Positions 1 to 64,000 of a DNA stretch of 64,000 bases are shown here, in pieces. A program made the translations under genes and the position numbers. The stretch is from Curtobacterium flaccumfaciens UCD-AKU. GTDB lineage: Bacteria; Actinomycetota; Actinomycetes; Actinomycetales; Microbacteriaceae. The DNA lies in NCBI RefSeq assembly GCF_000349565.1, contig NZ_KB714610.1:50289-114288 (forward strand). The letters are read 5' to 3'. Position 1 is the stretch's first letter, and the number at the start of each line of letters is the position of its first letter. Under the pieces are notes generated by a model. It ran no database searches. It saw only the letters and a program-made list of their open reading frames with translations, and was not told the origin of the DNA.

Positions 1-19
1 GGCACCGGGCCTCCCGTCC
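1..19. terminator. Right half of a GGAGGCC-type hairpin cut by the window edge
   Basis: The first 19 bases read like the right arm of the palindrome at 58644-58685 (CACCGGGCCTCC then CGTCC instead of TGTCC). The left arm lies outside the window. It sits just beyond the stop of the minus-strand gene ending at 36, where its terminator is expected. This is inference from similarity to the complete copies elsewhere in the window. Confidence 0.4.
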
Positions 20-35
20 GTTCGTCGGTCGCGTC

Positions 36-1364
36 TCAGGCGCGACGGCGCCGCAGACGGTGGACCAGCAGGCCGCCGCCGGCGGCGAGCAGGCCGAGCG
101 CCCACGCCAACGGCGTGGTCTCGTCGGCGCCGGTGTAGGCGAGGGTGCCGGGGGTGCCGCTCGTGGTGGTCGCGACCGCGGCCGTGGCGACGGGACGGAC
201 GGCGACGACGAACGTGGTCGAGGCGCCGCCCTGGGTGATGGTGAGACGGTGGTCCGAGGCGTGCGGGAACGTCACCTTCGAGGCGTCGCCCCGGGGATCG
301 GCGGCGATCTTGTCCGACGCGACCGAGCTCGTCACCGTCGCGCCGAACCCGGTGCTCACGGAAGCCGGCGCGGTCGGGTTGCCGAACCGGTCGACGGCGA
401 GGCCGGACACCACCAGCGAGCCGCCCTGCTGGACGGGGATCGAAGTGACGGTGCCGAGGGGGTCGCCCCCGCCGGAGAACGCGCTGATGACGCCACCGGG
501 TGCGACCGACCAGACCGCTGCGCCGGGTGTGCCGGTGTCGACGATCGCCCGGACCCCGACGGGTGCGGCCGGCAGGACGGTCAGGCGCACGTACTCCGTG
601 GCGGTCGCGGTGCCGCGGAGGGCGACGACCTCGAAGTCGTACGTGCCAGCGGTGGTCACGGTGCTGGTGAGCACCCCGGTCTCGACGTTGACGGTCAGGT
701 CGGACGAGGGTGCGTCCTGGATCGCGTACGCCAGCGAACCCGTGCCGCCCGTGGTGCGGAACGTGTGCGTGAACGTCGCGCCGGCGGTGGCGGTGAGGGC
801 GAGCGGCTTCGCCTTCGTCGAGGGCTCGGTGAAGACGACCGGCGACGGCGAGACGGTCAGGCGGACGTACTCGGTCACCTGTGTCGAGCCGCTGAGCGCC
901 ACGACCTCGAAGTCGAATGTGCCGGCGGTCGTCGGCGTGCCGCTCAGCACGCCGGTCTCGACGTTCACCGTGTAGTCCGCCGACGGGGCGTCCTGGATGG
1001 CGTACCCGACGGTGCCGTTGCCGCCCGTGGTGGTGAACGTGTGACTGAACGGCGTGCCGACCGTCGCGGTGAGGGCGATCGGGGCGGCCTGGGTCGACGG
1101 CTCGGTGAACGCGAGGTCGCTGCCGTCACCCGGTGCTGCCGCCGGGGTGGCGCTGTCCGTGGCCTTCGCGGCGGGGCTGGCGGCGTGCGTCAGGCTGGCA
1201 CCCGGTGTCGCGGTCGCCGTGGTGCTCGTCGGTGTCGTCGTCCGCGTCGGCGTCGCCGCCGTCGCGGGCGCGCTGACGCCGATGACCGAGCCGATGGCGG
1301 TCGCCGCGACGACGATGCCGATCGTCGCCGCGCGGCGGACGGGCGGCTTGGTGGACTGGTGCAT
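36..1364 (-). CDS. Secreted Ig-like protein with LAYTG sortase signal (paralogue A)
   Basis: A 442-residue cell-surface protein. The ATG at 1364 is chosen because GAGGGGG lies 5 bases before it and a signal peptide follows (VRRAATIGIVVAATAIG...). After a Thr/Ala/Pro-rich stretch come two tandem Ig-like repeats of the putative-Ig (He_PIG) type at about residues 85-265, each with a VNVETGVL motif. A further beta-rich domain follows at about 270-395. The C-terminus has LAYTG at 408-412, a hydrophobic segment and an RRRR tail. LAXTG is the signal used by class E sortases of high-GC actinobacteria. A paralogue with the same end lies directly upstream (1592-3019). No sortase is in the window. Ligand and function are unknown. 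Confidence 0.85.
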   Translation of the reverse strand: MHQSTKPPVRRAATIGIVVAATAIGSVIGVSAPATAATPTRTTTPTSTTATATPGASLTHAASPAAKATDSATPAAAPGDGSDLAFTEPSTQAAPIALTATVGTPFSHTFTTTGGNGTVGYAIQDAPSADYTVNVETGVLSGTPTTAGTFDFEVVALSGSTQVTEYVRLTVSPSPVVFTEPSTKAKPLALTATAGATFTHTFRTTGGTGSLAYAIQDAPSSDLTVNVETGVLTSTVTTAGTYDFEVVALRGTATATEYVRLTVLPAAPVGVRAIVDTGTPGAAVWSVAPGGVISAFSGGGDPLGTVTSIPVQQGGSLVVSGLAVDRFGNPTAPASVSTGFGATVTSSVASDKIAADPRGDASKVTFPHASDHRLTITQGGASTTFVVAVRPVATAAVATTTSGTPGTLAYTGADETTPLAWALGLLAAGGGLLVHRLRRRRA

Positions 1365-1522
1365 GGTTCCCCCTCGGGAGTCTGGTGGTGAGCACGCGGT
1401 GCCCGCGCGCTCCTCTGTGCTGACGTTACGGTTCACGGACCCGTTCCGACCCCTGCCGGAGATCACGGTTTCGTCTCGGTACTACCGGCTCTCATCTGGG
1501 GTTTTTCACAGAAACGCGCGAC

Positions 1523-1570
1523 GACGGGCCGGAGGTGCGGGGCGGTCTCGCCGCGCACCTCCGGTCCGTC
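1523..1570 (-). terminator. Hairpin terminator, GGAGG family
   Basis: Arms 1523-1539 and 1554-1570 pair over 17 bp with one G-T wobble, around a 14-base loop. The hairpin lies just past the stop of the minus-strand gene ending at 1592. Its core (CCGGAGGTGCG / CGCACCTCCGG) resembles the hairpins at 49008, 54535 and 58644. No strong U-tract follows. Confidence 0.6.
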
Positions 1571-1591
1571 AGGCGGTTGCCGTGACGTGCC

Positions 1592-3019
1592 TCAGCCGAG
1601 TCGGCGACGCAGGCGCCAGACGAGCAGGCCGGCGCCCGATGCCAGGAGACCGAGGGCCCACGCGAGCGGGCCGGACTCGTCGGCACCGGTGTACGCGAGG
1701 GTGCCCGACGCGGTCGGCGTGTGGGTGGTCGTGACCGTGGTCGTCGCCGTCGGCTGCACCTCGAAGCGGATGGTGCTCGTCACGTCTCCGGACGCGACGG
1801 TGATCGTGTGCGGCGACGCGTGCTCGAAGGTCACCCACGTGGCCACAGCCTCGGGGTCGTACTCGGTGCGGTCACTGGCCACGTCGCTCGTGAAGGTGAG
1901 GTCGGTGTGGTCGCCGACCGGCTGCCCGTCGGCGTCCACGGCCAGGGCGCGGATCTGCACCCGGTCACCCTGTCGGGCCGGGATCGCGTCGACCTGCTGC
2001 GGGTCGCCGTCCGCCGGGTAGTAGGTGATCACGTCGCCATCGACGCCCCACCGGTCGCCGGAGGTCCCGTCCGCGGGGAGCACCCCGATGGTGATGCCGG
2101 CGACGGCAGCGGGGGCCTCGGGGACGCGGACCGTGAACGAGGTCGAGACGCCGCCCTCGGACACCGTCAGTGTGCGGGTGCCCGGCTCCGAGAACGTCAC
2201 CGTGTTCGCCGACCAGTTCGGGTCCCAGACCACGCCGTCGGACGCGGTGGTGCTCGTGACGGTCGAGCGCGGGTACTCGTCGCCCGGGGTGGTGCGGTTG
2301 CCCAGCGCGTCGACGGCCAGCCCCGCGAGGGTCATCGAGGAGCCGACCGTGGCGGGGACCTCCGACACCACGGTGTCACCGGTGCCACCCGGCGCGTACT
2401 CCCGGATCGTCCCGTCGGCGTCGACCTGCCAGCTGACGTCGGAGTCCGAGCTGTCGACGCCGAACGTGACACCCACCGGGGCGCCGGGCTCGATGTCGAC
2501 CTGGACGTACTGCACGGCGGTCTGGTGCAGGTCGGTCGCGGTGACCTGGAACAGTGCGGGTCCGTCGAACGTGCTCTTCGGGGTGGCGCTCAGGACACCG
2601 GTCTGCTCGTTCCAGGACCAGCCGTTGACGTCGTTGGTCGGGTCGAAGTTCAACGGGTTGAACAGGTACTCCAACGGGCCGTCGCCGCCCTGGGCGGTGA
2701 AGGTGTGCGAGAACGGCTGGCCGGCGGTCACGGTGAGGACGATCGGCGCGTCCTTGCTCGACGGCTCCGCCCAGGTGACGGGTGTCGATGCCTCGGGGGC
2801 AGCCTGTTCTGCGGCGGCGGCGGGGGGCGTCGGCGCGGTGCCCGCGGCGGTCGTGCCCTGCGGAGCCGACGTCGCGGTGGTGCTCGGCGCAGCGGTCTCG
2901 TCGGTCGCTGCGGAGGCGGCGCTCGCCCCGATGCCGAACGCCGACGAAGCGGTGACGATCGCGATCGCCGCTCCGATCGCCGCGCTGCGGCGGAAGGTGT
3001 ACTTGCAGGACTGGTTCAC
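1592..3019 (-). CDS. Secreted Ig-like protein with LAYTG sortase signal (paralogue B)
   Basis: A 475-residue surface protein and paralogue of the gene at 36-1364. GTG at 3019 is preceded by GAGGGGG at the same spacing as in paralogue A. A signal peptide with hydrophobic core (AAIGAAIAIVTASSAFGIG) leads into an Ala/Thr/Pro-rich region. One Ig-like repeat follows (about 90-185, with WNEQTGVLSATP). Then come two copies of the beta-rich domain that A has only once (about 185-305 and 310-425). LAYTG is at 441-445, followed by a hydrophobic stretch and RLRRRLG. The pair therefore shares modules but has duplicated different ones. Wall anchoring by a class E sortase is inferred; function is unknown. 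Confidence 0.85.
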   Translation of the reverse strand: MNQSCKYTFRRSAAIGAAIAIVTASSAFGIGASAASAATDETAAPSTTATSAPQGTTAAGTAPTPPAAAAEQAAPEASTPVTWAEPSSKDAPIVLTVTAGQPFSHTFTAQGGDGPLEYLFNPLNFDPTNDVNGWSWNEQTGVLSATPKSTFDGPALFQVTATDLHQTAVQYVQVDIEPGAPVGVTFGVDSSDSDVSWQVDADGTIREYAPGGTGDTVVSEVPATVGSSMTLAGLAVDALGNRTTPGDEYPRSTVTSTTASDGVVWDPNWSANTVTFSEPGTRTLTVSEGGVSTSFTVRVPEAPAAVAGITIGVLPADGTSGDRWGVDGDVITYYPADGDPQQVDAIPARQGDRVQIRALAVDADGQPVGDHTDLTFTSDVASDRTEYDPEAVATWVTFEHASPHTITVASGDVTSTIRFEVQPTATTTVTTTHTPTASGTLAYTGADESGPLAWALGLLASGAGLLVWRLRRRLG

Positions 3020-3185
3020 GGGATCCCCCTCGGATGCCTGGACGGGACGCCGGATCAGCGTCCTCTACTCAGGGAATGTCGCCCGCTGGCCAGTCCTGAC
3101 GATCGCTCGATCACAGAATGATCACGACGGCAACGGAGCTCCGCAGCTGTCGTGCCGACCCGAGCCGCGCCTCCAGACCGCCGTG

Positions 3186-4088
3186 TCACGCTCCGACGAC
3201 GGACGCGGCACGTTCGAGCGCGGCGCGGAGAGCACGCACCGCTGGCGACGACGCGCCAGCGGCGCGGACCACCGTGAAGATCGTCCGTCGCGGACCCTCC
3301 GGCAGCTCGAGCAGTCGACAGGTCGTCGTCCGGCCGGTCCACATCAGGTCCGGCATCAGGCTCACCGCGTTGCCGGACTCGACCAGGCGGATCTGCGTCT
3401 GCAGGTCGGCGGTCTCGTACCGGACGTCTGGCTCGAAACCCCAGCGCCGACAGACCTGCTCGGCGAAGTGCCGCGACGCGGTGCCGCGGGGCTCCATCAC
3501 CCAGGGCATGGTGCGCGCGTCCTCGAGCGACGACACCGGGCGCAGTGCGGTGTCGAGCGGGGGCAGGGCGAGCCGCACCGCGTCGGTCGTCAGGTCCGAT
3601 CGGTCGAGCCCGGGCAGGTGCGGTGCGGCATGTGCCGGGTACTGCTCGGCGATCACCATGTCGAAGTCACGAGCCCACGTCTCGTTCAGTGCGGTCTCCG
3701 GCTCCCGCTGCACCATCTCGACCCGGACGTCGGGGTGCTCCGTCGCCATCTCGTGCAGGGCGCTCGGCATCAGGGCCAGGGCCGCGGACTGGAACACGGC
3801 AACCCGCACCCGGCCCTGCACGGACGACAGGGTCTCCTCGACCTGGGACTGCGCGTGCTCGAGGACGTCGAGCACCTGGCCCGCCGCGGTGACCAGCACC
3901 TCGGCCTGCGGGGTGAGCTGCAGCCGTCGGCCGGCCTTGCGGAACAGCTGCACACCGGCCTCCCGCTCCAGGGCGCTGAGCTGCTGCGAGACCGCCGACG
4001 GGGTGAAGTTCACCGCCTCGGCGACGGCCGCGATCGTGCCACGGATGGACAGCTCACGGAGGAGCACGAGACGGCGGACGTCGAGCAT
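3186..4088 (-). CDS. LysR-family regulator, likely of putA
   Basis: A 300-residue LysR-type regulator. Residues 1-60 form the winged helix-turn-helix (LSIRGTIAAVAEAVNFTPSAVSQQLSALE). The rest is a type 2 periplasmic-binding-like effector domain. It is divergent from putA, with 105 bp between the start codons holding repeated AACGGTA/CTACCG motifs. Control of proline catabolism by this regulator is therefore the obvious inference. PutA here lacks its own DNA-binding domain, so an outside regulator is needed. The ATG at 4088 has no ribosome site but lies 6 bases after TAGCGT, suggesting a leaderless mRNA. Confidence 0.88.
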   Translation of the reverse strand: MLDVRRLVLLRELSIRGTIAAVAEAVNFTPSAVSQQLSALEREAGVQLFRKAGRRLQLTPQAEVLVTAAGQVLDVLEHAQSQVEETLSSVQGRVRVAVFQSAALALMPSALHEMATEHPDVRVEMVQREPETALNETWARDFDMVIAEQYPAHAAPHLPGLDRSDLTTDAVRLALPPLDTALRPVSSLEDARTMPWVMEPRGTASRHFAEQVCRRWGFEPDVRYETADLQTQIRLVESGNAVSLMPDLMWTGRTTTCRLLELPEGPRRTIFTVVRAAGASSPAVRALRAALERAASVVGA

Positions 4089-4094
4089 GGTCCG

Positions 4095-4100
4095 ACGCTA
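4095..4100 (-). promoter_or_regulatory. -10 element of leaderless LysR gene
   Basis: TAGCGT on the minus strand ends 6 bases before the ATG at 4088. This spacing puts the transcription start at or next to the start codon. Confidence 0.5.
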
Positions 4101-4116
4101 GCCGGAGCGCGACCGG

Positions 4117-4168
4117 AACGGTAGCGCAACTGAACGGTATCCATCAGGAACGCTCACTTCCGCTACCG
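4117..4168. promoter_or_regulatory. Candidate operator between LysR gene and putA
   Basis: AACGGTA occurs at 4117-4123 and again at 4133-4139, 16 bp apart. CGGTAGCG (4119-4126) is matched by its exact inverse CGCTACCG at 4161-4168. Repeated and inverted half sites in a divergent LysR/target gap are what LysR-type regulators normally bind. The true site is not proven. Confidence 0.45.
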
Positions 4169-4193
4169 CATCCCGGACCTCCACACTGAACCC

Positions 4194-7100
4194 ATGACGA
4201 CGCTGCACGAGGACTCCGCCATCGACCACGACGCCCTGGCGGACCAGTCCGTCGCGCTCGTCCGACAGTGGCTCGCCGAGGCCGAGTCGTACCCCGTCGA
4301 CGGCTCCGCGAAGCAGCTCGCCGGGGTGCTCGCCGACCCCGCCGGCCTCGACTTCGCCGTCGGGTTCGTCGACGGCGTCGTGCGACCGGAAGACCTCGCC
4401 GTCGCCGCCCGCAAGCTCCGCCAGATCGCCCCGGACGCCCCCGGGTTCCTGCCCGCCGCGCTCCGCGGACTCGTCCGGCTCGGCGGCGGCATGGCCCCGG
4501 TCCTGCCGAACGTCGTCGTCCCCATCGCCCGCCGCGTCCTCCGGAACATGGTCGGCCACCTGATCGTCGACGCCACCGACTCCAAGCTCGGCCCGGCCAT
4601 CGCCGGCATCAAGCGCGACGGCGTCCGCCTCAACGTCAACCTGCTCGGCGAGGCCGTGCTCGGCGAACGCGAAGCCGCCCGCCGGCTCGAGGGCACCCAC
4701 AAGCTCCTGGCCCGCGACGACGTCGACTACGTCTCGATCAAGGTGTCGTCCACCGTGCACCCGCACTCCCCGTGGGCGTTCGACCACGCCGTCGACGACA
4801 TCGTCGAGCAGCTCCGACCGCTCTTCCAGCGCGCCGCAGCCGCCAGCCCCGCCAAGTTCATCAACCTCGACATGGAGGAGTACAAGGACCTCGACCTCAC
4901 CATCGCGGTCTTCACGAAGCTCCTCGACGAGCCCGAGTTCCTGGGCCTCGAAGCCGGCATCGTGCTGCAGGCGTACCTGCCCGACGCGCTCGCCGCGATG
5001 CAGGAGCTGCAGGAGTGGTCCGCCGCCCGCCGTGCCCGCGGCGGTGCCGGCATCAAGGTCCGGCTGGTGAAGGGCGCGAACCTGCCGATGGAGCAGGTCG
5101 AGGCCTCGGTGCACGGTTGGCCGCTCGCCACCTGGCACACCAAGCAGGACTCGGACACCAACTACAAGCGGGTGCTCGACTGGGCGCTCACCCCATCGCG
5201 CGTCGACAACGTCCGCGTCGGTGTCGCCGGGCACAACCTGTTCGACGTCGCCCACGCCTGGCTGCTCGCCGGTGAGCGCGGCGTGCGGGACGGCATCGAG
5301 TTCGAGATGCTGCTCGGCATGGCGCAGGGGCAGGCATCGGCCGTGAAGAACACGGTCGGTTCGCTCCTGCTCTACACGCCGGTCGTCCACCCGGGCGAGT
5401 TCGACGTGGCGATCGCCTACCTGATCCGTCGTCTCGAAGAGGGCGCGTCGCAGGACAACTTCATGTCCGCCGTCTTCTCGCTCGTGTCGTCGCCGCCGCT
5501 GTTCGCCCGCGAAGAAGAGCGCTTCCGCGCCTCCCTGGTGCCGCTCGCGACGCCCGAGGGACTCGAAGCGCCGGCATCACACCGGGTCGCCGACCGGTAC
5601 GCCGCCGTCGGCCGCCCCGGCCCCGGCCACTTCGAGAACACCCCGGACAGCGACCCCTCGGTCGGCGCCGTCCGTGCCTGGGGCGACGCCATCACCGCAC
5701 GGGTCGCCTCGTCGACGCTCGGCGTCCGTGCCGTCCAGGAGGCCCGGGTCGGCTCCGCCACGGCGCTCGACTCCGCGCTCGGTCGCGCCAAGGCCGCCGG
5801 TGCGGTCTGGGGGACCTGGTCCGGTGGTGCCCGTGGCGCCGTGCTGCACGCCGTCGGCGACGCACTCGAGGCGAACCGTGCCGCCCTCATCGAGGTCATG
5901 GCGTCGGAGACCGGCAAGACCATCGACCAGGCCGACCCCGAGGTGTCCGAGGCGATCGACTTCGCGCACTTCTACGGCACCCTGGCGTCCTCGCTCGACG
6001 ACGTCGACGGTGCGACCTTCACGCCCGCAGCGCTGACCCTCGTCGCGCCGCCGTGGAACTTCCCCGTCGCGATCCCCGCCGGGTCCACCCTCGCCGCACT
6101 GGCCGCCGGGTCGGCCGTCGTCCTGAAGCCCGCGCCGCCCGCCGAACGCTCCGGCGCCGTGCTCGCCTCGATCATCGAGACCGCGCTCGACGCCCACGGG
6201 GCACCGGCCGACGTGCTCGCGTTCCTGCAGGTGTCCGAGGACGACCTCGGGCAGCAGCTCATCGCGTCGCCGATGGTCGACCAGGTCATCCTCACCGGTG
6301 CGTACGAGACGGCCGAGCTCTTCCGCTCGTTCCGGCCGGACCTGCCGCTGCTCGCCGAGACCTCGGGCAAGAACGCCGTGATCGTCACGCCGTCGTCCGA
6401 CCTCGACCTCGCCGTGAAGGACGTCGTCGCGTCCGCGTTCGGGCACGCCGGTCAGAAGTGCTCGGCAGCGTCGCTCGTGGTCATGGTCGGCTCGGTCGCC
6501 AAGTCCAAGCGCTTCCGGAACCAGCTGCTCGACGCGGTGTCGTCGCTCACCGTCGGCTACCCGACCGACGCGGCGACCCAGATGGGCCCGGTCATCGAGC
6601 CGGCATCGGGCAAGCTGCTCGACGGCCTGACGACGCTCGGGGCGGGGGAGTCCTGGGCCGTCGAGCCGAAGCAGCTCGACGAGACCGGCAAGCTCTGGAG
6701 CCCGGGCGTCCGACAGGGCGTCCGCCGTGGCTCGGAGTTCCACCGCACCGAGTACTTCGGCCCGATCCTCGGCATGATGACCGCCGACTCCCTCGACGAG
6801 GCGATCGACATCGTGAACGAGGTCGACTACGGCCTGACCTCGGGACTGCACTCGCTCGACCCGGCCGAGATCGGCACGTGGTTGTCGCGGATCCAGGCGG
6901 GCAACCTCTACGTCAACCGTGGCATCACGGGCGCCATCGTCCGGCGGCAGCCGTTCGGCGGGTGGAAGAAGTCGGCAGTCGGTGCGGGCACGAAGGCCGG
7001 TGGGCTGAACTACCTGCTCGGGCTCGGGTCGTGGACGCCGGCACCGGCGGCCGGTGCGTCCGGTGTCGCCGTGTCGGGTCCGGTCTCGGCGTTCGCCCGG

Positions 7101-7670
7101 GCTGCCGAGGTCGCTTCGCCGATGCTCGACCGCGCGCTGGCGTCCGACGAGCAGGCCTGGTCGACGCTGTTCGGCACCGCGACGGACGTCTCGGCGCTCT
7201 CCGCCGAGCGGAACATCGCCCGGTACCTGCCGTTCCCGTCGGTGCAGGTGCGGCTGGCCGCGGTCGCCGACGCGGACGCTGACGCCTCGGTGATCGAGCT
7301 CGTCCGCGTCGTCGCAGCCGCACTCCGGGCTGGCACGACGATCGAGGTCTCCACGGCCGCGACGCTGCCGTCGTCCGTCGCCTCGGCGATCCGGTCGCTG
7401 CCGATCGTGCGCTCGCTGTCGCAGACGGTGTCCGACGGGGCCTTCGCGAGTTCGGTCGCCTCGGGTCCCTCGACCCGCGTGCGGCTCATCGGTGGGGACA
7501 CCTCGGCGCTGTACTCCGCCGTCGGTGGTCGTCCGGACGTCGCGGTGCACGGCGGCCCGGTGACCGAGGCCGGGCGGCTCGAGATCCTGCCGTTCGTCCG
7601 CGAGCAGGCGGTGTCGATCACGGCGCACCGCTTCGGCACGCCGAACCACCTGACCGACGACCTGATCTGA
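4194..7670 (+). CDS. putA: Bifunctional proline dehydrogenase / P5C dehydrogenase
   Basis: A 1158-residue PutA that oxidises proline to glutamate in two steps: FAD-linked proline dehydrogenase, then NAD-linked pyrroline-5-carboxylate dehydrogenase. The proline dehydrogenase barrel spans about 30-430 and includes INLDMEEYKDLDL, GIKVRLVKGANLP (near 290) and EFEMLLGMAQGQ. The aldehyde dehydrogenase part spans about 500-990, with general-base Glu722 (LLAETSGKN) and nucleophile Cys756 (GHAGQKCSA). A C-terminal extension of about 150 residues is usual for long PutA proteins. There is no N-terminal ribbon-helix-helix domain, so the protein is not a self-repressor. The neighbouring LysR gene probably supplies control. 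Two hairpins close the unit. Confidence 0.96.
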   Translation: MTTLHEDSAIDHDALADQSVALVRQWLAEAESYPVDGSAKQLAGVLADPAGLDFAVGFVDGVVRPEDLAVAARKLRQIAPDAPGFLPAALRGLVRLGGGMAPVLPNVVVPIARRVLRNMVGHLIVDATDSKLGPAIAGIKRDGVRLNVNLLGEAVLGEREAARRLEGTHKLLARDDVDYVSIKVSSTVHPHSPWAFDHAVDDIVEQLRPLFQRAAAASPAKFINLDMEEYKDLDLTIAVFTKLLDEPEFLGLEAGIVLQAYLPDALAAMQELQEWSAARRARGGAGIKVRLVKGANLPMEQVEASVHGWPLATWHTKQDSDTNYKRVLDWALTPSRVDNVRVGVAGHNLFDVAHAWLLAGERGVRDGIEFEMLLGMAQGQASAVKNTVGSLLLYTPVVHPGEFDVAIAYLIRRLEEGASQDNFMSAVFSLVSSPPLFAREEERFRASLVPLATPEGLEAPASHRVADRYAAVGRPGPGHFENTPDSDPSVGAVRAWGDAITARVASSTLGVRAVQEARVGSATALDSALGRAKAAGAVWGTWSGGARGAVLHAVGDALEANRAALIEVMASETGKTIDQADPEVSEAIDFAHFYGTLASSLDDVDGATFTPAALTLVAPPWNFPVAIPAGSTLAALAAGSAVVLKPAPPAERSGAVLASIIETALDAHGAPADVLAFLQVSEDDLGQQLIASPMVDQVILTGAYETAELFRSFRPDLPLLAETSGKNAVIVTPSSDLDLAVKDVVASAFGHAGQKCSAASLVVMVGSVAKSKRFRNQLLDAVSSLTVGYPTDAATQMGPVIEPASGKLLDGLTTLGAGESWAVEPKQLDETGKLWSPGVRQGVRRGSEFHRTEYFGPILGMMTADSLDEAIDIVNEVDYGLTSGLHSLDPAEIGTWLSRIQAGNLYVNRGITGAIVRRQPFGGWKKSAVGAGTKAGGLNYLLGLGSWTPAPAAGASGVAVSGPVSAFARAAEVASPMLDRALASDEQAWSTLFGTATDVSALSAERNIARYLPFPSVQVRLAAVADADADASVIELVRVVAAALRAGTTIEVSTAATLPSSVASAIRSLPIVRSLSQTVSDGAFASSVASGPSTRVRLIGGDTSALYSAVGGRPDVAVHGGPVTEAGRLEILPFVREQAVSITAHRFGTPNHLTDDLI

Positions 7671-7679
7671 CCCCGGACC

Positions 7680-7708
7680 GCGGCGCTGGCGTTCGGGTCC
7701 AGCGCCGC
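7680..7708 (+). terminator. putA terminator hairpin 1
   Basis: GCGGCGCTGG (7680-7689) pairs perfectly with CCAGCGCCGC (7699-7708) around a 9-base loop, 9 bases after the putA stop. A short TT follows, not a real U-tract. Confidence 0.65.
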
Positions 7709-7723
7709 TTGCACGACCGAAGT

Positions 7724-7757
7724 GCCCCCGAACCGCGCGATCGCGTGGTTCGGGGGC
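7724..7757 (+). terminator. putA terminator hairpin 2
   Basis: GCCCCCGAACC (7724-7734) pairs with GGTTCGGGGGC (7747-7757); the loop contains a further CGCG/CGCG pairing. Two consecutive strong hairpins follow putA. Confidence 0.55.
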
Positions 7758-7893
7758 GCTCTGGTTGTGCGGCGTGCGGAACGTCGTGCGCGCGGCTGTC
7801 CGGTCGCCGCACGGCCTCGGGTGCTTCGGAGGCACCGAGGGTTGCCTCGGGTGCGCGTCGCAACCACGGCGCGCAACCCTGAGGAGCTCCACC

Positions 7894-8334
7894 ATGACCG
7901 AGCCGTTCGCACGCCCGACCGCCCTGGCCCACGTCCGTGTCACCGTGACCGACATCCACCGCAGCAAGGCGTTCTACCAGCAGCTGCTCGGCACCGACCC
8001 GGCGATCGACTTCAGCGACCAGGTCGACGAGCCCGGCGTGCGCGAGGACCGTGAGCGCTTCTACGGCGGCTCCGTGTTCCGGCTCGGCGACCAGGTGTTC
8101 GGGCTCCGTCCGGTCGCCCCGGCGGGGCAGACGTTCGACCCTGACACCGTCGGCCTCGACCACGTGAGCTTCGTCGTGGGGTCGGTCGACGAGCTGCACC
8201 AGGCGGCTGCCCGCCTGGACGCCGCAGGGGTCGAGCACGGCGAGGTCACCGACCTCGGCGACGCCGGCATGGTGATCCTGTCCGTGCAGGACCCCGACGA
8301 CATCAACCTCGAGCTGGCTGCGCTGAAGGGCTGA
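7894..8334 (+). CDS. VOC-family (glyoxalase-fold) protein
   Basis: A 146-residue single vicinal-oxygen-chelate fold protein. The ATG at 7894 is chosen because GAGGAG stands 7 bases before it and the domain starts at once (LAHVRVTVTDIHRSKAFYQQ). The family holds dioxygenases, glyoxalases and antibiotic-binding proteins. The pattern His near residue 11, His near 91 (GLDHVSFVV) and Glu near 141 (INLELAA) fits metal binding. Substrate is unknown. The gene converges on the thioesterase gene with only five bases between stops. Confidence 0.8.
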   Translation: MTEPFARPTALAHVRVTVTDIHRSKAFYQQLLGTDPAIDFSDQVDEPGVREDRERFYGGSVFRLGDQVFGLRPVAPAGQTFDPDTVGLDHVSFVVGSVDELHQAAARLDAAGVEHGEVTDLGDAGMVILSVQDPDDINLELAALKG

Positions 8335-8339
8335 GGTCC

Positions 8340-8783
8340 TCAGTCGGCGACGGCGGGCTGCTGCGCGACCATCGAACCCGTGACGAGCTCTCGGAGTTCG
8401 GCGGGCAGCGGGATCGGACGACGAGCACCTTCACGGTCGATGATGACGTGCACGAACTCACCGGTGGCGAGCAGCGCCCCGTCGGACTGCCGGAACAGGC
8501 CGAACTCCCACGACAGGCTCGTGGTGCCGAGGTGCTTCGAGCGCATCCCGACCTCGATGACGTCCGGCCAGACGGCGGACTCGACGAACCGGCAGCTCGA
8601 CGACACCAGCACGGCGATCCACTCCGACGAGAACGGGTCGAGCCCGGCGAACTCGCGGAACCAGTACGTCGACGCGTTGTCCATCGCCGAGTAGTAGATC
8701 GTGTTGTTGACGTGCCCGAACATGTCGTTGTCGTTCCACCTGGTGGGGTAGGAGCGGCGGAACGGGTATTCGTCGATGGTCAT
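8340..8783 (-). CDS. Acyl-CoA thioesterase, hotdog fold (4HBT family)
   Basis: A 147-residue hotdog thioesterase. The family signature RWNDNDMFGHVNNTIYY carries the catalytic Asp and His region of 4-hydroxybenzoyl-CoA-type enzymes. It hydrolyses an acyl- or aryl-CoA; the substrate cannot be read from sequence. Its ATG overlaps the stop of the upstream TetR gene by four bases (8780-8783), so the two are co-transcribed. A divergent acyl-CoA dehydrogenase lies beyond, which suggests a small CoA-ester degradation locus under that regulator. Confidence 0.85.
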   Translation of the reverse strand: MTIDEYPFRRSYPTRWNDNDMFGHVNNTIYYSAMDNASTYWFREFAGLDPFSSEWIAVLVSSSCRFVESAVWPDVIEVGMRSKHLGTTSLSWEFGLFRQSDGALLATGEFVHVIIDREGARRPIPLPAELRELVTGSMVAQQPAVAD

Positions 8784-9388
8784 CGGTCTCCGATCGGTGG
8801 TGCGGGTGTGGCGTGCACCGCGTCGGGCCGCAGGACGTACTCGAACGCCGCACGTGCCCGGTCGGGATCAGGGGTCTCACCGGAGATGAACTCGGCGTAG
8901 GTGAACGACTCGGAGATCCGGACGAGCAGCCGTGCGAGCTCCTCAGCCGACAACGGTGCCGGATCGAACGTACCGGACGACTCCTGCTGCTCGATGAGTG
9001 CGGTGACCCGGGCGACGAACCGGCTCTGCACGTCGCTCTCCGAGGTGGTCAGCAGACGCATCGCCCGAGCCGGTTCGCGGGTCAGGAACGCACGGAAGTA
9101 CGGGGCGTCGATCAGGTCCGCGGTGAACCGGTCGAGCACGACGACGAGCCGGGCTGCCCCGGTCGCTCCGATCTCGTCGGCGGCGTGGGTTGCCCCGTCG
9201 AGCGTCGGGACGGCGAGGGACCACAAGATCTCGGACAGCAACCGGTCACGGTTGCCGACCCAGCGGAACAGTGACGTGCGATCGACGCCGAGTGCGGCAG
9301 CCAACGCCCCCATGTCGATCCGCGACCCGGCGATGAAGGTGTGACGGGCCTCCCGGAAGGCGCGCAGCGCAGAGTCTGATGTGTACAC
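8780..9388 (-). CDS. TetR-family regulator (QsdR-like)
   Basis: A 202-residue TetR-type repressor. GTG at 9388 is preferred over an upstream ATG because AGAGAGGA lies 4 bases before it, and the longer form would overlap the divergent gene. The DNA-binding helix-turn-helix is at about 25-50 (MGALAAALGVDRTSLFRWVGNRDRL), a sequence style seen in QsdR-type members. It heads the two-gene unit with the thioesterase and diverges from the acyl-CoA dehydrogenase. The gap contains AACGTT and GATGCATC palindromes that could be its operator. The ligand is probably an acyl-CoA (inference). Confidence 0.85.
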   Translation of the reverse strand: MYTSDSALRAFREARHTFIAGSRIDMGALAAALGVDRTSLFRWVGNRDRLLSEILWSLAVPTLDGATHAADEIGATGAARLVVVLDRFTADLIDAPYFRAFLTREPARAMRLLTTSESDVQSRFVARVTALIEQQESSGTFDPAPLSAEELARLLVRISESFTYAEFISGETPDPDRARAAFEYVLRPDAVHATPAPPIGDR

Positions 9389-9435
9389 GCGATCCTCTCT
9401 TGCAACGTTTTCGAGAATGATGCATCGTGGTTCCC

Positions 9436-10629
9436 ATGTCAACGACCATGCCCGCCACGGCCCTGCTCGAATCGGACTTCTACGGCTTCCAGCAGCAGCT
9501 CACCGAGCAGGAGCGTGCGTCGCTCGGGCAGCTCCGGCAGTACCTCGAGCGGGAGGTCCGGCCGATCGCCGACGAGTACTGGGCGCGTGCCGAGTTCCCG
9601 ATGCAGGTCATCGCGCCGCTCGCCGAGCTCGGCATGTACGGGCCGGGCGTGCCGATGGTGCGCCAGTTCGAGAACTCGGCCGTCTACCGCGGGTGGACAG
9701 CGCTCGAGCTCGGCCGGGTCGACGCCAGCGTCGCCACCTTCATCGGTGTGCAGTCCGGCCTGGCGATGAACTCCATCGCGGTCGCCGGCAGCGACGAGCA
9801 GCAGCGGGAGTGGCTGCCACGGATGGCCGCCGGCGAGCTCATCGGGGCCTTCGGACTCACCGAGCCGTACTCCGGCAGCGACTCCGCCAAAGGCCTGCGC
9901 ACCACCGCACGGCGCGAGGGCGACGAGTGGGTGCTCGACGGCGAGAAGCGCTGGATCGGCAACGCCACCTTCGCCGACGTCGTCGTGATCTGGGCGAAGG
10001 ACGTCGCCGACGGCCAGGTCAAGGGCTTCCTCGTCACCACCGACACCGCGGGCTTCACCGCGACGAAGATCGAGGACAAGATCGCGCTGCGCGGCGTGCA
10101 GAACGCCGACATCGTCATTCGGGACGTCCGTGTCCCCGAGTCGCGTCGGCTGCAGAACGCCACGTCGTTCCGCTCGACCGCCGAGGTGCTCCGGCTGACC
10201 CGCACCGAGGTCGCCTGGCAGGCGGTCGGCATCGCGATCGGCGCGTACGAGGCCGCCCTGGCCTACGCCCGCGAGCGGGTCCAGTTCGGCAAGCCGATCG
10301 CCGCGCACCAGCTCGTGCAGGACCTGCTCGTCAAGTCGCTGTCGAACATCACGGCCTCGATCGCACTCTGCACGCAGGCCTCGGCCATGCAGGACGCCGG
10401 GGTCGGTGGCGACGAGCACTCCGCGATGGCCAAGGCGTTCGCCACTTCGAAGATGCGCGAGACCGTCGCCTGGTGCCGCGAGGTGCAGGGCGGCAACGGC
10501 ATCGTGCTCGACAAGGGCGTCGCTCGGTTCTTCTCCGATGCCGAGGCGATCTACTCGTACGAGGGCACGCGCGAGGTGAACACCCTGATCGTCGGCCGGG
10601 CGATCACCGGGCAGGCCGCGTTCGTGTAA
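9436..10629 (+). CDS. Acyl-CoA dehydrogenase (glutaryl-CoA dehydrogenase-like)
   Basis: A 397-residue FAD acyl-CoA dehydrogenase. It has the FAD-contact motif FGLTEPYSGSDSAKGLRT, the substrate loop, and a catalytic Glu376 in YSYEGTREVN, the position used by glutaryl-CoA and short-chain enzymes. It introduces the alpha-beta double bond in an acyl-CoA and passes electrons to ETF. The exact chain length is not deducible. ATG at 9436 is chosen; an in-frame GTG at 9427 is the alternative, and neither has a clear ribosome site. It diverges from the TetR/thioesterase unit, which likely regulates it. Confidence 0.9.
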   Translation: MSTTMPATALLESDFYGFQQQLTEQERASLGQLRQYLEREVRPIADEYWARAEFPMQVIAPLAELGMYGPGVPMVRQFENSAVYRGWTALELGRVDASVATFIGVQSGLAMNSIAVAGSDEQQREWLPRMAAGELIGAFGLTEPYSGSDSAKGLRTTARREGDEWVLDGEKRWIGNATFADVVVIWAKDVADGQVKGFLVTTDTAGFTATKIEDKIALRGVQNADIVIRDVRVPESRRLQNATSFRSTAEVLRLTRTEVAWQAVGIAIGAYEAALAYARERVQFGKPIAAHQLVQDLLVKSLSNITASIALCTQASAMQDAGVGGDEHSAMAKAFATSKMRETVAWCREVQGGNGIVLDKGVARFFSDAEAIYSYEGTREVNTLIVGRAITGQAAFV

Positions 10630-10649
10630 CTGCCCGGCTGGTGTGGAGC

Positions 10650-10713
10650 GGTTCGCTGGTTCGCCGGTTCGCTGGTTCGCCGGTTCGCCGGTTCGCTGGT
10701 TCGCCCGTTCGTG
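10650..10713. repeat. 8-bp tandem repeat, seven units
   Basis: GGTTCGCY repeats seven times in register (10650-10705) with only the last base varying between T and C, then decays (CGTTCGTG). It fills the gap between the convergent acyl-CoA dehydrogenase and CrtI-like genes and ends exactly at the stop of the latter. Confidence 0.9.
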
Positions 10714-12153
10714 TCAGGCCGGTGTCGACTTGAGCAGGCGGTTCACCGCGATCATCGCGCCACCCACCACCGCCGGGACGCCGCCGCCGGGGTGGACCGA
10801 CGCACCGACCCGCCACAGCCAGGGCCGCCAGGGGTCGTTGTACGAGGGACGGTGGAACGGCCCGCTCAGCCACGGCGGACGTGCCGCTCCGTAGAGCGCC
10901 CCGTGTGGTTCGCCGCCCTCGCCGTAGTACTGCGGATCGAGCACGACCTGCTCGTCGAGCAGGTCGGTGAGGGGCCCGTCGAGTCCCATCGCGCGGGAGA
11001 CACGGTCGACCTCGCGCCGCACGAAGGGGTGCTCCGCCGTGTAGTGACCGCCGTCGGCGGGCGCGGTGAGCAGGATCCCTGCGGTGCTGCGCCCGTTCGG
11101 GTACACCTCGCCCGCGCGGTACTGGTTGACGAACACCATGGTGTCCGCCGGCTCGTCGCCGGCCTCCAGGCTGCGGTGCAGTGCCGCCGGCTTCGTCGGG
11201 AGCACCACGCTGTGCGCCGCGAGGTCCGCCGGCAACTCCTGGCGGAGGACGCCGTACACCGCGACGGCCGAGCAGGAGAGGGTGCGCGGACGCAGACGGG
11301 GGAGCGGTGGGATCCGCGACGGGCCCGTCAGTGTGGTGAGCCGGTCGGCGTCCACGGCGCTGACGACGAGGTCGGCCGGGTACCGCCCGACCTCGGTGGT
11401 GACCCACCCGCGCTCGATGCGGGTGACGGCCTCCCCGGTGCGCACCTCGGCTCCGGCGGCCTCGGCCAGCCGGGCCAGCGCGAGCACGATCTCGTAGATC
11501 CCGCCGCGCGGCACCCAGGCACCGGTCTCCGCCATGATCGCCGGCATGCTCGCGTACAGGGCCGGGGTGCGTGCCGGCGAGACGCCCGCGTTGAGGGTGT
11601 GGATCGCGATGATCTCGCGCAGCCCGTCCGGCAGCCACGGCAAGCCGTCCAGGTAGGCGCGCGTCGTGAGTCGCGAACCGTAGACGGCCAGGAGCCGACG
11701 GAGCGCCGGGAGGGCCGCGCGGTCGAGGGGGTCGGCGAGCAGCAGTTCGGTCACGTCGTCGGCGAGGGGTGAGTGCAGGTCCGAGAACCGGCGCCAGGCG
11801 GGGTACCACGGGTGGTCGGGCGCCACCGGCAGCGAGGTCTCCTCGCCGTCGTGGTAGTAGCGACCGACCTCGGGCATCCGCACCAGGTCGAGGTGACCGG
11901 CATCGCGAGTGCGCTCGGGTGCGCCCGCGTCCGCGCCGTCGCCGAGTCGCCGCAGCAACTCGTCCCACACGGCGGGGAACGTCATCAACGACGGGCCGGT
12001 GTCGATCCGGTCCGCACCCAGGTGGATGCGCCGGCTCTTGCCGCCGAGCTCTGCGGAGGATTCGAGCAGGGTGACCCGATGGCCAGCACGTGCGAGCAGC
12101 GCGGCGGCGGTCAGGCCGCCGATCCCGCCCCCGACCACGACGATGCGGCTCAC
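10714..12153 (-). CDS. CrtI/CrtD-family carotenoid desaturase-like FAD oxidoreductase
   Basis: A 479-residue FAD protein of the phytoene-desaturase family. The N-terminal dinucleotide-binding motif is VVVGGGIGGLTAAALLARAG with ELGGKS after it. The C-terminal FAD motif is VHPGGGVPAVVGGAM. It is shorter than typical CrtI, so a CrtD-like or modified desaturase/hydratase role is possible. GTG at 12153 overlaps the stop of the prenyltransferase gene by four bases and has GGGAGG upstream, so both are made from one mRNA. With the CrtEb-like neighbour this suggests tailoring of a C40/C50 carotenoid. No phytoene synthase is nearby. Confidence 0.85.
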   Translation of the reverse strand: MSRIVVVGGGIGGLTAAALLARAGHRVTLLESSAELGGKSRRIHLGADRIDTGPSLMTFPAVWDELLRRLGDGADAGAPERTRDAGHLDLVRMPEVGRYYHDGEETSLPVAPDHPWYPAWRRFSDLHSPLADDVTELLLADPLDRAALPALRRLLAVYGSRLTTRAYLDGLPWLPDGLREIIAIHTLNAGVSPARTPALYASMPAIMAETGAWVPRGGIYEIVLALARLAEAAGAEVRTGEAVTRIERGWVTTEVGRYPADLVVSAVDADRLTTLTGPSRIPPLPRLRPRTLSCSAVAVYGVLRQELPADLAAHSVVLPTKPAALHRSLEAGDEPADTMVFVNQYRAGEVYPNGRSTAGILLTAPADGGHYTAEHPFVRREVDRVSRAMGLDGPLTDLLDEQVVLDPQYYGEGGEPHGALYGAARPPWLSGPFHRPSYNDPWRPWLWRVGASVHPGGGVPAVVGGAMIAVNRLLKSTPA

Positions 12154-13046
12154 GAGCGGCCTCCCAACACGATCGACACCATGAGGAGCACCCCGACGAA
12201 CGACCCCGCGATGTACGGGAAGGCGACCGACAGACGGTACAGGCGGTGACCGGTCTCCGGCGTCGGATCACGAAGCAGGGACACCACCAGGATGCCGGCG
12301 ATGAGCAGGTTGACTGCGGCCACGGGCACGCTCACCACGGCGAAGAGTGCCGTCGAGGCGATCCACCAGGACCCGCTCCACCATGCCGTCCCGCGCGCGC
12401 CGAGCCGGACCGCGGTGGTGGTGATGCCCGCACGGCGGTCCTCCTCGATGTCCTGCACCGCGTCGAAGGCGTGCTTGGCCACGCTCCACGCCATCAGGCC
12501 GAGGGCAGCCGGCCACACCGGGGTGACCGAGAGCGCCGCGGGGACGATGACCAGCGGCAGCGCGTACGCGGCGTTGCTCAGCGAGTCGAGGAACGGCCGC
12601 GCCTTGAACCGCAGCGGCGGTGCGGAGTAGAAGACGAAGACACCCGCGTAGAGCAGGATCACCGCGTTCGCGAGCGGCGGCAGTGCGATGGAGAAGTAGA
12701 CGAGGAACGGGACGTTCACGACCGCGACGGCCCAGGCGATCAGCCGCACCTCGGACTGTCGGATCCTGGCACCCTCGATCGACCCCTTGCGGGGGTTGGC
12801 CGCGTCGGTGTCCTGGTCGTAGATGTCGTTGACGCCGTAGATGAGCAGGTTGAACGGCAGGGTGAGCCACAGGATGAGCGGCAACGCCCGCACGTCGAAC
12901 AGCGCGCCGGTGAGCCACACGGCAACGAGCCCGGAGCCGATGGTGTTGATCCACAGCACCGGTCGCGAGATGAGCAGGAGCCGGCGCACGGCCGGTCCGA
13001 TCCCGGACAGCGCGGTTCGCGGGATCCGCTCGAGTCCGTCAGTCAC
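12150..13046 (-). CDS. UbiA-family prenyltransferase, CrtEb (lycopene elongase)-like
   Basis: A 298-residue integral membrane prenyltransferase with about eight or nine hydrophobic helices. The first Asp-rich motif is NDIYDQDTDAANPRKG and the second is DIEEDRRAG. The phrases VNDIYDQDTD, YSAPPLRFKARPF and AVQDIEEDR match the CrtEb lycopene elongase that adds two C5 units to lycopene in C50 carotenoid makers. GTG at 13046 has no ribosome site but follows TACGCT by 7 bases, a leaderless arrangement. It is first gene of a pair with the CrtI-like gene and diverges from a glycosyltransferase. The acceptor is inferred. Confidence 0.87.
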   Translation of the reverse strand: MTDGLERIPRTALSGIGPAVRRLLLISRPVLWINTIGSGLVAVWLTGALFDVRALPLILWLTLPFNLLIYGVNDIYDQDTDAANPRKGSIEGARIRQSEVRLIAWAVAVVNVPFLVYFSIALPPLANAVILLYAGVFVFYSAPPLRFKARPFLDSLSNAAYALPLVIVPAALSVTPVWPAALGLMAWSVAKHAFDAVQDIEEDRRAGITTTAVRLGARGTAWWSGSWWIASTALFAVVSVPVAAVNLLIAGILVVSLLRDPTPETGHRLYRLSVAFPYIAGSFVGVLLMVSIVLGGRS

Positions 13047-13053
13047 GGGCCCG

Positions 13054-13059
13054 AGCGTA
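13054..13059 (-). promoter_or_regulatory. -10 element of leaderless prenyltransferase mRNA
   Basis: TACGCT on the minus strand lies 7 bases before the GTG at 13046. Confidence 0.5.
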
Positions 13060-13108
13060 CCCGGCCGACGGTGACGCCGGGCGCCGGCTTCCCCGCCACA
13101 CTGGTCGG

Positions 13109-14314
13109 ATGCGCATGATGCTGCTCACCGCCGGCACCCGCGGCGACGTCGAGCCCTTCGCCGCACTGGCACGACGTGCCCTGTCCCGCGGACACCAGGT
13201 GCGGCTGGCGCTGCCGGACGACGCGGTCGCGCCTGACGGTGTCGACACCGTGCGCCTCGGCCTGGACGCGCACCGGGTGCTGTTCCCTGTCCGGCGCACC
13301 CCTCGAGTGCTCGCGCACCACCTGCGCACCGAGGTGCGTCCTGCGATGCGCCGGATGCTCGCGGCCGCGGTGCGGGAGAGCGTCGACTTCGGCCCCGGCG
13401 TGGTGGTGCACCACCCGCTGATCCTGAGCGCTCCGATGGTGGCGGACGCGCTCGGCGTCCCCCGCGTGCTGGTGGAGTTCGCACCCGTGGCGACCCCGAG
13501 CGAGCGCTTCCCCGCCGCCGGAGGCCCGACGGCGACCCGAGACCTCGGCCCGCGCAACCGGTCCACCTACGCCGTCCCCCGCGCCGTCGCCCGTCTCTTC
13601 GACGCCGACGTGGTGCGCGCCGCCGCCGAGTTGCCGGGCGGCCGTCGTCCCGCGCGGCGGTCGCCGTCGCGTGCGACGCTCATGGCTGTGAGTCCCGCGT
13701 TGCTCCCGCGGCCCGACGACTGGCCCGAGCGGGTGCACCAGACGGGGGCCTGGTACGAGGCGACACCGTCGGCGTCACTCGACCCCGAGGTCGGCGACTT
13801 CCTGCGGGCCGGTCGCTTCATCGTCGCCTCGTTCGGGTCCATGGCGACGGGGACGGCGCGGGACGCAGCGGCTCGAGGGTCTGCGATCGTCACGGCTGCC
13901 CGTTCCCACGGCCTCCGGGTGCTGCTCGTCACCGGGGCGGGCGGCCTCGCGCTGCCGGCTGCGCTCCGTGGCCCCGACGTGCTGGCGGTGGGGTCGACGC
14001 CGTTCGACGCGGTGCTGCCGGGCGCGACGCTCGCCCTGCACCACGGCGGGGCTGGTACCGCGCACGCCGTTGCCCGCGCCGGCGTGCCCGCGGTCGTCGT
14101 GCCCGTCACCGCGGACCAGCCGTTCTGGGCCGCGCAGCTGCACCGACAGGGCGTGGCCGCCGCTCCGGTTCCGCTGCGTCGCGTGTCGGCGGGCACGCTC
14201 GAACCCGCGATGCGCGATGCCCTGACCCGCCGCGACCGTGCCGCCGACGTGGGTCGACGGATGCGGGCAGAGCACGGGGTCGAGCGGGCGCTCGACGTGC
14301 TCGAAGCCCTCTGA
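13109..14314 (+). CDS. GT1-family glycosyltransferase
   Basis: A 401-residue glycosyltransferase of the UGT/MGT type. The N-terminal acceptor domain starts MRMMLLTAGTRGDVEPFAALARR, the style of sterol and carotenoid glucosyltransferases. The C-terminal donor domain holds HHGGAGTAHAVARAGVPAVVVP and ADQPFWA, the nucleotide-sugar binding signature. Transfer of a sugar to a hydroxylated carotenoid end group is suggested by the divergent CrtEb/CrtI-like genes 62 bp away. Curtobacterium is known to make glucosylated C50 carotenoids, so the link is plausible but unproven. A second ATG at 13115 could be the start. Confidence 0.85.
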   Translation: MRMMLLTAGTRGDVEPFAALARRALSRGHQVRLALPDDAVAPDGVDTVRLGLDAHRVLFPVRRTPRVLAHHLRTEVRPAMRRMLAAAVRESVDFGPGVVVHHPLILSAPMVADALGVPRVLVEFAPVATPSERFPAAGGPTATRDLGPRNRSTYAVPRAVARLFDADVVRAAAELPGGRRPARRSPSRATLMAVSPALLPRPDDWPERVHQTGAWYEATPSASLDPEVGDFLRAGRFIVASFGSMATGTARDAAARGSAIVTAARSHGLRVLLVTGAGGLALPAALRGPDVLAVGSTPFDAVLPGATLALHHGGAGTAHAVARAGVPAVVVPVTADQPFWAAQLHRQGVAAAPVPLRRVSAGTLEPAMRDALTRRDRAADVGRRMRAEHGVERALDVLEAL

Positions 14315-14375
14315 GCCGTGGTCGCGGCGCGGGCAGGGATCGTCGGCGGCTGCTCCTTCGGTCCGGACGTGTCGC

Positions 14376-16409
14376 TCAGCCGAGCAGCTCGGGTCGCTCC
14401 CACTCCTGGTCGAGCACGTGCTGCCCGAGGAACGCGAACACCGTCTCGTACCAGACCACGGCGTGCTGCGGGGAGAGCACCCAGTGGTTCTCGTCCGGGA
14501 AGTACAGGAACCGGTGCGGCATCGAGCCGTCCGGCGCCGCGTGGTGCTCCGCGAGCTCGGACCACAGCCGCAGCCCCTCGCCGATCGGCACCCGGTAGTC
14601 CTTGTCGCCGTGGATGACGAGCATCGGTGACGTGATGTCGCCCACGAACCGGTGCGGGTCGTTCGCCGCGATCCCGTCGGCGTCGAAGATCGACGACCAG
14701 TACTGCGACGAGTCCGTCGTGCCGTTGAACTGGTCGAGCGCCCACAGGCTGGCGTGGGTGACGATCGCCCGGAACCGGTCGGTGTGCCCGGCGACCCAGT
14801 TCGCCATGTACCCGCCGAACGACCCGCCCATCGCCGCGGTGCGGGAGGCGTCGATGTCGGCTCGGGCCTCGACCACGTCGGTGATCGCCATCAGGTCGGT
14901 GTACGGCGCCTGCCCCCAGGCGTTCCAGCCGCGGTTCACGAAGTCGAGCCCGTAACCGGTGGACAGCGCGGGGTCCGGCAGCAGCACGGCGTACCCGCGT
15001 GCCGCGAGCAGCATCGGGTTCCACCGCCACGACCACTGGTTCCAGGAGTTGAGCGGCCCACCGTGGATCCACAGGACGAGCGGGTGCGGCCCGTCGCCTT
15101 CGGGTACGACCAGCCAGCCGCGCACACGGGCACCGTCGGCAGCGGTCGTCTCGACCTCTTCCAGGTGGGCGGGCACGTCCGGCAGGGGCGCCGGCGTCGC
15201 CAGCGCGGTCACCGTACCGTCCGTCGCGATCCGCACGGGGTGCAGCGGCGCCGCCCAGGAAGCCCGGAGCGCCACGACCACGCCCGTCGCCTCCGCCACG
15301 CGCAGGCTCGAGTACGCCCAGTCGTCGTGCGTCAGCTGCTCGACGGCGCCGCCGTCGAGCGGGATGCGGAAGACCGGCGCGCGGCCGTCCTGGTCGGCGA
15401 CCGCCAGGAGCGCCCCGTCGCCGTGCTCGAACACGAGCTCGCTTGGCCAACGGTCCCAGTCGGCCGCGATGCGGCGGGCGTCGGAGCCGTCGATGCCGGC
15501 CGTCCAGACCTCCTGCTGGTTCGCACCGGCCGGGGTGGAGCGGACGGTGCGGACCCAGGCGATCGTCCGACCGTCGTGGCTGAGCGCCGGCATCTCGTGG
15601 TCGACGTCGACGTCGTCGAACAGCACCGTGCGGTGGCCGCTGGACAGGTCGATGGTGACGAGCGTCGAGCGGTGTCCACGGGCCTCCCGGACGCCCACGG
15701 CTGCCAGCAGGACCGATCCGTCGGGGGTGAGCGCTCCGCTGACGTGGTCGAGGGAGCGGCCGGGGGACGGCGTGCGGTCCACGGGCTGAGCGACTTCGTC
15801 CGCGCCGCCGGCCGTGTCGAGCGTCAGGACATGGGTCTGGGCCGGACCAAGGTCGTGGTCCCAGTACCGCACCGGGTAGGTCTCGTGCAGGATCGCGCGG
15901 ACGTGCTTGTCCTTGCGGGTCTTCCGGAGCCCGGCGTCGGCCTCGAGCACCGTCGACGGGTCGGAACCGGCCCCCGGCAGCAGGTCGGCGGTCAGCGCGA
16001 CGACGTCCGACGACGACGCGGTGGCCAGGACGCCACCGACACCCCCGGCGAGACGGGTGAGCGGGCGGGCCTCGCCACCCGCGGCGGGCAGCACCCAGAG
16101 CTGCGCCGCCTCGAGGTCGCTGGCGTCCGCGTCTGGCCGGGCGGAGACGAAGAGCAGGTCGCCGGTGCGGGTGAAGGCGATGCCGCCCTCGCCCTTGGCG
16201 GAACGGGTGAGGCGGACCGGGCGCGCAGCGGACCGGCTGTCGTCGGTCGACGACGTGGGCACCTGCCAGATGGACCGGCGGGAACCGGTGCCGTCCGGAT
16301 CGAGTGCACTGACCGTCAGGGCGACGCGAGTGCCGTCCGGACTGACGTCGATGCCGTCGACGCGGGGGAGCGCGATGTACTGGTCGAGGTCAGAAAACGG
16401 GGCGCTCAT
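14376..16409 (-). CDS. S9-family prolyl oligopeptidase / acylaminoacyl peptidase
   Basis: A 677-residue cytoplasmic serine peptidase. An N-terminal beta-propeller (about 1-410, with repeated SPDGT, SHDGRT and LTPDGS blades) is followed by an alpha/beta-hydrolase. The triad is visible: Ser in GGSFGGYMANW, Asp in VIHGDKDYRVP and His in PDENHWVL. The family cleaves short peptides or acyl-amino acids. ATG at 16409 overlaps the patatin stop by four bases (ATGA), so the two genes are translationally coupled. A much longer open frame extends upstream but runs through the patatin gene in another frame and is not real. Confidence 0.92.
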   Translation of the reverse strand: MSAPFSDLDQYIALPRVDGIDVSPDGTRVALTVSALDPDGTGSRRSIWQVPTSSTDDSRSAARPVRLTRSAKGEGGIAFTRTGDLLFVSARPDADASDLEAAQLWVLPAAGGEARPLTRLAGGVGGVLATASSSDVVALTADLLPGAGSDPSTVLEADAGLRKTRKDKHVRAILHETYPVRYWDHDLGPAQTHVLTLDTAGGADEVAQPVDRTPSPGRSLDHVSGALTPDGSVLLAAVGVREARGHRSTLVTIDLSSGHRTVLFDDVDVDHEMPALSHDGRTIAWVRTVRSTPAGANQQEVWTAGIDGSDARRIAADWDRWPSELVFEHGDGALLAVADQDGRAPVFRIPLDGGAVEQLTHDDWAYSSLRVAEATGVVVALRASWAAPLHPVRIATDGTVTALATPAPLPDVPAHLEEVETTAADGARVRGWLVVPEGDGPHPLVLWIHGGPLNSWNQWSWRWNPMLLAARGYAVLLPDPALSTGYGLDFVNRGWNAWGQAPYTDLMAITDVVEARADIDASRTAAMGGSFGGYMANWVAGHTDRFRAIVTHASLWALDQFNGTTDSSQYWSSIFDADGIAANDPHRFVGDITSPMLVIHGDKDYRVPIGEGLRLWSELAEHHAAPDGSMPHRFLYFPDENHWVLSPQHAVVWYETVFAFLGQHVLDQEWERPELLG

Positions 16410-17302
16410 GCGTGCACGCTCGCCAGGTCCTCGGCCCAGAAGGCGGCGATCTGCTCGGCGACCGCGGTGCCCTGGGCGTGGCCGGCCTCGGCCGACGGCG
16501 CCTGGGTGGCGAGCGAGAGCGAGTTCGTGCCGAAGGCCTGCTGGGACGCACTGTCGGCCACGACGACCTCGACCGACGAGCCACCGGCGCGCAGGGCCTC
16601 GACCGCGACGTCGAGCCAGGGTCCGCACGGAGACGGCCCTTCCGGTCCGCAGGCGATGACGAGGACCCGCTCGTACCCGGCGGCGGCGTCGGCGTTGGTA
16701 CCGGAGCGGACACCGCCGTCGACGTAGGGGCGGCCGTCGATGCTGACGGGGGTCCACACGAAGGGCACCGAGCAGCTGGCGGCGACCGCGCGGGGGAGCG
16801 GGACGCCGTCCGCTGCGGTCAGCAGGCGGAAGGTGCCGTCGGTGGCGTCGACCGCGGTGACGGCGAGGGGCTTCTCCGGCCACTCGGTGGACGGGAGCGT
16901 CTCGCCGAAGGTCACGATGCGCTCGTCGTCGGTCTGCCCGCCGACGACCTGCTGGGCGGCCTGGCCGAGTCGAGCGCGGGCGTCCTGTTCGTCGGTCGCG
17001 CCCTGCAGTGCTGCGCCGATGTGCTGCTGCACGGCTTCGACGTCGATCGGTGCCGGCTCTTCGTAGGTCGTGGGGGCCGGGCTGTGCTGCTGGTCGTGGG
17101 CCTGCTGGACGGCACCGTTCCGGACGAAGGCGCCGACGACGCTGCCGGCGCTCGTGCCGACGACCAGGTCGGCGGCGTCGAGGTCGACGCCGGCTTCCTG
17201 CAGGGCGACGAGGACGCCGACTTCCCAGGCGATGCCGGCGACACCTCCGCCACCGAGGACGAGGGCTCTGGATCCGGGAACGGGCGTGCTGACGTCGGTC
17301 AT
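16406..17302 (-). CDS. Patatin-like phospholipase
   Basis: A 298-residue patatin-fold lipid acyl hydrolase. It has the oxyanion motif GGGGVAG (about 17-23), the nucleophile elbow GTSAGS (Ser about 51) and the catalytic Asp in YVDGGV. All catalytic parts are present. A Gln/Thr-rich insert follows the nucleophile region. No signal peptide is seen, so it acts inside the cell or on the inner membrane face. It is the first gene of a two-gene unit with the S9 peptidase. TAAGCA lies 6 bases before the ATG at 17302, possibly a leaderless promoter. The lipid substrate is unknown. Confidence 0.88.
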   Translation of the reverse strand: MTDVSTPVPGSRALVLGGGGVAGIAWEVGVLVALQEAGVDLDAADLVVGTSAGSVVGAFVRNGAVQQAHDQQHSPAPTTYEEPAPIDVEAVQQHIGAALQGATDEQDARARLGQAAQQVVGGQTDDERIVTFGETLPSTEWPEKPLAVTAVDATDGTFRLLTAADGVPLPRAVAASCSVPFVWTPVSIDGRPYVDGGVRSGTNADAAAGYERVLVIACGPEGPSPCGPWLDVAVEALRAGGSSVEVVVADSASQQAFGTNSLSLATQAPSAEAGHAQGTAVAEQIAAFWAEDLASVHA

Positions 17303-17402
17303 GGGTCCTGCTTACCAGCTGCGTGCGACGGGCTGGTGGAGGCCGTCGGATCCTGTGGAGAACCGACCTGTGGACAACTCCGACCGAGTCGGTGGCGTGA
17401 CC

Positions 17403-17408
17403 TAGCGT
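17403..17408 (+). promoter_or_regulatory. -10 element of leaderless GAF gene
   Basis: TAGCGT lies 7 bases before the ATG at 17416. This favours that ATG over the GTG at 17410. Confidence 0.45.
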
Positions 17409-17415
17409 CGTGGTC

Positions 17416-18225
17416 ATGGGGCATCAGCGTTCAGGACGGGTCGGCACGGTCGTGTGGCCGATCGTGGTGGCTGCTGCGCCCACCGCCGCGTTCCAGCTGC
17501 CCAACCTGTTCGTCGCCCCGGCGGTCCGACTCTCGCTCGTCGCGTTCGGGCTCGTCGTGCTCGTCGCCGCGGTGACGGTGCAGGTGGTCCGGACCCGGCG
17601 CAGCGACGCCGCGCGCTCGGTGGCCGAGGACAACGCCACCGCGGCGGAGCTCGAGCAGTCGACGGCCGTCCGGTACGCGTTCGGTCAGATCGCCACCCGG
17701 CTCGTCCGGTTCACCGAACTGCGCCGGTCCGAGCGCCACGGCGAACTCTCCGTCGTCGCCGACCGCGTCGCCGTGGCCCTGGCGTTCTACCTGCTGCCGA
17801 AGGTGCCCGACGTCCGCGCCAACGTCTACCAGCTGTCCACCGATCTGCGGGCGCTCGAGCCGATCGGTCACGCCGGCGCCGGCGACACCGCCGGTGTCTT
17901 CCGCGCGGGCACGCCCTACGGCGACCGCAACCTCGAGTGGGTGTTGGTCGGGGGATCACCCCGGATCGTCGGCGACCGCTCCGCCGACGTCGACGTCGAC
18001 CAGGACGTGCCGGGCTTCGAACCGCGGTACTCCTCGTACGTGTCGGTGGTGATCCGGTCCGACCAGTACTCGTTCGGCATGCTCACCGTCGACTCCCCGG
18101 TCCCCGACGCCTTCACCGAACTCGACGCCAAGAACATCGCGATGATGGCGTCGTTCATGGCCGTCGCGTTCTCGCTGACCTACTCGTTCCCCGAGCGCGA
18201 CCGCAATCCAAGGAAAGGCCCGTGA
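17416..18225 (+). CDS. Membrane-anchored GAF-like domain protein
   Basis: About 269 residues. Two hydrophobic segments lie near the N-terminus (about 13-32 and 38-58). A short helical linker rich in Glu and Arg follows, then a domain that looks like GAF (about 90-250), with the typical late stretch FGMLTVDSPVPDAFTELDAKNIAMMASF. GAF domains sense small molecules, but the output partner is not in the protein: no kinase, cyclase or DNA-binding part is seen. No RNA- or enzyme-coding neighbour helps to assign it. A small downstream gene follows after 41 bp from its own promoter. Function unknown. Confidence 0.72.
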   Translation: MGHQRSGRVGTVVWPIVVAAAPTAAFQLPNLFVAPAVRLSLVAFGLVVLVAAVTVQVVRTRRSDAARSVAEDNATAAELEQSTAVRYAFGQIATRLVRFTELRRSERHGELSVVADRVAVALAFYLLPKVPDVRANVYQLSTDLRALEPIGHAGAGDTAGVFRAGTPYGDRNLEWVLVGGSPRIVGDRSADVDVDQDVPGFEPRYSSYVSVVIRSDQYSFGMLTVDSPVPDAFTELDAKNIAMMASFMAVAFSLTYSFPERDRNPRKGP

Positions 18226-18254
18226 TGCTCACACGCTCTGTCAGACGCTCGACG

Positions 18255-18260
18255 TACGAT
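18255..18260 (+). promoter_or_regulatory. -10 element of leaderless small gene
   Basis: TACGAT lies exactly 6 bases before the ATG at 18267. Confidence 0.5.
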
Positions 18261-18266
18261 GCCCCC

Positions 18267-18452
18267 ATGACGACCGTGAACCCTGCTCCGCCGTCGTTCG
18301 GGCGTGCCCGGATCTCCTCACCGAACTGGAACGACACCACCACCGACGCCGACTACGAAGACCTCGACGTCATCGCCGCCAACATCGAGCGCGAGCGCGC
18401 AGCAGCCCGGATCCGGGTCACCGCTGCCATCGCTGCGCGTCTGGGTCGCTGA
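18267..18452 (+). CDS. Small protein, 61 residues, unknown
   Basis: A short gene with good support: a TACGAT promoter 6 bases before ATG and a 15-bp perfect hairpin 22 bases after the stop, so it forms its own transcript. The product (SFGRARISSPNWNDTTTDAD near the N-terminus) ends in a charged helix with repeated Glu/Arg/Ala and no hydrophobic segment, so it is soluble. I do not recognise the family. It may also be read through from the GAF gene upstream. Confidence 0.6.
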   Translation: MTTVNPAPPSFGRARISSPNWNDTTTDADYEDLDVIAANIERERAAARIRVTAAIAARLGR

Positions 18453-18474
18453 CCCCTCCCGCACCGTCCACCAT

Positions 18475-18506
18475 GAACGGCTCCCACGCGTGCGTGGGAG
18501 CCGTTC
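18475..18506 (+). terminator. 15-bp perfect hairpin terminator
   Basis: GAACGGCTCCCACGC (18475-18489) pairs perfectly with 18492-18506. The hairpin lies between the small gene and the convergent quinone reductase and could stop transcription from both sides. No U-tract is present. Confidence 0.7.
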
Positions 18507-18555
18507 GTCGTCCGCCGAGCCGGAGCCGGACCCGGAGTGGGATCCGGTGTCGCGG

Positions 18556-19587
18556 CTACGGCGCCTCGGTCACGTCGATGAGCACCTTGCCGACCGTGTC
18601 CTGCTCGACCGCGTCGTGCGCCCGGGCGGTCTCCTCGAGCGCGAACCGGGTGAGCGGCAGTCCGGCCTCCTCGCCGACCGGCAGTACGCCGTCGTGCAGC
18701 GCCTCGGTGACGTCCTCGGCCGCAGCGGACAGCGCCTCGTCACCGATCGTGTAGAGCAGCAGGAACTGGTAGCGGGCGTTCACGGTCATGTTCGGCCGGA
18801 TCGGCAGGCTCGCCTCGTCCCCGCCGTTGTTCGCGTAGATCGACACGACGCCGTGGTTCGCCAGCACGTCGGCGACGAGTGTGGCGTTCTGCGGGATCGA
18901 GACCTCGACGACGATGTCGACGCCGTCGGGCGCGATCGACCGGATGCGCTCGGCGGCGTCCTCCTCGCGGTAGTTGACGATGTGGTGCGCGCCGGCCGCC
19001 GTCGCCAGCGCTGCCTTCGCGTCCGAGCTGATCGTCGTGATGACGGTCGCTCCGGCCCAGCGGGCGAGCTGGATCGCGGCGTGCCCCACGGCGCCGGCAC
19101 CGCCGGCGACGAGCACGGTGAAGCCGTCCAGGGCATCGGGGCCGAGTCGGGCGGGGCCGTCCTCGTGGGTGGTGAGGGCTCGGTGCGCCGTCATCGCGGG
19201 GACCCCGAGCGCGGCGCCGACGTCGAACGAGATGCCGTCGGGCAGCGGGACCACGCGGGACTCGGGGACGACGGTGTACTCCTGCGCGGTGCCGGTCGGC
19301 CGTGACGCCGCCGCCATGAACAGCCAGACGCGGTCACCGACGGCCAGTCCCTCGACACCGGGGCCCACGGCGTCGACCACACCGGCGCCGTCCTGGTTCG
19401 GCGTGATCTCGGGGAAGGGCAGGCCGTCGCCGTACGTGCCGCCGGCGCGGGCCTTCCAGTCGGTCGGGTTGACGCCGGAGACGACGACGCGGACGCGGAC
19501 CTCTCCCGCGCCGGGTTCCGGGATCTCCCGCTCGACGAGTTCGAGGACGTTGCTGGCACCGGGCTTCGTGTAGACGATCGATCGCAT
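18556..19587 (-). CDS. NADPH:quinone reductase-like zinc-free MDR oxidoreductase
   Basis: A 343-residue medium-chain dehydrogenase/reductase of the quinone-oxidoreductase branch. The GroES-like N-terminal half contains SGVNPTDWKARAG and QDGAGVVDAVG. The Rossmann half has the VLVAGGAGAVGHAAIQLARWAG nucleotide motif, typical for NADPH-dependent zeta-crystallin-type enzymes that lack catalytic zinc ligands. It would reduce quinones or reactive enones. The ATG at 19587 starts the domain directly. The HxlR regulator lies 65 bp upstream on the same strand and may co-regulate it with the divergent reductase at 20124. Confidence 0.87.
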   Translation of the reverse strand: MRSIVYTKPGASNVLELVEREIPEPGAGEVRVRVVVSGVNPTDWKARAGGTYGDGLPFPEITPNQDGAGVVDAVGPGVEGLAVGDRVWLFMAAASRPTGTAQEYTVVPESRVVPLPDGISFDVGAALGVPAMTAHRALTTHEDGPARLGPDALDGFTVLVAGGAGAVGHAAIQLARWAGATVITTISSDAKAALATAAGAHHIVNYREEDAAERIRSIAPDGVDIVVEVSIPQNATLVADVLANHGVVSIYANNGGDEASLPIRPNMTVNARYQFLLLYTIGDEALSAAAEDVTEALHDGVLPVGEEAGLPLTRFALEETARAHDAVEQDTVGKVLIDVTEAP

Positions 19588-19652
19588 GTCCCCAGGCAAC
19601 CACTCGTCACCGTCGGGGATTCCGAGTGCGCCGGAGCGCTGCGCGCCGGAGC

Positions 19653-20015
19653 TCAGCGCGCGTCGTACCCCTCGCGCGCCACCGCGACGTCGGGCATGTG
19701 CGAGGTCGCCCAGTCCTCCAGCGGCACGAGGACCGTGCGCAGGGACCGTCCGAGATCGGTCAGCTCGTACTCCACGTGCGGCGGGATCTCGGGGAACACC
19801 GTGCGCGTGACCATGCCGTCGCGTTCGAGTGCCCGCAGGGTCTGGGTGAGCATCTTCTGCGAGACCCCCTGCACCCGGGCCGCCACCGCCGAGTACCGTG
19901 CGGGACCGTCGGCGAGGACGCCGATCGTCAGCACGCTCCAGCGGTCGCCGATGCGGTCGAGCAGCTGCCGACTGGGGCAGTCCGCCGCGTAGGGGCTGTA
20001 CTCGAGTGCTGACAT
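19653..20015 (-). CDS. HxlR-family transcriptional regulator
   Basis: A 120-residue winged-helix regulator. The HxlR signature is clear: CPSRQLLDRIGDRWSVLTIGVLADGPARYSAVAARV, then VSQKMLTQTLRALERDGMVTR and PHVEYELTDLGRSL. Cys13 sits at the position where redox- or electrophile-sensing HxlR/YodB proteins have their sensor Cys. It diverges from a reductase gene, with a 17-bp inverted repeat in between, the classic layout of an HxlR repressor and its target. Together with the quinone reductase downstream it suggests a response to quinones or other electrophiles (inference). Confidence 0.9.
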   Translation of the reverse strand: MSALEYSPYAADCPSRQLLDRIGDRWSVLTIGVLADGPARYSAVAARVQGVSQKMLTQTLRALERDGMVTRTVFPEIPPHVEYELTDLGRSLRTVLVPLEDWATSHMPDVAVAREGYDAR

Positions 20016-20048
20016 GGTGTCCTCCGCAACGCACCGTCAGGTGCCTAC

Positions 20049-20065
20049 TTACTCAAAGAGAGTAA
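20049..20065. promoter_or_regulatory. HxlR operator candidate
   Basis: TTACTC-AAAGA-GAGTAA is a perfect inverted repeat with 6-bp arms and a 5-base spacer. It lies in the 108-bp gap between hxlR (start 20015) and the reductase (start 20124). HxlR/YodB-family dimers bind short A/T-containing dyads of this type. It stands out in a GC-rich genome. Confidence 0.7.
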
Positions 20066-20123
20066 CTCTTGTACGGTGACTGTCAACGTCACCGACGCCC
20101 AGAACGTCCACGAAGGGAACACC

Positions 20124-20771
20124 ATGACCAACATCGTCGTCTTCGGAGGCACCGGCTACGCCGGCTCCGCCATCACCCACGAGGCCCTCTCCCGCGGCCT
20201 CACCGTCACCGCGGTCGCCCGCGACACGAGCAAGCTCGAGCCGGCCGAGGGCCTCACCCTGGCGCAGGGCGACGCGTTCGACGCCGACTTCGTGTCCGAG
20301 GTCACCAAGGGTGCCGACGTCGTCGTCGTCTCGCTCCACGCCGTGCAGGCCGACGGCAGCGAGCTGAAGGACAAGTTCCAGCACTTCGTCGACGCCGCCG
20401 CCGCGGCTGGCGCGCGGCTCGGCATCGTCGGCGGTGCCGGCTCGATGCGCGTGTCCGAGGACGGCCCCCGCCTCTTCGACACCGACGGCTTCCCGGACGC
20501 CTTCAAGGGCGAGGCGAAGAGCCACGCGCAGATCCTCGACGCCCTCCGCGCCTCGGACACCCAGGTCGACTGGTTCTACGTGAGCCCCGCCGCGGCCTTC
20601 GGCAGCTACAACCCGGGCGAGCGCCGCGGCACCTACCGCGCCTCGGACGAGGTCCTGCTCGCCGACGCCGAGGGCAACTCGGACATCTCCGGCGCCGACT
20701 ACGCGATCGCGTTCGTCGACGAGATCGTCACCCCGGCGCACCACCAGACGCGCTTCGGCGTCGCCTACTGA
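20124..20771 (+). CDS. NAD(P)-binding atypical short-chain reductase (NmrA-like)
   Basis: A 215-residue Rossmann-fold protein of the atypical SDR/NAD(P)H-binding class. The N-terminal nucleotide motif is FGGTGYAGSAITHEALSRG, followed by VVVSLHA and GIVGGAGSM. ATG at 20124 has AAGGGAA upstream. Members act as small reductases or as redox-sensing proteins like NmrA and QOR2. It diverges from hxlR with a clear operator between, so it is probably induced when the repressor senses its signal. The substrate is not known. Confidence 0.85.
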   Translation: MTNIVVFGGTGYAGSAITHEALSRGLTVTAVARDTSKLEPAEGLTLAQGDAFDADFVSEVTKGADVVVVSLHAVQADGSELKDKFQHFVDAAAAAGARLGIVGGAGSMRVSEDGPRLFDTDGFPDAFKGEAKSHAQILDALRASDTQVDWFYVSPAAAFGSYNPGERRGTYRASDEVLLADAEGNSDISGADYAIAFVDEIVTPAHHQTRFGVAY

Positions 20772-20787
20772 GGCACTGCCCCTCGCA

Positions 20788-20850
20788 GGACACCGGTGTT
20801 CGCGCAACACACCGCGGGATTCCGCGGCGTCGAGCGTGGACACCGGTGTT
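20788..20850. repeat. Pair of GGACACCGGTGTT direct repeats
   Basis: The 13-mer GGACACCGGTGTT occurs at 20788-20800 and 20838-20850, exactly 50 bp apart; its core ACACCGGTGT is a perfect palindrome. Between them lies a CCGCGG-centred inverted repeat. It is related to the ACGCCGGCGT palindromes at 23343-23478. Confidence 0.8.
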
Positions 20851-20876
20851 TTGCGTACGGCCTGGCGCGACCAAGG

Positions 20877-20924
20877 GGCGGACGGGAGGCGCGGGGCGGG
20901 GCCGCCACGGGCCTCCAGGCCGGC
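20877..20924 (-). terminator. Imperfect GGAGGC hairpin after MFS gene
   Basis: Arms 20877-20897 and 20904-20924 pair at 16 of 21 positions, with GGAGGC / GCCTCC in the middle. It lies 24 bases past the stop of the minus-strand MFS gene and resembles the better copies at 49008, 54535 and 58644. Confidence 0.45.
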
Positions 20925-20948
20925 GAGTGGTCACCGCGAAGTCCCGCG

Positions 20949-22271
20949 TCAGTGCGCGACGATCGCCGGCACCGGCAGGTGGTGGCGCATCCGCACCGCC
21001 AGGTGCAGGCCCCCTCGGCGGGCGAGCACGAGCGCGATCACCGCGGCGGCCGCAGCCGGCACGCCACCGGCGACCATCATCCCCACGTGCGCACCGAAGC
21101 GGTCGACGACCTGGCCCATCAGCGGGCCGCCGATCGCCTGTCCACCGAGCAGCACCAGGACGTAGAGCGACATCACCCGGCCGCGGATCGCCACGTTCGA
21201 CGACAGCTGCACGAGCGAGTTCGACGCGGTCTGGAACAGCAGCTGCGACATCCCCACGGCCACGAGCGCGACGGTGAACGGCGCGATCGCGGGGATCGAC
21301 CCCGACACGACGAGCAGCACGCCCGTCCAGAACACCCCGCCGACGATGGTGCGGAGCCGCACGACGGCCCGACGGGTGGACAGCAGCGCGCCGACCAGGG
21401 CGCCGATCGCGACGGCGGAGTTGAACACCCCGTAGCCACCGGCGCCGACGTCGTACACCTGTGACGCGAAGGCGGACAGCAGCACCGGCATCGTCAACGC
21501 GAACACCGAGAAGAACGCCACGAGGATCACCGGCACGATGATCGTCGGCTTGTTGACGGCGTAGCGGAGGCCCTCCACGAGCTGCCCCTTGCCCCGCGGT
21601 GCCGGGGGTGTGCGGTGCAGTTCGGAGACCTTCAGGAACCCGAGCGTCACGACGACGGCGACACAGGCGATCGCGTTCACGCCGAACGACCAGCCGGCAC
21701 CGACCGCGACGAGCAGAGCCCCCGACAGTGCCGGACCGATCATGCCGCCGAGCTGGAACACCGACGAGTTCACGCTGATGGCGTTCCGCAGGTGCTTGTG
21801 CCCGACGATCTCGGTGACGAACACCTGCCGGGCCGGGTTGTCGATCACGGTGACCATGCCCACCAGGAACGCGATCACCCAGATGTGCCACGCCTCGACG
21901 ACGCCGGCGAGCGTCAGCACGGCGAGCAGAGCGGACAGCACGGCGAAGACGCCCTGCGTGATCATCATGAGCGCGCGCTTCGAGAACCGGTCGACCAGCA
22001 CGCCGCCGAGCAGCCCGAACAGCAGCATCGGCGCGAACTGGCAGGCGACCGTGATGCCGACCTGCGCGACCGAGCCGGTCAGCTGCAGCACGAGCCAGTC
22101 CTGGGCGATGCGCTGCATCCAGCCGGCGGTCATCGCGACCAGGTTCGTCGCCGTGAACAGCCGGAAGTTCGGCACGGACAGGGCGATGAGCGTGTGGCGC
22201 CACGGCGGTCGCGTGGCCTGGATCGGGAGCGGTTCGGTGGGCGGGGGGAGGGTCGTCGGTGACGCGCTCAC
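20949..22271 (-). CDS. MFS exporter (EntS/MFS_3 type)
   Basis: A 440-residue transporter with about twelve hydrophobic helices. It contains GVLVDRFSKR, the loop 2-3 motif of the major facilitator family, and NPARQVFVTEIV, typical for the MFS_3 / enterobactin-exporter-like branch. GTG at 22271 is the start. The substrate is not deducible; export of a drug or siderophore is usual for this branch. A divergent LysR gene 184 bp away is the likely regulator. Confidence 0.88.
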   Translation of the reverse strand: MSASPTTLPPPTEPLPIQATRPPWRHTLIALSVPNFRLFTATNLVAMTAGWMQRIAQDWLVLQLTGSVAQVGITVACQFAPMLLFGLLGGVLVDRFSKRALMMITQGVFAVLSALLAVLTLAGVVEAWHIWVIAFLVGMVTVIDNPARQVFVTEIVGHKHLRNAISVNSSVFQLGGMIGPALSGALLVAVGAGWSFGVNAIACVAVVVTLGFLKVSELHRTPPAPRGKGQLVEGLRYAVNKPTIIVPVILVAFFSVFALTMPVLLSAFASQVYDVGAGGYGVFNSAVAIGALVGALLSTRRAVVRLRTIVGGVFWTGVLLVVSGSIPAIAPFTVALVAVGMSQLLFQTASNSLVQLSSNVAIRGRVMSLYVLVLLGGQAIGGPLMGQVVDRFGAHVGMMVAGGVPAAAAAVIALVLARRGGLHLAVRMRHHLPVPAIVAH

Positions 22272-22455
22272 GGTGCGGGGTTCTCCGGACGTCGGTGTGG
22301 ATCTGGTACCCCAACGAAACTACGTGGTGCCGAGCCATTCGATACCCCTATGGTGGCTATCAGTCCATTGCGATGTCGAATGACCGCGCGAATGCCCGCA
22401 TGGATGGCTGCTCGAACGACAGCTCGAACGCCCGCGCGAACGAACGAGGTGCCCT

Positions 22456-23313
22456 GTGCTCGATCCGGTCCTGTTGCAGACGTTCCTTGCCGTGGCGGAG
22501 ACCGGCAGCTTCACGCAGGCCGGCACCCGGCTCGGCATCAGCCAGCCGACGGTGTCGCAGCACGTCCGGCGTCTGGAGACCGCGGTGGCACGCACCCTGG
22601 TCGCCCGGGACACCCGTGGCGTCGCGCTCACCGACAACGGGGACGCGATGGCGGGGTTCGCGCGGACGATCCTCGCCGCACACGCCACCGCCGACGCCTA
22701 CTTCTCCGGCGCGGCAACTCGCGGACGGCTCCGGTTCGGCGCTGCGGACGACCTCGCCATCACCCAGCTGCCCCGGATCCTGCGGGACTTCCGGCGGCTG
22801 CACCCGCAGGTCAACCTCGAGCTCACGGTGAACCAGTCGTCGCCGCTGCTCCGGCGGGTGCACGCCGGTCAGCTCGACCTGGTGTTCATCAAGCAGACGG
22901 CGGGGGAGTCGGCCGAGGGCACCCGGGTCGCCACCGACCAGATGGTGTGGATGGCGCAGGACGGCATCGCCCTGGAACCCGGCGAACCCGTGCCGCTCAT
23001 CGCGTACCAGGCGCCGAGCATCAGCCGGCAGATGGCGATCGACGCGCTCGAGGCCGCCGGCCGCACCTGGCGGATCACCTGCAACACCCGCGACGTGAAC
23101 GGGGTGCTGGCCGCGGTGCGCGCGGGCATCGGCGTCGCGGTGTTCCCGCACTCGCTCATCCCGGCGGACCTGGTGAAGGTGTCGCAGCGGCTCGGGCTGC
23201 CCGACCTGCCCGCGGTCGACTACGTCCTCATCGCGAACCCGACGGTGCAGCGGGAGCCGATCGACGCCCTGACGAACGCGATCCTGTCGCGCGGGGTCGT
23301 CCGCGCCGTCTGA
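22456..23313 (+). CDS. LysR-family regulator
   Basis: A 285-residue LysR-type regulator. The N-terminal helix-turn-helix is textbook (FLAVAETGSFTQAGTRLGIS then QPTVSQHVRRLE). The C-terminal part is the effector-binding domain (LRFGAADDLAITQLPRILRDF). GTG at 22456 is the start. It diverges from the MFS exporter; the 184-bp gap carries CATTCGAT (22337-22344) and GTCGAATG (22375-22382), a nearly inverted pair that could be its binding region. It probably controls export of its ligand. Confidence 0.88.
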   Translation: MLDPVLLQTFLAVAETGSFTQAGTRLGISQPTVSQHVRRLETAVARTLVARDTRGVALTDNGDAMAGFARTILAAHATADAYFSGAATRGRLRFGAADDLAITQLPRILRDFRRLHPQVNLELTVNQSSPLLRRVHAGQLDLVFIKQTAGESAEGTRVATDQMVWMAQDGIALEPGEPVPLIAYQAPSISRQMAIDALEAAGRTWRITCNTRDVNGVLAAVRAGIGVAVFPHSLIPADLVKVSQRLGLPDLPAVDYVLIANPTVQREPIDALTNAILSRGVVRAV

Positions 23314-23342
23314 GCGGTTGCGACCTGCGTCCGCCAGCGCTC

Positions 23343-23478
23343 AGACGCCGGTGTGTCGCCCCCGGTGCGTGCTGCGAGACGCCGGCGTGTTCCATCGACG
23401 CCGCAGAGTCATCGATACGCCGCGGCTTTCGGGGGCGTCTCGACGTCCCCGGGGCGTCGCACCGAGACGCCGGCGTCT
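23343..23478. repeat. Three AGACGCCGGYGT palindromic repeats
   Basis: AGACGCCGGTGTGT (23343-23356), AGACGCCGGCGTGT (23377-23390) and the perfect palindrome AGACGCCGGCGTCT (23465-23478) lie in the 179-bp gap after the LysR gene. The core ACRCCGGYGT is shared with the pair at 20788-20850. Confidence 0.75.
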
Positions 23479-23492
23479 GAGCGGTCGCGGCG

Positions 23493-24292
23493 CTACGGGG
23501 CGAGCGTCGGGGTCACGCCGGTTCCGGTGACGTCCGGCAGCGTCACCCCTGCGAGCGGCAGCAACGCCGCGGCGACCGCCCACAGCAGCACGACGGTGCC
23601 GACACCACCGAGCACGGCGCCGAGCAGCGCGACCGGCCGCTGCCACGTGGACGTCCGGTCGCGCAGCGCCACGATCGAGACCACCAGCGCGAGCAGTCCG
23701 AGCACCACGCCGACGCCGTGCACGGTCGACGGCGCGGTGAACCACCAGGCGGCCAGACCGATCGTCGCGATGCCGGCGACGGCACCGAGCCCCGCCCCGG
23801 CGGTCACGCCGAGTGCACGGCGCGGCTCCGGTGCGGCGGCTCCGGGCACGGGCTGTTCCAGCAGCTCGGTCGGGAGGCACGCATCGCCCCCGCCACCACA
23901 CCGCGGCACCGGGGTCGGCGCGGTCACGACCGTGGTCGCGTCGGCGGGGGACGCCGCGGCGTGCAGCACGGTGTCGAACGACCGGGCGGGAGCGGGGCCG
24001 AGCACCTGTGCGGGGGCGGGGTCGGCCGACCGTGCGGCGGCCTGCTGGTGGGCGAAGCGTCGGGGCGTCCGGGAGCCGATCGGGCCGACCCGGTGACCGT
24101 GGTCGGCCGGACCGGCGCCGCGTGGGCGGCGCGCGACGAGGCGGGGGTGGGGCGGGCCTCCCGGCCGGAGGCGTTCACGTGACCGGCGGCGGCGACCCGC
24201 TCGGGGGCGACCTCGTCGACGGGCGGCGCGGTCACCCAGGCCGGGACGGGCCGACCGGGACGGTCCGATTCGGGCATGCGATGCGCTGCCAC
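23493..24292 (-). pseudogene. Hypothetical membrane protein, apparently frameshifted
   Basis: Two frames must be joined to make one product. The first starts at GTG 24292, with GAGGAG 7 bases upstream, and gives a Pro/Ala-rich stretch (MPESDRPGRPVPAW near its start). That frame turns into Arg/Pro-rich nonsense after about 24100 and stops at 23924. The next frame (-1) continues sensibly with FAHQQAAARSADPAPAQ. It runs to four hydrophobic segments (AGAGLGAVAGIATIGLAAW and three more), ending at 23493. The span of 800 bases is one short of a multiple of three. So a base was lost around 24060-24110, in nature or in sequencing. The intact protein would be a soluble Pro-rich head with a membrane tail. 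Family not recognised. Confidence 0.55.
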
Positions 24293-24378
24293 TGCGGCGC
24301 TCCTCTCCGTCGACTGATCCGTGCTCAGTCGTAGCGGCAACCGCTGCGGGGGTCGCAGCCCCGGTTCGGGGTCGCCGG

Positions 24379-24384
24379 TACGTT
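24379..24384 (+). promoter_or_regulatory. -10 element of leaderless aldo/keto reductase gene
   Basis: TACGTT lies 6 bases before the ATG at 24391; no ribosome site is present. Confidence 0.5.
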
Positions 24385-24390
24385 CGGGGC

Positions 24391-25359
24391 ATGACCGGAA
24401 TCGAACACCGTCCACTGGGCCCCTCCGGGCTCGTCGTCTCCACCGTCGGCCTCGGCTGCAACAACTTCGGGCGGCGGGGCACCGCGTCCGAGTCGCAGGA
24501 AGGCACCGACGCCGTCGTGTCCGCGGCCCTCGACGCCGGGGTGACGCTCTTCGACACCGCCGACATCTACGGCGGCGTGCCGGGCATGTCCGAGGAGATG
24601 CTCGGACGCTCGATCCGCGGTCGGCGCGACGAGATCGTCCTCGCCACGAAGTTCGGCATGGACATGCAGGGCGCGAACGGTCCGGACTGGGGCGTCCGCG
24701 GATCCCGCCGGTACGTGCGGCTCGCCGTCGAGTCGTCGCTCCGGCGCCTCGGGACGGACTGGATCGACCTGTACCAGATGCACCGGCCCGACGACGTGAC
24801 GCCGATCGAGGAGACCCTGTCGGTCCTCGACGACCTGGTCCGCGAGGGCAAGATCCGGTACGTCGGCCACTCGAACTTCGCGGGGTGGCAGATCGCCGAG
24901 GCGGAGCTCACGGCGTCGATCGCCGGTACCACGGCGTTCGTGTCCGCGCAGAACGAGTACAGCCCGCTCGCCAGGGCTGCCGAGGCCGAGGTCCTGCCGG
25001 CCGTGCGGGCGTACGCGCTCGGGTTCCTGCCGTTCTTCCCGCTGTACAACGGGCTGCTCACCGGCAAGTACACGAAGGCGGGCGGCCCGGCCGACGGGCG
25101 GCTGACGACCTCGAAGCCGCAGCTGCTCGAGGCCGCACCGTGGGAGGTCCTCGACGAGTACCAGCGGTTCTGCGACGACCGTGGCGTCACGATGCTGCAG
25201 GCGACGTTCGCGTGGCTCCTGGCGCAGCCGGGGCTGTCGAGCGTCATCGCGGGGGCGACGAAGCCGGAGCAGATCACGCAGAACGTCGAGGCGGGGACCA
25301 CCTGGACGCCGACCGAGGACGACATCGCCGACATGACGACGATCTTCGACCGGGCCTGA
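24391..25359 (+). CDS. Aldo/keto reductase
   Basis: A 322-residue NADPH-dependent aldo/keto reductase with a full TIM-barrel. The catalytic tetrad positions are visible: Asp and Tyr in LFDTADIYGG (about 51-60), Lys in LATKFGMD and His in YQMHRPDD. Near the C-terminus SVIAGATKPEQITQNVEAG is the cofactor-binding motif. The family reduces carbonyls; its sequence style is that of YghZ/Gpr-like enzymes. The ATG is 6 bases after a TACGTT element. It stands alone between a membrane-protein pseudogene and a repeat-rich gap. Confidence 0.92.
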   Translation: MTGIEHRPLGPSGLVVSTVGLGCNNFGRRGTASESQEGTDAVVSAALDAGVTLFDTADIYGGVPGMSEEMLGRSIRGRRDEIVLATKFGMDMQGANGPDWGVRGSRRYVRLAVESSLRRLGTDWIDLYQMHRPDDVTPIEETLSVLDDLVREGKIRYVGHSNFAGWQIAEAELTASIAGTTAFVSAQNEYSPLARAAEAEVLPAVRAYALGFLPFFPLYNGLLTGKYTKAGGPADGRLTTSKPQLLEAAPWEVLDEYQRFCDDRGVTMLQATFAWLLAQPGLSSVIAGATKPEQITQNVEAGTTWTPTEDDIADMTTIFDRA

Positions 25360-25376
25360 GCGGGCGCGGTCGGGTC

Positions 25377-25475
25377 GCGCTGGGTGTTTCGCGCTGGGTA
25401 CCTAGCGCTGGGTGTTTCGCGCTGAGCGACCGCTCACGGGCGGTGGGGCCAGTGAGGTGTCGCTCAGCGCGAAAC
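25377..25475. repeat. 20-bp direct repeat plus 17-bp perfect inverted repeat
   Basis: The 20-mer starting GCGCTGGGTG occurs at 25377-25396 and 25405-25424. The second copy runs into GTTTCGCGCTGAGCGAC (25414-25430), which pairs perfectly with 25459-25475. This forms a 17-bp stem with a 28-base loop that itself holds CCGCTCACGGGCGG. It lies between two convergent genes and may act as a terminator. Confidence 0.85.
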
Positions 25476-25531
25476 GGCGGCTGCGCGGCGGCGGTGGTGA
25501 TGCTGCTGCGCCGAGCCGTGGACCAGCGGGA

Positions 25532-26167
25532 CTAGCGGGTGGCGGCGGCCAGGGCGTCGCGCATCTCGGCGACGGTCAGCCGCGGGCCGTAGCCGGGGGT
25601 GTCCCGCTGGATGCGCCAGCCCTCGGCGAGGGGCCCGGCGTCGACGACGTCGAAGCCGAACGCGTCGATGAGTTCGGTGACGGTCTGCTTGGCGGTGTCG
25701 TCGTCGCCGGCGATGACGAGGGCACGGCGGTCCGGGGTGCCGGCGGGCGTCGCGTGGCCGGTCAGGTCGTCGGCGGCGATGTGGTTGAACGCCTTGACGA
25801 CCAGGGCACCGGGCAGGTGGTCCTGCAGCATCTCCGCGGTGGTGGTGGACTGGTCGTCGAGTGCGGGGATGTGGCCGTCGCGCTCCCAGTAGTAGTTGTT
25901 CGTGTCGATGACGACCTTGCCGTCCAGGGGTTCGACGGGGATCGTCTCGATCGCGGCGAGGGGGACCGTCACGACGACGATCTCGCCCGCTGCAGCTGCT
26001 TCGTCGCGGGTCGCCGCACGTGCCGAGTCGCCAAGTTCCGTGACCAGGTCGGTCAGGGTCTCCGGGCCGCGGGAGTTCGCGATGACGACCTGGTGGCCGT
26101 TCCGTACCGCGAGTCGTGCGAGCTGGGATCCGATGTTGCCGGCGCCGATGATTCCGATGGTTGTCAT
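25532..26167 (-). CDS. NADP-binding reductase, F420-dependent oxidoreductase family
   Basis: A 211-residue protein of the NADP oxidoreductase / coenzyme F420-dependent family. The start TTIGIIGAGNIGSQLARLAVRNGHQVVIANSRGPETL is the classical NADP motif. VVDTNNYY-like VIDTNNYYWERDG and VVKAFNHIAADD follow. The ATG at 26167 opens directly on the Rossmann motif. Many members reduce unknown substrates and need not use F420. There is no F420 synthesis gene in the window. A single-gene unit next to a convergent aldo/keto reductase. Confidence 0.87.
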   Translation of the reverse strand: MTTIGIIGAGNIGSQLARLAVRNGHQVVIANSRGPETLTDLVTELGDSARAATRDEAAAAGEIVVVTVPLAAIETIPVEPLDGKVVIDTNNYYWERDGHIPALDDQSTTTAEMLQDHLPGALVVKAFNHIAADDLTGHATPAGTPDRRALVIAGDDDTAKQTVTELIDAFGFDVVDAGPLAEGWRIQRDTPGYGPRLTVAEMRDALAAATR

Positions 26168-26232
26168 GTGTCCGGGCAACGTCTGCCGGACGCCGCCCAT
26201 TCCCCTGACGGCACGACGCGCCCGCTCGGAGC

Positions 26233-26541
26233 ATGATGGCGGGCATGGACCACGAGTTCCGCGACGAGACCGATCAGGACCGCTACGCGATGTACGTCGG
26301 CGGCGAGCTCGTGAGCGTGCTCGACTACCGGGTGAACGATGACGCCGTGGCGTTCCCGCACACGTACACGGTCCCGAAGCACCGCGGCCACGGCTACGCG
26401 GCGCAGCTCGTCGAGTACGCGGTCGCCGACGTCGAGTCGACGACCACGAAGCGCATCGTCCCGATGTGCTGGTTCGTCGGCAAGTGGTTCGACGACCACC
26501 CCGAGAAGGCCGACCTGCTCAGCCGCAGCGCCGCGGACTGA
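26233..26541 (+). CDS. Small GNAT acetyltransferase-like protein (YjdJ type)
   Basis: About 102 residues, a minimal GNAT fold. The acetyl-CoA loop is PKHRGHGYAAQLVEYAV. The C-terminal IVPMCWFVGKWFDDHPE, with Cys and paired Trp/Phe, is typical for short YjdJ/GTT1-like N-acetyltransferases. Three ATG codons (26233, 26236, 26245) are possible; the last would begin at MDHEFRDE. It would transfer an acetyl group to an unknown amine. The VOC gene follows after 22 bases in the same direction and is probably co-transcribed. Confidence 0.8.
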   Translation: MMAGMDHEFRDETDQDRYAMYVGGELVSVLDYRVNDDAVAFPHTYTVPKHRGHGYAAQLVEYAVADVESTTTKRIVPMCWFVGKWFDDHPEKADLLSRSAAD

Positions 26542-26563
26542 GCACCGAACGAAGGGGCTCCCC

Positions 26564-27025
26564 GTGCCCGCCATCACACCGTTCCTGTGGTACGACGACC
26601 AGGCCGAACAAGCCGCCGAGTACTACGTCGGACTGTTCCCCGACAGCCGCGTCGACAGCGTCAGCCGGATGTCGGACGGCCGCGCCCTCGTCGTCGAGTT
26701 CACCCTGCTCGGCACCCCGTACCGCGCGATGAACGGCGGTCCCGGCCACCCGCACACCGACGCGGTCTCGTTCCAGATCGACGTGGACACCCAGGACGAG
26801 CTCGACCGCCTGTGGGACGCGCTGCTCGCCGACGGCGGGAGCCCGATGGCTTGCGGATGGCTCACCGACCGCTGGGGTCTGGCGTGGCAGGTGACCCCGT
26901 CGATGCTGGGGGAGCTGATGAGCGGATCGGGTGACCCCGATGCCAACGCCCGGGTCTTCGAGGCCATGATGCAGATGGTCAAGCTGGACATCCCGGCGCT
27001 GCAGGCCGCAGCCGCCGGTCACTGA
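26564..27025 (+). CDS. VOC-family PhnB-like protein
   Basis: A 153-residue PhnB/3-demethylubiquinone methyltransferase-like VOC protein. It begins ITPFLWYDDQAEQAAEYYVGLFPDS and has the GWLTDRWGLAWQVTPSMLGELM block that marks this subgroup. GTG at 26564 has GAAGGGG before it. The subgroup name is historical and no methyl transfer is expected; many are bleomycin-resistance-fold binding proteins. It follows the GNAT gene closely. Confidence 0.85.
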   Translation: MPAITPFLWYDDQAEQAAEYYVGLFPDSRVDSVSRMSDGRALVVEFTLLGTPYRAMNGGPGHPHTDAVSFQIDVDTQDELDRLWDALLADGGSPMACGWLTDRWGLAWQVTPSMLGELMSGSGDPDANARVFEAMMQMVKLDIPALQAAAAGH

Positions 27026-27049
27026 CCGCACTCCAGGCCGACCCGCCGG

Positions 27050-27055
27050 TATGGT
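27050..27055 (+). promoter_or_regulatory. -10 element of MarR gene
   Basis: TATGGT lies 53 bases before the MarR start, giving an ordinary leader with GGAG before the ATG. Confidence 0.4.
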
Positions 27056-27108
27056 GACCGGACGAGAAGACCGCCGGCCGGCGCCGGCACCGACAGGCTG
27101 GAGCCACC

Positions 27109-27579
27109 ATGGACCACCCGAGCTCCAAGGTCCGGAACAGCGACATCAGCCGGGCGTACACCGAACTCGCCCGCATCACCCGTCGGGCGAGCATCCGGGC
27201 CCGGGGCTCGGACCAGGTGCTGAGCGTCGTCGACCAGTCCCTCGTCGACTTCGTGGTGCAGCACCCGGGTTGCATGGCCATCGACATCGCCCGGTACCTG
27301 CGGCTGAACCGTTCGACGATCTCGCGGCAGCTGTCCGGGCTCCTGGCGACCGGGCTGGTGCGGACGACCGACGGTGGCAGCGGCAACGCGAAGCCCCTCG
27401 AGGTGACCGACGCCGGCCGCGCGGCGCTCGAGCGGTCCGTGCAGCTGCACCGCGACGCGCTCGACGAACGGCTCGCCGACTGGTCGGATGACGACATCGC
27501 GCTCCTCGCCGGGCTGCTGGAGCGCCTCGGTGCCGCGGACGAGGCCGGGCTCCCGATGCCGGCACCCACCGAGCCGTGA
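27109..27579 (+). CDS. MarR-family regulator
   Basis: A 156-residue winged-helix MarR protein. The recognition part is IARYLRLNRSTISRQLSGLLATGLVRTTDGG, and the dimer helices are at both ends. The ATG at 27109 follows GGAG by 6 bases. It overlaps the metallophosphoesterase start by four bases (GTGA), so these two are one unit. The ligand is unknown. Confidence 0.88.
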   Translation: MDHPSSKVRNSDISRAYTELARITRRASIRARGSDQVLSVVDQSLVDFVVQHPGCMAIDIARYLRLNRSTISRQLSGLLATGLVRTTDGGSGNAKPLEVTDAGRAALERSVQLHRDALDERLADWSDDDIALLAGLLERLGAADEAGLPMPAPTEP

Positions 27580-28085
27580 CGACGTCGTTCGTCCTGCTGT
27601 CCGACACCCACCTGCCGAAGCGCGCGAAGGACCTGCCGTCCGGGTTGTGGGACGACATCGACGCCGCCGACCTGGTGGTGCACGCGGGGGACTGGGTCGA
27701 CCTGGCCACCCTCGACGCCGTGCAGGCGCGGTCCCGACGGTTCGAGGGCGTGCGGGGCAACAACGACGGCCCGGAGTTCGACGACCGCCTGCCGCTCGTC
27801 GCCCGCTTCGGTGTCGAGGACCTGCGGTTCGCCCTGATGCACGAGACCGGCGCGTCGACCGGCCGGGAACGCCGGATGGACGCCGAGTACCCCGACACCG
27901 ACGTGCTCGTCTTCGGCCACTCGCACATCCCGTGGGACACCGTGGCGCCGTCGGGGATGCGCCTGCTGAACCCGGGCTCGCCGACCGACCGCCGTCGCCA
28001 GCCCGACCACACGTGGATGCGCGGCACGGTCAACGGTGCCGTGCTCTCCGTCGAGCTGGTGCGGCTGCCCCCGGTCGCCCGCTAG
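27576..28085 (+). CDS. YfcE/MJ0936-type metallophosphoesterase
   Basis: A 169-residue calcineurin-like phosphodiesterase. Metal-binding motifs are in order: LSDTHLP (D-x-H), VHAGDWVD (GD), GVRGNNDGP (GNND), HETG and FGHSHIP (GHSH). All five are intact. Length matches the small YfcE/YfcE-like phosphodiesterases. GTG at 27576 overlaps the MarR stop. The natural substrate is not known. A hairpin follows at 28103. Confidence 0.92.
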   Translation: MTTSFVLLSDTHLPKRAKDLPSGLWDDIDAADLVVHAGDWVDLATLDAVQARSRRFEGVRGNNDGPEFDDRLPLVARFGVEDLRFALMHETGASTGRERRMDAEYPDTDVLVFGHSHIPWDTVAPSGMRLLNPGSPTDRRRQPDHTWMRGTVNGAVLSVELVRLPPVAR

Positions 28086-28102
28086 TCCCACCCGAGACCC
28101 GG

Positions 28103-28123
28103 CCCCGAGGCGTGTCCTCGGGG
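28103..28123. terminator. Hairpin between convergent genes
   Basis: CCCCGAGG (28103-28110) pairs perfectly with CCTCGGGG (28116-28123) around CGTGT. It lies between the metallophosphoesterase and the thiD/tenA stop codons and can serve both. Confidence 0.6.
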
Positions 28124-28144
28124 AAGTCGCCCGAGGACCGTCCG

Positions 28145-29638
28145 TCAGCGCGAGACCCGGGCGTCGTGTGCGGCCGTCGGCATCCGGAAGAAGGCGAGCT
28201 CCCATGCTGTCGACCGCCGGAACGCCCGCGCCATCCGCCCCCGCTCGTCGGGCGTCGCCGCACGGGCGAGTTCCTCGACGAGCCGGGTCGCCTCGGCGCT
28301 CGACGCCGCGAACCCCGGGTCCCCGTACGCCGTGATCCAGTCGGCGAAGGCGTGCCCGTCCTGCGCGACCCCGAGCTGCGAGCCGACCCACGCGTAGACC
28401 CGGAAGCACGGCAGCACCGCGGCGGCCAGCACCGCCTGAGAGCCGGCGTCGGCGGCCTCCTGCAGGTGCGCGAGGTACCCGGCGCACGTGGGGTGCACGG
28501 GATCGTCGGCGTGCGAGCCGGCCAGCCGACGGTGGTGCAGGTCGCGCGCCTCGTCGGCACACCCCTGCGCAGCCGCCGCCCAGAACGCAGCAGCACCGGC
28601 ACCGGTAGCACCGACCCCGAGCGCCGCCAGGTGCCGTTCGTACGCCCGCAGGTAGTGGACGTCCTGCGCCAGGTACCCGGCGAACACCTCCGGCTCGAGC
28701 GTCCCGTCCCCGAGCCCCACCAGGAACGCGCAGTCGATCGTCTCCTGCAGCACCGTCGCCGCGTCCGCCCACCACACGTCCGTGTACGACAGCGCCGGCA
28801 GGGCGGCTCGAGTCAGCGCGCCGTGGTCGATCGGACCGTTGCCGCTGCCCACCGACAGGGCGTCGGCTCCGCGCAGCGCCGCCGTCAGCCACTCCTTCGC
28901 CACCTCGACCGCGAGTTCCCAGTCGCCGTGCCGCGCGGCGAGCGTCGCGATCGCACTGGACAGCGAGCACCCGGTGCCGTGCGTGTTCGTCGTCGCGACC
29001 CGGGGACCCGTGAACACCCGCACGGTGCCGTCCGGCGCCACGAGCACGTCGTCCGACGTCGGTCCCTCGTCGTGGCCTCCCTTCCCCAGCACGAGGACGT
29101 CCCACCGTGCCGCCACGGTGTGCGCGGCATCCAGCGACGACGACGACGAAGCCGCCGACGAAGCCGCACCAGGACCAGCCGCACCGGACCCGGTCAGCTC
29201 CGCCAGCACCGCCAGCTCGGCCCGGTTCGGCGTCACCAGGTCGGCGAGCGCGAACAGCGCCCCCATGGCTGCGGCCGCGTCCTCGTCGAGCAGCCGGTCC
29301 CCGCTCGTCGCCACCATCACCGGGTCGACGACGACCACCGGCGGCCGGTGCTCCCGCAGCCAGTCCGTCACGACCCGCACGACGTCGACGGTGCCGAGCA
29401 TCCCGATCTTCACCGCGTCGACCACCACGTCGTCCGACACCGCGTCGAGCTGCTCCCGCAGGAACCCGACGTCCGGCACGTGCACCGACCGCACCCCGTG
29501 CGTGTTCTGCGCGACGAGCGCCGTCACGACGCCCATGCCGTACCCGTCGTGTGCGGCGATCGCCTTGAGGTCCGCCTGCATCCCGGCCCCGCCCGTCGGG
29601 TCGGTCCCGGCGATGCTCAGCACCCGCGGGACGCTCAT
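28145..29638 (-). CDS. thiD: Fused HMP/HMP-P kinase ThiD and aminopyrimidine hydrolase TenA
   Basis: A 497-residue two-domain thiamine enzyme. Residues about 1-265 are ThiD, which phosphorylates hydroxymethylpyrimidine twice. They show SIAGTDPTGGAGMQADLK, DPVMVATSGDRLLD and the kinase end THGTGCSLSSAIA. Residues about 280-497 are TenA, which salvages aminopyrimidine from broken thiamine. They show VHYLRAYERHL and the catalytic Cys in LPCFRVYAWVG, plus Glu in STAWELAFF. An Ala/Ser/Gly-rich insert (about 150-175) interrupts ThiD. ATG at 29638 overlaps the thiE stop by four bases. This is the last gene of the riboswitch-controlled operon. Confidence 0.94.
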   Translation of the reverse strand: MSVPRVLSIAGTDPTGGAGMQADLKAIAAHDGYGMGVVTALVAQNTHGVRSVHVPDVGFLREQLDAVSDDVVVDAVKIGMLGTVDVVRVVTDWLREHRPPVVVVDPVMVATSGDRLLDEDAAAAMGALFALADLVTPNRAELAVLAELTGSGAAGPGAASSAASSSSSLDAAHTVAARWDVLVLGKGGHDEGPTSDDVLVAPDGTVRVFTGPRVATTNTHGTGCSLSSAIATLAARHGDWELAVEVAKEWLTAALRGADALSVGSGNGPIDHGALTRAALPALSYTDVWWADAATVLQETIDCAFLVGLGDGTLEPEVFAGYLAQDVHYLRAYERHLAALGVGATGAGAAAFWAAAAQGCADEARDLHHRRLAGSHADDPVHPTCAGYLAHLQEAADAGSQAVLAAAVLPCFRVYAWVGSQLGVAQDGHAFADWITAYGDPGFAASSAEATRLVEELARAATPDERGRMARAFRRSTAWELAFFRMPTAAHDARVSR

Positions 29639-30381
29639 GCGTCCGCCCCGCGCCGCGTGAAGACCGGGAGGACCGGTGCACCCTCTGCGAGCCGCCCCGC
29701 CTCCGCCCCGTGGCCGGTTCCAGGGCCCCAGGCGGCCACGTACGCCGCCGCCGCGGACCCCGGGTCGGCCGCGGCGCAGATGCCCGACACGATCGCGACG
29801 CCCGCGGCACCGGCTGCCCGGAGCGGCACGACGTCGTCGAGGGTCACCCCACCGATCGCCACGCACGGCACGTCGGTCGCGGCGGCCAGCCGTGCGAACC
29901 CGTCGTGGCCGAGGGCCGGCGGGTGGTCGGCCTTCGTCGCCGTGGGGTGCACGACCCCGACACCGAGCAGGTCGACGGTGCCGCGGGGGAGCCGCTCGAC
30001 GACGGCCAGGTGCGCAAGCGTGTTCGCCGTGAGGCCCACGTGGGCGTCCGCTCCGAGCAGGGCGCGGGCGACGGTCACGGGGACGTCGGACTGGCCGAGG
30101 TGCACGCCCGCGACCCGGTGTCCGGCGTGCCGAGCGGCGAGGGCCACGTCGAGCCGGTCGTCGACGACCACGGTCGCACGGTCCCCGACGGCGTCTGCGA
30201 CCGCGGCGGTGAGCGCCAACAGGTCACGCGCCGAGGCGTCCTTGTCCCGCACCTGCACGATCCGGACCCCGGCGTGCACGGCAGCGCGGACGACCCCGAG
30301 CACCCCGATGCCGTGCCGGTCGGCCAGCGCGCCGTCGGTCACCAGGTAGACGCCGAACCCCGCAGGGTGCGACGCGCTCAT
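29635..30381 (-). CDS. thiE: Thiamine-phosphate synthase ThiE
   Basis: A 248-residue ThiE, joining HMP-diphosphate and thiazole phosphate to thiamine phosphate. Barrel motifs in order: [48 protein letters not shown], and [10 protein letters not shown] with [12 protein letters not shown] at 30381 overlaps the thiM stop by four bases and thiD overlaps its stop in turn, so the three genes are tightly coupled. The C-terminal extension after about residue 215 is specific to this protein and low in complexity. No thiC or thiG is seen, so the operon is for salvage. Confidence 0.94.
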
Positions 30382-31244
30382 GCCGACACCGCCCGGGTGT
30401 CGGCCTCGGGCATCGTCTCGACCGTGATCCGCGCCTCGCGGACGACGTCCTCCGGGGTCAGCGACGCCAACCGGTCGAGGAACAGCGGTTGGAACGTCCC
30501 CGGCCCACCCGCGTCCCGTGCTGCGAGCTCCGCAGCGACGGTGTGCACGGCCGTGGCGGCGACGGCAGCGGCGCCCGCGTCCTCCGGCGCGACCGACGTG
30601 AACGCGGCGACGACCGCGCCGAGCGCACACCCACCACCGGTGATCCGCGTCAACAGGTCGGTGCCGTTCGCGACACGCACCACACCGATGCCCGGCGCGA
30701 CCAGCAGGTCGACCGCACCCGACACCGCCACCGCGGCCACGAGCCTCCCGTCCGCAGCAGCGACGGACGCGACCCGGGCGTCCTCCGTGCCCACGGTGCT
30801 GTCGACCCCGCGGCCACCGGCCGAGTCACCGAGCAGGGCGAGCACCTCGGAGGCGTTGCCCCGCAGCACCGTCGGGCGCAGCGCGAGCAGGTCACGCGCC
30901 AGGGCCGTCCGCACCGGCAGCGAGCCGACGGCCACCGGGTCGAGCACCCACGGGGTGCCGGCGTCACGGGCCGCGTGCACGGCCTCGAGCGCAGCGACCC
31001 GCGGTTCGGCGTGCGGGGTGCCGGTGTTCACCAGCAGGGCGTCGGCGACCCGCGCGAACGGCCCGGCCTCAGTCGCCACGTCCACCATCGCGGGCGAAGC
31101 CCCGAGCGCGAGCAACACGTTCGCCGTGACGTTCTGCACGACGGTGTTCGTGATGCACTGCACGAGCGGGGCCCGGGCACGCACGGCCTCGAGCAGTTCG
31201 GCGGTTCGGTGGGCCCAATCAGGGGAGGGCGCAACGGTTTCCAT
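30378..31244 (-). CDS. thiM: Hydroxyethylthiazole kinase ThiM
   Basis: A 288-residue ThiM, which phosphorylates the thiazole alcohol for thiamine salvage. It begins with [26 protein letters not shown] and holds [15 protein letters not shown] and the active-site [13 protein letters not shown], where Cys replaces none of the usual residues. ATG at 31244 lies 6 bases after AAGGGA. That AAGGGA is the 3' end of the TPP riboswitch, so ligand binding would hide the ribosome site. First gene of thiM-thiE-thiD/tenA. Confidence 0.95.
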
Positions 31245-31248
31245 GGAC

Positions 31249-31327
31249 GATCCCTTCGCGAGTACGAGCTCGAGCAGGTTCGACGGGTGTGATCTCAGCC
31301 GCTGGATGCGGCACCCCGTGTCTCGAG
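31249..31327 (-). promoter_or_regulatory. TPP riboswitch (THI box)
   Basis: Read on the minus strand, the THI-box elements occur in order. They are ACGGGGTGCC (31320-31311), GGCTGAGA (31300-31293), ACCCGTCGAACCTG (31288-31275), a variable stem, and GCGAAGGGA (31259-31251). These are the universally conserved parts of the thiamine pyrophosphate aptamer. It lies between the promoter side and thiM. The last element doubles as the thiM ribosome-binding site, so control is probably at translation start. Confidence 0.95.
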
Positions 31328-31396
31328 CGACACCGTACACGACCCCCGGTGACCACTTCGAGGCCCGCTCCGGGCACGGTGTGCCAGGGTTGGACC

Positions 31397-32383
31397 GTGC
31401 CAGATGCAACGCCACCCGGGCCCCCAACCGGCCCCCGCGACCCCGGTGACGCCTGGGCGGTCGGCCCCGACGGCACCAAGGCGTGGGGACGCTTCGGCGC
31501 CGCCGGCCTGCTCATCGACGACGGCGCCGGACGCGTGCTCCTGCAGCACCGCGTCGAGTGGAGCCACCACGGCGGAACCTGGGGCATCCCCGGCGGCGCA
31601 CGCCACCAGGGCGAAGCCGCCGTGACCGCAGCCCTCCGCGAGTCCGCCGAAGAAGCCGGCGTCCCCGACGACGCGATCGCCCTGCGCCACACCGCACTGC
31701 TCGACCTGGGGTTCTGGACCTACACGACCGTCGTGGCACGCGCCTCCCGGCCCTTCGAACCCGTCATCGCCGACCGCGAGAGCCTCGCCCTGTCCTGGAT
31801 CCCGATCGACCAGGTCGACGACCTGACCCTGCACCCCGGCTTCGGCAGGTCGTGGCCGGCGCTCCGCGCCACCGTCGCGACCACCCCGCACGTCGTCGTC
31901 GACGCGGCGAACGTCGTCGGCAGCGTGCCCGACGGCTGGTGGAAGGACCGAGCCGGTGCCGCGTCACGGCTGCTAGCACAGGTGTCGGCGCTCGCCGCGG
32001 GCGGGGTGTCCGCGACCTTGCTCGACCTGCCGTTCGCACGGTGGTGGCCCCGGTGGACCGTGGTGCTCGAGGGCGAGGCCCGTGCCGCTGGCTCCGCGGA
32101 GCCCGCGGACCCAGACCACGGCACTGGCGCTGGCGCTGGCATTGGCACTGGCACTGCCACCGGCCTTGGCACGGCCACCGGCACCGGCGCCGCCACCGGT
32201 GCTGTCGACGTCGTCCGTGCCCCTGCCTCCGGCGACGACGCGATCGTCGAGTCCGCCCGGGCAGCGGTCCGGGCCGGTGACGGGCCGGTCGTCGTCGTGA
32301 CGGCCGACCGCGAGCTCCGTGACCGCGTCGAGGCCCTCGGCGCGACCGTCCACGGGCCGTCCTGGTTGCGCGACCAGCTCTGA
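31397..32383 (+). CDS. NUDIX hydrolase fused to a NYN/PIN-like nuclease domain
   Basis: A 328-residue fusion. GTG at 31397 begins the protein. The NUDIX domain (about 25-155) has a good box, [23 protein letters not shown], with Ser at the usually hydrophobic position after RE. A second domain starts at about 158 with [11 protein letters not shown] (D-x-x-N) and continues with DDAIVESAR and [12 protein letters not shown], the acidic pattern of NYN/PIN nucleases related to YacP. A Gly/Thr/Ala linker (about 240-270) splits this domain and is encoded by hexanucleotide repeats. Hydrolysis of a nucleotide plus RNA cleavage is inferred. Confidence 0.82.
32120..32205 (+). repeat. GGCACT/GGCGCT hexanucleotide repeat inside the NUDIX-NYN gene
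   Basis: Imperfect six-base units (GGCACT, GGCGCT, GGCATT, GGCACC) encode a run of Gly-Thr, Gly-Ala and Gly-Ile pairs. Multiples of six keep the frame, so length can change without breaking the protein. Confidence 0.7.
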
Positions 32384-32455
32384 GGCCAGCTCGGCCGCGG
32401 GGACCGACGCGCCGTGTTCCGGATGTCGACGGAGCGCCCGTCGCTCGCTTGCCGG

Positions 32456-32461
32456 TACGCT
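32456..32461 (+). promoter_or_regulatory. -10 element of the phosphotransferase gene
   Basis: TACGCT lies 40 bases before the TTG start, with GGAGG in the leader at 32491-32495. Confidence 0.4.
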
Positions 32462-32501
32462 GGCCCTCCGTCAACGGAGACGCAACAGCAGGAGGTTCCC
32501 C

Positions 32502-33248
32502 TTGGAGCGCATCACCAGGGCCGACGACCGAGTCCACCGCCCCGCAGGGCCGTGGACACCCACGGTGCACCGGCTGCTCGCCCACCTGCACGAGCAGGGG
32601 TTCGTCGCCGCCCCGGAACCGATCGCCCTCGGTGACACCCTCGAGACGGTCTCGTTCGTCCCCGGCGTCGCGGGGGAGTACCCCTGGACAGAAGACATCG
32701 CCAGCGAGGCCGCCCTCGTCACCAGCGCCCGCCTGCTCCGCCAGTTCCACGACGCCGCCGCCAGCTTCCCGCGCAGCGCCGAGGACGACCTCTGGTCCCA
32801 AGCCGACCGGGCCCCGGTCGAGACGGTCGTGCACGGCGACTTCGCCCCGTACAACTGCGTCTACGACGGCATCGCCGCCGTCGGCCTGATCGACTTCGAC
32901 ACCGCGCACCCCGGCCCCCGCGTCTGGGACGTCGCGAGTGCCGTCTACCGGTTCGCACCGTTCACCACCGGTGCGGTCGAGGGCTCGACCACCCCCGACC
33001 TCGACGAGCGGCTCGCTCGGGCGGCGGAGTTCTGCCGCGCCTACGCCCTCGACGACCGCTCCCGCGGAGTCCTCGCTGAGACGATGATCGCGTCCCTGGT
33101 CGCCCTCGTCACGACGATCGAGCACGAAGCCGCGGCCGGCAACCCGAAGTTCGTCAGCGACCTGCAGCACGGCCACGCCGACCTGTACCGCGCCGACGTC
33201 GCCTACCTGGAGCAGCACGCAGCAGCCATCACCGCCGCCGTCGCGTGA
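32502..33248 (+). CDS. Aminoglycoside phosphotransferase-family kinase
   Basis: A 248-residue APH/ChoK-fold kinase. The TTG at 32502 is chosen because GGAGG stands 6 bases before it and no ATG fits. It has the Brenner motif VVHGDFAPYNCVYD and the metal-binding GLIDFDTAHPGPRVWDVA. The N-terminal lobe is short, so the Gly-rich nucleotide loop is not obvious. Members phosphorylate small molecules such as sugars, choline or antibiotics; resistance cannot be inferred from the sequence. Confidence 0.85.
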   Translation: MERITRADDRVHRPAGPWTPTVHRLLAHLHEQGFVAAPEPIALGDTLETVSFVPGVAGEYPWTEDIASEAALVTSARLLRQFHDAAASFPRSAEDDLWSQADRAPVETVVHGDFAPYNCVYDGIAAVGLIDFDTAHPGPRVWDVASAVYRFAPFTTGAVEGSTTPDLDERLARAAEFCRAYALDDRSRGVLAETMIASLVALVTTIEHEAAAGNPKFVSDLQHGHADLYRADVAYLEQHAAAITAAVA

Positions 33249-33367
33249 CCACCGGCACGGCCGATCCGCCGCTGGCGCGTTGGTGCAGGACCAGCGGCAC
33301 GGGCCCAGACCGTACCCAGCAACCATGCGGCGGACTCCGACACTGCCTCCGGTAATGTCGCAGGGCC

Positions 33368-34306
33368 ATGACGGACAGCCCGGCCGACGCCACCCCCTAC
33401 GAAGTCCTCGGCGTCCCCGCGACGGCTGACGACGAAGCGCTCCGCCGCGCCTACCGGCGGGCGGCCCGCGAGACGCACCCCGACCTCGGCGGCGACGCCC
33501 AGCGCTTCCGCCAGGTCCAGCTCGCATGGGAGCGCATCGGCACGCCGGCAGCCCGGCGCGCGTACGACATCGGGTCCCGCGCGTACGGCGCGTCCGGTCC
33601 GTCCGGGGCGACCGCCGGCAGGGGTGACACCGGTCGCGACGCCTACGCGCCCCCGGCAGCGCGTCGCGACACACGCCCCCGGGCCCGGTCCCACGGACAC
33701 CCCGGCGGTCGGTCACGCGAGGTCTTCCTGCAGGCCGAGCGCGAGTGGGTCGGCCTCGGCGACCCCATCGAGGACCCCTACGACCCCACCCTCATCCGCT
33801 CCGCGCCCCGCCACATCCGGCGGCTGCTCGCCGAGGCCCTGGCCGAAGAGGCGACCGCCTTGATCGTCTCCGACATGGGGATCGGCGTCACGGTGTGGCA
33901 CGACCTCGACGCCGGGGCCGAGGGCAAGCTCGACCACGCCGTCCTGACCCCGAGCGGACTCTGGGCCGTCGAGTCCATCGACTGGGGTGCGCCGGTCCAC
34001 GTCGAGCACGGCGAGATCGTCGGCGAGACGCTCGCACCGGGGGAGCGACCCGTCAAGGAACTCGTCCGCGCCGCCCGTGCCGTGCAGAAGCAGACCCGGG
34101 TGCGGTTCTCCGGCCGGCTGCTCGTCGTGCCGGACACCGCCGTCACCGAGGACGTGCAGCTCGTCGGCTCCCCGAAGAAGCCCACGGCGCTCGTCGTCCG
34201 CCGGAGCGCGCTGCCCCAGGTGCTGAACGGCGTCTGGTCGCCGGTCGGTTCGGTCGACGTGTTCGAGATCCGCGACCGTCTGCAGCAGACCGTCCGCTTC
34301 GTCTGA
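33368..34306 (+). CDS. J-domain protein with degenerate NERD-like domain
   Basis: A 312-residue protein. The J-domain (about 8-68) has the essential His-Pro-Asp in ETHPDLGGD, so it can stimulate a DnaK ATPase. A Gly/Arg-rich linker without zinc fingers follows. The C-terminal half (about 130-312) reads like a NERD nuclease-related domain: GKLDHAVLTPSGLWAVESIDWGA. The position usually held by a catalytic Lys (D-x-K) is Ile here, so nuclease activity is doubtful. TAATGT lies 9 bases before the ATG. A DnaK-linked role on DNA or a lost nuclease is possible; function open. Confidence 0.82.
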   Translation: MTDSPADATPYEVLGVPATADDEALRRAYRRAARETHPDLGGDAQRFRQVQLAWERIGTPAARRAYDIGSRAYGASGPSGATAGRGDTGRDAYAPPAARRDTRPRARSHGHPGGRSREVFLQAEREWVGLGDPIEDPYDPTLIRSAPRHIRRLLAEALAEEATALIVSDMGIGVTVWHDLDAGAEGKLDHAVLTPSGLWAVESIDWGAPVHVEHGEIVGETLAPGERPVKELVRAARAVQKQTRVRFSGRLLVVPDTAVTEDVQLVGSPKKPTALVVRRSALPQVLNGVWSPVGSVDVFEIRDRLQQTVRFV

Positions 34307-34360
34307 CCCCCGACCGCTGGCCCCGACCCCGGGTTCCGACCGTCACCGTCCGACGCGTCG

Positions 34361-34366
34361 TACGAT
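34361..34366 (+). promoter_or_regulatory. -10 element of leaderless small gene
   Basis: TACGAT lies 6 bases before the ATG at 34373; no ribosome site is seen. Confidence 0.5.
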
Positions 34367-34372
34367 CACGGC

Positions 34373-34750
34373 ATGCGCGAAGAGGTCGTCGTCGTGGTCG
34401 GCGGGTGGGAGCACGACTGCTGCGGGCCCGCGTACGAACGGGAGACCACGGCGGCCTTCTCCGCGTACGGCAGGACGCCGCGGTTCGCCGAGTCCCGGCA
34501 CCACGACGACCCGTTCGGCATCACGCAGTTCCGTGGTCGGGTGGCCGACCTGTTCGTCATCGCCGAGGACGGCACCCGCATCCCCGTCCACCGCGTCCCG
34601 TCCGGTCGTGCGCTGGGCGGATCGGACCCGGACGACGACGGGCACCTCGAGGCCCCGTGGACCGGAGAACGGATCGAGGTCGAGTCCGACACGTTCGAGA
34701 TCGTGGTCGATGTCTACGTGCCCGGGTCCGGGTCCGGGAAGCGTCAGTAG
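34373..34750 (+). CDS. Small conserved-looking protein (DUF6578-like)
   Basis: A 125-residue soluble protein. It begins VVVVGGWEHDCCGPAYERE, with a Cys pair and Trp that recall DUF6578 proteins of actinobacteria, where WxxxCCG is typical. Beta strands with many Asp and Glu follow. The ATG follows TACGAT by 6 bases. Its stop lies inside the S4-protein gene end on the other strand (7-base overlap). No activity is known. Confidence 0.65.
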   Translation: MREEVVVVVGGWEHDCCGPAYERETTAAFSAYGRTPRFAESRHHDDPFGITQFRGRVADLFVIAEDGTRIPVHRVPSGRALGGSDPDDDGHLEAPWTGERIEVESDTFEIVVDVYVPGSGSGKRQ

Positions 34751-35106
34751 CCGCGGAGCTTCTCGAGGTCGCGGCGCTCCCGCTTGCTCGGCCGTCCGGC
34801 ACCGCGCTCCCGCATCGGGACGAACCCGGCCTCTTCCTTCGACAGCCGCGGCGGGGTCTTGTCCTCGAAGTGCTTCGCTGCCTCGGGGGCGCTCGTGCGC
34901 TTCAGGATGATGCCCGTCACCATGACGATCCGGTCGAAGCCGTTCTGCCGCACCCGCACCTCGTCGCCGGGACCGATCGGCTGCGCCGGCTTCGCGCGTT
35001 CCCCGTTCACCCGGACGTGACCGGCCTTGCACGCGGCGGTCGCGGCCGACCGGGTCTTCGTGATCCGGACGGCCCAGATCCAACTGTCGACCCGGGCCTT
35101 CTCCAT
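34744..35106 (-). CDS. S4-domain RNA-binding protein (Hsp15-like)
   Basis: A 120-residue RNA-binding protein. The S4 domain covers about 4-65: ARVDSWIWAVRITKTRSAA, then AGHVRVNGERAKPAQPIGPGDEVRV. A basic C-terminal tail (PSKRERRDLEKLRGY) follows. Length and order match Hsp15/RqcP-like ribosome-recycling proteins that bind free 50S subunits. The ATG at 35106 is 6 bases after TATAGT, a leaderless arrangement. The divergent gene at 35140 uses the same 33 bases. Confidence 0.88.
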   Translation of the reverse strand: MEKARVDSWIWAVRITKTRSAATAACKAGHVRVNGERAKPAQPIGPGDEVRVRQNGFDRIVMVTGIILKRTSAPEAAKHFEDKTPPRLSKEEAGFVPMRERGAGRPSKRERRDLEKLRGY

Positions 35107-35112
35107 GCCGAC

Positions 35113-35118
35113 ACTATA
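35113..35118 (-). promoter_or_regulatory. -10 element of leaderless S4 gene
   Basis: TATAGT on the minus strand lies 6 bases before ATG 35106, and 9 bp from the opposing -10 element. Confidence 0.55.
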
Positions 35119-35127
35119 GGCGGCCCG

Positions 35128-35133
35128 TACCCT
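35128..35133 (+). promoter_or_regulatory. -10 element of leaderless SH3-like gene
   Basis: TACCCT lies 6 bases before GTG 35140. Confidence 0.5.
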
Positions 35134-35139
35134 GGGGCG

Positions 35140-35397
35140 GTGCAGGCGGACGAACAGGCGGCCATCGCGCGGGCCCGTGCGCTCGGAGTGCTCCGCGACG
35201 CCGCCATCGGGGACCGCCTGGTGGTCCGCGCACACCACGGGGACGGCGCGCAGGACGCGCTCGGGGACCTGGTGACCCGGACGTCCGACGCCGTGACGAT
35301 CTCGACCCGCCGGGGCCCGGTCGAGGTCCGGCTCGTCGACGTCGTCGCCGCAAAGCCCGTCCCGCCGCCCCCACCCGCGCGACCCGCGCGGCGCTGA
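35140..35397 (+). CDS. Small SH3-like domain protein
   Basis: An 85-residue protein starting at GTG 35140. It resembles the N-terminal SH3-like module of Rv0428c-type GNAT acetyltransferases (RLVVRAHHGDGAQDALGDLV, then RRGPVEVRLVDVVAAKPVPP). Here it stands without an acetyltransferase domain; a Pro/Arg tail follows the fold and the stop is clean. It may be a separated partner or regulator of such an enzyme (inference). A large tandem repeat begins right after it. Confidence 0.72.
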   Translation: MQADEQAAIARARALGVLRDAAIGDRLVVRAHHGDGAQDALGDLVTRTSDAVTISTRRGPVEVRLVDVVAAKPVPPPPPARPARR

Positions 35398-35414
35398 CGC
35401 GCTCGGCTCGCGCC

Positions 35415-35915
35415 GTGCTGGATTCGCGGAGCGGGGGTTGCACGGTGCGGACTTCGTCGGTGGGTGCGCCGTCGGGGGCTCGGTGCGGGGTTGTGGTGCT
35501 GCACGGAGCCACCAGCCTCGCACGGTGTGGCGCGGCCGGCACCGTGCTGGATTCGCGGAGCCGGGGTTGCACGGTGCGGACGTCGTCGGCGGGTGCGCGG
35601 CCGGAGGCTCGGTGCGGGGTTGTGGTGCTGCACGGAGCCACCAGCTCCGCACGGTGTGGCGCGGCCGGCACCGTGCTGGATTCGCGGAGCCGGGGTTGCA
35701 CGGTGCGGACGTCATCGGCGGGTGCGTGGCCGGGGGCTCGGTGCGGGGTTGTGGTGCTGCACGGAGCCACCAGCTCCGCACGGTGTGGCGCGGCCGGCAC
35801 CGTGCGGGATTCGCGGAGCCGGGGTCGCACGGTGCGGACTTCGTCGGTGGGTGCGTGGCCGGAGGCTCGGTGCGGGGTTGTGGTGCTGCACGGAGCCACC
35901 AGCCTCGCACCAGCT
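35415..35915. repeat. 129-bp tandem repeat, almost four copies
   Basis: Copies begin at 35415, 35544, 35673 and 35802, each 129 bp apart; the last is cut short near 35915. They are roughly 90 percent alike by eye. Each copy has GCACGG three times and a hairpin TGGTG...CACCA. Because 129 is a multiple of three, several frames on both strands stay open through the array. I regard these as fortuitous. It fills the gap 35398-36034; after it lies CTCGCACCGTGCGAA and then the promoter of the next gene. Confidence 0.9.
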
Positions 35916-36022
35916 GACGAGCCTCGCACCGTGCGAACCAGCACCTCCGTGCGAACCCGACGCACCGCGCCCAGCCCCGCCCACCCCGGCGAGCCGCAGG
36001 CCCCCACGCCCCGCTCCCGACA

Positions 36023-36028
36023 TACGCT
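36023..36028 (+). promoter_or_regulatory. -10 element of leaderless gene 36035
   Basis: TACGCT lies 6 bases before the ATG at 36035. Confidence 0.5.
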
Positions 36029-36034
36029 CATCCC

Positions 36035-37192
36035 ATGGCAGTCCCCGTCCCGCTCGGCACCGAGGACCGCACCGCCCGCCTCACCCTCCGCCGCCCGGAC
36101 TCCTGGCGCCGCGAGGACGCAGCCCAGGCGGACCTGCGCGTCACCGGCGACGACGTCGTCCTCACCGTCCGATCCCGTCCCAGCGACCGCGCGATCGGTG
36201 ACGAGAACACCGGTCTGCTCGCACGGCTGCCCGGCTCCGTCGAGGGGCTGCTGCTCGTCGGCTGCGACCCCTGGACGGCCGCAGGTGCCCCGGCTCGGCT
36301 CGTCGAGTACGTCCGGCCCGACGAACACGGCGACGTCGCCGGCACCCACCTGCTCTTCGTCACCGGTCGGCACCGCGTCGACCTGACGATCGAACGCCCG
36401 CTCGCCCGGCTGCTCGAGACCGACGACCTGGTGCTCGCAGTCCTCGAGAGCGTCCGCGCCACCGAGACGGTCCCGGTCCGCCCCGAGCGTGACCTCGAAC
36501 ACCTGCCGGCCCCCGCCCCGGCACCGTCGCTCGACGGCCCCCGGCTCAGCGCGAACGCGATCGGCACCCTGCGGAGCCTCGCCGGACGCCGGTGGAACCC
36601 GACGCTCCTCCGCACCGCCGCGGGCCGCGAACTCATCGAGGCGGGCCTCGTCGGCCGGCTCGGCACCCTGCCGGAGTCGACCCAGACCCTCCTCGAGCCC
36701 TGGCAGGGCGATGCCCAGCCGGTCACGCTGGAACAGCACCTGCCCGACGGGGGCGAGTCGCGCCTCCAGGCGTGGTCGCAGACCGTCGTCGACGGGACCG
36801 ACGCGGCGGGCGCCGTGGTCGCCTCCGTCACGCCGGACCGGGCCGTTGCGCTGCTGGCCGGGAGGCTCGGCATCGGTCCGACGTGGACCTTCCCGTTCCG
36901 CACGGGGTCGCTCCCAGGGCACCTGCTCGGCCGCAAGCTGGCCGGCGGTCCGGACGTGCCGGACCTGCCGGAGGCCCTGGCCGAGGCCGACCCGCGCCTC
37001 GCGCGGTTCTGGGCCGCGCCGTGGACGGTCTCGTACCTGCGTCGACCGGGCAAGCCGAAACCGGTCACGATCGTGCGGGCCGAGGGACACGGGTTCGCGC
37101 GCGTGGGGACGACGAAGGCCGGGGAGACCGCCTTCCGGACGGACTCCCCGGCGAACGTGTACCGGTCGGTGGTGCGGGCGCTGCTGGGCTGA
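36035..37192 (+). CDS. Hypothetical protein, 385 residues
   Basis: A soluble protein with codon use like its neighbours and a clean TACGCT promoter 6 bases before ATG. The N-terminal 140 residues form an alternating beta pattern (LTLRRPDSWRREDAAQADLRV, DDVVLTVRS, GTHLLFVTGRHRVDLTI). This recalls lipid- or ligand-binding folds such as LpqN, but I cannot place it with confidence. After a Pro/Ala linker (about 152-168) a second part of about 210 residues follows. No signal peptide or membrane segment. Function unknown. Confidence 0.7.
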   Translation: MAVPVPLGTEDRTARLTLRRPDSWRREDAAQADLRVTGDDVVLTVRSRPSDRAIGDENTGLLARLPGSVEGLLLVGCDPWTAAGAPARLVEYVRPDEHGDVAGTHLLFVTGRHRVDLTIERPLARLLETDDLVLAVLESVRATETVPVRPERDLEHLPAPAPAPSLDGPRLSANAIGTLRSLAGRRWNPTLLRTAAGRELIEAGLVGRLGTLPESTQTLLEPWQGDAQPVTLEQHLPDGGESRLQAWSQTVVDGTDAAGAVVASVTPDRAVALLAGRLGIGPTWTFPFRTGSLPGHLLGRKLAGGPDVPDLPEALAEADPRLARFWAAPWTVSYLRRPGKPKPVTIVRAEGHGFARVGTTKAGETAFRTDSPANVYRSVVRALLG

Positions 37193-37211
37193 GCGCGCCC
37201 GGGTTCTGCCG

Positions 37212-38735
37212 CTACGCGGCGGGGCCGGCGGTCAGGGTGATCGTGACCGTCTTCGCGGTGCCGGCGCTGTCGGTGTACCGGACGCTGACCTTGTCGCCCA
37301 CCGAGTGCGACTGCACGACCTTGGTCAGCTGGTCCGAGCTCGTGACCGCGGTGCCGTCGAGGCTCGTGATCGTGTCACCCGCACCGAGGCCGGCGCTGGC
37401 GGCACCGGAGCCCTCGACCGTGCCGGCGACCGGGACGCCGCCCGTGGTGGTGGCGGTGTTGCTGACCTCGACGCCGAGGAACGCGGGCAGCCCGATGGTG
37501 ATCGTGCTCGACGACTCCCCGGCGAGGATCTTCTGGGCGATCGTCTTCGCGGTGCTGATCGGGATGGCGTAGCCGGTGACGTCGGCCGTGCCCGAGGACG
37601 CCGCCGTGGCCATGCCGACGACCTCGCCCTCGCTGTCCAGGACCGGCCCGCCGGAGTCACCGGAGACGATGTCCGCCGAGATCTCGAGCAGGCCGCTCAG
37701 CGACTCGGTGCCGGTGCCGGACTCGCTCTGCACCTGGATGTCCTGGTCGGTCGCCGTGACGGTGCCCTCGGCGGAGACGAGGTTGCCGGTGCCCTCGGCG
37801 TTGCCGACGTCCTTCACGGTGTCACCGGTGCTCGGCTCGCCGTCGTCGTCGAGCGTGACCGTGGACAGCCCGGAGGCGTTCTCGAGCTTCAGCACGGCGA
37901 CGTCGTTCGTGGCGTCGGCCCCGACCACGTCGGCCTTGTACTGCTTGCCGGTGGTCTCGTCGGTGACGGTGATGCTCGTCGCGCCCTGGATCACGTGGTT
38001 GTTCGTCAGGATCGTGCCGTCGGAGGTCAGGACCATGCCGGTGCCGGCCGCCTGTGACGACTCGTCGTAGTTCAGGACGGTGTTGATGGTCACGACGCCC
38101 TTCTTGTCGGCGGCCGTCGCCGCAGTGGCGGGGGACTGCGTGCTCGTCCCACTGCCGTCGCTGCTGCCGTCGGTGCCGCTGCCGCTGCCGCTGCCGTCGC
38201 CGGGCACCGTGAAGCCGTTCGTGCCGTCGCTGCTGCTGCCGGTACCGGTGCCGGTGCCGGGCAGCGTGGTGGTGCCCTGCGACTGGCTCGACGTGGTGGT
38301 GGTGCCCTGCGAGGACAGTCCGAGTGCGGTGCCGCCCGCAGCGCCGACGATCGCGAGGGCGGCGATGCCGGAGCCGATCATCAGCCCGAGCCGGCGGGGG
38401 CGCTTCGTCAGACCGGGGTGGTTCGCGGCGCCGGAGTGGGTCGCGGCACCGTAGTGGTTCGCGGTCGCCGCCGAGGAGGCCCAGGCGTGGTTCGCGCCGG
38501 CGAGGGCGGGGCTGCCGATCAGGTAGGGGCCGCGGCCGTCGGGCGTGTAGGCGTAGGGGCCGGTGCCGTCCGGGCCGTACAGGTACGGGCCGGATCCGTC
38601 GAACGCGTACGCCGGGCGCAGGGAAGCCGGGTCGGCGTGCGGTGCCTCCCAGTGCATCCCGGGAGCCTGCTGCTGCGCGGCGGGGGTGCCGTTCTCGTCG
38701 TGGTCGGCGGCGGCGGGGTTCGGGGTCTCGTTCAT
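37212..38735 (-). CDS. HtrA-like membrane serine protease with PDZ domain
   Basis: A 507-residue trypsin-like S1C protease. A cytoplasmic N-terminus with a threefold Gly-Pro motif (DGSGPYLYG, DGTGPYAYT, DGRGPYLIG) precedes one transmembrane helix (about 117-138) and a Ser/Thr/Gly linker. The protease has His in TNNHVIQGA, Asp in ATNDVAVLKL and Ser in SGDSGGPVL, all intact. A PDZ domain (about 410-500) ends the protein. It would act outside the membrane in envelope protein quality control. The iron permease gene diverges from it. Confidence 0.92.
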   Translation of the reverse strand: MNETPNPAAADHDENGTPAAQQQAPGMHWEAPHADPASLRPAYAFDGSGPYLYGPDGTGPYAYTPDGRGPYLIGSPALAGANHAWASSAATANHYGAATHSGAANHPGLTKRPRRLGLMIGSGIAALAIVGAAGGTALGLSSQGTTTTSSQSQGTTTLPGTGTGTGSSSDGTNGFTVPGDGSGSGSGTDGSSDGSGTSTQSPATAATAADKKGVVTINTVLNYDESSQAAGTGMVLTSDGTILTNNHVIQGATSITVTDETTGKQYKADVVGADATNDVAVLKLENASGLSTVTLDDDGEPSTGDTVKDVGNAEGTGNLVSAEGTVTATDQDIQVQSESGTGTESLSGLLEISADIVSGDSGGPVLDSEGEVVGMATAASSGTADVTGYAIPISTAKTIAQKILAGESSSTITIGLPAFLGVEVSNTATTTGGVPVAGTVEGSGAASAGLGAGDTITSLDGTAVTSSDQLTKVVQSHSVGDKVSVRYTDSAGTAKTVTITLTAGPAA

Positions 38736-38875
38736 CGGTGCTCTCCGGTCGTCCCTCGACGGCCCGGTCGGGCGTCGATGGAGACCAGTACAGAGGGCTT
38801 CCCCATGACGAGCCTATGAACGAACCCTGCGCACGCTCCGGGCTTGCTCGGGGGACGCCGAACAGGGCTCCGGCG

Positions 38876-38894
38876 TTAGGGTGGCCTTACCTCC
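38876..38894. promoter_or_regulatory. DtxR/IdeR-like iron box touching the permease start codon
   Basis: TTAGGGTGGCCTTACCTCC agrees at 13 of 19 positions with the iron-box consensus TTAGGTTAGGCTAACCTAA of DtxR/IdeR/DmdR repressors. It ends one base before the ATG of the permease gene and includes TAGGGT, a likely -10 element. An iron-loaded repressor here would block the promoter of the permease pair. Confidence 0.72.
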
Positions 38895-39929
38895 ATGCCT
38901 CCGTCGACGTCCCCGCCCCCGGCTCCCAGCTCCGTCCCCCGACTCGTCGGTGCGACCGTGCTGGCGGTCGTCGTCCTCGCCGTGGCGTGTGCCCTGTCGA
39001 TCGCGTACGGCTCACGGCCGATCCCGCTCGGGACCGTCCTCGACACGGTGCTGCACCCCGGCAGGAACGACGAGATCGGGCTGATCGTCCTCGGCAACCG
39101 CGTGCCGCGCACCGTCGTCGGTCTGCTCGCCGGAGCAGCACTCGGCGTGGCCGGGGCGGTCATGCAGGGCGTGACCCGGAACCCGCTCGCCGACCCCAGC
39201 GTCCTCGGCATCAACTCCGGCGCCACGCTGGCCGTCGTCGCCGGGATCGCGCTCTTCGGCGTCAGCGGGACGGCCGCGTACCTGCCCTTCGCGTTCGTCG
39301 GGGCCGCCTTCGCGGCCCTGCTCGTCTACGGGATCGCGGCCGTCGCCCGGCGCGGGCTCTCTCCCGTCGGGCTCGCCCTCGCCGGAGCCGTCGTCGCCGC
39401 TGCCCTGTCGTCGGTCACCACCGCGGTGCTCGTGACCGACCAGAGCCTGCTCGACCAGCTGCGGTTCTGGCAGGTCGGAGCCCTCGCCGGCAAGGACCTC
39501 GGCACGGCTGGGGTCATCACGGCACCGGTGCTCGTCGGGCTGGTGATCGCGTTCGGCCTCGGTCGGTCGCTCAACACCCTGGCGCTCGGGGACGAGCTCG
39601 CGGCGTCGCTCGGGCAGCGGGTCGTGCTCGTCCGAGCCGTGGGTGGTCTGGTCGCCGTCCTGCTGGCCGGGTCCGCGGTGGCCGCCGCCGGGCCGATCGC
39701 GTTCGTCGGCCTCGCCGTGCCGCACGCGGTCCGTCGCCTGAGCGGCCCGGACCACCGGTGGACCATCCTGCTGTCGGCGATCGTCGCCCCCGCACTCCTG
39801 CTCGTGGCGGACGTCATCGGCCGCGTCGTCGCGTACCCGGGGGAGCTGCAGGTCGGCATCGTCACGGCACTCATCGGGGCGCCGGTGTTCATCGCGCTCG
39901 TGCGGTCGAGGGCGGTGCGGGGACTGTGA
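38895..39929 (+). CDS. FecCD-family iron-siderophore permease, subunit 1
   Basis: A 344-residue inner-membrane permease of the BtuC/FecCD family with about nine to ten helices. Family motifs: LVLGNRVPRT-like IVLGNRVPRTVVGLLAGAALG, GVTRNPLADPSVLGINSGAT and GPIAFVGLAVPHAVRRLSGPDH near the ATPase-contact loop. It forms half of a channel for ferric siderophore or cobalamin. The second subunit overlaps its stop by four bases. An iron box directly precedes the ATG, so iron starvation should turn the pair on. Confidence 0.93.
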   Translation: MPPSTSPPPAPSSVPRLVGATVLAVVVLAVACALSIAYGSRPIPLGTVLDTVLHPGRNDEIGLIVLGNRVPRTVVGLLAGAALGVAGAVMQGVTRNPLADPSVLGINSGATLAVVAGIALFGVSGTAAYLPFAFVGAAFAALLVYGIAAVARRGLSPVGLALAGAVVAAALSSVTTAVLVTDQSLLDQLRFWQVGALAGKDLGTAGVITAPVLVGLVIAFGLGRSLNTLALGDELAASLGQRVVLVRAVGGLVAVLLAGSAVAAAGPIAFVGLAVPHAVRRLSGPDHRWTILLSAIVAPALLLVADVIGRVVAYPGELQVGIVTALIGAPVFIALVRSRAVRGL

Positions 39930-40924
39930 AGCCGCTGTTCCGTTCCGTCGGGCTGCGCCGTGAGGTCGCGGTGCTCGTCGCCGTGGTGGTGGTCATCTCG
40001 GTGCTCGTCCTGATCGGGCTCGGCGCGGGGTCGATCCCGCTCACGCCCGGTCAGGTGCTGGCCAGCCTGTTCGGCCAGGGGGACCGCATCTCGGACTTCG
40101 TGATCGGGCAGCTCCGCGGCCCCAGGGTGCTCGGCGCGGTCCTCGTCGGCGCCAGCCTCGGTGTCGCCGGCGCGATCGTGCAGAGCGTCGTGCGGAACCC
40201 CATCGCGAGTCCCGACGTCATCGGGATCACCTCGGGGGCCAGCGCCGCCGGGCTCACCGCCATCGTGCTGTTCGGCGCGAGCGGCGGCACGCTGTTCTCG
40301 GTCGTGCTCGTCGGCGCCGTGGTGGTCGCGATCGCCATCGCCGGGCTCGCTTGGCGGAGGGGGATCACCGGGAACCGGGTCGTCCTCGTCGGCATCGGTG
40401 TCGCGGCGATCTGCCTGAGCATCACCGGGTGGATGCTCACGAGCGGCACCGTCACCCAGGCCGGAACCGCACTGCTGTGGCTCTCCGGCAGCCTGAACGC
40501 CGTCGACCGTGACCTGGTCGGGGTGCTCGGTGTCGCGTTCGTCGTGCTCGGCGTGCTCGCACTGCTGCAGTCCGCTCGGCTGCAGGTGCTGAGCCTCGGG
40601 GACGAGGTCGCCGCCGCCCTGGGGCTCCGACCGGACCGCGCGAAGGTGCTCCTGCTCCTCACCGCCGTGTGCCTGACCGCCGCAGCCGTCGCCACCGCGG
40701 GTCCGGTGTCGTTCGTGGCGCTGATGGCAGCCCCGATCGCTCGACGCCTGGTCGGCGGCGGTCGGGTCGCCCTCGCGCCGGCGGCAGCCGTCGGCGCCGC
40801 GATCACGCTCGGAAGCGACCTGCTCGCCCAGTTCGCGATCCCCGGCAACGCGCTGCCGGTGGGGGTCGTGACGGGTGTCGTGGGCGCGCCGTACCTGCTC
40901 TGGTTGCTCGCGCGGGGGCGTTGA
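39926..40924 (+). CDS. FecCD-family iron-siderophore permease, subunit 2
   Basis: A 332-residue permease, partner of the gene before it. GTG at 39926 overlaps the previous stop (GTGA). It has LRGPRVLGAVLVGASLGVAG, VVRNPIASPDVIGITSGAS and the conserved GPVSFVALMAAPIARRLVG loop. The heterodimer would import ferric siderophores with an ATPase and a binding protein. Neither lies in this window: downstream are repeats and an unrelated FHA gene, and upstream is a protease. These must be encoded elsewhere. Confidence 0.93.
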   Translation: MKPLFRSVGLRREVAVLVAVVVVISVLVLIGLGAGSIPLTPGQVLASLFGQGDRISDFVIGQLRGPRVLGAVLVGASLGVAGAIVQSVVRNPIASPDVIGITSGASAAGLTAIVLFGASGGTLFSVVLVGAVVVAIAIAGLAWRRGITGNRVVLVGIGVAAICLSITGWMLTSGTVTQAGTALLWLSGSLNAVDRDLVGVLGVAFVVLGVLALLQSARLQVLSLGDEVAAALGLRPDRAKVLLLLTAVCLTAAAVATAGPVSFVALMAAPIARRLVGGGRVALAPAAAVGAAITLGSDLLAQFAIPGNALPVGVVTGVVGAPYLLWLLARGR

Positions 40925-41011
40925 CGCGGGTCGTGCTGGTTCGTTGACGCTGGTCGAGCTGGTTCGTTGACGTGGGTCATGCTGGTTCGCTGACGCCGGT
41001 CGTGCGTTCGC
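40920..41011. repeat. 23-bp tandem repeat, four units
   Basis: GTTGACGYKGGTCGWGCTGGTTC-like units start at 40920, 40943, 40966 and 40989, 23 bp each. The fourth drifts at its end. Unit 1 contains the stop codon of the second permease gene. The end of the unit (GCTGGTTCG) recalls the 8-bp repeat at 10650. Confidence 0.9.
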
Positions 41012-41072
41012 GCATCGCGGAAGACTCTCCACAGTCCCAGATCGGGGCTGCCGCTCGGGGCTTCGTTTCCGA

Positions 41073-41078
41073 TACGCT
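41073..41078 (+). promoter_or_regulatory. -10 element of FHA gene
   Basis: TACGCT lies 27 bases before the ATG, with GAGGAGGAGG as a strong ribosome site between. Confidence 0.5.
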
Positions 41079-41105
41079 GGTAGGCCAAGAGGAGGAGGTC
41101 CACCG

Positions 41106-41585
41106 ATGCCAGATCCAGTGGTCCCGCAGCCGGGCGGTCAGAAGTCCCCGGAACAGCGGCTGGTCGACACCACGCTGACCTTCAGCATGGACATGGGAGC
41201 GGCGCTCACCGCCGAGTCCGGTGTCTCGACCGAAGAACGTGAAGCCGTCAACGCCCTGCCCTCCGGGTCGGCGTTGCTCGTGGTCCGTCGTGGCCCCAAC
41301 GTGGGTGCGCGGTTCCTCCTCGACTCCGACGTCACGACGGCCGGCCGCCACCCCGACGCCGGCATCTTCCTCGACGACGTCACCGTGTCGCGCAAGCACG
41401 CGCAGTTCCTGCGCCACGGCACGAGCTTCAGCGTCAAGGACAACGGTTCCCTGAACGGTACGTACTTCGACGGTGTCCGCATCGACGAAGCGCTGCTCAC
41501 CGACGGGGCCGAAGTCCAGGTCGGCAAGTTCCGCCTGACGTTCTACGCATCTCGGGTCGACCTGGCGCGCCTGGCGAACGCGTAG
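41106..41585 (+). CDS. garA: FHA-domain regulator GarA/OdhI
   Basis: A 159-residue FHA protein. The FHA domain (about 55-145) has GRHPDAGIFLDDVTVSRKHAQF and NGSLNGTYFDG, with the phosphothreonine-binding Arg, Ser and Asn in place. The N-terminal tail contains the Thr-Thr pair (DTTLTF, Thr22-Thr23) that kinases phosphorylate in Mycobacterium GarA and Corynebacterium OdhI. The unphosphorylated form inhibits 2-oxoglutarate dehydrogenase; phosphorylation closes the protein on itself. The order FHA-FtsR-MerR equals Rv1827-Rv1828-Rv1830. The PknL-type kinase in this window is one candidate partner (inference). Confidence 0.94.
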   Translation: MPDPVVPQPGGQKSPEQRLVDTTLTFSMDMGAALTAESGVSTEEREAVNALPSGSALLVVRRGPNVGARFLLDSDVTTAGRHPDAGIFLDDVTVSRKHAQFLRHGTSFSVKDNGSLNGTYFDGVRIDEALLTDGAEVQVGKFRLTFYASRVDLARLANA

Positions 41586-42289
41586 TGGCCGCACGGTCCG
41601 CTGCGGCCCGGGCGGGGTCCGCGGCACCGGACCTGCTCACGATCGGGCAGGTCCTCGCTCGCCTCAAGCCCGAGTTCCCGGACCTGTCGAGCTCCAAGCT
41701 GCGGTTCCTCGAAGAGCGAGAGCTCGTCACCCCGATCCGCACGGCCAGCGGGTACCGCAAGTTCTCCGCCGCCGACCTCGAGCGTCTCCGGGTGATCCTC
41801 GGACTGCAGCGCGACCACTACCTGCCGCTCAAGGTCATCAAGGAGTACCTCGCCGACCTCGACGCCGGGCGCGAACCGGTCCTGCCCGGGGGCGGAGACG
41901 CGCCGAAGCCATCGATCCTCGGTCGTGAACGTCGGTACACCCGCGACGAGACCGTCCGCGCGGCCGGTGCCTCGCCGATGCTGTTGGCCGACGCGGTCTC
42001 GGCCTCGCTCCTGCCGCCCACCGACACCTACGGCGACGACGGCGTCTCCGTGTTGAAGGCCCTGGTCGAACTGCAGCGCACCGGCATCGAGCCGCGGCAC
42101 CTGCGCACGCTCCGCAGTACCGCGGAGCGTGAGGTCGGTCTCATCGAGTCCGCCCTCATGCCGGTCTCCCGCCGGGGCGACGCCACCTCGCGCGCGAAGG
42201 CCACCGAGCTCGCCCGCGAGATAGCGGGACACCTCGAGATCATCCGGTCGAACCTCATCCGCCAGGCCATCGGTCGTCTCGACGCATGA
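41585..42289 (+). CDS. ftsR: MerR-family cell-division regulator FtsR
   Basis: A 234-residue MerR protein, homologue of Rv1828/FtsR. The DNA-binding part is LLTIGQVLARLKPEFPDLSSSKLRFLEERELVTPIRTASGYRKFS. The C-terminal half lacks metal-binding Cys, as in FtsR. In Corynebacterium FtsR activates ftsZ transcription. GTG at 41585 overlaps the last base of the garA stop, so the two are co-translated. Its presence here joins carbon and division control. Confidence 0.92.
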   Translation: MAARSAAARAGSAAPDLLTIGQVLARLKPEFPDLSSSKLRFLEERELVTPIRTASGYRKFSAADLERLRVILGLQRDHYLPLKVIKEYLADLDAGREPVLPGGGDAPKPSILGRERRYTRDETVRAAGASPMLLADAVSASLLPPTDTYGDDGVSVLKALVELQRTGIEPRHLRTLRSTAEREVGLIESALMPVSRRGDATSRAKATELAREIAGHLEIIRSNLIRQAIGRLDA

Positions 42290-42473
42290 CGCCGTCCGGT
42301 GCTCCGACAGGGCTTGTGTGTCAGTGGTCGGGGCGTATCCTCGACACGCCGGACGCGCCGGGTCGGATGTCCCGCGCGGGAGCGGTCGGAGTCGCTACCG
42401 TGGACCTCGGAACAACTCTCAACCCGTCGTTGAAGCTTCGGGTGGGAGCTCGATCGTCGTGGAAGGCAAGCTC

Positions 42474-43034
42474 ATGAGTGGGAACGACACCCCTGGCACC
42501 GAGTCTGATGTGACCCGGTACGACCTCGGGCTGCTCTTCACCGATGGTCTGCCCGAGCACGACGAGCAGAACGGCTACCGCGGCACCGTCGCCGCACGGG
42601 CAGCCGGCATCTCGTACCGACAGCTCGACTACTGGGCCCGCACCGAGCTCGTGCAGCCGACGATCCGCGGGGCCGCCGGCTCCGGTTCGCAGCGCCTGTA
42701 CGGGTTCCGCGACATCCTGGTGCTCAAGCTCGTGAAGCGCCTGCTCGACACCGGTATCTCGTTGCAGCAGATCCGCACCGCCGTCAACCAGCTCCGTGAG
42801 TCCGGCGTCTCCGACCTGGCGCAGACCACGCTGATGTCGGACGGCGCCTCGGTGTACCTGTGCACCTCTGACGACGAGGTCATCGACCTCGTGTCCCGCG
42901 GCCAGGGCGTCTTCGGCATCGCGGTCGGCAAGGTCCTGCGCGAGGTCGAGAGCTCCCTGGTCGAGCTCGACGCCACCGCTGCGGCCGACCCCTCCGACGA
43001 GCTCGCCGCTCGTCGCGCTTCTCGCGCTTCCTGA
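42474..43034 (+). CDS. MerR-family regulator (Rv1830-like)
   Basis: A 186-residue MerR protein. The helix-turn-helix reads AARAAGISYRQLDYWARTELVQPTIRGA and is followed by LYGFRDILVLKLVKRLLDTGISLQQIRTAV. This matches the third gene of the conserved actinobacterial garA-ftsR-merR set (Rv1830), whose mycobacterial member affects growth. ATG at 42474 has GGAAGG 6-10 bases before it. The 184-bp gap upstream contains TATCCT as a possible -10 element. A large repeat array starts 20 bases after its stop. Confidence 0.9.
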   Translation: MSGNDTPGTESDVTRYDLGLLFTDGLPEHDEQNGYRGTVAARAAGISYRQLDYWARTELVQPTIRGAAGSGSQRLYGFRDILVLKLVKRLLDTGISLQQIRTAVNQLRESGVSDLAQTTLMSDGASVYLCTSDDEVIDLVSRGQGVFGIAVGKVLREVESSLVELDATAAADPSDELAARRASRAS

Positions 43035-43054
43035 CCATCCGCGTTCCGGCCCTG

Positions 43055-43905
43055 TGGTCGCGAACCGTCGCGTGTGAGTCGCCGTGTGGTCACGAACTGT
43101 CGGCTGTGACGCTGCCGGCCGACGGTTGGTGACCGCTCGGAGGACGTGAGCGGGGTGGTGTGACCCCTGGGCGTGCCGGGGTCGGGCGTGTCCGCTGGGC
43201 GTGCCGGGGCCGGGCGTGTCCGCTGGGGCGGGGCGTGCCTCCAGGCCGTTGTGGCGTGGTCACGAACCGCCGTGTGCGCGGCGCCGAGCGGTCACGAACT
43301 GTCGTCTGCGCGGTCTTCGGCCGACGGTTGGTGACCGCTCGGAGGACGTGAGCGGGGTGTTGTGAACCCTTGGCGTGCCGGGGCCGGGCGTGTCCGCTGG
43401 GGCGGGGGCGTGCCTCTAGGCCGTTGTGGCGTGGTCACGAACCGCCGTGTGCGCGGCACCGATTGGTCACGACCTGTCGCTTGCGCAGGCCTCGCCCGAC
43501 GGTTGGTGACCAGTCGGTGGACGTGAGCGGGGTGTCGTGACCGCTGGGCGTGCCGGGGCCGGGCGTGTCTGCCGGGGCGGGGCGCGCCTCCAGGCCGTCG
43601 CGGCGTGGTCACGAACCGTCGTGTGCGGGTCGCCGACTGGTCACGAACTGTCGGCTGCGCGCGCCCGAGCCGACCGTTGGTGACCGCTCGGAGGACGTGA
43701 GCGGGGTGTTGTGACCGCTGGGCGTGCCGGGGCCGGGCGTGTCTGCCCGGGCGGGTCGCGCCTCCAGGCCGTCGCGGCGAGGTCACGAACCGTCGCGTGC
43801 GGATCGCCGAGTGGTCACGAACTGTCGGCTGCGCGCGCCCGAGCCGACCCTTGGTGACCAGTCGGCGGACGTGAGCGGGGTGTTGTGACCCGTCGGCGTG
43901 CCGAC
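43055..43905. repeat. 174-bp tandem array, five units, each with four GGTCAC sites
   Basis: Units begin at 43055 (202 bp, with a 28-bp internal duplication), 43257 (175), 43432 (174), 43606 (174) and 43780 (shortened). Every unit holds GGTCAC, GGTCAC, GTGACC and GTGACC (two of twenty sites have one base changed). The spacing is fixed: 32, 41 and 31 bp. For unit 4 they are at 43607, 43639, 43680 and 43711. The inner pair forms an 18-base stem with two mismatches (43639-43656 / 43668-43685). The array fills the whole gap between the MerR gene and parA; I see no coding gene in it. Confidence 0.93.
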
Positions 43906-43911
43906 TCCGAC

Positions 43912-44745
43912 CTAGGCGGCGCCGCCCTCGGCGTACGGACCGATCTTGCCCGTGCGCATGATGCGCTCGAGCAGCTGGTCGAAGTTCTTCGCCATCTCCT
44001 GCGCGGACTCGCCGGGCCAGACGTGCAGCGGCTTCGCCGCACCCTGCGCCTGCTGCAGCGACGTGCGCTCCGGCAGCTGCGGGGAGAGCACGAGCGGGCC
44101 GAACATGTCGCGGAGTTCCTTGATGCGGAACTGGTGCTCGAGCGACTGCACCCGGGCACGGTTCACGATGATGCCGAGGGGCTGCAGCCGGGGGGAGAGT
44201 CCGCGGCGGATCTCCTCGATGGCGCGCAGCGCACGGTCGGCGGCGGCGACGGAGAACAGGCCGGGCTCGGTGACGACGGTGACGCGGTCGGACGCGGCCC
44301 ACGCGGTGCGGGTCAGGGCGTTCAGCGACGGCGCGCAGTCGATGAGGACGAGCTCGTAGTCCTGCTCGACGTTGGCCAGGGCCTCTTCGAGCTTCCAGAT
44401 GTCGCGGATGGACGGGTGCGGCCCGTCGAAGTTGATGGCGGAGGGCGACCCGACCATGACGTCGATCTTGCCCTGCGACCCCTTCGTCCAGCCCGAGGGG
44501 GCGATCGCCTGACGGACGATCTTCTCCTTCGGGTTCTCGAGGACGTCGGCCACGTTGAGGTGGCCGGCGAGGTTGATGTCGAGGCCCGTCGAGACGTCGG
44601 ACTGCGGGTCCAGATCCACCACCAGCGTGCGCAGTCCCTTGGCGAACGCGGCCGAGGTCAGGCCGAGCGTCACCGTCGTCTTGCCGACACCACCCTTGAG
44701 GGAGCTCACGCTGAGTACATGCACGTTGAGCAACGTTACCGCCAC
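43912..44745 (-). CDS. Orphan ParA-family ATPase
   Basis: A 277-residue deviant Walker ATPase. The motif SLKGGVGKTTVTLGLT carries the signature Lys, with DLDPQSD (Walker A') and LIDCAPSL (Walker B). Such proteins position DNA, cargo or pole complexes by dynamic binding to the nucleoid. No parB lies beside it, and the true chromosomal parAB is normally next to the replication origin genes, so this is an orphan. The start may be GTG at 44745, or the GTG that opens HVLSVSSLKGG 21 bases further in. It diverges from pyc. Its stop is 7 bp from the repeat array. Confidence 0.88.
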   Translation of the reverse strand: MAVTLLNVHVLSVSSLKGGVGKTTVTLGLTSAAFAKGLRTLVVDLDPQSDVSTGLDINLAGHLNVADVLENPKEKIVRQAIAPSGWTKGSQGKIDVMVGSPSAINFDGPHPSIRDIWKLEEALANVEQDYELVLIDCAPSLNALTRTAWAASDRVTVVTEPGLFSVAAADRALRAIEEIRRGLSPRLQPLGIIVNRARVQSLEHQFRIKELRDMFGPLVLSPQLPERTSLQQAQGAAKPLHVWPGESAQEMAKNFDQLLERIMRTGKIGPYAEGGAA

Positions 44746-44784
44746 TAGGGTTGTCTCACCTCAACCCGGGCTGAAAGGGACGTC

Positions 44785-47700
44785 GTGTTCACGAAGATCC
44801 TCGTTGCGAACCGTGGCGAGATCGCCATCCGCGCGTTCCGTGCCGCCTACGAGTTGGGGGCCCGTACAGTGGCCGTCTACCCGTACGAAGACCGGAACTC
44901 CCTGCACCGGCTCAAGGCCGACGAGGCCTACCTGATCGGGGAGCGGGGCCACCCGGTCCGGGCGTACCTGGACGTCTCCGAGATCATCCGCGTCGCCCGC
45001 GAGTCGGGGGCCGACGCGATCTACCCGGGGTACGGGTTCCTGTCCGAGAACCCGGAGCTCGCCGCGGCAGCAGCCGCGAACGGCATCACCTTCATCGGCC
45101 CGGGCGAGCACGTGCTCGAGATGGCCGGCAACAAGGTCACCGCGAAGGAGCACGCGATCGCGGCCGGCGTCCCGGTCCTCGCGAGCACCCCGGCGAGCCG
45201 CGACATCGACGAGCTCATCGCCGGCGCGGACGCGATCGGGTTCCCGGTGTTCGCCAAGGCCGTCGCCGGCGGTGGTGGCCGTGGCATGCGCCGGGTGGAG
45301 ACGAAGCCCGAGCTGCGCGACGCCCTCGAAGCCGCGATGCGCGAGGCCGACAGTGCGTTCGGCGACCCGACGATGTTCCTCGAGCAGGCCGTCATCCGTC
45401 CGCGCCACATCGAGGTGCAGATCCTCGCCGACGCGACCGGCACCGACGGCGGCACGATCCACCTGTTCGAGCGGGACTGTTCGGTGCAGCGGCGCAACCA
45501 GAAGGTCGTCGAGATCGCCCCGGCGCCGAACCTCGACCCCGCGATCGCGCAGGCACTGCACCGCGACGCCGTGGCCTTCGCCCGCTCGATCGGCTACGTC
45601 AACGCCGGCACCGTGGAGTTCCTGCTCGACACCGAGGGCGAACGCGTCGGCCAGCACGTCTTCATCGAGATGAACCCGCGCATCCAGGTCGAGCACACGG
45701 TCACCGAAGAGGTCACCGACGTCGACCTGGTGCAGTCGCAGATGCGCATCGCGGCAGGGGAGACCCTCGCCGACCTCGGTCTGTCGCAGGACGCCGTCCA
45801 CGTGCACGGCGCCGCGCTGCAGACCCGCATCACGACCGAGGACCCGACGCAGGGCTTCCGTCCGGACACCGGCCGGATCAGCACCTACCGCAGCCCCGGC
45901 GGCGCGGGCGTCCGGCTCGACGGCGGCACGGTCGCCACCGGCGCGCAGATCAGCCCGCACTTCGACTCGATGCTCGCGAAGATGACGTGCCGCGGCCGGG
46001 ACTTCCCGGCGGCGGTGTCCCGGGCGAAGCGCGCCCTCGCCGAGTTCCGCATCCGCGGCGTCAGCACGAACATCCCGTTCCTGCAGGCCGTGCTCGAGGA
46101 CCCGGACTTCGCCCGCGGCGACGTCTCGACGAAGTTCATCGAGGAACGCCCCCAGCTCTTCGGCGGCCACGTCTCGAAGGACCGCGGCACGAAGGTGCTC
46201 ACCTGGCTCGCCGACGTCACGGTGAACAAGCCGAACGGTGAGCGGTCGCCGCTCGTCACCGACCCGGCCGACAAGCTCCCGGCCACCGACCTGACGACGC
46301 CGGTGCCCGAGGGACAGCGCGACCGCCTGCTGGCGATGGGCCCGGCCGAGTGGTCGAGGGCCCTCCGCGCCCAGACGGCCCTCGCGGTGACCGAGACGAC
46401 GATGCGGGACGCCCACCAGTCGCTCCTGGCCACACGGGTCCGCACGAAGGACCTCGTCGCCGTCGCACCGCACGTGGCGCGGCTCACCCCGCAGCTGCTC
46501 AGCGTCGAGGCCTGGGGAGGTGCGACCTACGACGTCGCCCTCCGGTTCCTCGGGGAAGACCCCTGGGAGCGCCTGTCCTCGCTGCGCGAAGCGATGCCGA
46601 ACATCCCGATCCAGATGCTGCTCCGTGGCCGCAACACGGTCGGGTACACGCCCTACCCGACCGAGGTCACCGACGCCTTCGTCGACGAGGCCGCTCGGTC
46701 CGGCGTCGACGTCTTCCGCGTGTTCGACGCGCTGAACGACGTCAGCCAGCTGCGTCCGGCGCTGGAGGCGGTGCTCGCGACGGGCACGGCGGTCGCCGAG
46801 GCGGCGCTCTGCTACACCGCCGACCTCCTCGACCCCGCCGAGGACCTCTACACGCTCGACTACTACCTCCGCCTGGCGGAGCAGATGGTCGAGGCCGGCG
46901 CGCACGTCATCGGCATCAAGGACATGGCCGGTCTCCTGCGTGCCGGTGCGGCCGAGAAGCTCGTCACCGCGCTGCGCGAGCGCTTCGACCAGCCCGTGCA
47001 CGTGCACACCCACGACACCGCCGGCGGCCAGCTCGCGACCCTGCTCGCCGCCTCCCGCGCCGGGGCGGACGCCGTCGACGTGGCCGCAGCACCCATGGCC
47101 GGCACGACCAGCCAGCCGAGCATGTCCGCCCTGGTCGCCGCCCTGGCGCACACCGAGCGCGACACCGGTCTGTCCCTCGACGCCGTCGGTGACCTCGAGC
47201 CCTACTGGGAGTCGGTCCGTCGCGTGTACGCCCCGTTCGAGTCCGGGCTCGCCGGTCCGACCGGGCGTGTCTACAAGCACGAGATCCCCGGCGGTCAGCT
47301 GTCGAACCTCCGGCAGCAGGCGATCGCCCTCGGGCTCGGTGACCGGTTCGAGCAGGTCGAGGACTGGTACGCCGAGGCGAACCGGATCCTCGGACGACCG
47401 ACCAAGGTCACGCCGTCGTCGAAGGTCGTCGGCGACCTCGCGCTGCAGCTCGCCGCGGTCGGTGCCGACCCGGTCGACTTCGAGCAGAACCCCGACAAGT
47501 ACGACATCCCGGACTCCGTGGTCGGGTTCATGGCCGGCGAACTGGGCGACCTGCCCGGCGGCTGGCCGGAGCCGTTCCGCTCGAAGGTCCTGGCCGGGCG
47601 TGACGTCCGACTCGAGATCACCCCGGTGCCCGCGGACGAGCGTGCGCACCTCGAGACCCCCGGACCCGAGCGGCAGCAGGCACTCAACCGCCTGCTCTTC

Positions 47701-48195
47701 CCGCAGCCGACGCAGCAGTTCCAGCGTGTGCGGGAGCAGTACGGCGACCTGTCCGTCGTGCCGACCGTCGACTACCTGTACGGGCTGCGCCCGGGGCAGG
47801 AGCACAGCGTCCCGCTCGGCAAGGGCGTCGACCTGTTCGTCGGGCTCGAGGCGATCGGCGAGGTGGACGCCAAGGGCATCCGCACGGTCATGGCGACGAT
47901 GAACGGGCAGCTCCGCCCGGTCGCCGTCCGCGACCGTTCGGTCGAGGTCGAGACGAAGGCGGCCGAGAAGGCCGATGCGTCCGACCCGAAGCACGTCGCC
48001 GCGCCGTTCTCCGGCGTGGTGACGCTCAAGGTCGCCGTCGGTGACGTCGTCGAAGCCGGTACGCCGGTGGCGAGCATCGAGGCGATGAAGATGGAAGCGG
48101 CCATCACGGCGCCCGTGTCGGGCACCGTCGGCCGACTCGCGATCCCGGTGACCCAGCAGGTGGACGCCGGCGACCTCCTGGTGGTGCTGCAGTAA
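44785..48195 (+). CDS. pyc: Pyruvate carboxylase
   Basis: A 1136-residue single-chain pyruvate carboxylase, which makes oxaloacetate from pyruvate and bicarbonate. Biotin carboxylase: about 1-455, with [16 protein letters not shown] and [14 protein letters not shown]. Carboxyltransferase: about 530-810, opening on [17 protein letters not shown] and holding [11 protein letters not shown]. The biotinyl domain has IEAMKMEAA with Lys1102. GTG at 44785 follows AAAGGGA by 4 bases. Length is that of the full enzyme, so no separate subunit is needed. Peptide deformylase starts one base after its stop. It feeds the cycle that GarA regulates. Confidence 0.97.
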
Positions 48196-48196
48196 A

Positions 48197-48700
48197 TTGA
48201 CCGTTCGTCCCATCCGCCTGTTCGGCGACCCCGTCCTCCGATCGCCGGCCGATCCGATCCGACCCGAACTGCTCGGGAGCACCGGAGTCCGTGACCTGGT
48301 GCAGGACCTCGTCGACACCGTCAAGGAACCCGGACGTGCCGGGGTGGCCGCGCCGCAGATCGGCGTGGGGCTCCGCGCGTTCTCGTACAACGTCGACGGC
48401 GAGGTCGGCTACGTCCTGAACCCCGAGGTCGTCGAGGTCTCCGGGGAGCCCGAGCTCATGGAAGAGGGGTGCCTCTCCGTCCCCGGCCTCGGCTACCCGA
48501 CGCGTCGGTACCCGTACGCCAAGGTCCGGGGTGTCGACGTCGACGGCGCCGAGGTCGTCCTCGAGGGCACCGGACTGATGGCCGAGGCGCTCCAGCACGA
48601 GTGCGACCACCTCGACGGCACGGTCTACGTGATGACGCTCGACCCCGAGATCCGCCGTCAGGCGCTGCGCGACATCCGCGCGCAGGACTGGTTCCACTGA
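48197..48700 (+). CDS. def: Peptide deformylase
   Basis: A 167-residue deformylase that removes the formyl group from new proteins. All three motifs are present: [16 protein letters not shown] (metal Cys) and QHECDHLDG (metal His pair and catalytic Glu). Start is TTG at 48197, the second base after the pyc TAA, so translation is coupled to pyc. A hairpin follows 8 bases after the stop. Confidence 0.95.
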
Positions 48701-48707
48701 GCGGTCC

Positions 48708-48732
48708 CACAGGCCCGCGTTCGCGGGCTGTG
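48708..48732 (+). terminator. def terminator hairpin
   Basis: CACAGGCCCGCG pairs with CGCGGGCTGTG around TT, with one bulged G. It starts 8 bases after the def stop. Confidence 0.65.
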
Positions 48733-48843
48733 AACTCGGGTGTGACACCCCCACGGGGGATTGTCGCTTTGTCCTGACGAGGGGGTACCGTGCTGCTGTC
48801 GGCCTCCCACCGACGGCCCATCCGATCCCCCCAGGACTCCCGC

Positions 48844-48975
48844 ATGACCAGTCAGAACGACGAGCTGAGCTCGCACCGCACCCGCACCAACCGTCGACCG
48901 GCCGAGGCCACCGTCACGACCGGTTCGACCGCCGTCCTCGACGCCCCCGCGACGGAGCAGCCGCAGGAGGCCTGA
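48844..48975 (+). CDS. Small Ser/Thr-rich protein, 43 residues, unknown
   Basis: ATG at 48844 opens a short frame (MTSQNDELSSHRTRTNRRP) ending at 48975, followed 32 bases later by a strong hairpin. Upstream, TTGTCG (48761-48766) and TACCGT (48786-48791) lie about 19 bases apart and look like a promoter. The product is hydrophilic with many Thr, Arg and Ala; no known family. It is a weak gene call. Confidence 0.4.
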   Translation: MTSQNDELSSHRTRTNRRPAEATVTTGSTAVLDAPATEQPQEA

Positions 48976-49007
48976 CCCCGCAGGCGCCCCGGCGCCCGCT
49001 GGACCGC

Positions 49008-49052
49008 CTGGAGGCCCGGATCACGTCCGACGGACGCGATCCGGGCCTCCAG
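49008..49052. terminator. 15-bp perfect GGAGGCCCG hairpin between convergent units
   Basis: Arms 49008-49022 and 49038-49052 (CTGGAGGCCCGGATC and its inverse) pair perfectly; CGTCC/GGACG inside extends the stem to a 3-base loop. It sits between the small gene and the acyl-CoA synthetase end and probably works in both directions. Confidence 0.75.
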
Positions 49053-49153
49053 ACCGTTGCGTCCACAACCGCGCGCACCTGGCGGGATCGGGCGTCCCTG
49101 GTCGGAAGAACCGACCCGGTACGCCCGAAGTGACCAGGTACGCCCGGCGGGCG

Positions 49154-51091
49154 CTAGGAGCGGCCTCGGCGCCGCCCCTCGACGACCGGGGTCGCCGTCG
49201 TCTGCACCTTCGACCCGGAGTAGATGTGGTCGACGTCGGCGGCGAAGTCCTGCAGGATCACCGACCGCTTGATCGTCAGCTTGGGCGTGAGGTGCCCGGA
49301 CGCCTCGGTCAGGTCGGTGTCGAGGATCGTGAACGACCGGACCGACTCGGCGCGGGAGACGCGGCTGTTCGCGGTGTCGATGGCCTCCTGGACGGCGGAC
49401 AGCACGCGTTCGTCGTAGGCGGCCTCGTGTGCGCTCAGCGCCGGGGCGATCCCGCGGGACTCGCACCAGCCGGGCAGCATCTCGCGGTCGAGCGTCACGA
49501 GCGCGGCGACGAACGGCTTGCCCTCGCCGACGACGACCACCTGGCCGATGAGCGGGTGTTCGCGGATGCCGTCCTCGAGCGGTGCCGGTGCGACGTTCTT
49601 GCCGCTCGCGGTGACGATGAGCTCCTTGGCGCGTCCGGTAACCGTGAGGATCCCGTCGCCGTCGAGCCGGCCGAGGTCACCGGTGCGGAACCAGCCGTCG
49701 GCGAAGGCGTGCTCGGTCGCCTCGTCGTTCCGCCAGTACCGGTCGAAGACGTCGACGCCGCGGATCAGGATCTCGCCGTCGTCGGCGATCCGGACCTCGA
49801 TGCCGGGCAGGGCGCGACCCACCGTGCCGATGCGGAGTTCACGGGCACGGTTGACCGTGGCGGGTGCCGTGGTCTCGGTCAGGCCGTAGCCCTCGAGGAT
49901 GAGCACCCCGATCGAGCGGAAGAAGTGCGAGAGCCGCGGGGAGAGCGGCGCCGAGCCACTGATGGCGTACTCGACCCGGCCGCCCAGGGCATCGCGGAGC
50001 TTCGCGTACACGAGCCGGTCGAACAGCTTGAACTTCAGGCAGAGTAGGAACGGCACCCGGCCGGCGGCGAGGGCTTCGGAGTGGGCGACCGCGGTGTCGG
50101 CGGCCGCGCGGAAGATCCTGCCCTTGCCGCCGAGGTCGGCCTTCTGCTCGGCGGAGTTGTAGATCTTCTCGAACACCCGGGGGACCGCGAGCAGGAACGT
50201 CGGCTGGAAGGTCGACACCGCCCGCATCAGGTCCTTGGTGTCCGGCTCGTGGCCGACGAGGACACCCGCGGAGACCGACATCGCGGCGATGAACCGCGCG
50301 AAGACGTGGGCGAGCGGGATGAACAGCAGGGTCGAGGCGCCGTCGGCGACGACCTCGGGCATCGCCTCGCTCGCGCCCTCGACCGTGGCGGTGAAGTTGT
50401 CGTGCCGCAGGACGCACCCCTTCGGCCGGCCGGTGCTGCCCGAGGTGTAGATGATCGTGGCGTCGTCGTGGCCGTGCACGTGGGCGGTGCGGGCGTCGAG
50501 TTCGTCGTCGGTGACGTCCTCGCCGAGCCGGGTCAGGTCGTCGAGGCCGCCGCCGTCGATCGTCCAGTGCTGGCCCAGGGCGGGCAGGTCGGGTGCGATG
50601 GAGGCGACGCGGCGCGCGTGCTCCTCCTGCTCGACGACGATGGCGACCGACTCGGAGTCGGACAGGATCCACCGCACCTGGTCGGGGGAGCTCGTCTCGT
50701 ACACGGGCACGGACACCAGGCCGGCGGTCCACACGGCGAAGTCGACCAGGGTCCACTCGAGCCGGGTGCGCGACAGGATCGCGACGTGCGCGCCCGGTTC
50801 GAGCCCGGCGGCGACGAAGCCCTTCGCGATGCCCCGGACCCGGGCCAGGGTCTCGGCCGCCGTGAAGGTCGTCCAGGTGTCGCCGTGGCGCTGGGCGAGG
50901 ATCGGACGCTCCGGCGTCAGACGGACGCGGTCGCCGAGGAGCCGCGCCGCCGAGCCGTGGTCCGGGGCGACGGGGCCGGCGTCGGGGGTGGTGGGGTGCT
51001 CCCCGGCCGACGGTGTGCTCCCGGTGGCAGCGCTGCCAGCGGTGGACGTGTCGGCGGAGGCGCTGCTGCGTGCAGGACGCTGATCGTTCAC
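49154..51091 (-). CDS. Long-chain fatty acid-CoA ligase (FadD15-like)
   Basis: A 645-residue AMP-forming acyl-CoA synthetase. It has the P-loop IIYTSGSTGRPKGC, the linker GYGLTETTAPATV and the C-terminal DGWFRTGDLGRLDGDGIL with TGRAKELIVTASGKNVAP, in which the adenylation Lys can be seen. GTG at 51091 is chosen because AAGGGAG stands 5 bases before it. A Ser/Ala/Thr-rich N-terminal stretch of 40 residues precedes the domain. Its place before PlsC, DAHP synthase and PknL equals Rv2187 in Mycobacterium. It activates fatty acids for lipid synthesis or breakdown. Confidence 0.93.
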   Translation of the reverse strand: MNDQRPARSSASADTSTAGSAATGSTPSAGEHPTTPDAGPVAPDHGSAARLLGDRVRLTPERPILAQRHGDTWTTFTAAETLARVRGIAKGFVAAGLEPGAHVAILSRTRLEWTLVDFAVWTAGLVSVPVYETSSPDQVRWILSDSESVAIVVEQEEHARRVASIAPDLPALGQHWTIDGGGLDDLTRLGEDVTDDELDARTAHVHGHDDATIIYTSGSTGRPKGCVLRHDNFTATVEGASEAMPEVVADGASTLLFIPLAHVFARFIAAMSVSAGVLVGHEPDTKDLMRAVSTFQPTFLLAVPRVFEKIYNSAEQKADLGGKGRIFRAAADTAVAHSEALAAGRVPFLLCLKFKLFDRLVYAKLRDALGGRVEYAISGSAPLSPRLSHFFRSIGVLILEGYGLTETTAPATVNRARELRIGTVGRALPGIEVRIADDGEILIRGVDVFDRYWRNDEATEHAFADGWFRTGDLGRLDGDGILTVTGRAKELIVTASGKNVAPAPLEDGIREHPLIGQVVVVGEGKPFVAALVTLDREMLPGWCESRGIAPALSAHEAAYDERVLSAVQEAIDTANSRVSRAESVRSFTILDTDLTEASGHLTPKLTIKRSVILQDFAADVDHIYSGSKVQTTATPVVEGRRRGRS

Positions 51092-51198
51092 GGTGACTCC
51101 CTTGTCTGCCGGTTCGACTCGAGTGCGCCTCAACACCGAGGCGACACCGCCAGCATAGGGCGCGTCTCCGGGCGTTCCTCGACTTCGCGGCGAACCGG

Positions 51199-51204
51199 TA
51201 GGCT
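51199..51204 (+). promoter_or_regulatory. -10 element of leaderless glucokinase gene
   Basis: TAGGCT lies 8 bases before GTG 51213; the TTG at 51207 would leave only two bases and is less likely. Confidence 0.4.
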
Positions 51205-51212
51205 CGTTGCTC

Positions 51213-52166
51213 GTGCACGCCATCGGAATCGACATCGGGGGCACCAAGATCGCGGGTGCGGTCGTGACGGAACTGGGCGAGATCGTCGCCGAGGACCGCG
51301 TGGCCACCAACGCTGCGGACCCGAACGCCATGCTCGACGACGTCGTCTCGATGGTCGAGCGACTCAGCTCGCTCCACCAGGTCGGCGCCGTGGGGGTCGC
51401 CGCCCCCGGGTTCATCGACGCTTCGCAGTCGATCGTCTACTACACGCCCAACATCCGGTGGCGGAACGAACCACTCCGGCAGAAGCTGCAGCAGCGCCTC
51501 GGCGATCTGCACATCACCGTCGACAACGACGCGAACGCCGCTGGCTGGGCGGAGTTCCGGTTCGGTGCCGGTCGGCTCGTGTCCGACATGACGATGCTCA
51601 CCATCGGCACGGGGGTCGGCGGTGCCATCGTGACCGAGGACCGGCTGTTCCGCGGCGGCTTCGGCACCGGTGGCGAGATCGGGCACCTGCGCATCGTCCC
51701 GAACGGCCTGCCCTGCGGGTGCGGCGCCCGTGGCTGCATCGAGCAGTACGGCTCCGGCCGCGCCCTGCAGCGCATGGCCAACGACGTCGCCGACGCCGGC
51801 GGGATCGGTTCGGCCCTGGCCGACGCCCGCGCCGACAACGGTGGCCAGCTCGACGGCAAGATCGTCGGCGACCTGATCCTGGCCGACGACCCGGGTGCCC
51901 TCGCGGCACTCCGTCGGCTCGGTCGGCACCTCGGCGAGGCGTGCGCGTCGCTCTCCGCCGTGCTCGACCCGCAGCTCTTCGTGTTCGGCGGCGGCGTCGC
52001 CAGCGCGGGGGACCGGCTGCTCGACCCGATCAAGCAGGCGTACCTCAACAACCTGCCGGCCCGCGGGTACCACCCGGAGCCCGACTTCGTCATCGCCGAA
52101 CTCGTCAACGACGCCGGCGTCGTCGGTGCTGCCGACCTCGCTCGCATCCACGCCCGGACGGCGTAG
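51213..52166 (+). CDS. ROK-family glucokinase
   Basis: A 317-residue ROK sugar kinase. The ATP motif is IGIDIGGTKIAGAVV. Sugar-binding residues appear in VDNDANAAGWAEF (catalytic Asp) and GGEIGHL. The ROK zinc motif CGCGARGCIEQYGSG has His, Cys, Cys, Cys in order, so zinc binding is intact. It makes glucose 6-phosphate from glucose, as in Streptomyces GlkA. GTG at 51213 appears leaderless. It lies between the divergent acyl-CoA ligase and plsC. Confidence 0.92.
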   Translation: MHAIGIDIGGTKIAGAVVTELGEIVAEDRVATNAADPNAMLDDVVSMVERLSSLHQVGAVGVAAPGFIDASQSIVYYTPNIRWRNEPLRQKLQQRLGDLHITVDNDANAAGWAEFRFGAGRLVSDMTMLTIGTGVGGAIVTEDRLFRGGFGTGGEIGHLRIVPNGLPCGCGARGCIEQYGSGRALQRMANDVADAGGIGSALADARADNGGQLDGKIVGDLILADDPGALAALRRLGRHLGEACASLSAVLDPQLFVFGGGVASAGDRLLDPIKQAYLNNLPARGYHPEPDFVIAELVNDAGVVGAADLARIHARTA

Positions 52167-52175
52167 GGTCGGCGC

Positions 52176-52205
52176 GCAAACGCAAACGCAAACGCAAACG
52201 CGAAC
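52176..52205 (+). repeat. GCAAAC hexanucleotide repeat
   Basis: GCAAAC is repeated four times (52176-52199) and followed by GCGAAC, 10 bases after the glucokinase stop and upstream of plsC. It is an A-rich patch in very GC-rich DNA. Confidence 0.85.
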
Positions 52206-52247
52206 ACCCGTGCACCACCCGGACCTTCTCACCACCTGGAGTCGTCG

Positions 52248-52973
52248 ATGACCTACTGGCTGCTGAAGAACTTCGTGCTCGGACCGCTCATCCTCACCCT
52301 GTTCCGGCCGTGGGTCGTCGGGCGCGAACACGTCCCCACGACGGGCCCGGTCATCTTCGCCTCGAACCACATCTCGTTCATCGACTCGGTGATCCTGCCA
52401 GCGGTGCTCGATCGTCGACTGTCGTTCCTGGCGAAGAGCGACTACTTCACCGGCCGCGGGCTGAAGGGCTGGGCGACGAAGACGTTCTTCAACGCCATCG
52501 GCCAGCTGCCGATCGACCGCTCCGGTGGCAAGGCGTCCGAAGCGTCGCTGCGCACCGGGCTGCAGGTCCTGGCGCGCGGTGAGCAGCTCGGCATCTACCC
52601 GGAGGGCACGCGCAGCCCCGACGGCAAGCTCTACCGCGGACGCACCGGCATCGCCCGGATGATCCTCGAGGGGCGCGTGCTCGTCGTCCCGGTGGCCATG
52701 GTCGGCACGCGCGAGGTGCAGCAGATCGGGCAGCGGTTCCCGAAGATCAAGCGCGTCGGGGTCGTGTTCGGCAAGCCGCTCGACTTCTCGCGGTTCCAGG
52801 GCTTCGAGACGGACCGCTTCATCCTGCGCAGCGTCACGGACGAGGTCATGCACGAGCTCGCCGGGCTGAGCCGTCAGGAGTACGTCGACGTCTACGCCAC
52901 CAGCGTGAAGGAGCGCGCGAGCTCTGCGCGCGAGGCCGTCATGCGGGAACGGAAGTCGACGCCTGCACGTTAG
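52248..52973 (+). CDS. plsC: 1-acyl-sn-glycerol-3-phosphate acyltransferase PlsC
   Basis: A 241-residue acyltransferase that makes phosphatidic acid. The HX4D motif is NHISFIDSV and the substrate motif is YPEGTRSPDG; VPVAMVGTRE is the third block. The ATG follows CTGGAG by 6 bases. It is membrane-associated through an N-terminal hydrophobic helix (LLKNFVLGPLILTLF). Synteny with Rv2182c supports the call. DAHP synthase follows in the same direction. Confidence 0.93.
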   Translation: MTYWLLKNFVLGPLILTLFRPWVVGREHVPTTGPVIFASNHISFIDSVILPAVLDRRLSFLAKSDYFTGRGLKGWATKTFFNAIGQLPIDRSGGKASEASLRTGLQVLARGEQLGIYPEGTRSPDGKLYRGRTGIARMILEGRVLVVPVAMVGTREVQQIGQRFPKIKRVGVVFGKPLDFSRFQGFETDRFILRSVTDEVMHELAGLSRQEYVDVYATSVKERASSAREAVMRERKSTPAR

Positions 52974-53077
52974 GCTCTGATGGTCCCGGCACCCCGCCAG
53001 GACGCCCATCGCCGACGCGCGGCCACGTGCCGGTCAGCGTCGCCGGGCCGCCCGCACAGAACACCGAGGTAACGCCC

Positions 53078-54463
53078 TTGCCCGAGTCGACCGACTTCGT
53101 CGCCCTGCAGGATCCGGACGTCATCGAGGGGCTCGACTATTGGCGGACGCTCCCGATCAAGCAGCAGCCGACCTGGCCCGACGCCGCCGCTGCCGAGGCG
53201 GCGTCGGCCGAGATCGCCACGCTCCCGCCGCTCGTGTTCGCGGGCGAGGTCGACGAGCTGCGCGCACGGCTCGCCGCGGCCGCCCAGGGCAAGGCCTTCC
53301 TGCTGCAGGGCGGTGACTGCGCCGAGACCTTCGCCGGTGCCACCGCCGACTCCATCCGCGACCGGGTCAAGACGATCCTGCAGATGGCCGTCGTGCTGAC
53401 CTACGGCGCCTCGACGCCCGTCATCAAGATGGGCCGGATGGCCGGACAGTTCGCCAAGCCCCGCTCGAGCGACTTCGAGACCCGCGGCGACGTCACGCTG
53501 CCCGCCTACCGCGGCGACATCGTGAACGGCTACGACTTCACGCCGGAGAGCCGCGAAGCGGACCCGCGTCGTCTGGTGCAGGGCTACCACACCGCTGCGT
53601 CGACGCTGAACCTGGTCCGAGCGTTCACGCAAGGGGGCTTCGCCGACCTGCGGCAGGTGCACTCGTGGAACAAGGGCTTCGCCTCGAACCCGGCGAACGC
53701 CCGGTACGAGCACCTCGCCAAGGAGATCGACCGCGCGATCCGGTTCATGGCCGCCTGCGGTGCCGACTTCGAAGCGCTCAAGCACGTCGAGTTCTACGCC
53801 TCGCACGAGGGGCTGCTGATGGACTACGAGCGCCCGATGACCCGCATCGACTCCCGCTCGGGCCTGGCGTACGACACGTCCGGCCACTTCATCTGGATCG
53901 GTGAGCGCACGCGTGACATCGACGGTGCCCACGTGGACTTCCTGTCGCGGGTGCGCAACCCGATCGGTGTGAAGCTCGGCCCGACGACGACCGTGGACGA
54001 CATGAAGGCGCTCGTCGACAAGCTCGACCCGAACCGTGAGCCGGGTCGCCTGACCTTCATCACGCGGATGGGTGCCGGGAAGATCCGCGACGAGCTGCCC
54101 AAGCTGCTCGAGGCGATCAAGGGCATGGACGCCAATCCGCTGTGGGTCACCGACCCGATGCACGGCAACGGCCTGACCACGCCGACGGGCTACAAGACCC
54201 GCCGGTTCGACGACGTCGTGGACGAGGTCCTGGGCTTCTTCGAGGCGCACCGCCAGGTCGGCACGTACCCCGGTGGCATGCACGTCGAGCTCACCGGTGA
54301 CGACGTCACCGAGTGCCTCGGTGGCTCGGAACACATCGACGAGGCCACCCTCGCCACCCGCTACGAGTCGCTCTGCGACCCGCGCCTCAACCACATGCAG
54401 TCCCTCGAGCTCGCCTTCCTGGTGGCCGAGGAACTCGGCGCGCACCAGCCCGACCGCTCGTAG
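53078..54463 (+). CDS. aroG: Class II 3-deoxy-7-phosphoheptulonate synthase
   Basis: A 461-residue class II (plant-type) DAHP synthase, first step of the shikimate pathway. Motifs include QGGDCAETFA, KMGRMAGQFAKPRS, the TRKTDLR-like region and DPMHGNGLTTPTGYKTRRFDDV. TTG at 53078 is chosen (GAGGTAA 5 bases before, length close to Rv2178c); GTG at 53027 is the other option. It belongs to the conserved block with PknL. In Mycobacterium its product is inhibited by aromatic amino acids. Confidence 0.94.
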   Translation: MPESTDFVALQDPDVIEGLDYWRTLPIKQQPTWPDAAAAEAASAEIATLPPLVFAGEVDELRARLAAAAQGKAFLLQGGDCAETFAGATADSIRDRVKTILQMAVVLTYGASTPVIKMGRMAGQFAKPRSSDFETRGDVTLPAYRGDIVNGYDFTPESREADPRRLVQGYHTAASTLNLVRAFTQGGFADLRQVHSWNKGFASNPANARYEHLAKEIDRAIRFMAACGADFEALKHVEFYASHEGLLMDYERPMTRIDSRSGLAYDTSGHFIWIGERTRDIDGAHVDFLSRVRNPIGVKLGPTTTVDDMKALVDKLDPNREPGRLTFITRMGAGKIRDELPKLLEAIKGMDANPLWVTDPMHGNGLTTPTGYKTRRFDDVVDEVLGFFEAHRQVGTYPGGMHVELTGDDVTECLGGSEHIDEATLATRYESLCDPRLNHMQSLELAFLVAEELGAHQPDRS

Positions 54464-54534
54464 CGCAGGAACCATCTCGACGAAGCGACAGAACCTCCCG
54501 GCACGTTCGCGGGGTTCAGTCGCTTTCGCGTGTC

Positions 54535-54576
54535 GGACGGGAGGCCCGTGACGGCGCCGCCACGGGCCTCCCGTCC
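54535..54576. terminator. 16-bp perfect GGAGGCCCG hairpin between aroG and pknL
   Basis: Arms 54535-54550 and 54561-54576 (GGACGGGAGGCCCGTG and its inverse) match perfectly around a 10-base loop. Both genes end here, so it is likely bidirectional. Confidence 0.78.
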
Positions 54577-54656
54577 GTCCTGACGGTGTCGGCGCGATCG
54601 GGCGAGACAATGGCTCTCTGGCGACACACACCGCCCATGCAGCGCCTGCGCCGGCC

Positions 54657-56732
54657 CTACTGGTCGTAGGACAGGGTGACCGTGTCGCCGCGGTACACGG
54701 TCGCGCCGGCGCCCGGATCGGTGCCGGTGACGGGCAGCGTCGACTTCCAGTCGTAGAAGCCGCAGAGGATGTTCGTGCAGTCGGGCACGGAGACCTTGAG
54801 GCCGAGGTCCTCGAGGGTCTTCGTCGCCTCGTTGATGGTCTTGCCGACCACTCCGTCCTTCGGCACGGTGATCGGCGTCGGGCCCTTCGACACGACGACG
54901 TCCACCGCCGACCCGCGCACGGCGGGGGACTCCTGCACGGCGGCGGAGACGATCTGCCCCGTCGGGACGGTCTCGCTGTACTCCTCGGTCCGGGCGCCGA
55001 GGACGAGCCCGACGACGTCGAGTGCGGCGGAGGCCTCGTCGACGGTCTTCCCGACCACGTCGGGCACGGGGCCGAGCGACACCGTCAGGGTGATCCGACC
55101 GGTCTCGCCGTACGCCTTCACCGTCGTCAGGTCGAGCGCCTTGCCCCCGGACGCCCGACCGGTCGCCGCGATCACGGTGTCCTTCGGCGCGTCGGCGGAG
55201 AACTGGTACCGGTCGTCCTGCAGCTCGAAGTCGTCGTCGAGCGCGGCCGTCACGGTGGAGAGCGGCTGCCCGACGATCGCCGGCAGCGGGATCATCCGGG
55301 GGCCGTTCGAGACGACGATCTGCACCGCCGTGCCTTTCTGCACCTCGCGCCTCGCAGCCGGCTCGGTCGTGGAGACCTGCCCCTTCGCGACGACGGCGTC
55401 GAACCGTGTCCCGGTCTTCGACGCCGCCTGCAGGCCCTGTGCTTCGAGCAGCTGTCGGGCCTGCGAGACCGACTTGCCCGCGACTTCCGGGATGCGCACG
55501 TTGCCACCGGGCCCCGGGCCGAAGTACCAGCCGAAGCCGGCTCCGATCAGCGCGAGCACGACGACCACGGACAGGGCGATCCAGCCGCGCTTCCGACGCT
55601 TCGCCGACTGGTCGGCGAGCCGCTGGCCGGCGGGGGACAGGACGCCGGGCTGGGCACCGGTGCGACGGGGCCCCGGGGCGTTGGTGCGGGCCCGCGCGGG
55701 CGTCCGAACGCGGTCACCGGTGTCGCGGTCACCCGCCCGGTCGATGATGGCGGTCTCGTCGGCAGCACCGGCACCTGCGGCTCCGACCGAGGCGGCGGCC
55801 GCTGCGGCGCCGAGCGTTCCCCCGCCGCCGGAGGGCAGGATCGCGGTCCCGTTCTCGGGGCGGAGCACGGCGGTGCGGTACTGACCGGTCGCCCGCTGCT
55901 GGTTGCCCGACATGTGGTCGAGCATCTCGCGGGCGTCGCGGGGACGGTCCTCGGGGTCGCGCGCGGTCGACCAGGCGACCAGCTCGTCGAGCTCCGGCGG
56001 CACCCCGGACACGGCGGCGCTCGGGGCCGGGACGGAGTCGTTGGCGTGCTGGTACGCGATCTGCATCGGCTGCTCGCCCTTGTAGGGCTGCTCGCCGGTC
56101 AGCATCTCGTAGAGCATGATGCCGAGCGCGTAGATGTCGCTGCGCGAGTCGGCGGCGCCGCGGGTCACGAGCTCGGGGGACAGGTAGGCGATCGTGCCGA
56201 GCAGGGCCGCGCCGGTCGCCGTGTTCGCGGTCGTGGCCCGGGCCAGGCCGAAGTCGCCGAGCTTGATGCGACCGTCGTCGGCGAGCAGGACGTTCTCGGG
56301 CTTCAGGTCGCGGTGCACGATGCCGGCGCGGTGCGCGGACGCCAGGCCCGCCAGCACGGCGCGCAGGATGTCCGTCGCCTGCTCGGGCGTCAGGGCGTGG
56401 TGTTCCTGCAGCAGGTCCCGCAGCGTGATGCCGGGGATGTACTCCATGACGATGTAGGCGGTCTCGCCCTCGGCGCCCTGGTCGTAGACGCCCACCAGGT
56501 TCGGGTGCGACAGCCGGGCGGCCGACCGGGCCTCCTGGATGAAGCGCTCACGGAAGGCCTGGTCGTCGGCCAGGTGCCCGTGCATGATCTTGATGGCGAC
56601 GCGTCGCTCGAGGCGCACGTCGGTCGCGAGGTAGACGGTCGCCATGCCCCCGCGCGCGATGCGCGAGCGGACGCGGTACCGCTGATCGATCATGCGACCG
56701 ATCATGGGGTCCGTGGCGGCGTTGGTGGTCAT
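54657..56732 (-). CDS. pknL: PknL-type Ser/Thr kinase with PASTA domains
   Basis: A 691-residue membrane kinase. The kinase domain (about 18-280) has RGGMATVYLATD, the VAIK Lys, IVHRDLKPENV and GDFGLA, all intact. A juxtamembrane Pro/Ala/Gly linker precedes one transmembrane helix (WIALSVVVVLALIGAGFGW, about 375-395). Three to four PASTA domains follow outside the cell. PASTA domains sense muropeptides or lipid II. The ATG at 56732 is 7 bases after TAGAAT, leaderless. Gene order aroG-kinase-Rv2175c-idsA identifies the PknL group; the Mycobacterium protein is shorter, while Corynebacterium PknL also has PASTA domains. Confidence 0.93.
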   Translation of the reverse strand: MTTNAATDPMIGRMIDQRYRVRSRIARGGMATVYLATDVRLERRVAIKIMHGHLADDQAFRERFIQEARSAARLSHPNLVGVYDQGAEGETAYIVMEYIPGITLRDLLQEHHALTPEQATDILRAVLAGLASAHRAGIVHRDLKPENVLLADDGRIKLGDFGLARATTANTATGAALLGTIAYLSPELVTRGAADSRSDIYALGIMLYEMLTGEQPYKGEQPMQIAYQHANDSVPAPSAAVSGVPPELDELVAWSTARDPEDRPRDAREMLDHMSGNQQRATGQYRTAVLRPENGTAILPSGGGGTLGAAAAAASVGAAGAGAADETAIIDRAGDRDTGDRVRTPARARTNAPGPRRTGAQPGVLSPAGQRLADQSAKRRKRGWIALSVVVVLALIGAGFGWYFGPGPGGNVRIPEVAGKSVSQARQLLEAQGLQAASKTGTRFDAVVAKGQVSTTEPAARREVQKGTAVQIVVSNGPRMIPLPAIVGQPLSTVTAALDDDFELQDDRYQFSADAPKDTVIAATGRASGGKALDLTTVKAYGETGRITLTVSLGPVPDVVGKTVDEASAALDVVGLVLGARTEEYSETVPTGQIVSAAVQESPAVRGSAVDVVVSKGPTPITVPKDGVVGKTINEATKTLEDLGLKVSVPDCTNILCGFYDWKSTLPVTGTDPGAGATVYRGDTVTLSYDQ

Positions 56733-56739
56733 CGGCGGC

Positions 56740-56745
56740 ATTCTA
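56740..56745 (-). promoter_or_regulatory. -10 element of leaderless pknL mRNA
   Basis: TAGAAT on the minus strand lies 7 bases before the ATG at 56732. Confidence 0.55.
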
Positions 56746-56814
56746 CGAATCGAGACGGCAGCCGGACGCACCGGCGCACCGGTCGTGACCCAATCTCGAT
56801 CTTCCGGATGAGGC

Positions 56815-58101
56815 TCAGAGGGTCGCCAGCCAGCCCTCGGCGGCCGTCGCCCAGTTGGCGTAGGCCTTCGGGTAGGCGGAGAGCTGCACGGCCTGGGCCG
56901 CATCGGTGATGCTCATCGAGGACCAGCCGCGCACGTCGAGCAGCCCACTCGTCTTGCCGGCGTTCGGGTTGTCCCGACCACCGAAGAACAGCTTGGTGGC
57001 GTGCACCGGGTCCTGCAGCGTCGCCGCGGGGCCCCACCCTTGGCTCGGGCGCTGCTGGAACAGACCGACCGAGTCGCGGTCGCCGTGTGGGATGTTCCGC
57101 AGGCTGGACTCCTGCATCGCGGCGGCGAGGGCGACGACGATGCCGCGGTCGGGGACGCCCATGGAGCGACCGACGGCGACGATGGTCGCCGCGTTCTGTC
57201 GCTGCTCGGCGCTCAGGCCCACGGCACCGCTGACGGCTGCGCTGGCGGCGACCGCCGGTGCGGCAGTGGCGTTCGACGACGGGATGACGAGTGTTTTGCC
57301 GGCGTAGATGGTGCTCGTGTACGACAGGCCGTTCGCCGACAGGAGCGACTTGACGGAGACGTGGTGGGCGGCGGCGATCGAGGCGACCGTGTCGCCGGCG
57401 CTGATCTTGACGCTCGACCGGGTCGACGGCGCCGACGCCGTGGACACCGACGTCGACGAGGACGTGCCGTGCGGTACCCGCAGCGTCTGCCCCGGGTAGA
57501 TGACGCTGCGCTGTGACAGGTCGTTCGCGCGGAGGAGCGCCGTGGTCGACACGCCGACGCGGGAGGCGATGGCGGAGACCGTGTCGCCCTGCTTCACGTG
57601 GTAGCTCGAGGTGTTCGACCCGGAGCCGCTCGTGGCCCCGGACGTCCGCACGGCAGCGGTTGTGACGGCGGGGGTCGACGCCAGGTGCAGCGTCTGGCCC
57701 GGGTGGATGATCGTGTTCCAGCCGAGGCCGTTACGCACGAGGATCTCCTGCGCCGACAGGCCGAACCGGGCGGCGATGCCCGAGACCGTGTCGCCGTGGT
57801 GGACGGTGTAGTTCGTGGGCACAGCGGTCGTGGGGGCCTTCGCGGTGGCGGCGACCGTCCGGACGACGGTCTGTGACGGCCGTGCGACCGCGGTGCCGAA
57901 CACCGGGCGGTCGGTGAGGACGCGGTCCTGGTCGACGTGACGCTTGTGGTTCGCGTCGGCGTCGTCGTGCCGCGGCTCGGCGTGTGCGACCGGACCGGTC
58001 AGGCCGGCGGTCACGGCGATCGTGCCCGCGAGGACGATGGGCATGGTGGCGAACCGGGCGGATCGTGCGCGCCGGGCGACTTCGTCTGCAGCGTGGTCCA
58101 C
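56815..58101 (-). CDS. Secreted LysM peptidoglycan-binding protein with lytic transglycosylase-like domain
   Basis: A 428-residue secreted cell-wall protein. GTG at 58101 follows GGAGAG by 4 bases. A signal peptide (IVLAGTIAVTAGLTGPVAHA) is followed by three LysM domains: YTVHHGDTVSGIAARFGLS, YHVKQGDTVSAIASRVGVS and VKISAGDTVASIAAAHHVS. The C-terminal part (about 315-428) reads VVALAAAMQESSLRNIPHGD and SVGLFQQRPSQGWG, the SLT-like fold with a catalytic-type Glu. It should bind and probably cleave peptidoglycan. It is not part of the equivalent Mycobacterium order. Upstream lies a TGTGAC direct repeat that looks like an MtrA site. Confidence 0.9.
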   Translation of the reverse strand: MDHAADEVARRARSARFATMPIVLAGTIAVTAGLTGPVAHAEPRHDDADANHKRHVDQDRVLTDRPVFGTAVARPSQTVVRTVAATAKAPTTAVPTNYTVHHGDTVSGIAARFGLSAQEILVRNGLGWNTIIHPGQTLHLASTPAVTTAAVRTSGATSGSGSNTSSYHVKQGDTVSAIASRVGVSTTALLRANDLSQRSVIYPGQTLRVPHGTSSSTSVSTASAPSTRSSVKISAGDTVASIAAAHHVSVKSLLSANGLSYTSTIYAGKTLVIPSSNATAAPAVAASAAVSGAVGLSAEQRQNAATIVAVGRSMGVPDRGIVVALAAAMQESSLRNIPHGDRDSVGLFQQRPSQGWGPAATLQDPVHATKLFFGGRDNPNAGKTSGLLDVRGWSSMSITDAAQAVQLSAYPKAYANWATAAEGWLATL

Positions 58102-58212
58102 GGGTCTCTCCTGATCTCGACTGAGGCGTGCGCACGCGTGCGCGCACTCACAGGTGCCACAACGCTGGCATGGCCTGATTCCCAAGTCAACCAGAGAGTC
58201 AGATGTGGTGGA

Positions 58213-58227
58213 TGTGACGAATGTGAC
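58213..58227 (-). promoter_or_regulatory. MtrA-like direct repeat upstream of the LysM gene
   Basis: On the minus strand GTCACATTCGTCACA contains GTCACA twice, 9 bases apart. This is the form of MtrA-binding repeats described for mycobacterial rpfB and oriC. It is about 115 bp upstream of the LysM gene start and about 50 bp upstream of the divergent Rv2175c-like gene. MtrA often controls cell-wall hydrolases. Confidence 0.5.
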
Positions 58228-58273
58228 GAACGTTACCGATTCACTCCGGCGGTCACTCTGGCACCATGGGCGT

Positions 58274-58630
58274 GTGAGTGCCGCACCCGCCGACGACCTG
58301 ACCCTCTCCGAACGCTGGCTGACCGTCCCCGAGCTCGTGGACATGTTCAGCACGAGCCCCGGACGGATCCACCGACTCTTCGAGCAGAAGACCCTCCTCG
58401 CCGCCCGTGTCGGCGGTGTGCTGCGGGTGCCGGTCGAGTTCCTCGAGGACGGCGAGCCGATGCCCGAACTCCGCGGCACGCTCATCGTGCTCGGCGACAA
58501 CGGCTTCACCGACGACGAGGCGGTGCGCTGGATGCTCACCGTCGACGACGCGATGGGCACCACGCCGATCGCGGCGCTGCGCGCCGGTCGCAAGGCCGAG
58601 GTGCGTCGCGTCGCCCAGTCGCTGCTCTAG
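58274..58630 (+). CDS. Rv2175c-family DNA-binding protein, PknL partner
   Basis: A 118-residue winged-helix DNA-binding protein. LTLSERWLTVPELVDMFSTSPGRIHRLFEQKTLLAARVGGVLRVP is the Rv2175c domain, and its C-terminal part ends in a helix. In Mycobacterium, Rv2175c is phosphorylated by PknL in its N-terminal tail, which abolishes DNA binding. Here the kinase is separated by the LysM gene only. GTG at 58274 gives the expected length. A 42-bp perfect palindrome lies after the stop. Confidence 0.9.
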   Translation: MSAAPADDLTLSERWLTVPELVDMFSTSPGRIHRLFEQKTLLAARVGGVLRVPVEFLEDGEPMPELRGTLIVLGDNGFTDDEAVRWMLTVDDAMGTTPIAALRAGRKAEVRRVAQSLL

Positions 58631-58643
58631 ACGCGTTCCGGTC

Positions 58644-58685
58644 GGACAGGAGGCCCGGTGCCAGCTGGCACCGGGCCTCCTGTCC
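58644..58685. terminator. 42-bp perfect palindrome terminator
   Basis: 58644-58685 equals its own reverse complement over all 42 bases, with GGACAGGAGGCCCGGTGCCA as left half. It begins 13 bases after the stop of the Rv2175c-like gene, with the polyprenyl synthase ending at 58764. It is the most perfect member of the GGAGGCCCG hairpin family. A perfect palindrome may also form a cruciform. Confidence 0.8.
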
Positions 58686-58763
58686 GCCCCGCATGTGCGA
58701 CGCGCCAGCGGCGCGCGGCGCCAGCGCCGGGCGAGCCTGCGAGGCCGGTGGATCGAGAGGTGT

Positions 58764-59882
58764 CTAGGACGACCGGCGGCTGACCGTGTCGGCCAGCGAC
58801 GCGAGCTGTTCGCGTGCCGACGGCGTCAGCGGCGACGCGTCGAGCGCCGCCTTGGCGCGCTGCACGTGCCGATCGATCGACCGTTCCACGGCGGCCACGG
58901 CGCCGGACTCGGTGAGGGTCGCCCGGAGCATCCGCACCTGCTCCTCGTCGAGGTCCGGGTCGCCGAGGAGCTCGTCCAGGAGCTGCCGCGGGCCACTCGC
59001 CAGGGTCTTGCGCGCAGAGGCGATGAGGACGGTGCGCTTGCCCTCGCGCAGGTCGTCGCCCGCGGGCTTGCCGGTGACCTCGGGGTCACCGAACACGCCG
59101 AGCATGTCGTCGCGCAGCTGGTAGGCCACGCCGAGGGGGAGTCCGAAGGCGCGGAGGCCCTCGAGCTGGGAGTCACTCGCGCCGGCGACCAGGGCACCGA
59201 TGACCAGGGGTGCCTCGATCGAGTACTTCGCCGACTTGAAGACGATGACGCGCTGGGCGCGGAGCAGGTGCTCGGACTCGTCGATGACGGGCCAGGCGGT
59301 CTCCTCGTGCACGTCGAGGTACTGCCCCGCCGTGACGTCGAGGCGCATCGCGTGGAACTCCTGGCGGACGATGCGGGCCCGCACCGGGTCGAGGAGCGCG
59401 AGGCCCTCGTCGAACACGGAGTCGCTCAGCGAGAGCAGCAGGTCGCCGAGGAGCAGCGCCGAGTTCGTGCCGTACTGCCCGCGGTCGCCGACGAAACCGG
59501 ACTCCTCGTGCAGGGACTCGAAGCGGCGGTGCGCGGCCGGACGCCCACGACGGGTGTCCGAGCGGTCCATGATGTCGTCGTGCACCAGGGCGGCGGCGTG
59601 GAAGACCTCGAGCGCGGCGGCGACCGTGACGATCGCTTCGGCGGTGGTCTGCCGGGACCCCTCGGCCAGCGGGTCGAACGAACCGGAACGGCCCGCCACC
59701 GACTGCCATCCCCAGTAGCAGAACAGGGCCCGGAAGCGCTTGCCGCCGGACAACAGGTCTCGGGCGTACCGGTCGAACGGCGCGAGGTCGGGGCTGATCG
59801 CGAGGAGCCGCTCACGCTGCTCGTCGAGTGCCCGGTCGATACGCGCCGATACGAGGTCCACTAATCGCGTACTCTCAGCCAC
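58764..59882 (-). CDS. idsA: Polyprenyl diphosphate synthase IdsA-type
   Basis: A 372-residue trans-prenyltransferase. The first Asp-rich motif is LVHDDIMDRSD, with FARDLLSGGKRFRALF before it; the second is YQLRDDMLGVFGD. Both are complete. It extends isopentenyl diphosphate chains, giving geranylgeranyl diphosphate or longer for quinones, carotenoids or lipid carriers. Product length cannot be read from sequence. GTG at 59882 follows TAGGGT by 7 bases, so it is leaderless. Syntenic with Rv2173; it may supply the carotenoid-type genes at 10.7-14.3 kb. Confidence 0.93.
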   Translation of the reverse strand: MAESTRLVDLVSARIDRALDEQRERLLAISPDLAPFDRYARDLLSGGKRFRALFCYWGWQSVAGRSGSFDPLAEGSRQTTAEAIVTVAAALEVFHAAALVHDDIMDRSDTRRGRPAAHRRFESLHEESGFVGDRGQYGTNSALLLGDLLLSLSDSVFDEGLALLDPVRARIVRQEFHAMRLDVTAGQYLDVHEETAWPVIDESEHLLRAQRVIVFKSAKYSIEAPLVIGALVAGASDSQLEGLRAFGLPLGVAYQLRDDMLGVFGDPEVTGKPAGDDLREGKRTVLIASARKTLASGPRQLLDELLGDPDLDEEQVRMLRATLTESGAVAAVERSIDRHVQRAKAALDASPLTPSAREQLASLADTVSRRSS

Positions 59883-59889
59883 GATCCCT

Positions 59890-59895
59890 ACCCTA
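59890..59895 (-). promoter_or_regulatory. -10 element of leaderless idsA mRNA
   Basis: TAGGGT on the minus strand lies 7 bases before GTG 59882. Confidence 0.45.
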
Positions 59896-59912
59896 GTGGA
59901 GTGGTCGAGGCA

Positions 59913-59918
59913 TAGAAT
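59913..59918 (+). promoter_or_regulatory. -10 element of DUF3040 gene
   Basis: TAGAAT lies 60 bases upstream of the ATG at 59979, allowing an ordinary leader that carries AGAGGGAA as ribosome site. Confidence 0.5.
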
Positions 59919-59978
59919 CGGTCCACCCAACCCGCGTTTTTCAACCCCGCGTCGATCCCAGGAACAGAGGGAACCAAG

Positions 59979-60383
59979 ATGCCGCTCTCGGAACAGGAGC
60001 AGCGCCTTCTCGAAGAGATGGAGCGCAGCCTCTACCAGAACGATTCCGATTTCGTGGCTCGTGTCACACGTCGACAGGGTCGTCCGACGTACACAGCCAT
60101 CACCCTCGGGGTCCTCGGCGCACTCGCCGGGATCGCCGTCGTCATCGTCGGCCTGGTCATCAAGGCGCCGCTGCTGGGCATCCTCGGCTTCGTCGTGATG
60201 CTCGCCGGTGTCCTGTTCGCGCTGCGCCCGGGCATGCGTGCCCCGAAGGCGAAGCCCGCTCGGCCGGGCAAGCCCGCATCCGGTGGGTCGGCGCGTCCGT
60301 CTGCCAGTGGTGGTGGTGGTGGCGGGTCCTTCATGGACCGCATGAACGACCGCTGGGACAAGCGGAACGACCAGGGTCAGTAG
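59979..60383 (+). CDS. DUF3040 membrane protein
   Basis: A 134-residue protein with the DUF3040 opening PLSEQEQRLLEEMERSLYQND. Two hydrophobic helices follow (about 43-63 and 67-85), then a Lys/Arg/Gly-rich tail. ATG at 59979 has AGAGGGAA before it. Homologues sit just before mraZ in many actinobacteria (Rv2169c position). Role unknown; the location suggests a link with envelope growth. Confidence 0.92.
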   Translation: MPLSEQEQRLLEEMERSLYQNDSDFVARVTRRQGRPTYTAITLGVLGALAGIAVVIVGLVIKAPLLGILGFVVMLAGVLFALRPGMRAPKAKPARPGKPASGGSARPSASGGGGGGSFMDRMNDRWDKRNDQGQ

Positions 60384-60420
60384 CTGACCGGAGCCGGTCG
60401 GGCTCCCTCCACACTCCTCC

Positions 60421-60448
60421 ACGGGGTCGGCCTTCGGGCCGGCCCCGT
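60421..60448 (+). terminator. Rho-independent terminator after DUF3040 gene
   Basis: ACGGGGTCGGCC and GGCCGGCCCCGT pair with one wobble around a TTCG loop, and TT-CGTGTT follows. It is the most classical terminator in the window. Confidence 0.85.
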
Positions 60449-60553
60449 TTCGTGTTCCCGGGGGCGGGCGGGTTCGGGCGGGTTCGGGCCGGGGCCGGGG
60501 CCGCGGGGCGGAGCCGGAGCCGCGGGGTGTGCGCGCGGGGTGTGCGCGCGAGT

Positions 60554-60664
60554 GGTCACGACAGGCCGGGCGGAGGTCGCCGGGGGGTCACGAACTGTCG
60601 GCTGGGGCCCGCGCGAACGACAGTTCGTGACCACTCGGCGGCGCGGCGGCGGCGCGTCGTGACC
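60554..60664. repeat. Single copy of the four-site GGTCAC element
   Basis: GGTCAC at 60554 and 60586 and GTGACC at 60627 and 60659 have spacings of 32, 41 and 32 bp, as in the array at 43055. The inner arms GGTCACGAACTGTCG (60586-60600) and its exact inverse (60618-60632) form a perfect 15-bp stem. The outer arms GGTCACGAC / GTCGTGACC are perfect over 9 bp. Confidence 0.9.
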
Positions 60665-60899
60665 ATGCGCTGACCGGCGGCCGGGCGTGGTGGAGCCGAC
60701 CGTGCGACCGCGGCGCGCCCCGACGTGCTCCACCGGCTGCGAAAGTCCTCCACTTTCCTCCACGCCCGCTCCTGCCGCCCGGATCCGCATGGATCCGGGC
60801 TTTTCGGGCTGCATCTGCGGGATGCATTCCTGGGCGCATGCCCCCAGTAGGGGTGTCGAGGGCCGAAAAGGGTGCGGAATCCTGGTCCGGGGGAGGGGA

Positions 60900-60914
60900 G
60901 TGGAGTAAAGTGGG
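60900..60914 (+). promoter_or_regulatory. mraZ promoter with MraZ-type repeats
   Basis: GTGGA-GTAAA-GTGGG (60900-60914) holds two GTGGR units 10 bp apart, matching the TGGGN repeats with 5-bp spacers that MraZ binds in other bacteria. TAAAGT at 60905-60910 is the likely -10 element. Autoregulation of the dcw cluster is inferred. Confidence 0.6.
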
Positions 60915-60952
60915 GCTTGCAACGGTCCGGTGGAGCGGAGGGGAGGCCCGAC

Positions 60953-61384
60953 GTGCTGCTCGGTACTCATGCCCCGAAGCTCGACGAGAAGGGTCGCGTG
61001 ATCCTCCCCGCCAAGTTCCGGGACGAACTGTCCGGCGGGCTCGTCATGACCCGCGGCCAGGAACGCTGCGTCGTGGTCTTCAGCGCCCGGACGTTCGAGG
61101 AACTCCACGAGCGCATCCGGACCGCTCCGATGACGTCGAAGCGCACCCGGGACTACATGCGCCTGTTCCTCTCGGGGGCCAGCGCGGAACAGCCCGACAA
61201 GCAGAACCGCGTGACGATCCCGCAGAACCTCCGCGAGTACGCGGGGCTCGAGCGGGACCTCACGGTCATCGGCAGCGGTGACCGTGCCGAGATCTGGTCC
61301 ACCCCCGCGTGGGAGGCCTACTACGCCGAAGCCGAAGAGGCATTCGCCGACAACGACGAGGAGGTGATCCCGGGGATCTTCTGA
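60953..61384 (+). CDS. mraZ: MraZ, dcw-cluster regulator
   Basis: A 143-residue protein with two AbrB-like halves, each with the DxxGR signature: [17 protein letters not shown] and [20 protein letters not shown] at 60953 follows GGAGCGGAGGGGAGG and gives the usual length. MraZ binds its own promoter and represses the division and cell-wall cluster. rsmH follows after 106 bases. Confidence 0.97.
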
Positions 61385-61490
61385 TCCGCGGATCGGGACT
61401 CCCAGCCGTGAAGCCCTGACATCACTTCCCCGGTGTCAGGTCGCATGGATGGGGATCCGGACCCACGGCCCAGGAGACGAGGGGCTGCAC

Positions 61491-62456
61491 ATGGCCGACA
61501 ACGACAACGAGACGCCACGCTTCCCGCACACGCCGGTGATGCTCCAGCGCATCGTCGACCTCTTCACGCCGACGCTCGAGGGCCCGGGCAAGGTCGTCGT
61601 CGACGCCACGCTCGGCATGGGTGGTCACTCCGAGGGCCTGCTCGAGCGGTTCCCGGAGCTCACGCTCATCGGACTCGACCGCGACACCGACGCCCTCGGC
61701 ATCGCGGGGGACCGTCTGTCCCGCTTCGGTGACCGCGTCCGGCTCGTGCACACCGTGTACGACGGCATCGTCGACGCCATCCAGGGCGAGGGCTTCACGA
61801 AGGTCGACGGCGTGCTGTTCGACCTCGGTGTGAGTTCGCTGCAGCTCGACCGGGCCGAGCGCGGGTTCGCGTACAGCCAGGACGCCCCGCTCGACATGCG
61901 GATGGACCGGACCGAGGGGCAGACCGCCGCCGACGTCCTGGCCACCTACGACGAGGGCGAACTGCGTCGCATCTTCCAGCGCTACGGCGAGGAGAAGCTC
62001 GCCGGCCGCTACGCACGAGCCATCGTGGAGCGGCGGGCGACGAAGCCGTTCGAGATGTCCGGCGACCTGGTCCAGGTGCTGCACGACGCGACCCCGGTCG
62101 CCGTCCAGCGCCAGGGGCACCCGGCCAAGCGCGTCTTCCAGGCGCTCCGCATCGAGGTGAACGCCGAACTGAGCGTGCTCGAGCGGGCGATCCCGGCGGC
62201 CCTCGACGCCATCGCGGTCGGTGGCCGCATCGTCGTCGAGTCCTACCAGTCCCTCGAGGACCGAATCGTCAAGCGGGCCCTGGTGGAGCGCACGAAGTCG
62301 AGCGCCCCCGCCGACCTGCCGGTGGAGCTGCCCGAGCACGCCCCCACCTTCTCCCTGATCGTCAAGGGCGCTGAGCTGGCCGACGAGGCCGAACGCGCCG
62401 CCAACCCCCGAGCAACCCCCGTGCGACTGCGCGCGGCCGAGCGGATCCGGAACTGA
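61491..62456 (+). CDS. rsmH: 16S rRNA (cytosine1402-N4)-methyltransferase RsmH
   Basis: A 321-residue SAM methyltransferase (MraW). It begins FPHTPVMLQRIVDLFTP, and shows the SAM loop DATLGMGGHSEGLL, then DGVLFDLGVSSLQLD and GFAYSQDAPLDMRMD. ATG at 61491 is chosen because GAGACGAGGGG precedes it and length fits the family. The leader between mraZ and rsmH contains CCTGACA / TGTCAGG (61415-61440), a small hairpin. ftsL starts one base after its stop. Confidence 0.97.
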   Translation: MADNDNETPRFPHTPVMLQRIVDLFTPTLEGPGKVVVDATLGMGGHSEGLLERFPELTLIGLDRDTDALGIAGDRLSRFGDRVRLVHTVYDGIVDAIQGEGFTKVDGVLFDLGVSSLQLDRAERGFAYSQDAPLDMRMDRTEGQTAADVLATYDEGELRRIFQRYGEEKLAGRYARAIVERRATKPFEMSGDLVQVLHDATPVAVQRQGHPAKRVFQALRIEVNAELSVLERAIPAALDAIAVGGRIVVESYQSLEDRIVKRALVERTKSSAPADLPVELPEHAPTFSLIVKGAELADEAERAANPRATPVRLRAAERIRN

Positions 62457-62457
62457 C

Positions 62458-63150
62458 ATGAGCACGAACCTCGCACTCGTCGACCCTGCGGTCGTCCCGT
62501 CGCGGGCCCCGCGCCCCGACCGTCAGCACCGCCCCGAGCTGGTCGAGGTCACCCCCACCGCGGCCCAGCGCCGGGCCCGTCCCCGCATCGGGTACGCCGT
62601 CGTGGCCGTCGCCGCGCTCGGGATCCTGCTGCTGGCCCAGCTCGGCATCAGCATGGTGCTCAGCCAGGGCGCCTACACGCTCAACTCGCTGTCGACGGAG
62701 CAGACCAACCTGTCCCGCACGCAGCAGTCCCTGTCCGAGGAACTCCGGGTGCTGGACTCGCCGCAGAACCTGGCCCGCAACGCGCAGGCGCTCGGGATGA
62801 TCGCGAACTCCACGCCGGTGTACCTGGACCCGAAGACCGGCCGGGTGTACGGCACGCCGACCCCGGCGAAGCCCGACGAGGCAACCGCGTCCACCGAGAA
62901 CCAGGTGCCGAACTCCCTGCTGAACGACGTGCCGCTGGCCACCCAGCCGGGCGCCACGTCGACGAGCAAGGAGACGGGCAACACCGGCGACCCCGCCGCA
63001 GGCAGTGCCGCCGCAGGCAGCACCGCCGCTGACACGTCCGCACCTGCCGCGTCTGAGAAGACCAGCGGCGCCAGCGCGTCGGACCAGGGGACGGCGAAGT
63101 CGTCCGTAGAGTCCGACGCGAACCCGCTCCAGGCACCCTCCACCCGGTGA
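62458..63150 (+). CDS. ftsL: FtsL-like cell-division protein
   Basis: A 230-residue bitopic membrane protein. A basic Pro/Arg N-terminus is followed by one helix (YAVVAVAALGILLLAQLGISMVL, about 44-66), then an extracytoplasmic coiled-coil (NSLSTEQTNLSRTQQSLSEELRVL). After that comes LDSPQNLARNAQALGMIANS and a Ser/Ala/Gly-rich tail of 80 residues. Position between rsmH and ftsI identifies it (Rv2164c-like). It joins the FtsQLB-type septal complex. The long low-complexity tail is unusual. Confidence 0.9.
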   Translation: MSTNLALVDPAVVPSRAPRPDRQHRPELVEVTPTAAQRRARPRIGYAVVAVAALGILLLAQLGISMVLSQGAYTLNSLSTEQTNLSRTQQSLSEELRVLDSPQNLARNAQALGMIANSTPVYLDPKTGRVYGTPTPAKPDEATASTENQVPNSLLNDVPLATQPGATSTSKETGNTGDPAAGSAAAGSTAADTSAPAASEKTSGASASDQGTAKSSVESDANPLQAPSTR

Positions 63151-63199
63151 CCGGCGGGTCCGCCGCACCCTCAGCACCGCCCGGGAAGGACCGCACCGC

Positions 63200-64000
63200 G
63201 TGACGAAGACGATCCGCAACCGACGCCTGCGCTACAGCATCGTGATGCTCGCCGTGATCGCCCTGGTCGGGGTGTTCGTGGTCCGGCTCGTCGACATCCA
63301 GGTCGTCCAGGCATCGGTGCTGAACGAGGCGTCGGCCCAGAAGCGCAGCATCCCCGTGACGATCTACGGCACCCGTGGCGCGATCGTGGACCGCAACGGC
63401 ACCGAACTCGCCGACAGCGTGACCCGGTACAACATCACGACCTCGCCGCGCCTGGTCAAGCAGTTCAAGGGCAAGCTCGGCGGCACCCGCATCAAGGACG
63501 TCAGCGTCAGCACCGCACTCGACGCCCTGGCGAAGGCCTCCGGCGGCGACGTCGCGACCATGCGGAAGAACATCGCCGCGAACCCGAAGTCCGACTTCGC
63601 GTACCTGATCAAGGGCCTCGACGTCCGGCACTACGAGGCCGTGGTCGACCTCGGCATCCCGTGGATCTACAAGGAGCAGCAGGCGTCGCGGGTCTACCCG
63701 ACGGCTGCGACGACGGGCAACCTGACCGGGTTCATGGGGACCGACGGCGCCCAGGCCGGCCTGGAGTACGCCTACGACCAGTGCCTGGCCGGCACCAACG
63801 GCTCGGAGACCTACGAGCGTGGCGAGGACGGCGTCCAGCTGCCCGGCAGCACCGTGACCACGAAGAAGGCCAAGGACGGCGGCACGCTCGAGACGACGAT
63901 CGACAGCGACCTGCAGTACATGGCGCAGCAGACCATCGCGTCCGCCGCCAAGACCCTGCAGGCGGAGTCCGCGACGGCCACCGTCACGAGCGTCAAGACG
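63200..64000 (+). CDS. ftsI: Peptidoglycan transpeptidase FtsI/PBP3 (N-terminal part)
   Basis: The first 267 residues of a class B penicillin-binding protein; the gene continues beyond the window. GTG at 63200 follows GGAAGGA. After a short cytoplasmic part comes one membrane helix (IVMLAVIALVGVFVVRLVDIQV). The PBP dimer domain starts with GTRGAIVDRNGTELADSV and continues with NLTGFMGTDGAQAGLEYAYD. The transpeptidase Ser motif lies outside the window. It makes septal peptidoglycan together with FtsW and FtsL. Confidence 0.95.
   Translation, partial: MTKTIRNRRLRYSIVMLAVIALVGVFVVRLVDIQVVQASVLNEASAQKRSIPVTIYGTRGAIVDRNGTELADSVTRYNITTSPRLVKQFKGKLGGTRIKDVSVSTALDALAKASGGDVATMRKNIAANPKSDFAYLIKGLDVRHYEAVVDLGIPWIYKEQQASRVYPTAATTGNLTGFMGTDGAQAGLEYAYDQCLAGTNGSETYERGEDGVQLPGSTVTTKKAKDGGTLETTIDSDLQYMAQQTIASAAKTLQAESATATVTSVKT

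Follow-up and report, generated by a model that had tools for sequence, protein, structure and literature searches.

In the 64,000-nucleotide stretch of Curtobacterium flaccumfaciens UCD-AKU DNA analysed here (the window), a gene for a MerR-family regulator and a convergent gene for a ParA-type ATPase enclose an array of five 110-bp units, each carrying four GGTCAC/GTGACC sites at spacings of 32, 41 and 31 bp (Table 1). All 20 site starts given in the original prediction proved correct, and the only deviants were the two that it had named, GGTCGC at site 1 of unit 1 and GTGAAC at site 4 of unit 2, with one base changed in each and the other 18 of 20 sites exact. TRF described positions 43188-43903 as a repeat of period 174 with 4.1 copies. 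Searched at no more than one mismatch in 24 bases, the four-site geometry occurred six times in the window, in these five units and in a sixth one near mraZ, and it was absent from 40 first-order Markov copies of the window.

Table 1. Genes and repeat units of the window (positions counted from its first nucleotide)
Feature	Position	Strand	Description
MerR-family regulator gene	42474..43034	+	left neighbour of the array, convergent with parA; Pfam MerR_1, 2.9e-14
Unit 1	43056..43165	+	sites 43056 (GGTCGC), 43088, 43129, 43160; arms of 32 and 31 bp
Unit 2	43258..43367	+	sites 43258, 43290, 43331, 43362 (GTGAAC)
Unit 3	43433..43542	+	sites 43433, 43465, 43506, 43537, all exact
Unit 4	43607..43716	+	sites 43607, 43639, 43680, 43711, all exact
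Unit 5	43781..43890	+	sites 43781, 43813, 43854, 43885, all exact
Inner two-site core of unit 5 (example)	43803..43869	.	also found, in different motif dialects, in further genera of the family
ParA-type ATPase gene	43912..44745	-	right neighbour of the array; Pfam AAA_31, 6.9e-28
Sixth unit	60554..60664	+	spacing 32/41/32; flanked by a + strand ORF of 134 aa (59979-60383) and mraZ (60872-61384)

The earlier description of the spacings as 3, 4 and 3 helical turns had to be amended, since 41 bp is not four turns and sites 3 and 4 are inverted. Because of this inversion, what is evenly spaced is a set of four 15-bp motifs, whose centres lie 32, 32 and 31 bp apart, about three helical turns between neighbours. 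The motifs run in the order -> -> <- <-, which gives the unit dyad symmetry. Inner motifs have the form GGTCAC-n5-GTCG and outer ones the form GGTCACrAC-n-C-n-yCG; site 2 of unit 4 (GGTCACGAACTGTCG) may serve as an example. Two further repeats were noticed in the window. At 35413-35910, directly after the end of an ORF (33745-35397), TRF found an unrelated-looking tandem array of 129-bp units (3.9 copies, 94% matches) in which CCGTGC/GCACGG boxes repeat, possibly another intergenic repeat family, and at 40919-41005 it found 3.8 copies of a 23-bp repeat (CGTTGACGCGGGTCGTGCTGGTT).

The fixed geometry was borne out across the 3.7-Mb genome, where the exact pair GGTCAC-N26-GGTCAC occurred 42 times versus 0 for a reversed control (119 versus 12 at no more than one mismatch). 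The 33 stretches read around matches, taken together with the window, contained 32 clusters of units, the parA array being one and 31 others lying elsewhere. With search ranges of 30-34, 36-51 and 29-33 bp for the three spacings, 45 units were collected, two box mismatches being allowed at most. Their inner spacing was 41 bp in 42 of 45, the left arm measured 32, 31, 30 and 33 bp in 29, 13, 2 and 1 of them, and the right arm 32 or 31 bp in 29 and 16. A covariance model built from 37 units matched in 55 of 66 genomes of the genus, with 0 to at least 58 matches per genome where no more than 58 candidates were scored; some single-contig genomes, such as G017 and G034, gave no match. The spacing was likewise conserved in the relatives, in which altered boxes retain the 31/32-bp distance (GGTCGCAC and GAGGTCGC, and, by eye, GAGGTTCC). 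One relative, with up to 150 candidates scored, had 89 distinct element places, and 23 of its 42 clusters held more than one unit. Plasmid records returned one 27-base match at E 0.3 and phage records none; among the open-access papers listed, none describes the repeat, as judged by titles and the starts of abstracts. In two relatives, an 8-bp tandem repeat of unrelated geometry (GGTCACGC) was also seen (G019 C1:97437-97506 and G026 C1:2238196-2238249). All in all, the elements are real, non-random and functional-looking, and they form a large family of short symmetric DNA elements, built on an evenly spaced 15-letter motif and located mostly at gene ends. Local duplication accounts for tandem arrays like that beside parA, in which the number of copies differs from species to species.

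Outside the genus, the loci read show the centre of the element only. The four-site model matched in 23 of 199 genomes of the family (up to 19 candidates scored per genome), and 20 weaker loci, from nine genomes of seven other genera, contained only the inner half, in the form of a palindrome about 60 bp long, for example TCGATCGGTCGCAAACTGTCGCC with its inverse; a script detected the four-site arrangement in none of these 20. A core model built from these loci and four from this genome, over a window of 67-68 nt set by script, was then applied with stricter filters and up to 17 candidates scored per genome, and found matches in 116 of 299 family genomes, spread over 47 of 85 genera. To judge by this distribution across the family, the two-site core is probably the older form; the outer pair, which is seen in this genus, is an extension of it. 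We compared 40 core loci with their flanks, 37 from other genera and three from this genus (L302-L304). Fifteen lay in convergent, 19 in tandem and two in divergent gaps, three were scored inside genes and one had no right-hand gene; convergent enrichment was not significant in this family sample (15/36 versus 7/33, p = 0.08). The 40 loci show motifs that vary from genus to genus and tend to be shared among the loci of one genome: GGTCAAAAAGTGTCGA was present in 3/3 loci of G138, GAGTGGGCACGATTCGTCG in 2/2 of G371 and GATCGGTCGCAAACTGTCGCC in 2/3 of G204, and the locus pairs from G180 and from G194 differ in part.

It had been proposed that the array is a positioning or cargo site of an orphan parA, a proposal that the distribution of the two does not support. 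A close parA ortholog (95-100% identity) was present in 65 of 66 genomes of the genus; that of G026 is split in two, the one genome lacking it, G023, is a 73%-complete assembly, and some ParA match was found in 66/66. The nearest named relatives of this parA belong to Rathayibacter (90%), a Microbacteriaceae MAG (84%) and Agrococcus (80%). GGTCAC units, one to five in number, surrounded parA in 14 of the 30 best-matching parA loci among the 66 genomes, and the same scan detected none in the remaining 16, three of which are short. Since elements lie at 31 other clusters, parA itself is near-universal in the genus and more than half of these parA loci (16/30) have no units, the merR-parA neighbourhood is one site among many, and a parA-specific site was rejected. 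A ParABS centromere, with parS beside parAB near the origin, was also rejected, as the elements are dispersed and show no significant origin bias in four genomes, three of them represented by the matches listed. In several of the parA loci without GGTCAC units, the same gap holds palindromes with other boxes (by eye; in L127 and L131 by script). Such palindromes occupy the merR-parA spacer of L141 (G063), L149 (G024), L146/L147 (G065/G029) and L142/L143 (G062/G075), with boxes that read by eye as GGAACC, GAGGTCGC or GAGATCGCAC. The GAGGTCGC boxes of G065 and G029 were confirmed by pattern, and in the GGAACC form the 31-bp arm is nearly unchanged.

The position of the elements relative to genes was analysed with genes called by a home-made codon-position script. 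Gaps with elements in this genome were convergent in 13 cases, divergent in two and tandem in 16, compared with 11, 12 and 30 among the other gaps of at least 110 nt, and the caller placed three clusters inside genes. The 60554 unit was scored divergent, yet a co-directional ORF ends at 60383; if that ORF is a gene, the divergent count becomes 1/31. In three other genomes, the 24 best-scoring loci (of which L153 and L170 are the same gap) comprised 19 convergent, 0 divergent and five tandem cases. Pooled, and with a background taken from this genome only, convergent gaps made up 32/55 element gaps versus 11/53 background gaps (p = 8e-5) and divergent ones 2/55 versus 12/53 (p = 0.004), so that 53/55 element gaps were convergent or tandem. 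Among ten neighbouring proteins checked, Pfam named ParA, MerR, polyprenyl synthase, MraZ, FMN reductase, a family-6 glycosyl hydrolase, GntR, a Bax-inhibitor-like protein and GMP synthase, and one had no match. In tandem gaps, the 31-bp arm pointed toward the 3′ end of the upstream gene in 11/15 and 4/5 units, a polarity that we treat as a lead only, because some of the units lie together in one gap and p is no lower than 0.04.

The suggestion that the elements mark chromosome position is not supported. Clustering with respect to origin or terminus was not significant in four genomes (KS p 0.54, 0.25, 0.21 and 0.83), where the origin was taken to lie at a second ParA homolog and G087, G006 and G010 were represented by the matches listed only and by rounded genome lengths; on this basis ori/ter positioning was rejected. 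Among the matches listed, the ter-proximal quarter was slightly richer in each genome (14/42, 15/39, 6/13 and 5/15 clusters).

The question of decay was addressed at orthologous loci. The sister species was represented by 20 loci plus L126, in stretches selected by an exact GGTCAC pair or by a match to the model. Of these 21, 20 aligned, at 84-97% identity, with a stretch fetched from this genome, L181 being the one without a match among the stretches fetched, and both members carried units in 19 of the 20 aligned pairs. Sixteen units could be paired, at loci where the two genomes have the same number of units; L023 and the window were dropped. At L013, one of three units in this genome was left out on account of an inner spacing other than 41, so that the pairing at this locus may be wrong. 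In these 16, motif columns outside the box had changed at 7/347 positions versus 153/982 for the variable columns (p = 4.6e-14), and the GGTC of the boxes at 1/248 versus 126/1056 in the near flanks; the far, mostly coding flank had changed at 541/9985. The difference persisted when GTCG, which the unit finder uses, was omitted from the motif columns (6/219, p = 1.5e-8), and in eight units at loci that are single-unit here, with the relative's unit number left free (2/175 versus 71/498, p = 5e-8; GGTC 0/124). Indel events, counted without L013, numbered 14 per 1547 nt inside units versus 79 per 2257 nt in 90-nt flanks (p = 1.6e-7). Few motif changes and rare indels together indicate that both sequence and spacing are constrained, although the choice of the relative's stretches by GGTCAC pair or model match favours conserved units and makes the effect size an upper estimate. 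Comparison of these sequences thus places motif and spacing under strong purifying selection at orthologous loci, and the view of the unit as a protein-assembly site rather than a product of decay gains support, the protein itself being putative.

From the observed motif, geometry, dispersal, gene-end position and purifying selection we infer, with a probability of about 0.4, that the unit is a duplex-DNA element bound by a sequence-specific protein and, sitting mainly between convergent genes and downstream of genes, acts as a two-way block to transcription. Four protomers or dimers would load on one face of the evenly phased motifs, and the putative protein would coat or wrap about 110 bp and block RNA polymerase from both sides, as a two-way roadblock terminator or insulator. 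Selection keeps the elements intact, probably because they are bound by a protein. The symmetry of the element would suit convergent genes, and motif dialects are as expected if site and protein coevolve. A fuller version, in which two phased motifs in the ancestral form, or four in this genus, host a lineage-specific protein that walls off convergent genes while its specificity and the sites drift together, we regard as doubtful. Against a protein speaks the fact that dialects changing from genus to genus would, to our knowledge, be unusual for a host regulator. The two sides of the core hairpin in other genera also change together, which selection on a hairpin would equally produce, in an alignment where 20/24 rows came from a structure-scoring search. 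A position at gene ends, moreover, is the default of passive repeats such as REPs, according to PMC3733652, and stoperators, as described in PMC9283540, work in one orientation while the element here is symmetric.

It is somewhat unlikely, in our estimate, that the elements are instead a REP- or ERIC-like palindromic repeat, formerly mobile and non-autonomous, that is tolerated at gene ends and has no host function. The gap downstream of one GntR gene, which is convergent, favours this explanation: among the best 30 loci of 66 genomes, seven carried the GGTCAC element, three a GAGGTTCC element, 19 an empty spacer of 18-46 nt and one was rearranged, so that elements are gained or lost as whole units, and no target duplication was obvious there by eye. 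The high copy number in the relative with 89 places and the REP-like position point the same way. Recent mobility is argued against by the variable columns, which were at most 78% identical between loci (median 44%, 51 units; 78% median within arrays) and give no sign of recent jumps in the fetched loci. No Y1_Tnp/RAYT gene (PF01797) was found in any of 66 genus genomes, although the control search was positive in 5/14 genomes, and a RAYT-driven REP was therefore rejected. Of the mobile palindromic element envisaged earlier, then, the presence or absence of whole units between convergent genes was retained, and recent copying and a RAYT partner were not. Purifying selection on motif and spacing at fixed loci, together with the retention of units by both sister species at nearly all aligned loci, also argues against a repeat that is merely tolerated.

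A second alternative, which we consider unlikely, holds that the hairpin acts as a structure, either as RNA, in a two-way terminator or a stabiliser of mRNA 3′ ends perhaps linked to Rho, or as a DNA cruciform. Unit 4 folded as RNA at -61.7 kcal/mol (z -3.7; z -1.55 as DNA), a good fold that follows from its inverted motifs. The core of other genera forms a near-perfect hairpin, and its two sides change together, with 101 two-sided cells versus 37.3 in shuffles; this covariation is not decisive, since a symmetric protein would account for it no less than a hairpin and 20/24 rows came from the structure-scoring search. Within this genome, by contrast, the 37 units showed no covariation (0.139 versus 0.138 +/- 0.008 in shuffles) and paired no better than shuffles (79.4% versus 80.0%). 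Between orthologs 110 stem pairs had changed. Sixty-two of them had been paired beforehand; 20 of these remained so and 42 lost pairing, the retained number being compatible with a null of 16.1 +/- 2.8 that reaches 20 in 12% of draws, and no double compensating change occurred among the 62. In transcript sense, G-T showed no significant advantage over A-C (17:9, p = 0.17; 74:57, p = 0.16). Rfam 15 gave no match up to E 1 in 42000-45000 and none at gathering score in 16 loci. With no covariation among paralogs or orthologs, RNA structure was rejected within the genus, where what is conserved is the duplex motif rather than the hairpin.

Termination signals of known type were considered in the same context. 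An intrinsic terminator, a GC-rich hairpin followed by a T-run, was rejected, as there were 0 T-tailed hairpins and no T-run in 42800-44200, around the parA array, and one in 29 convergent or tandem element gaps. Gaps without elements had 4/64, so T-tailed hairpins are rare with and without elements; this comparison does not discriminate and gives no indication that elements replace terminators. By eye, 60423-60456 forms a GC-rich hairpin with a GTTTCGTGTT tail after ORF 59979-60383, about 100 bp before the sixth unit, where element and ordinary terminator may thus coexist. In the family sample, of which 3/40 loci are from this genus, the incoming flank was C-rich (0.123 versus 0.015, p = 0.003), possibly a Rho-type signal in other genera, which would favour a structural role. 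In this genome the incoming flank was G-rich rather than C-rich (-0.057 versus 0.034, p = 0.0008), and a Rho-type C-rich entry was rejected here as the opposite of what is seen. Over the 60 nt on either side of the core in L266-L305, the incoming side is C-rich and the outgoing side G-rich, more strongly than after other stop codons.

That the elements are chromosome-organisation sites (gyrase, SMC-type or centromere-like), placed where convergent transcription accumulates supercoils, seems improbable. Their preference for convergent gaps and a dyad-symmetric 110-bp size near that of a gyrase footprint agree with it; a strict motif is unlike the preference of gyrase, the four genomes tested for ori/ter bias (three by the matches listed) gave nothing significant, and some single-contig genus genomes, such as G017 and G034, have no match. 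Least probable is an uptake-sequence-like drive, in which a DNA-uptake or recombination system favours the motif and so makes it persist. The dialects and inverted pairs at gene ends resemble the Neisseria DUS, with its lineage dialects and its own inverted pairs at gene ends, but DUS number thousands per genome, and here tens of copies were found in a fixed 31/32-bp four-site geometry.

If a protein does read the sites, the binding reading put forward above would describe a chromosomal, sequence-specific means of ending or insulating transcription in high-GC Actinobacteria, and the rarity of T-tailed hairpins in the gaps examined would be the context for such a protein-based stop. The dozens of sites per genome, in their natural dialects, would then be material for work on the coevolution of a DNA-binding protein with its sites. 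Even as a passive repeat, the family is widespread (47/85 genera sampled) and has no Rfam match in the loci tested. Array copy number differs between species and could serve for typing.

Among known systems, the elements belong with the intergenic palindromic repeats; their four-site architecture is unusual, their motif comes in dialects, and they are clearly under selection. ERIC/IRU sequences are imperfect intergenic palindromes of about 110-130 bp without a known transposase; they occur in a different taxon and were compared by description, and ERIC is not known to have an evenly spaced four-motif structure or dialects. REPs are multi-copy intergenic palindromes, mostly in convergent or co-directional gaps and often clustered, as described in PMC3733652, and with REP/BIME the elements share intergenic, mostly convergent or co-directional placement and clustering. 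REPs measure 20-40 bp according to the same source, whereas the unit here has 110 bp and four motif copies, with a family core of about 60 bp; further differences are the missing RAYT gene in the 66 genus genomes and the conservation, within the genus, of the motif rather than of pairing. Lrp-type regulators have sites of 13-17 bp that lie two or three turns apart, and one of them wraps about 100 bp (PMC2995911); an octamer has been reported on several 15-bp sites (PMC10201364). The spacing of the elements, with several 15-bp motifs 32, 32 and 31 bp apart, agrees with that of Lrp/AsnC operators, and the geometry resembles theirs. The likeness is one of geometry: the Lrp operators described in PMC2995911 lie in gene control regions, unlike the elements at gene ends, and any palindromy of the single sites of the elements is weak. 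Stoperators of cluster A mycobacteriophages are proposed, in PMC9283540, to halt elongating polymerase at intergenic sites in one orientation. Like them, the elements place a short asymmetric motif at many scattered sites, some of these in short gaps between genes, while the stoperators described there are phage 13-mers with a single oriented site and the elements are chromosomal, with four sites in the order given above. In placement and in likely effect, the elements resemble these phage stoperators.
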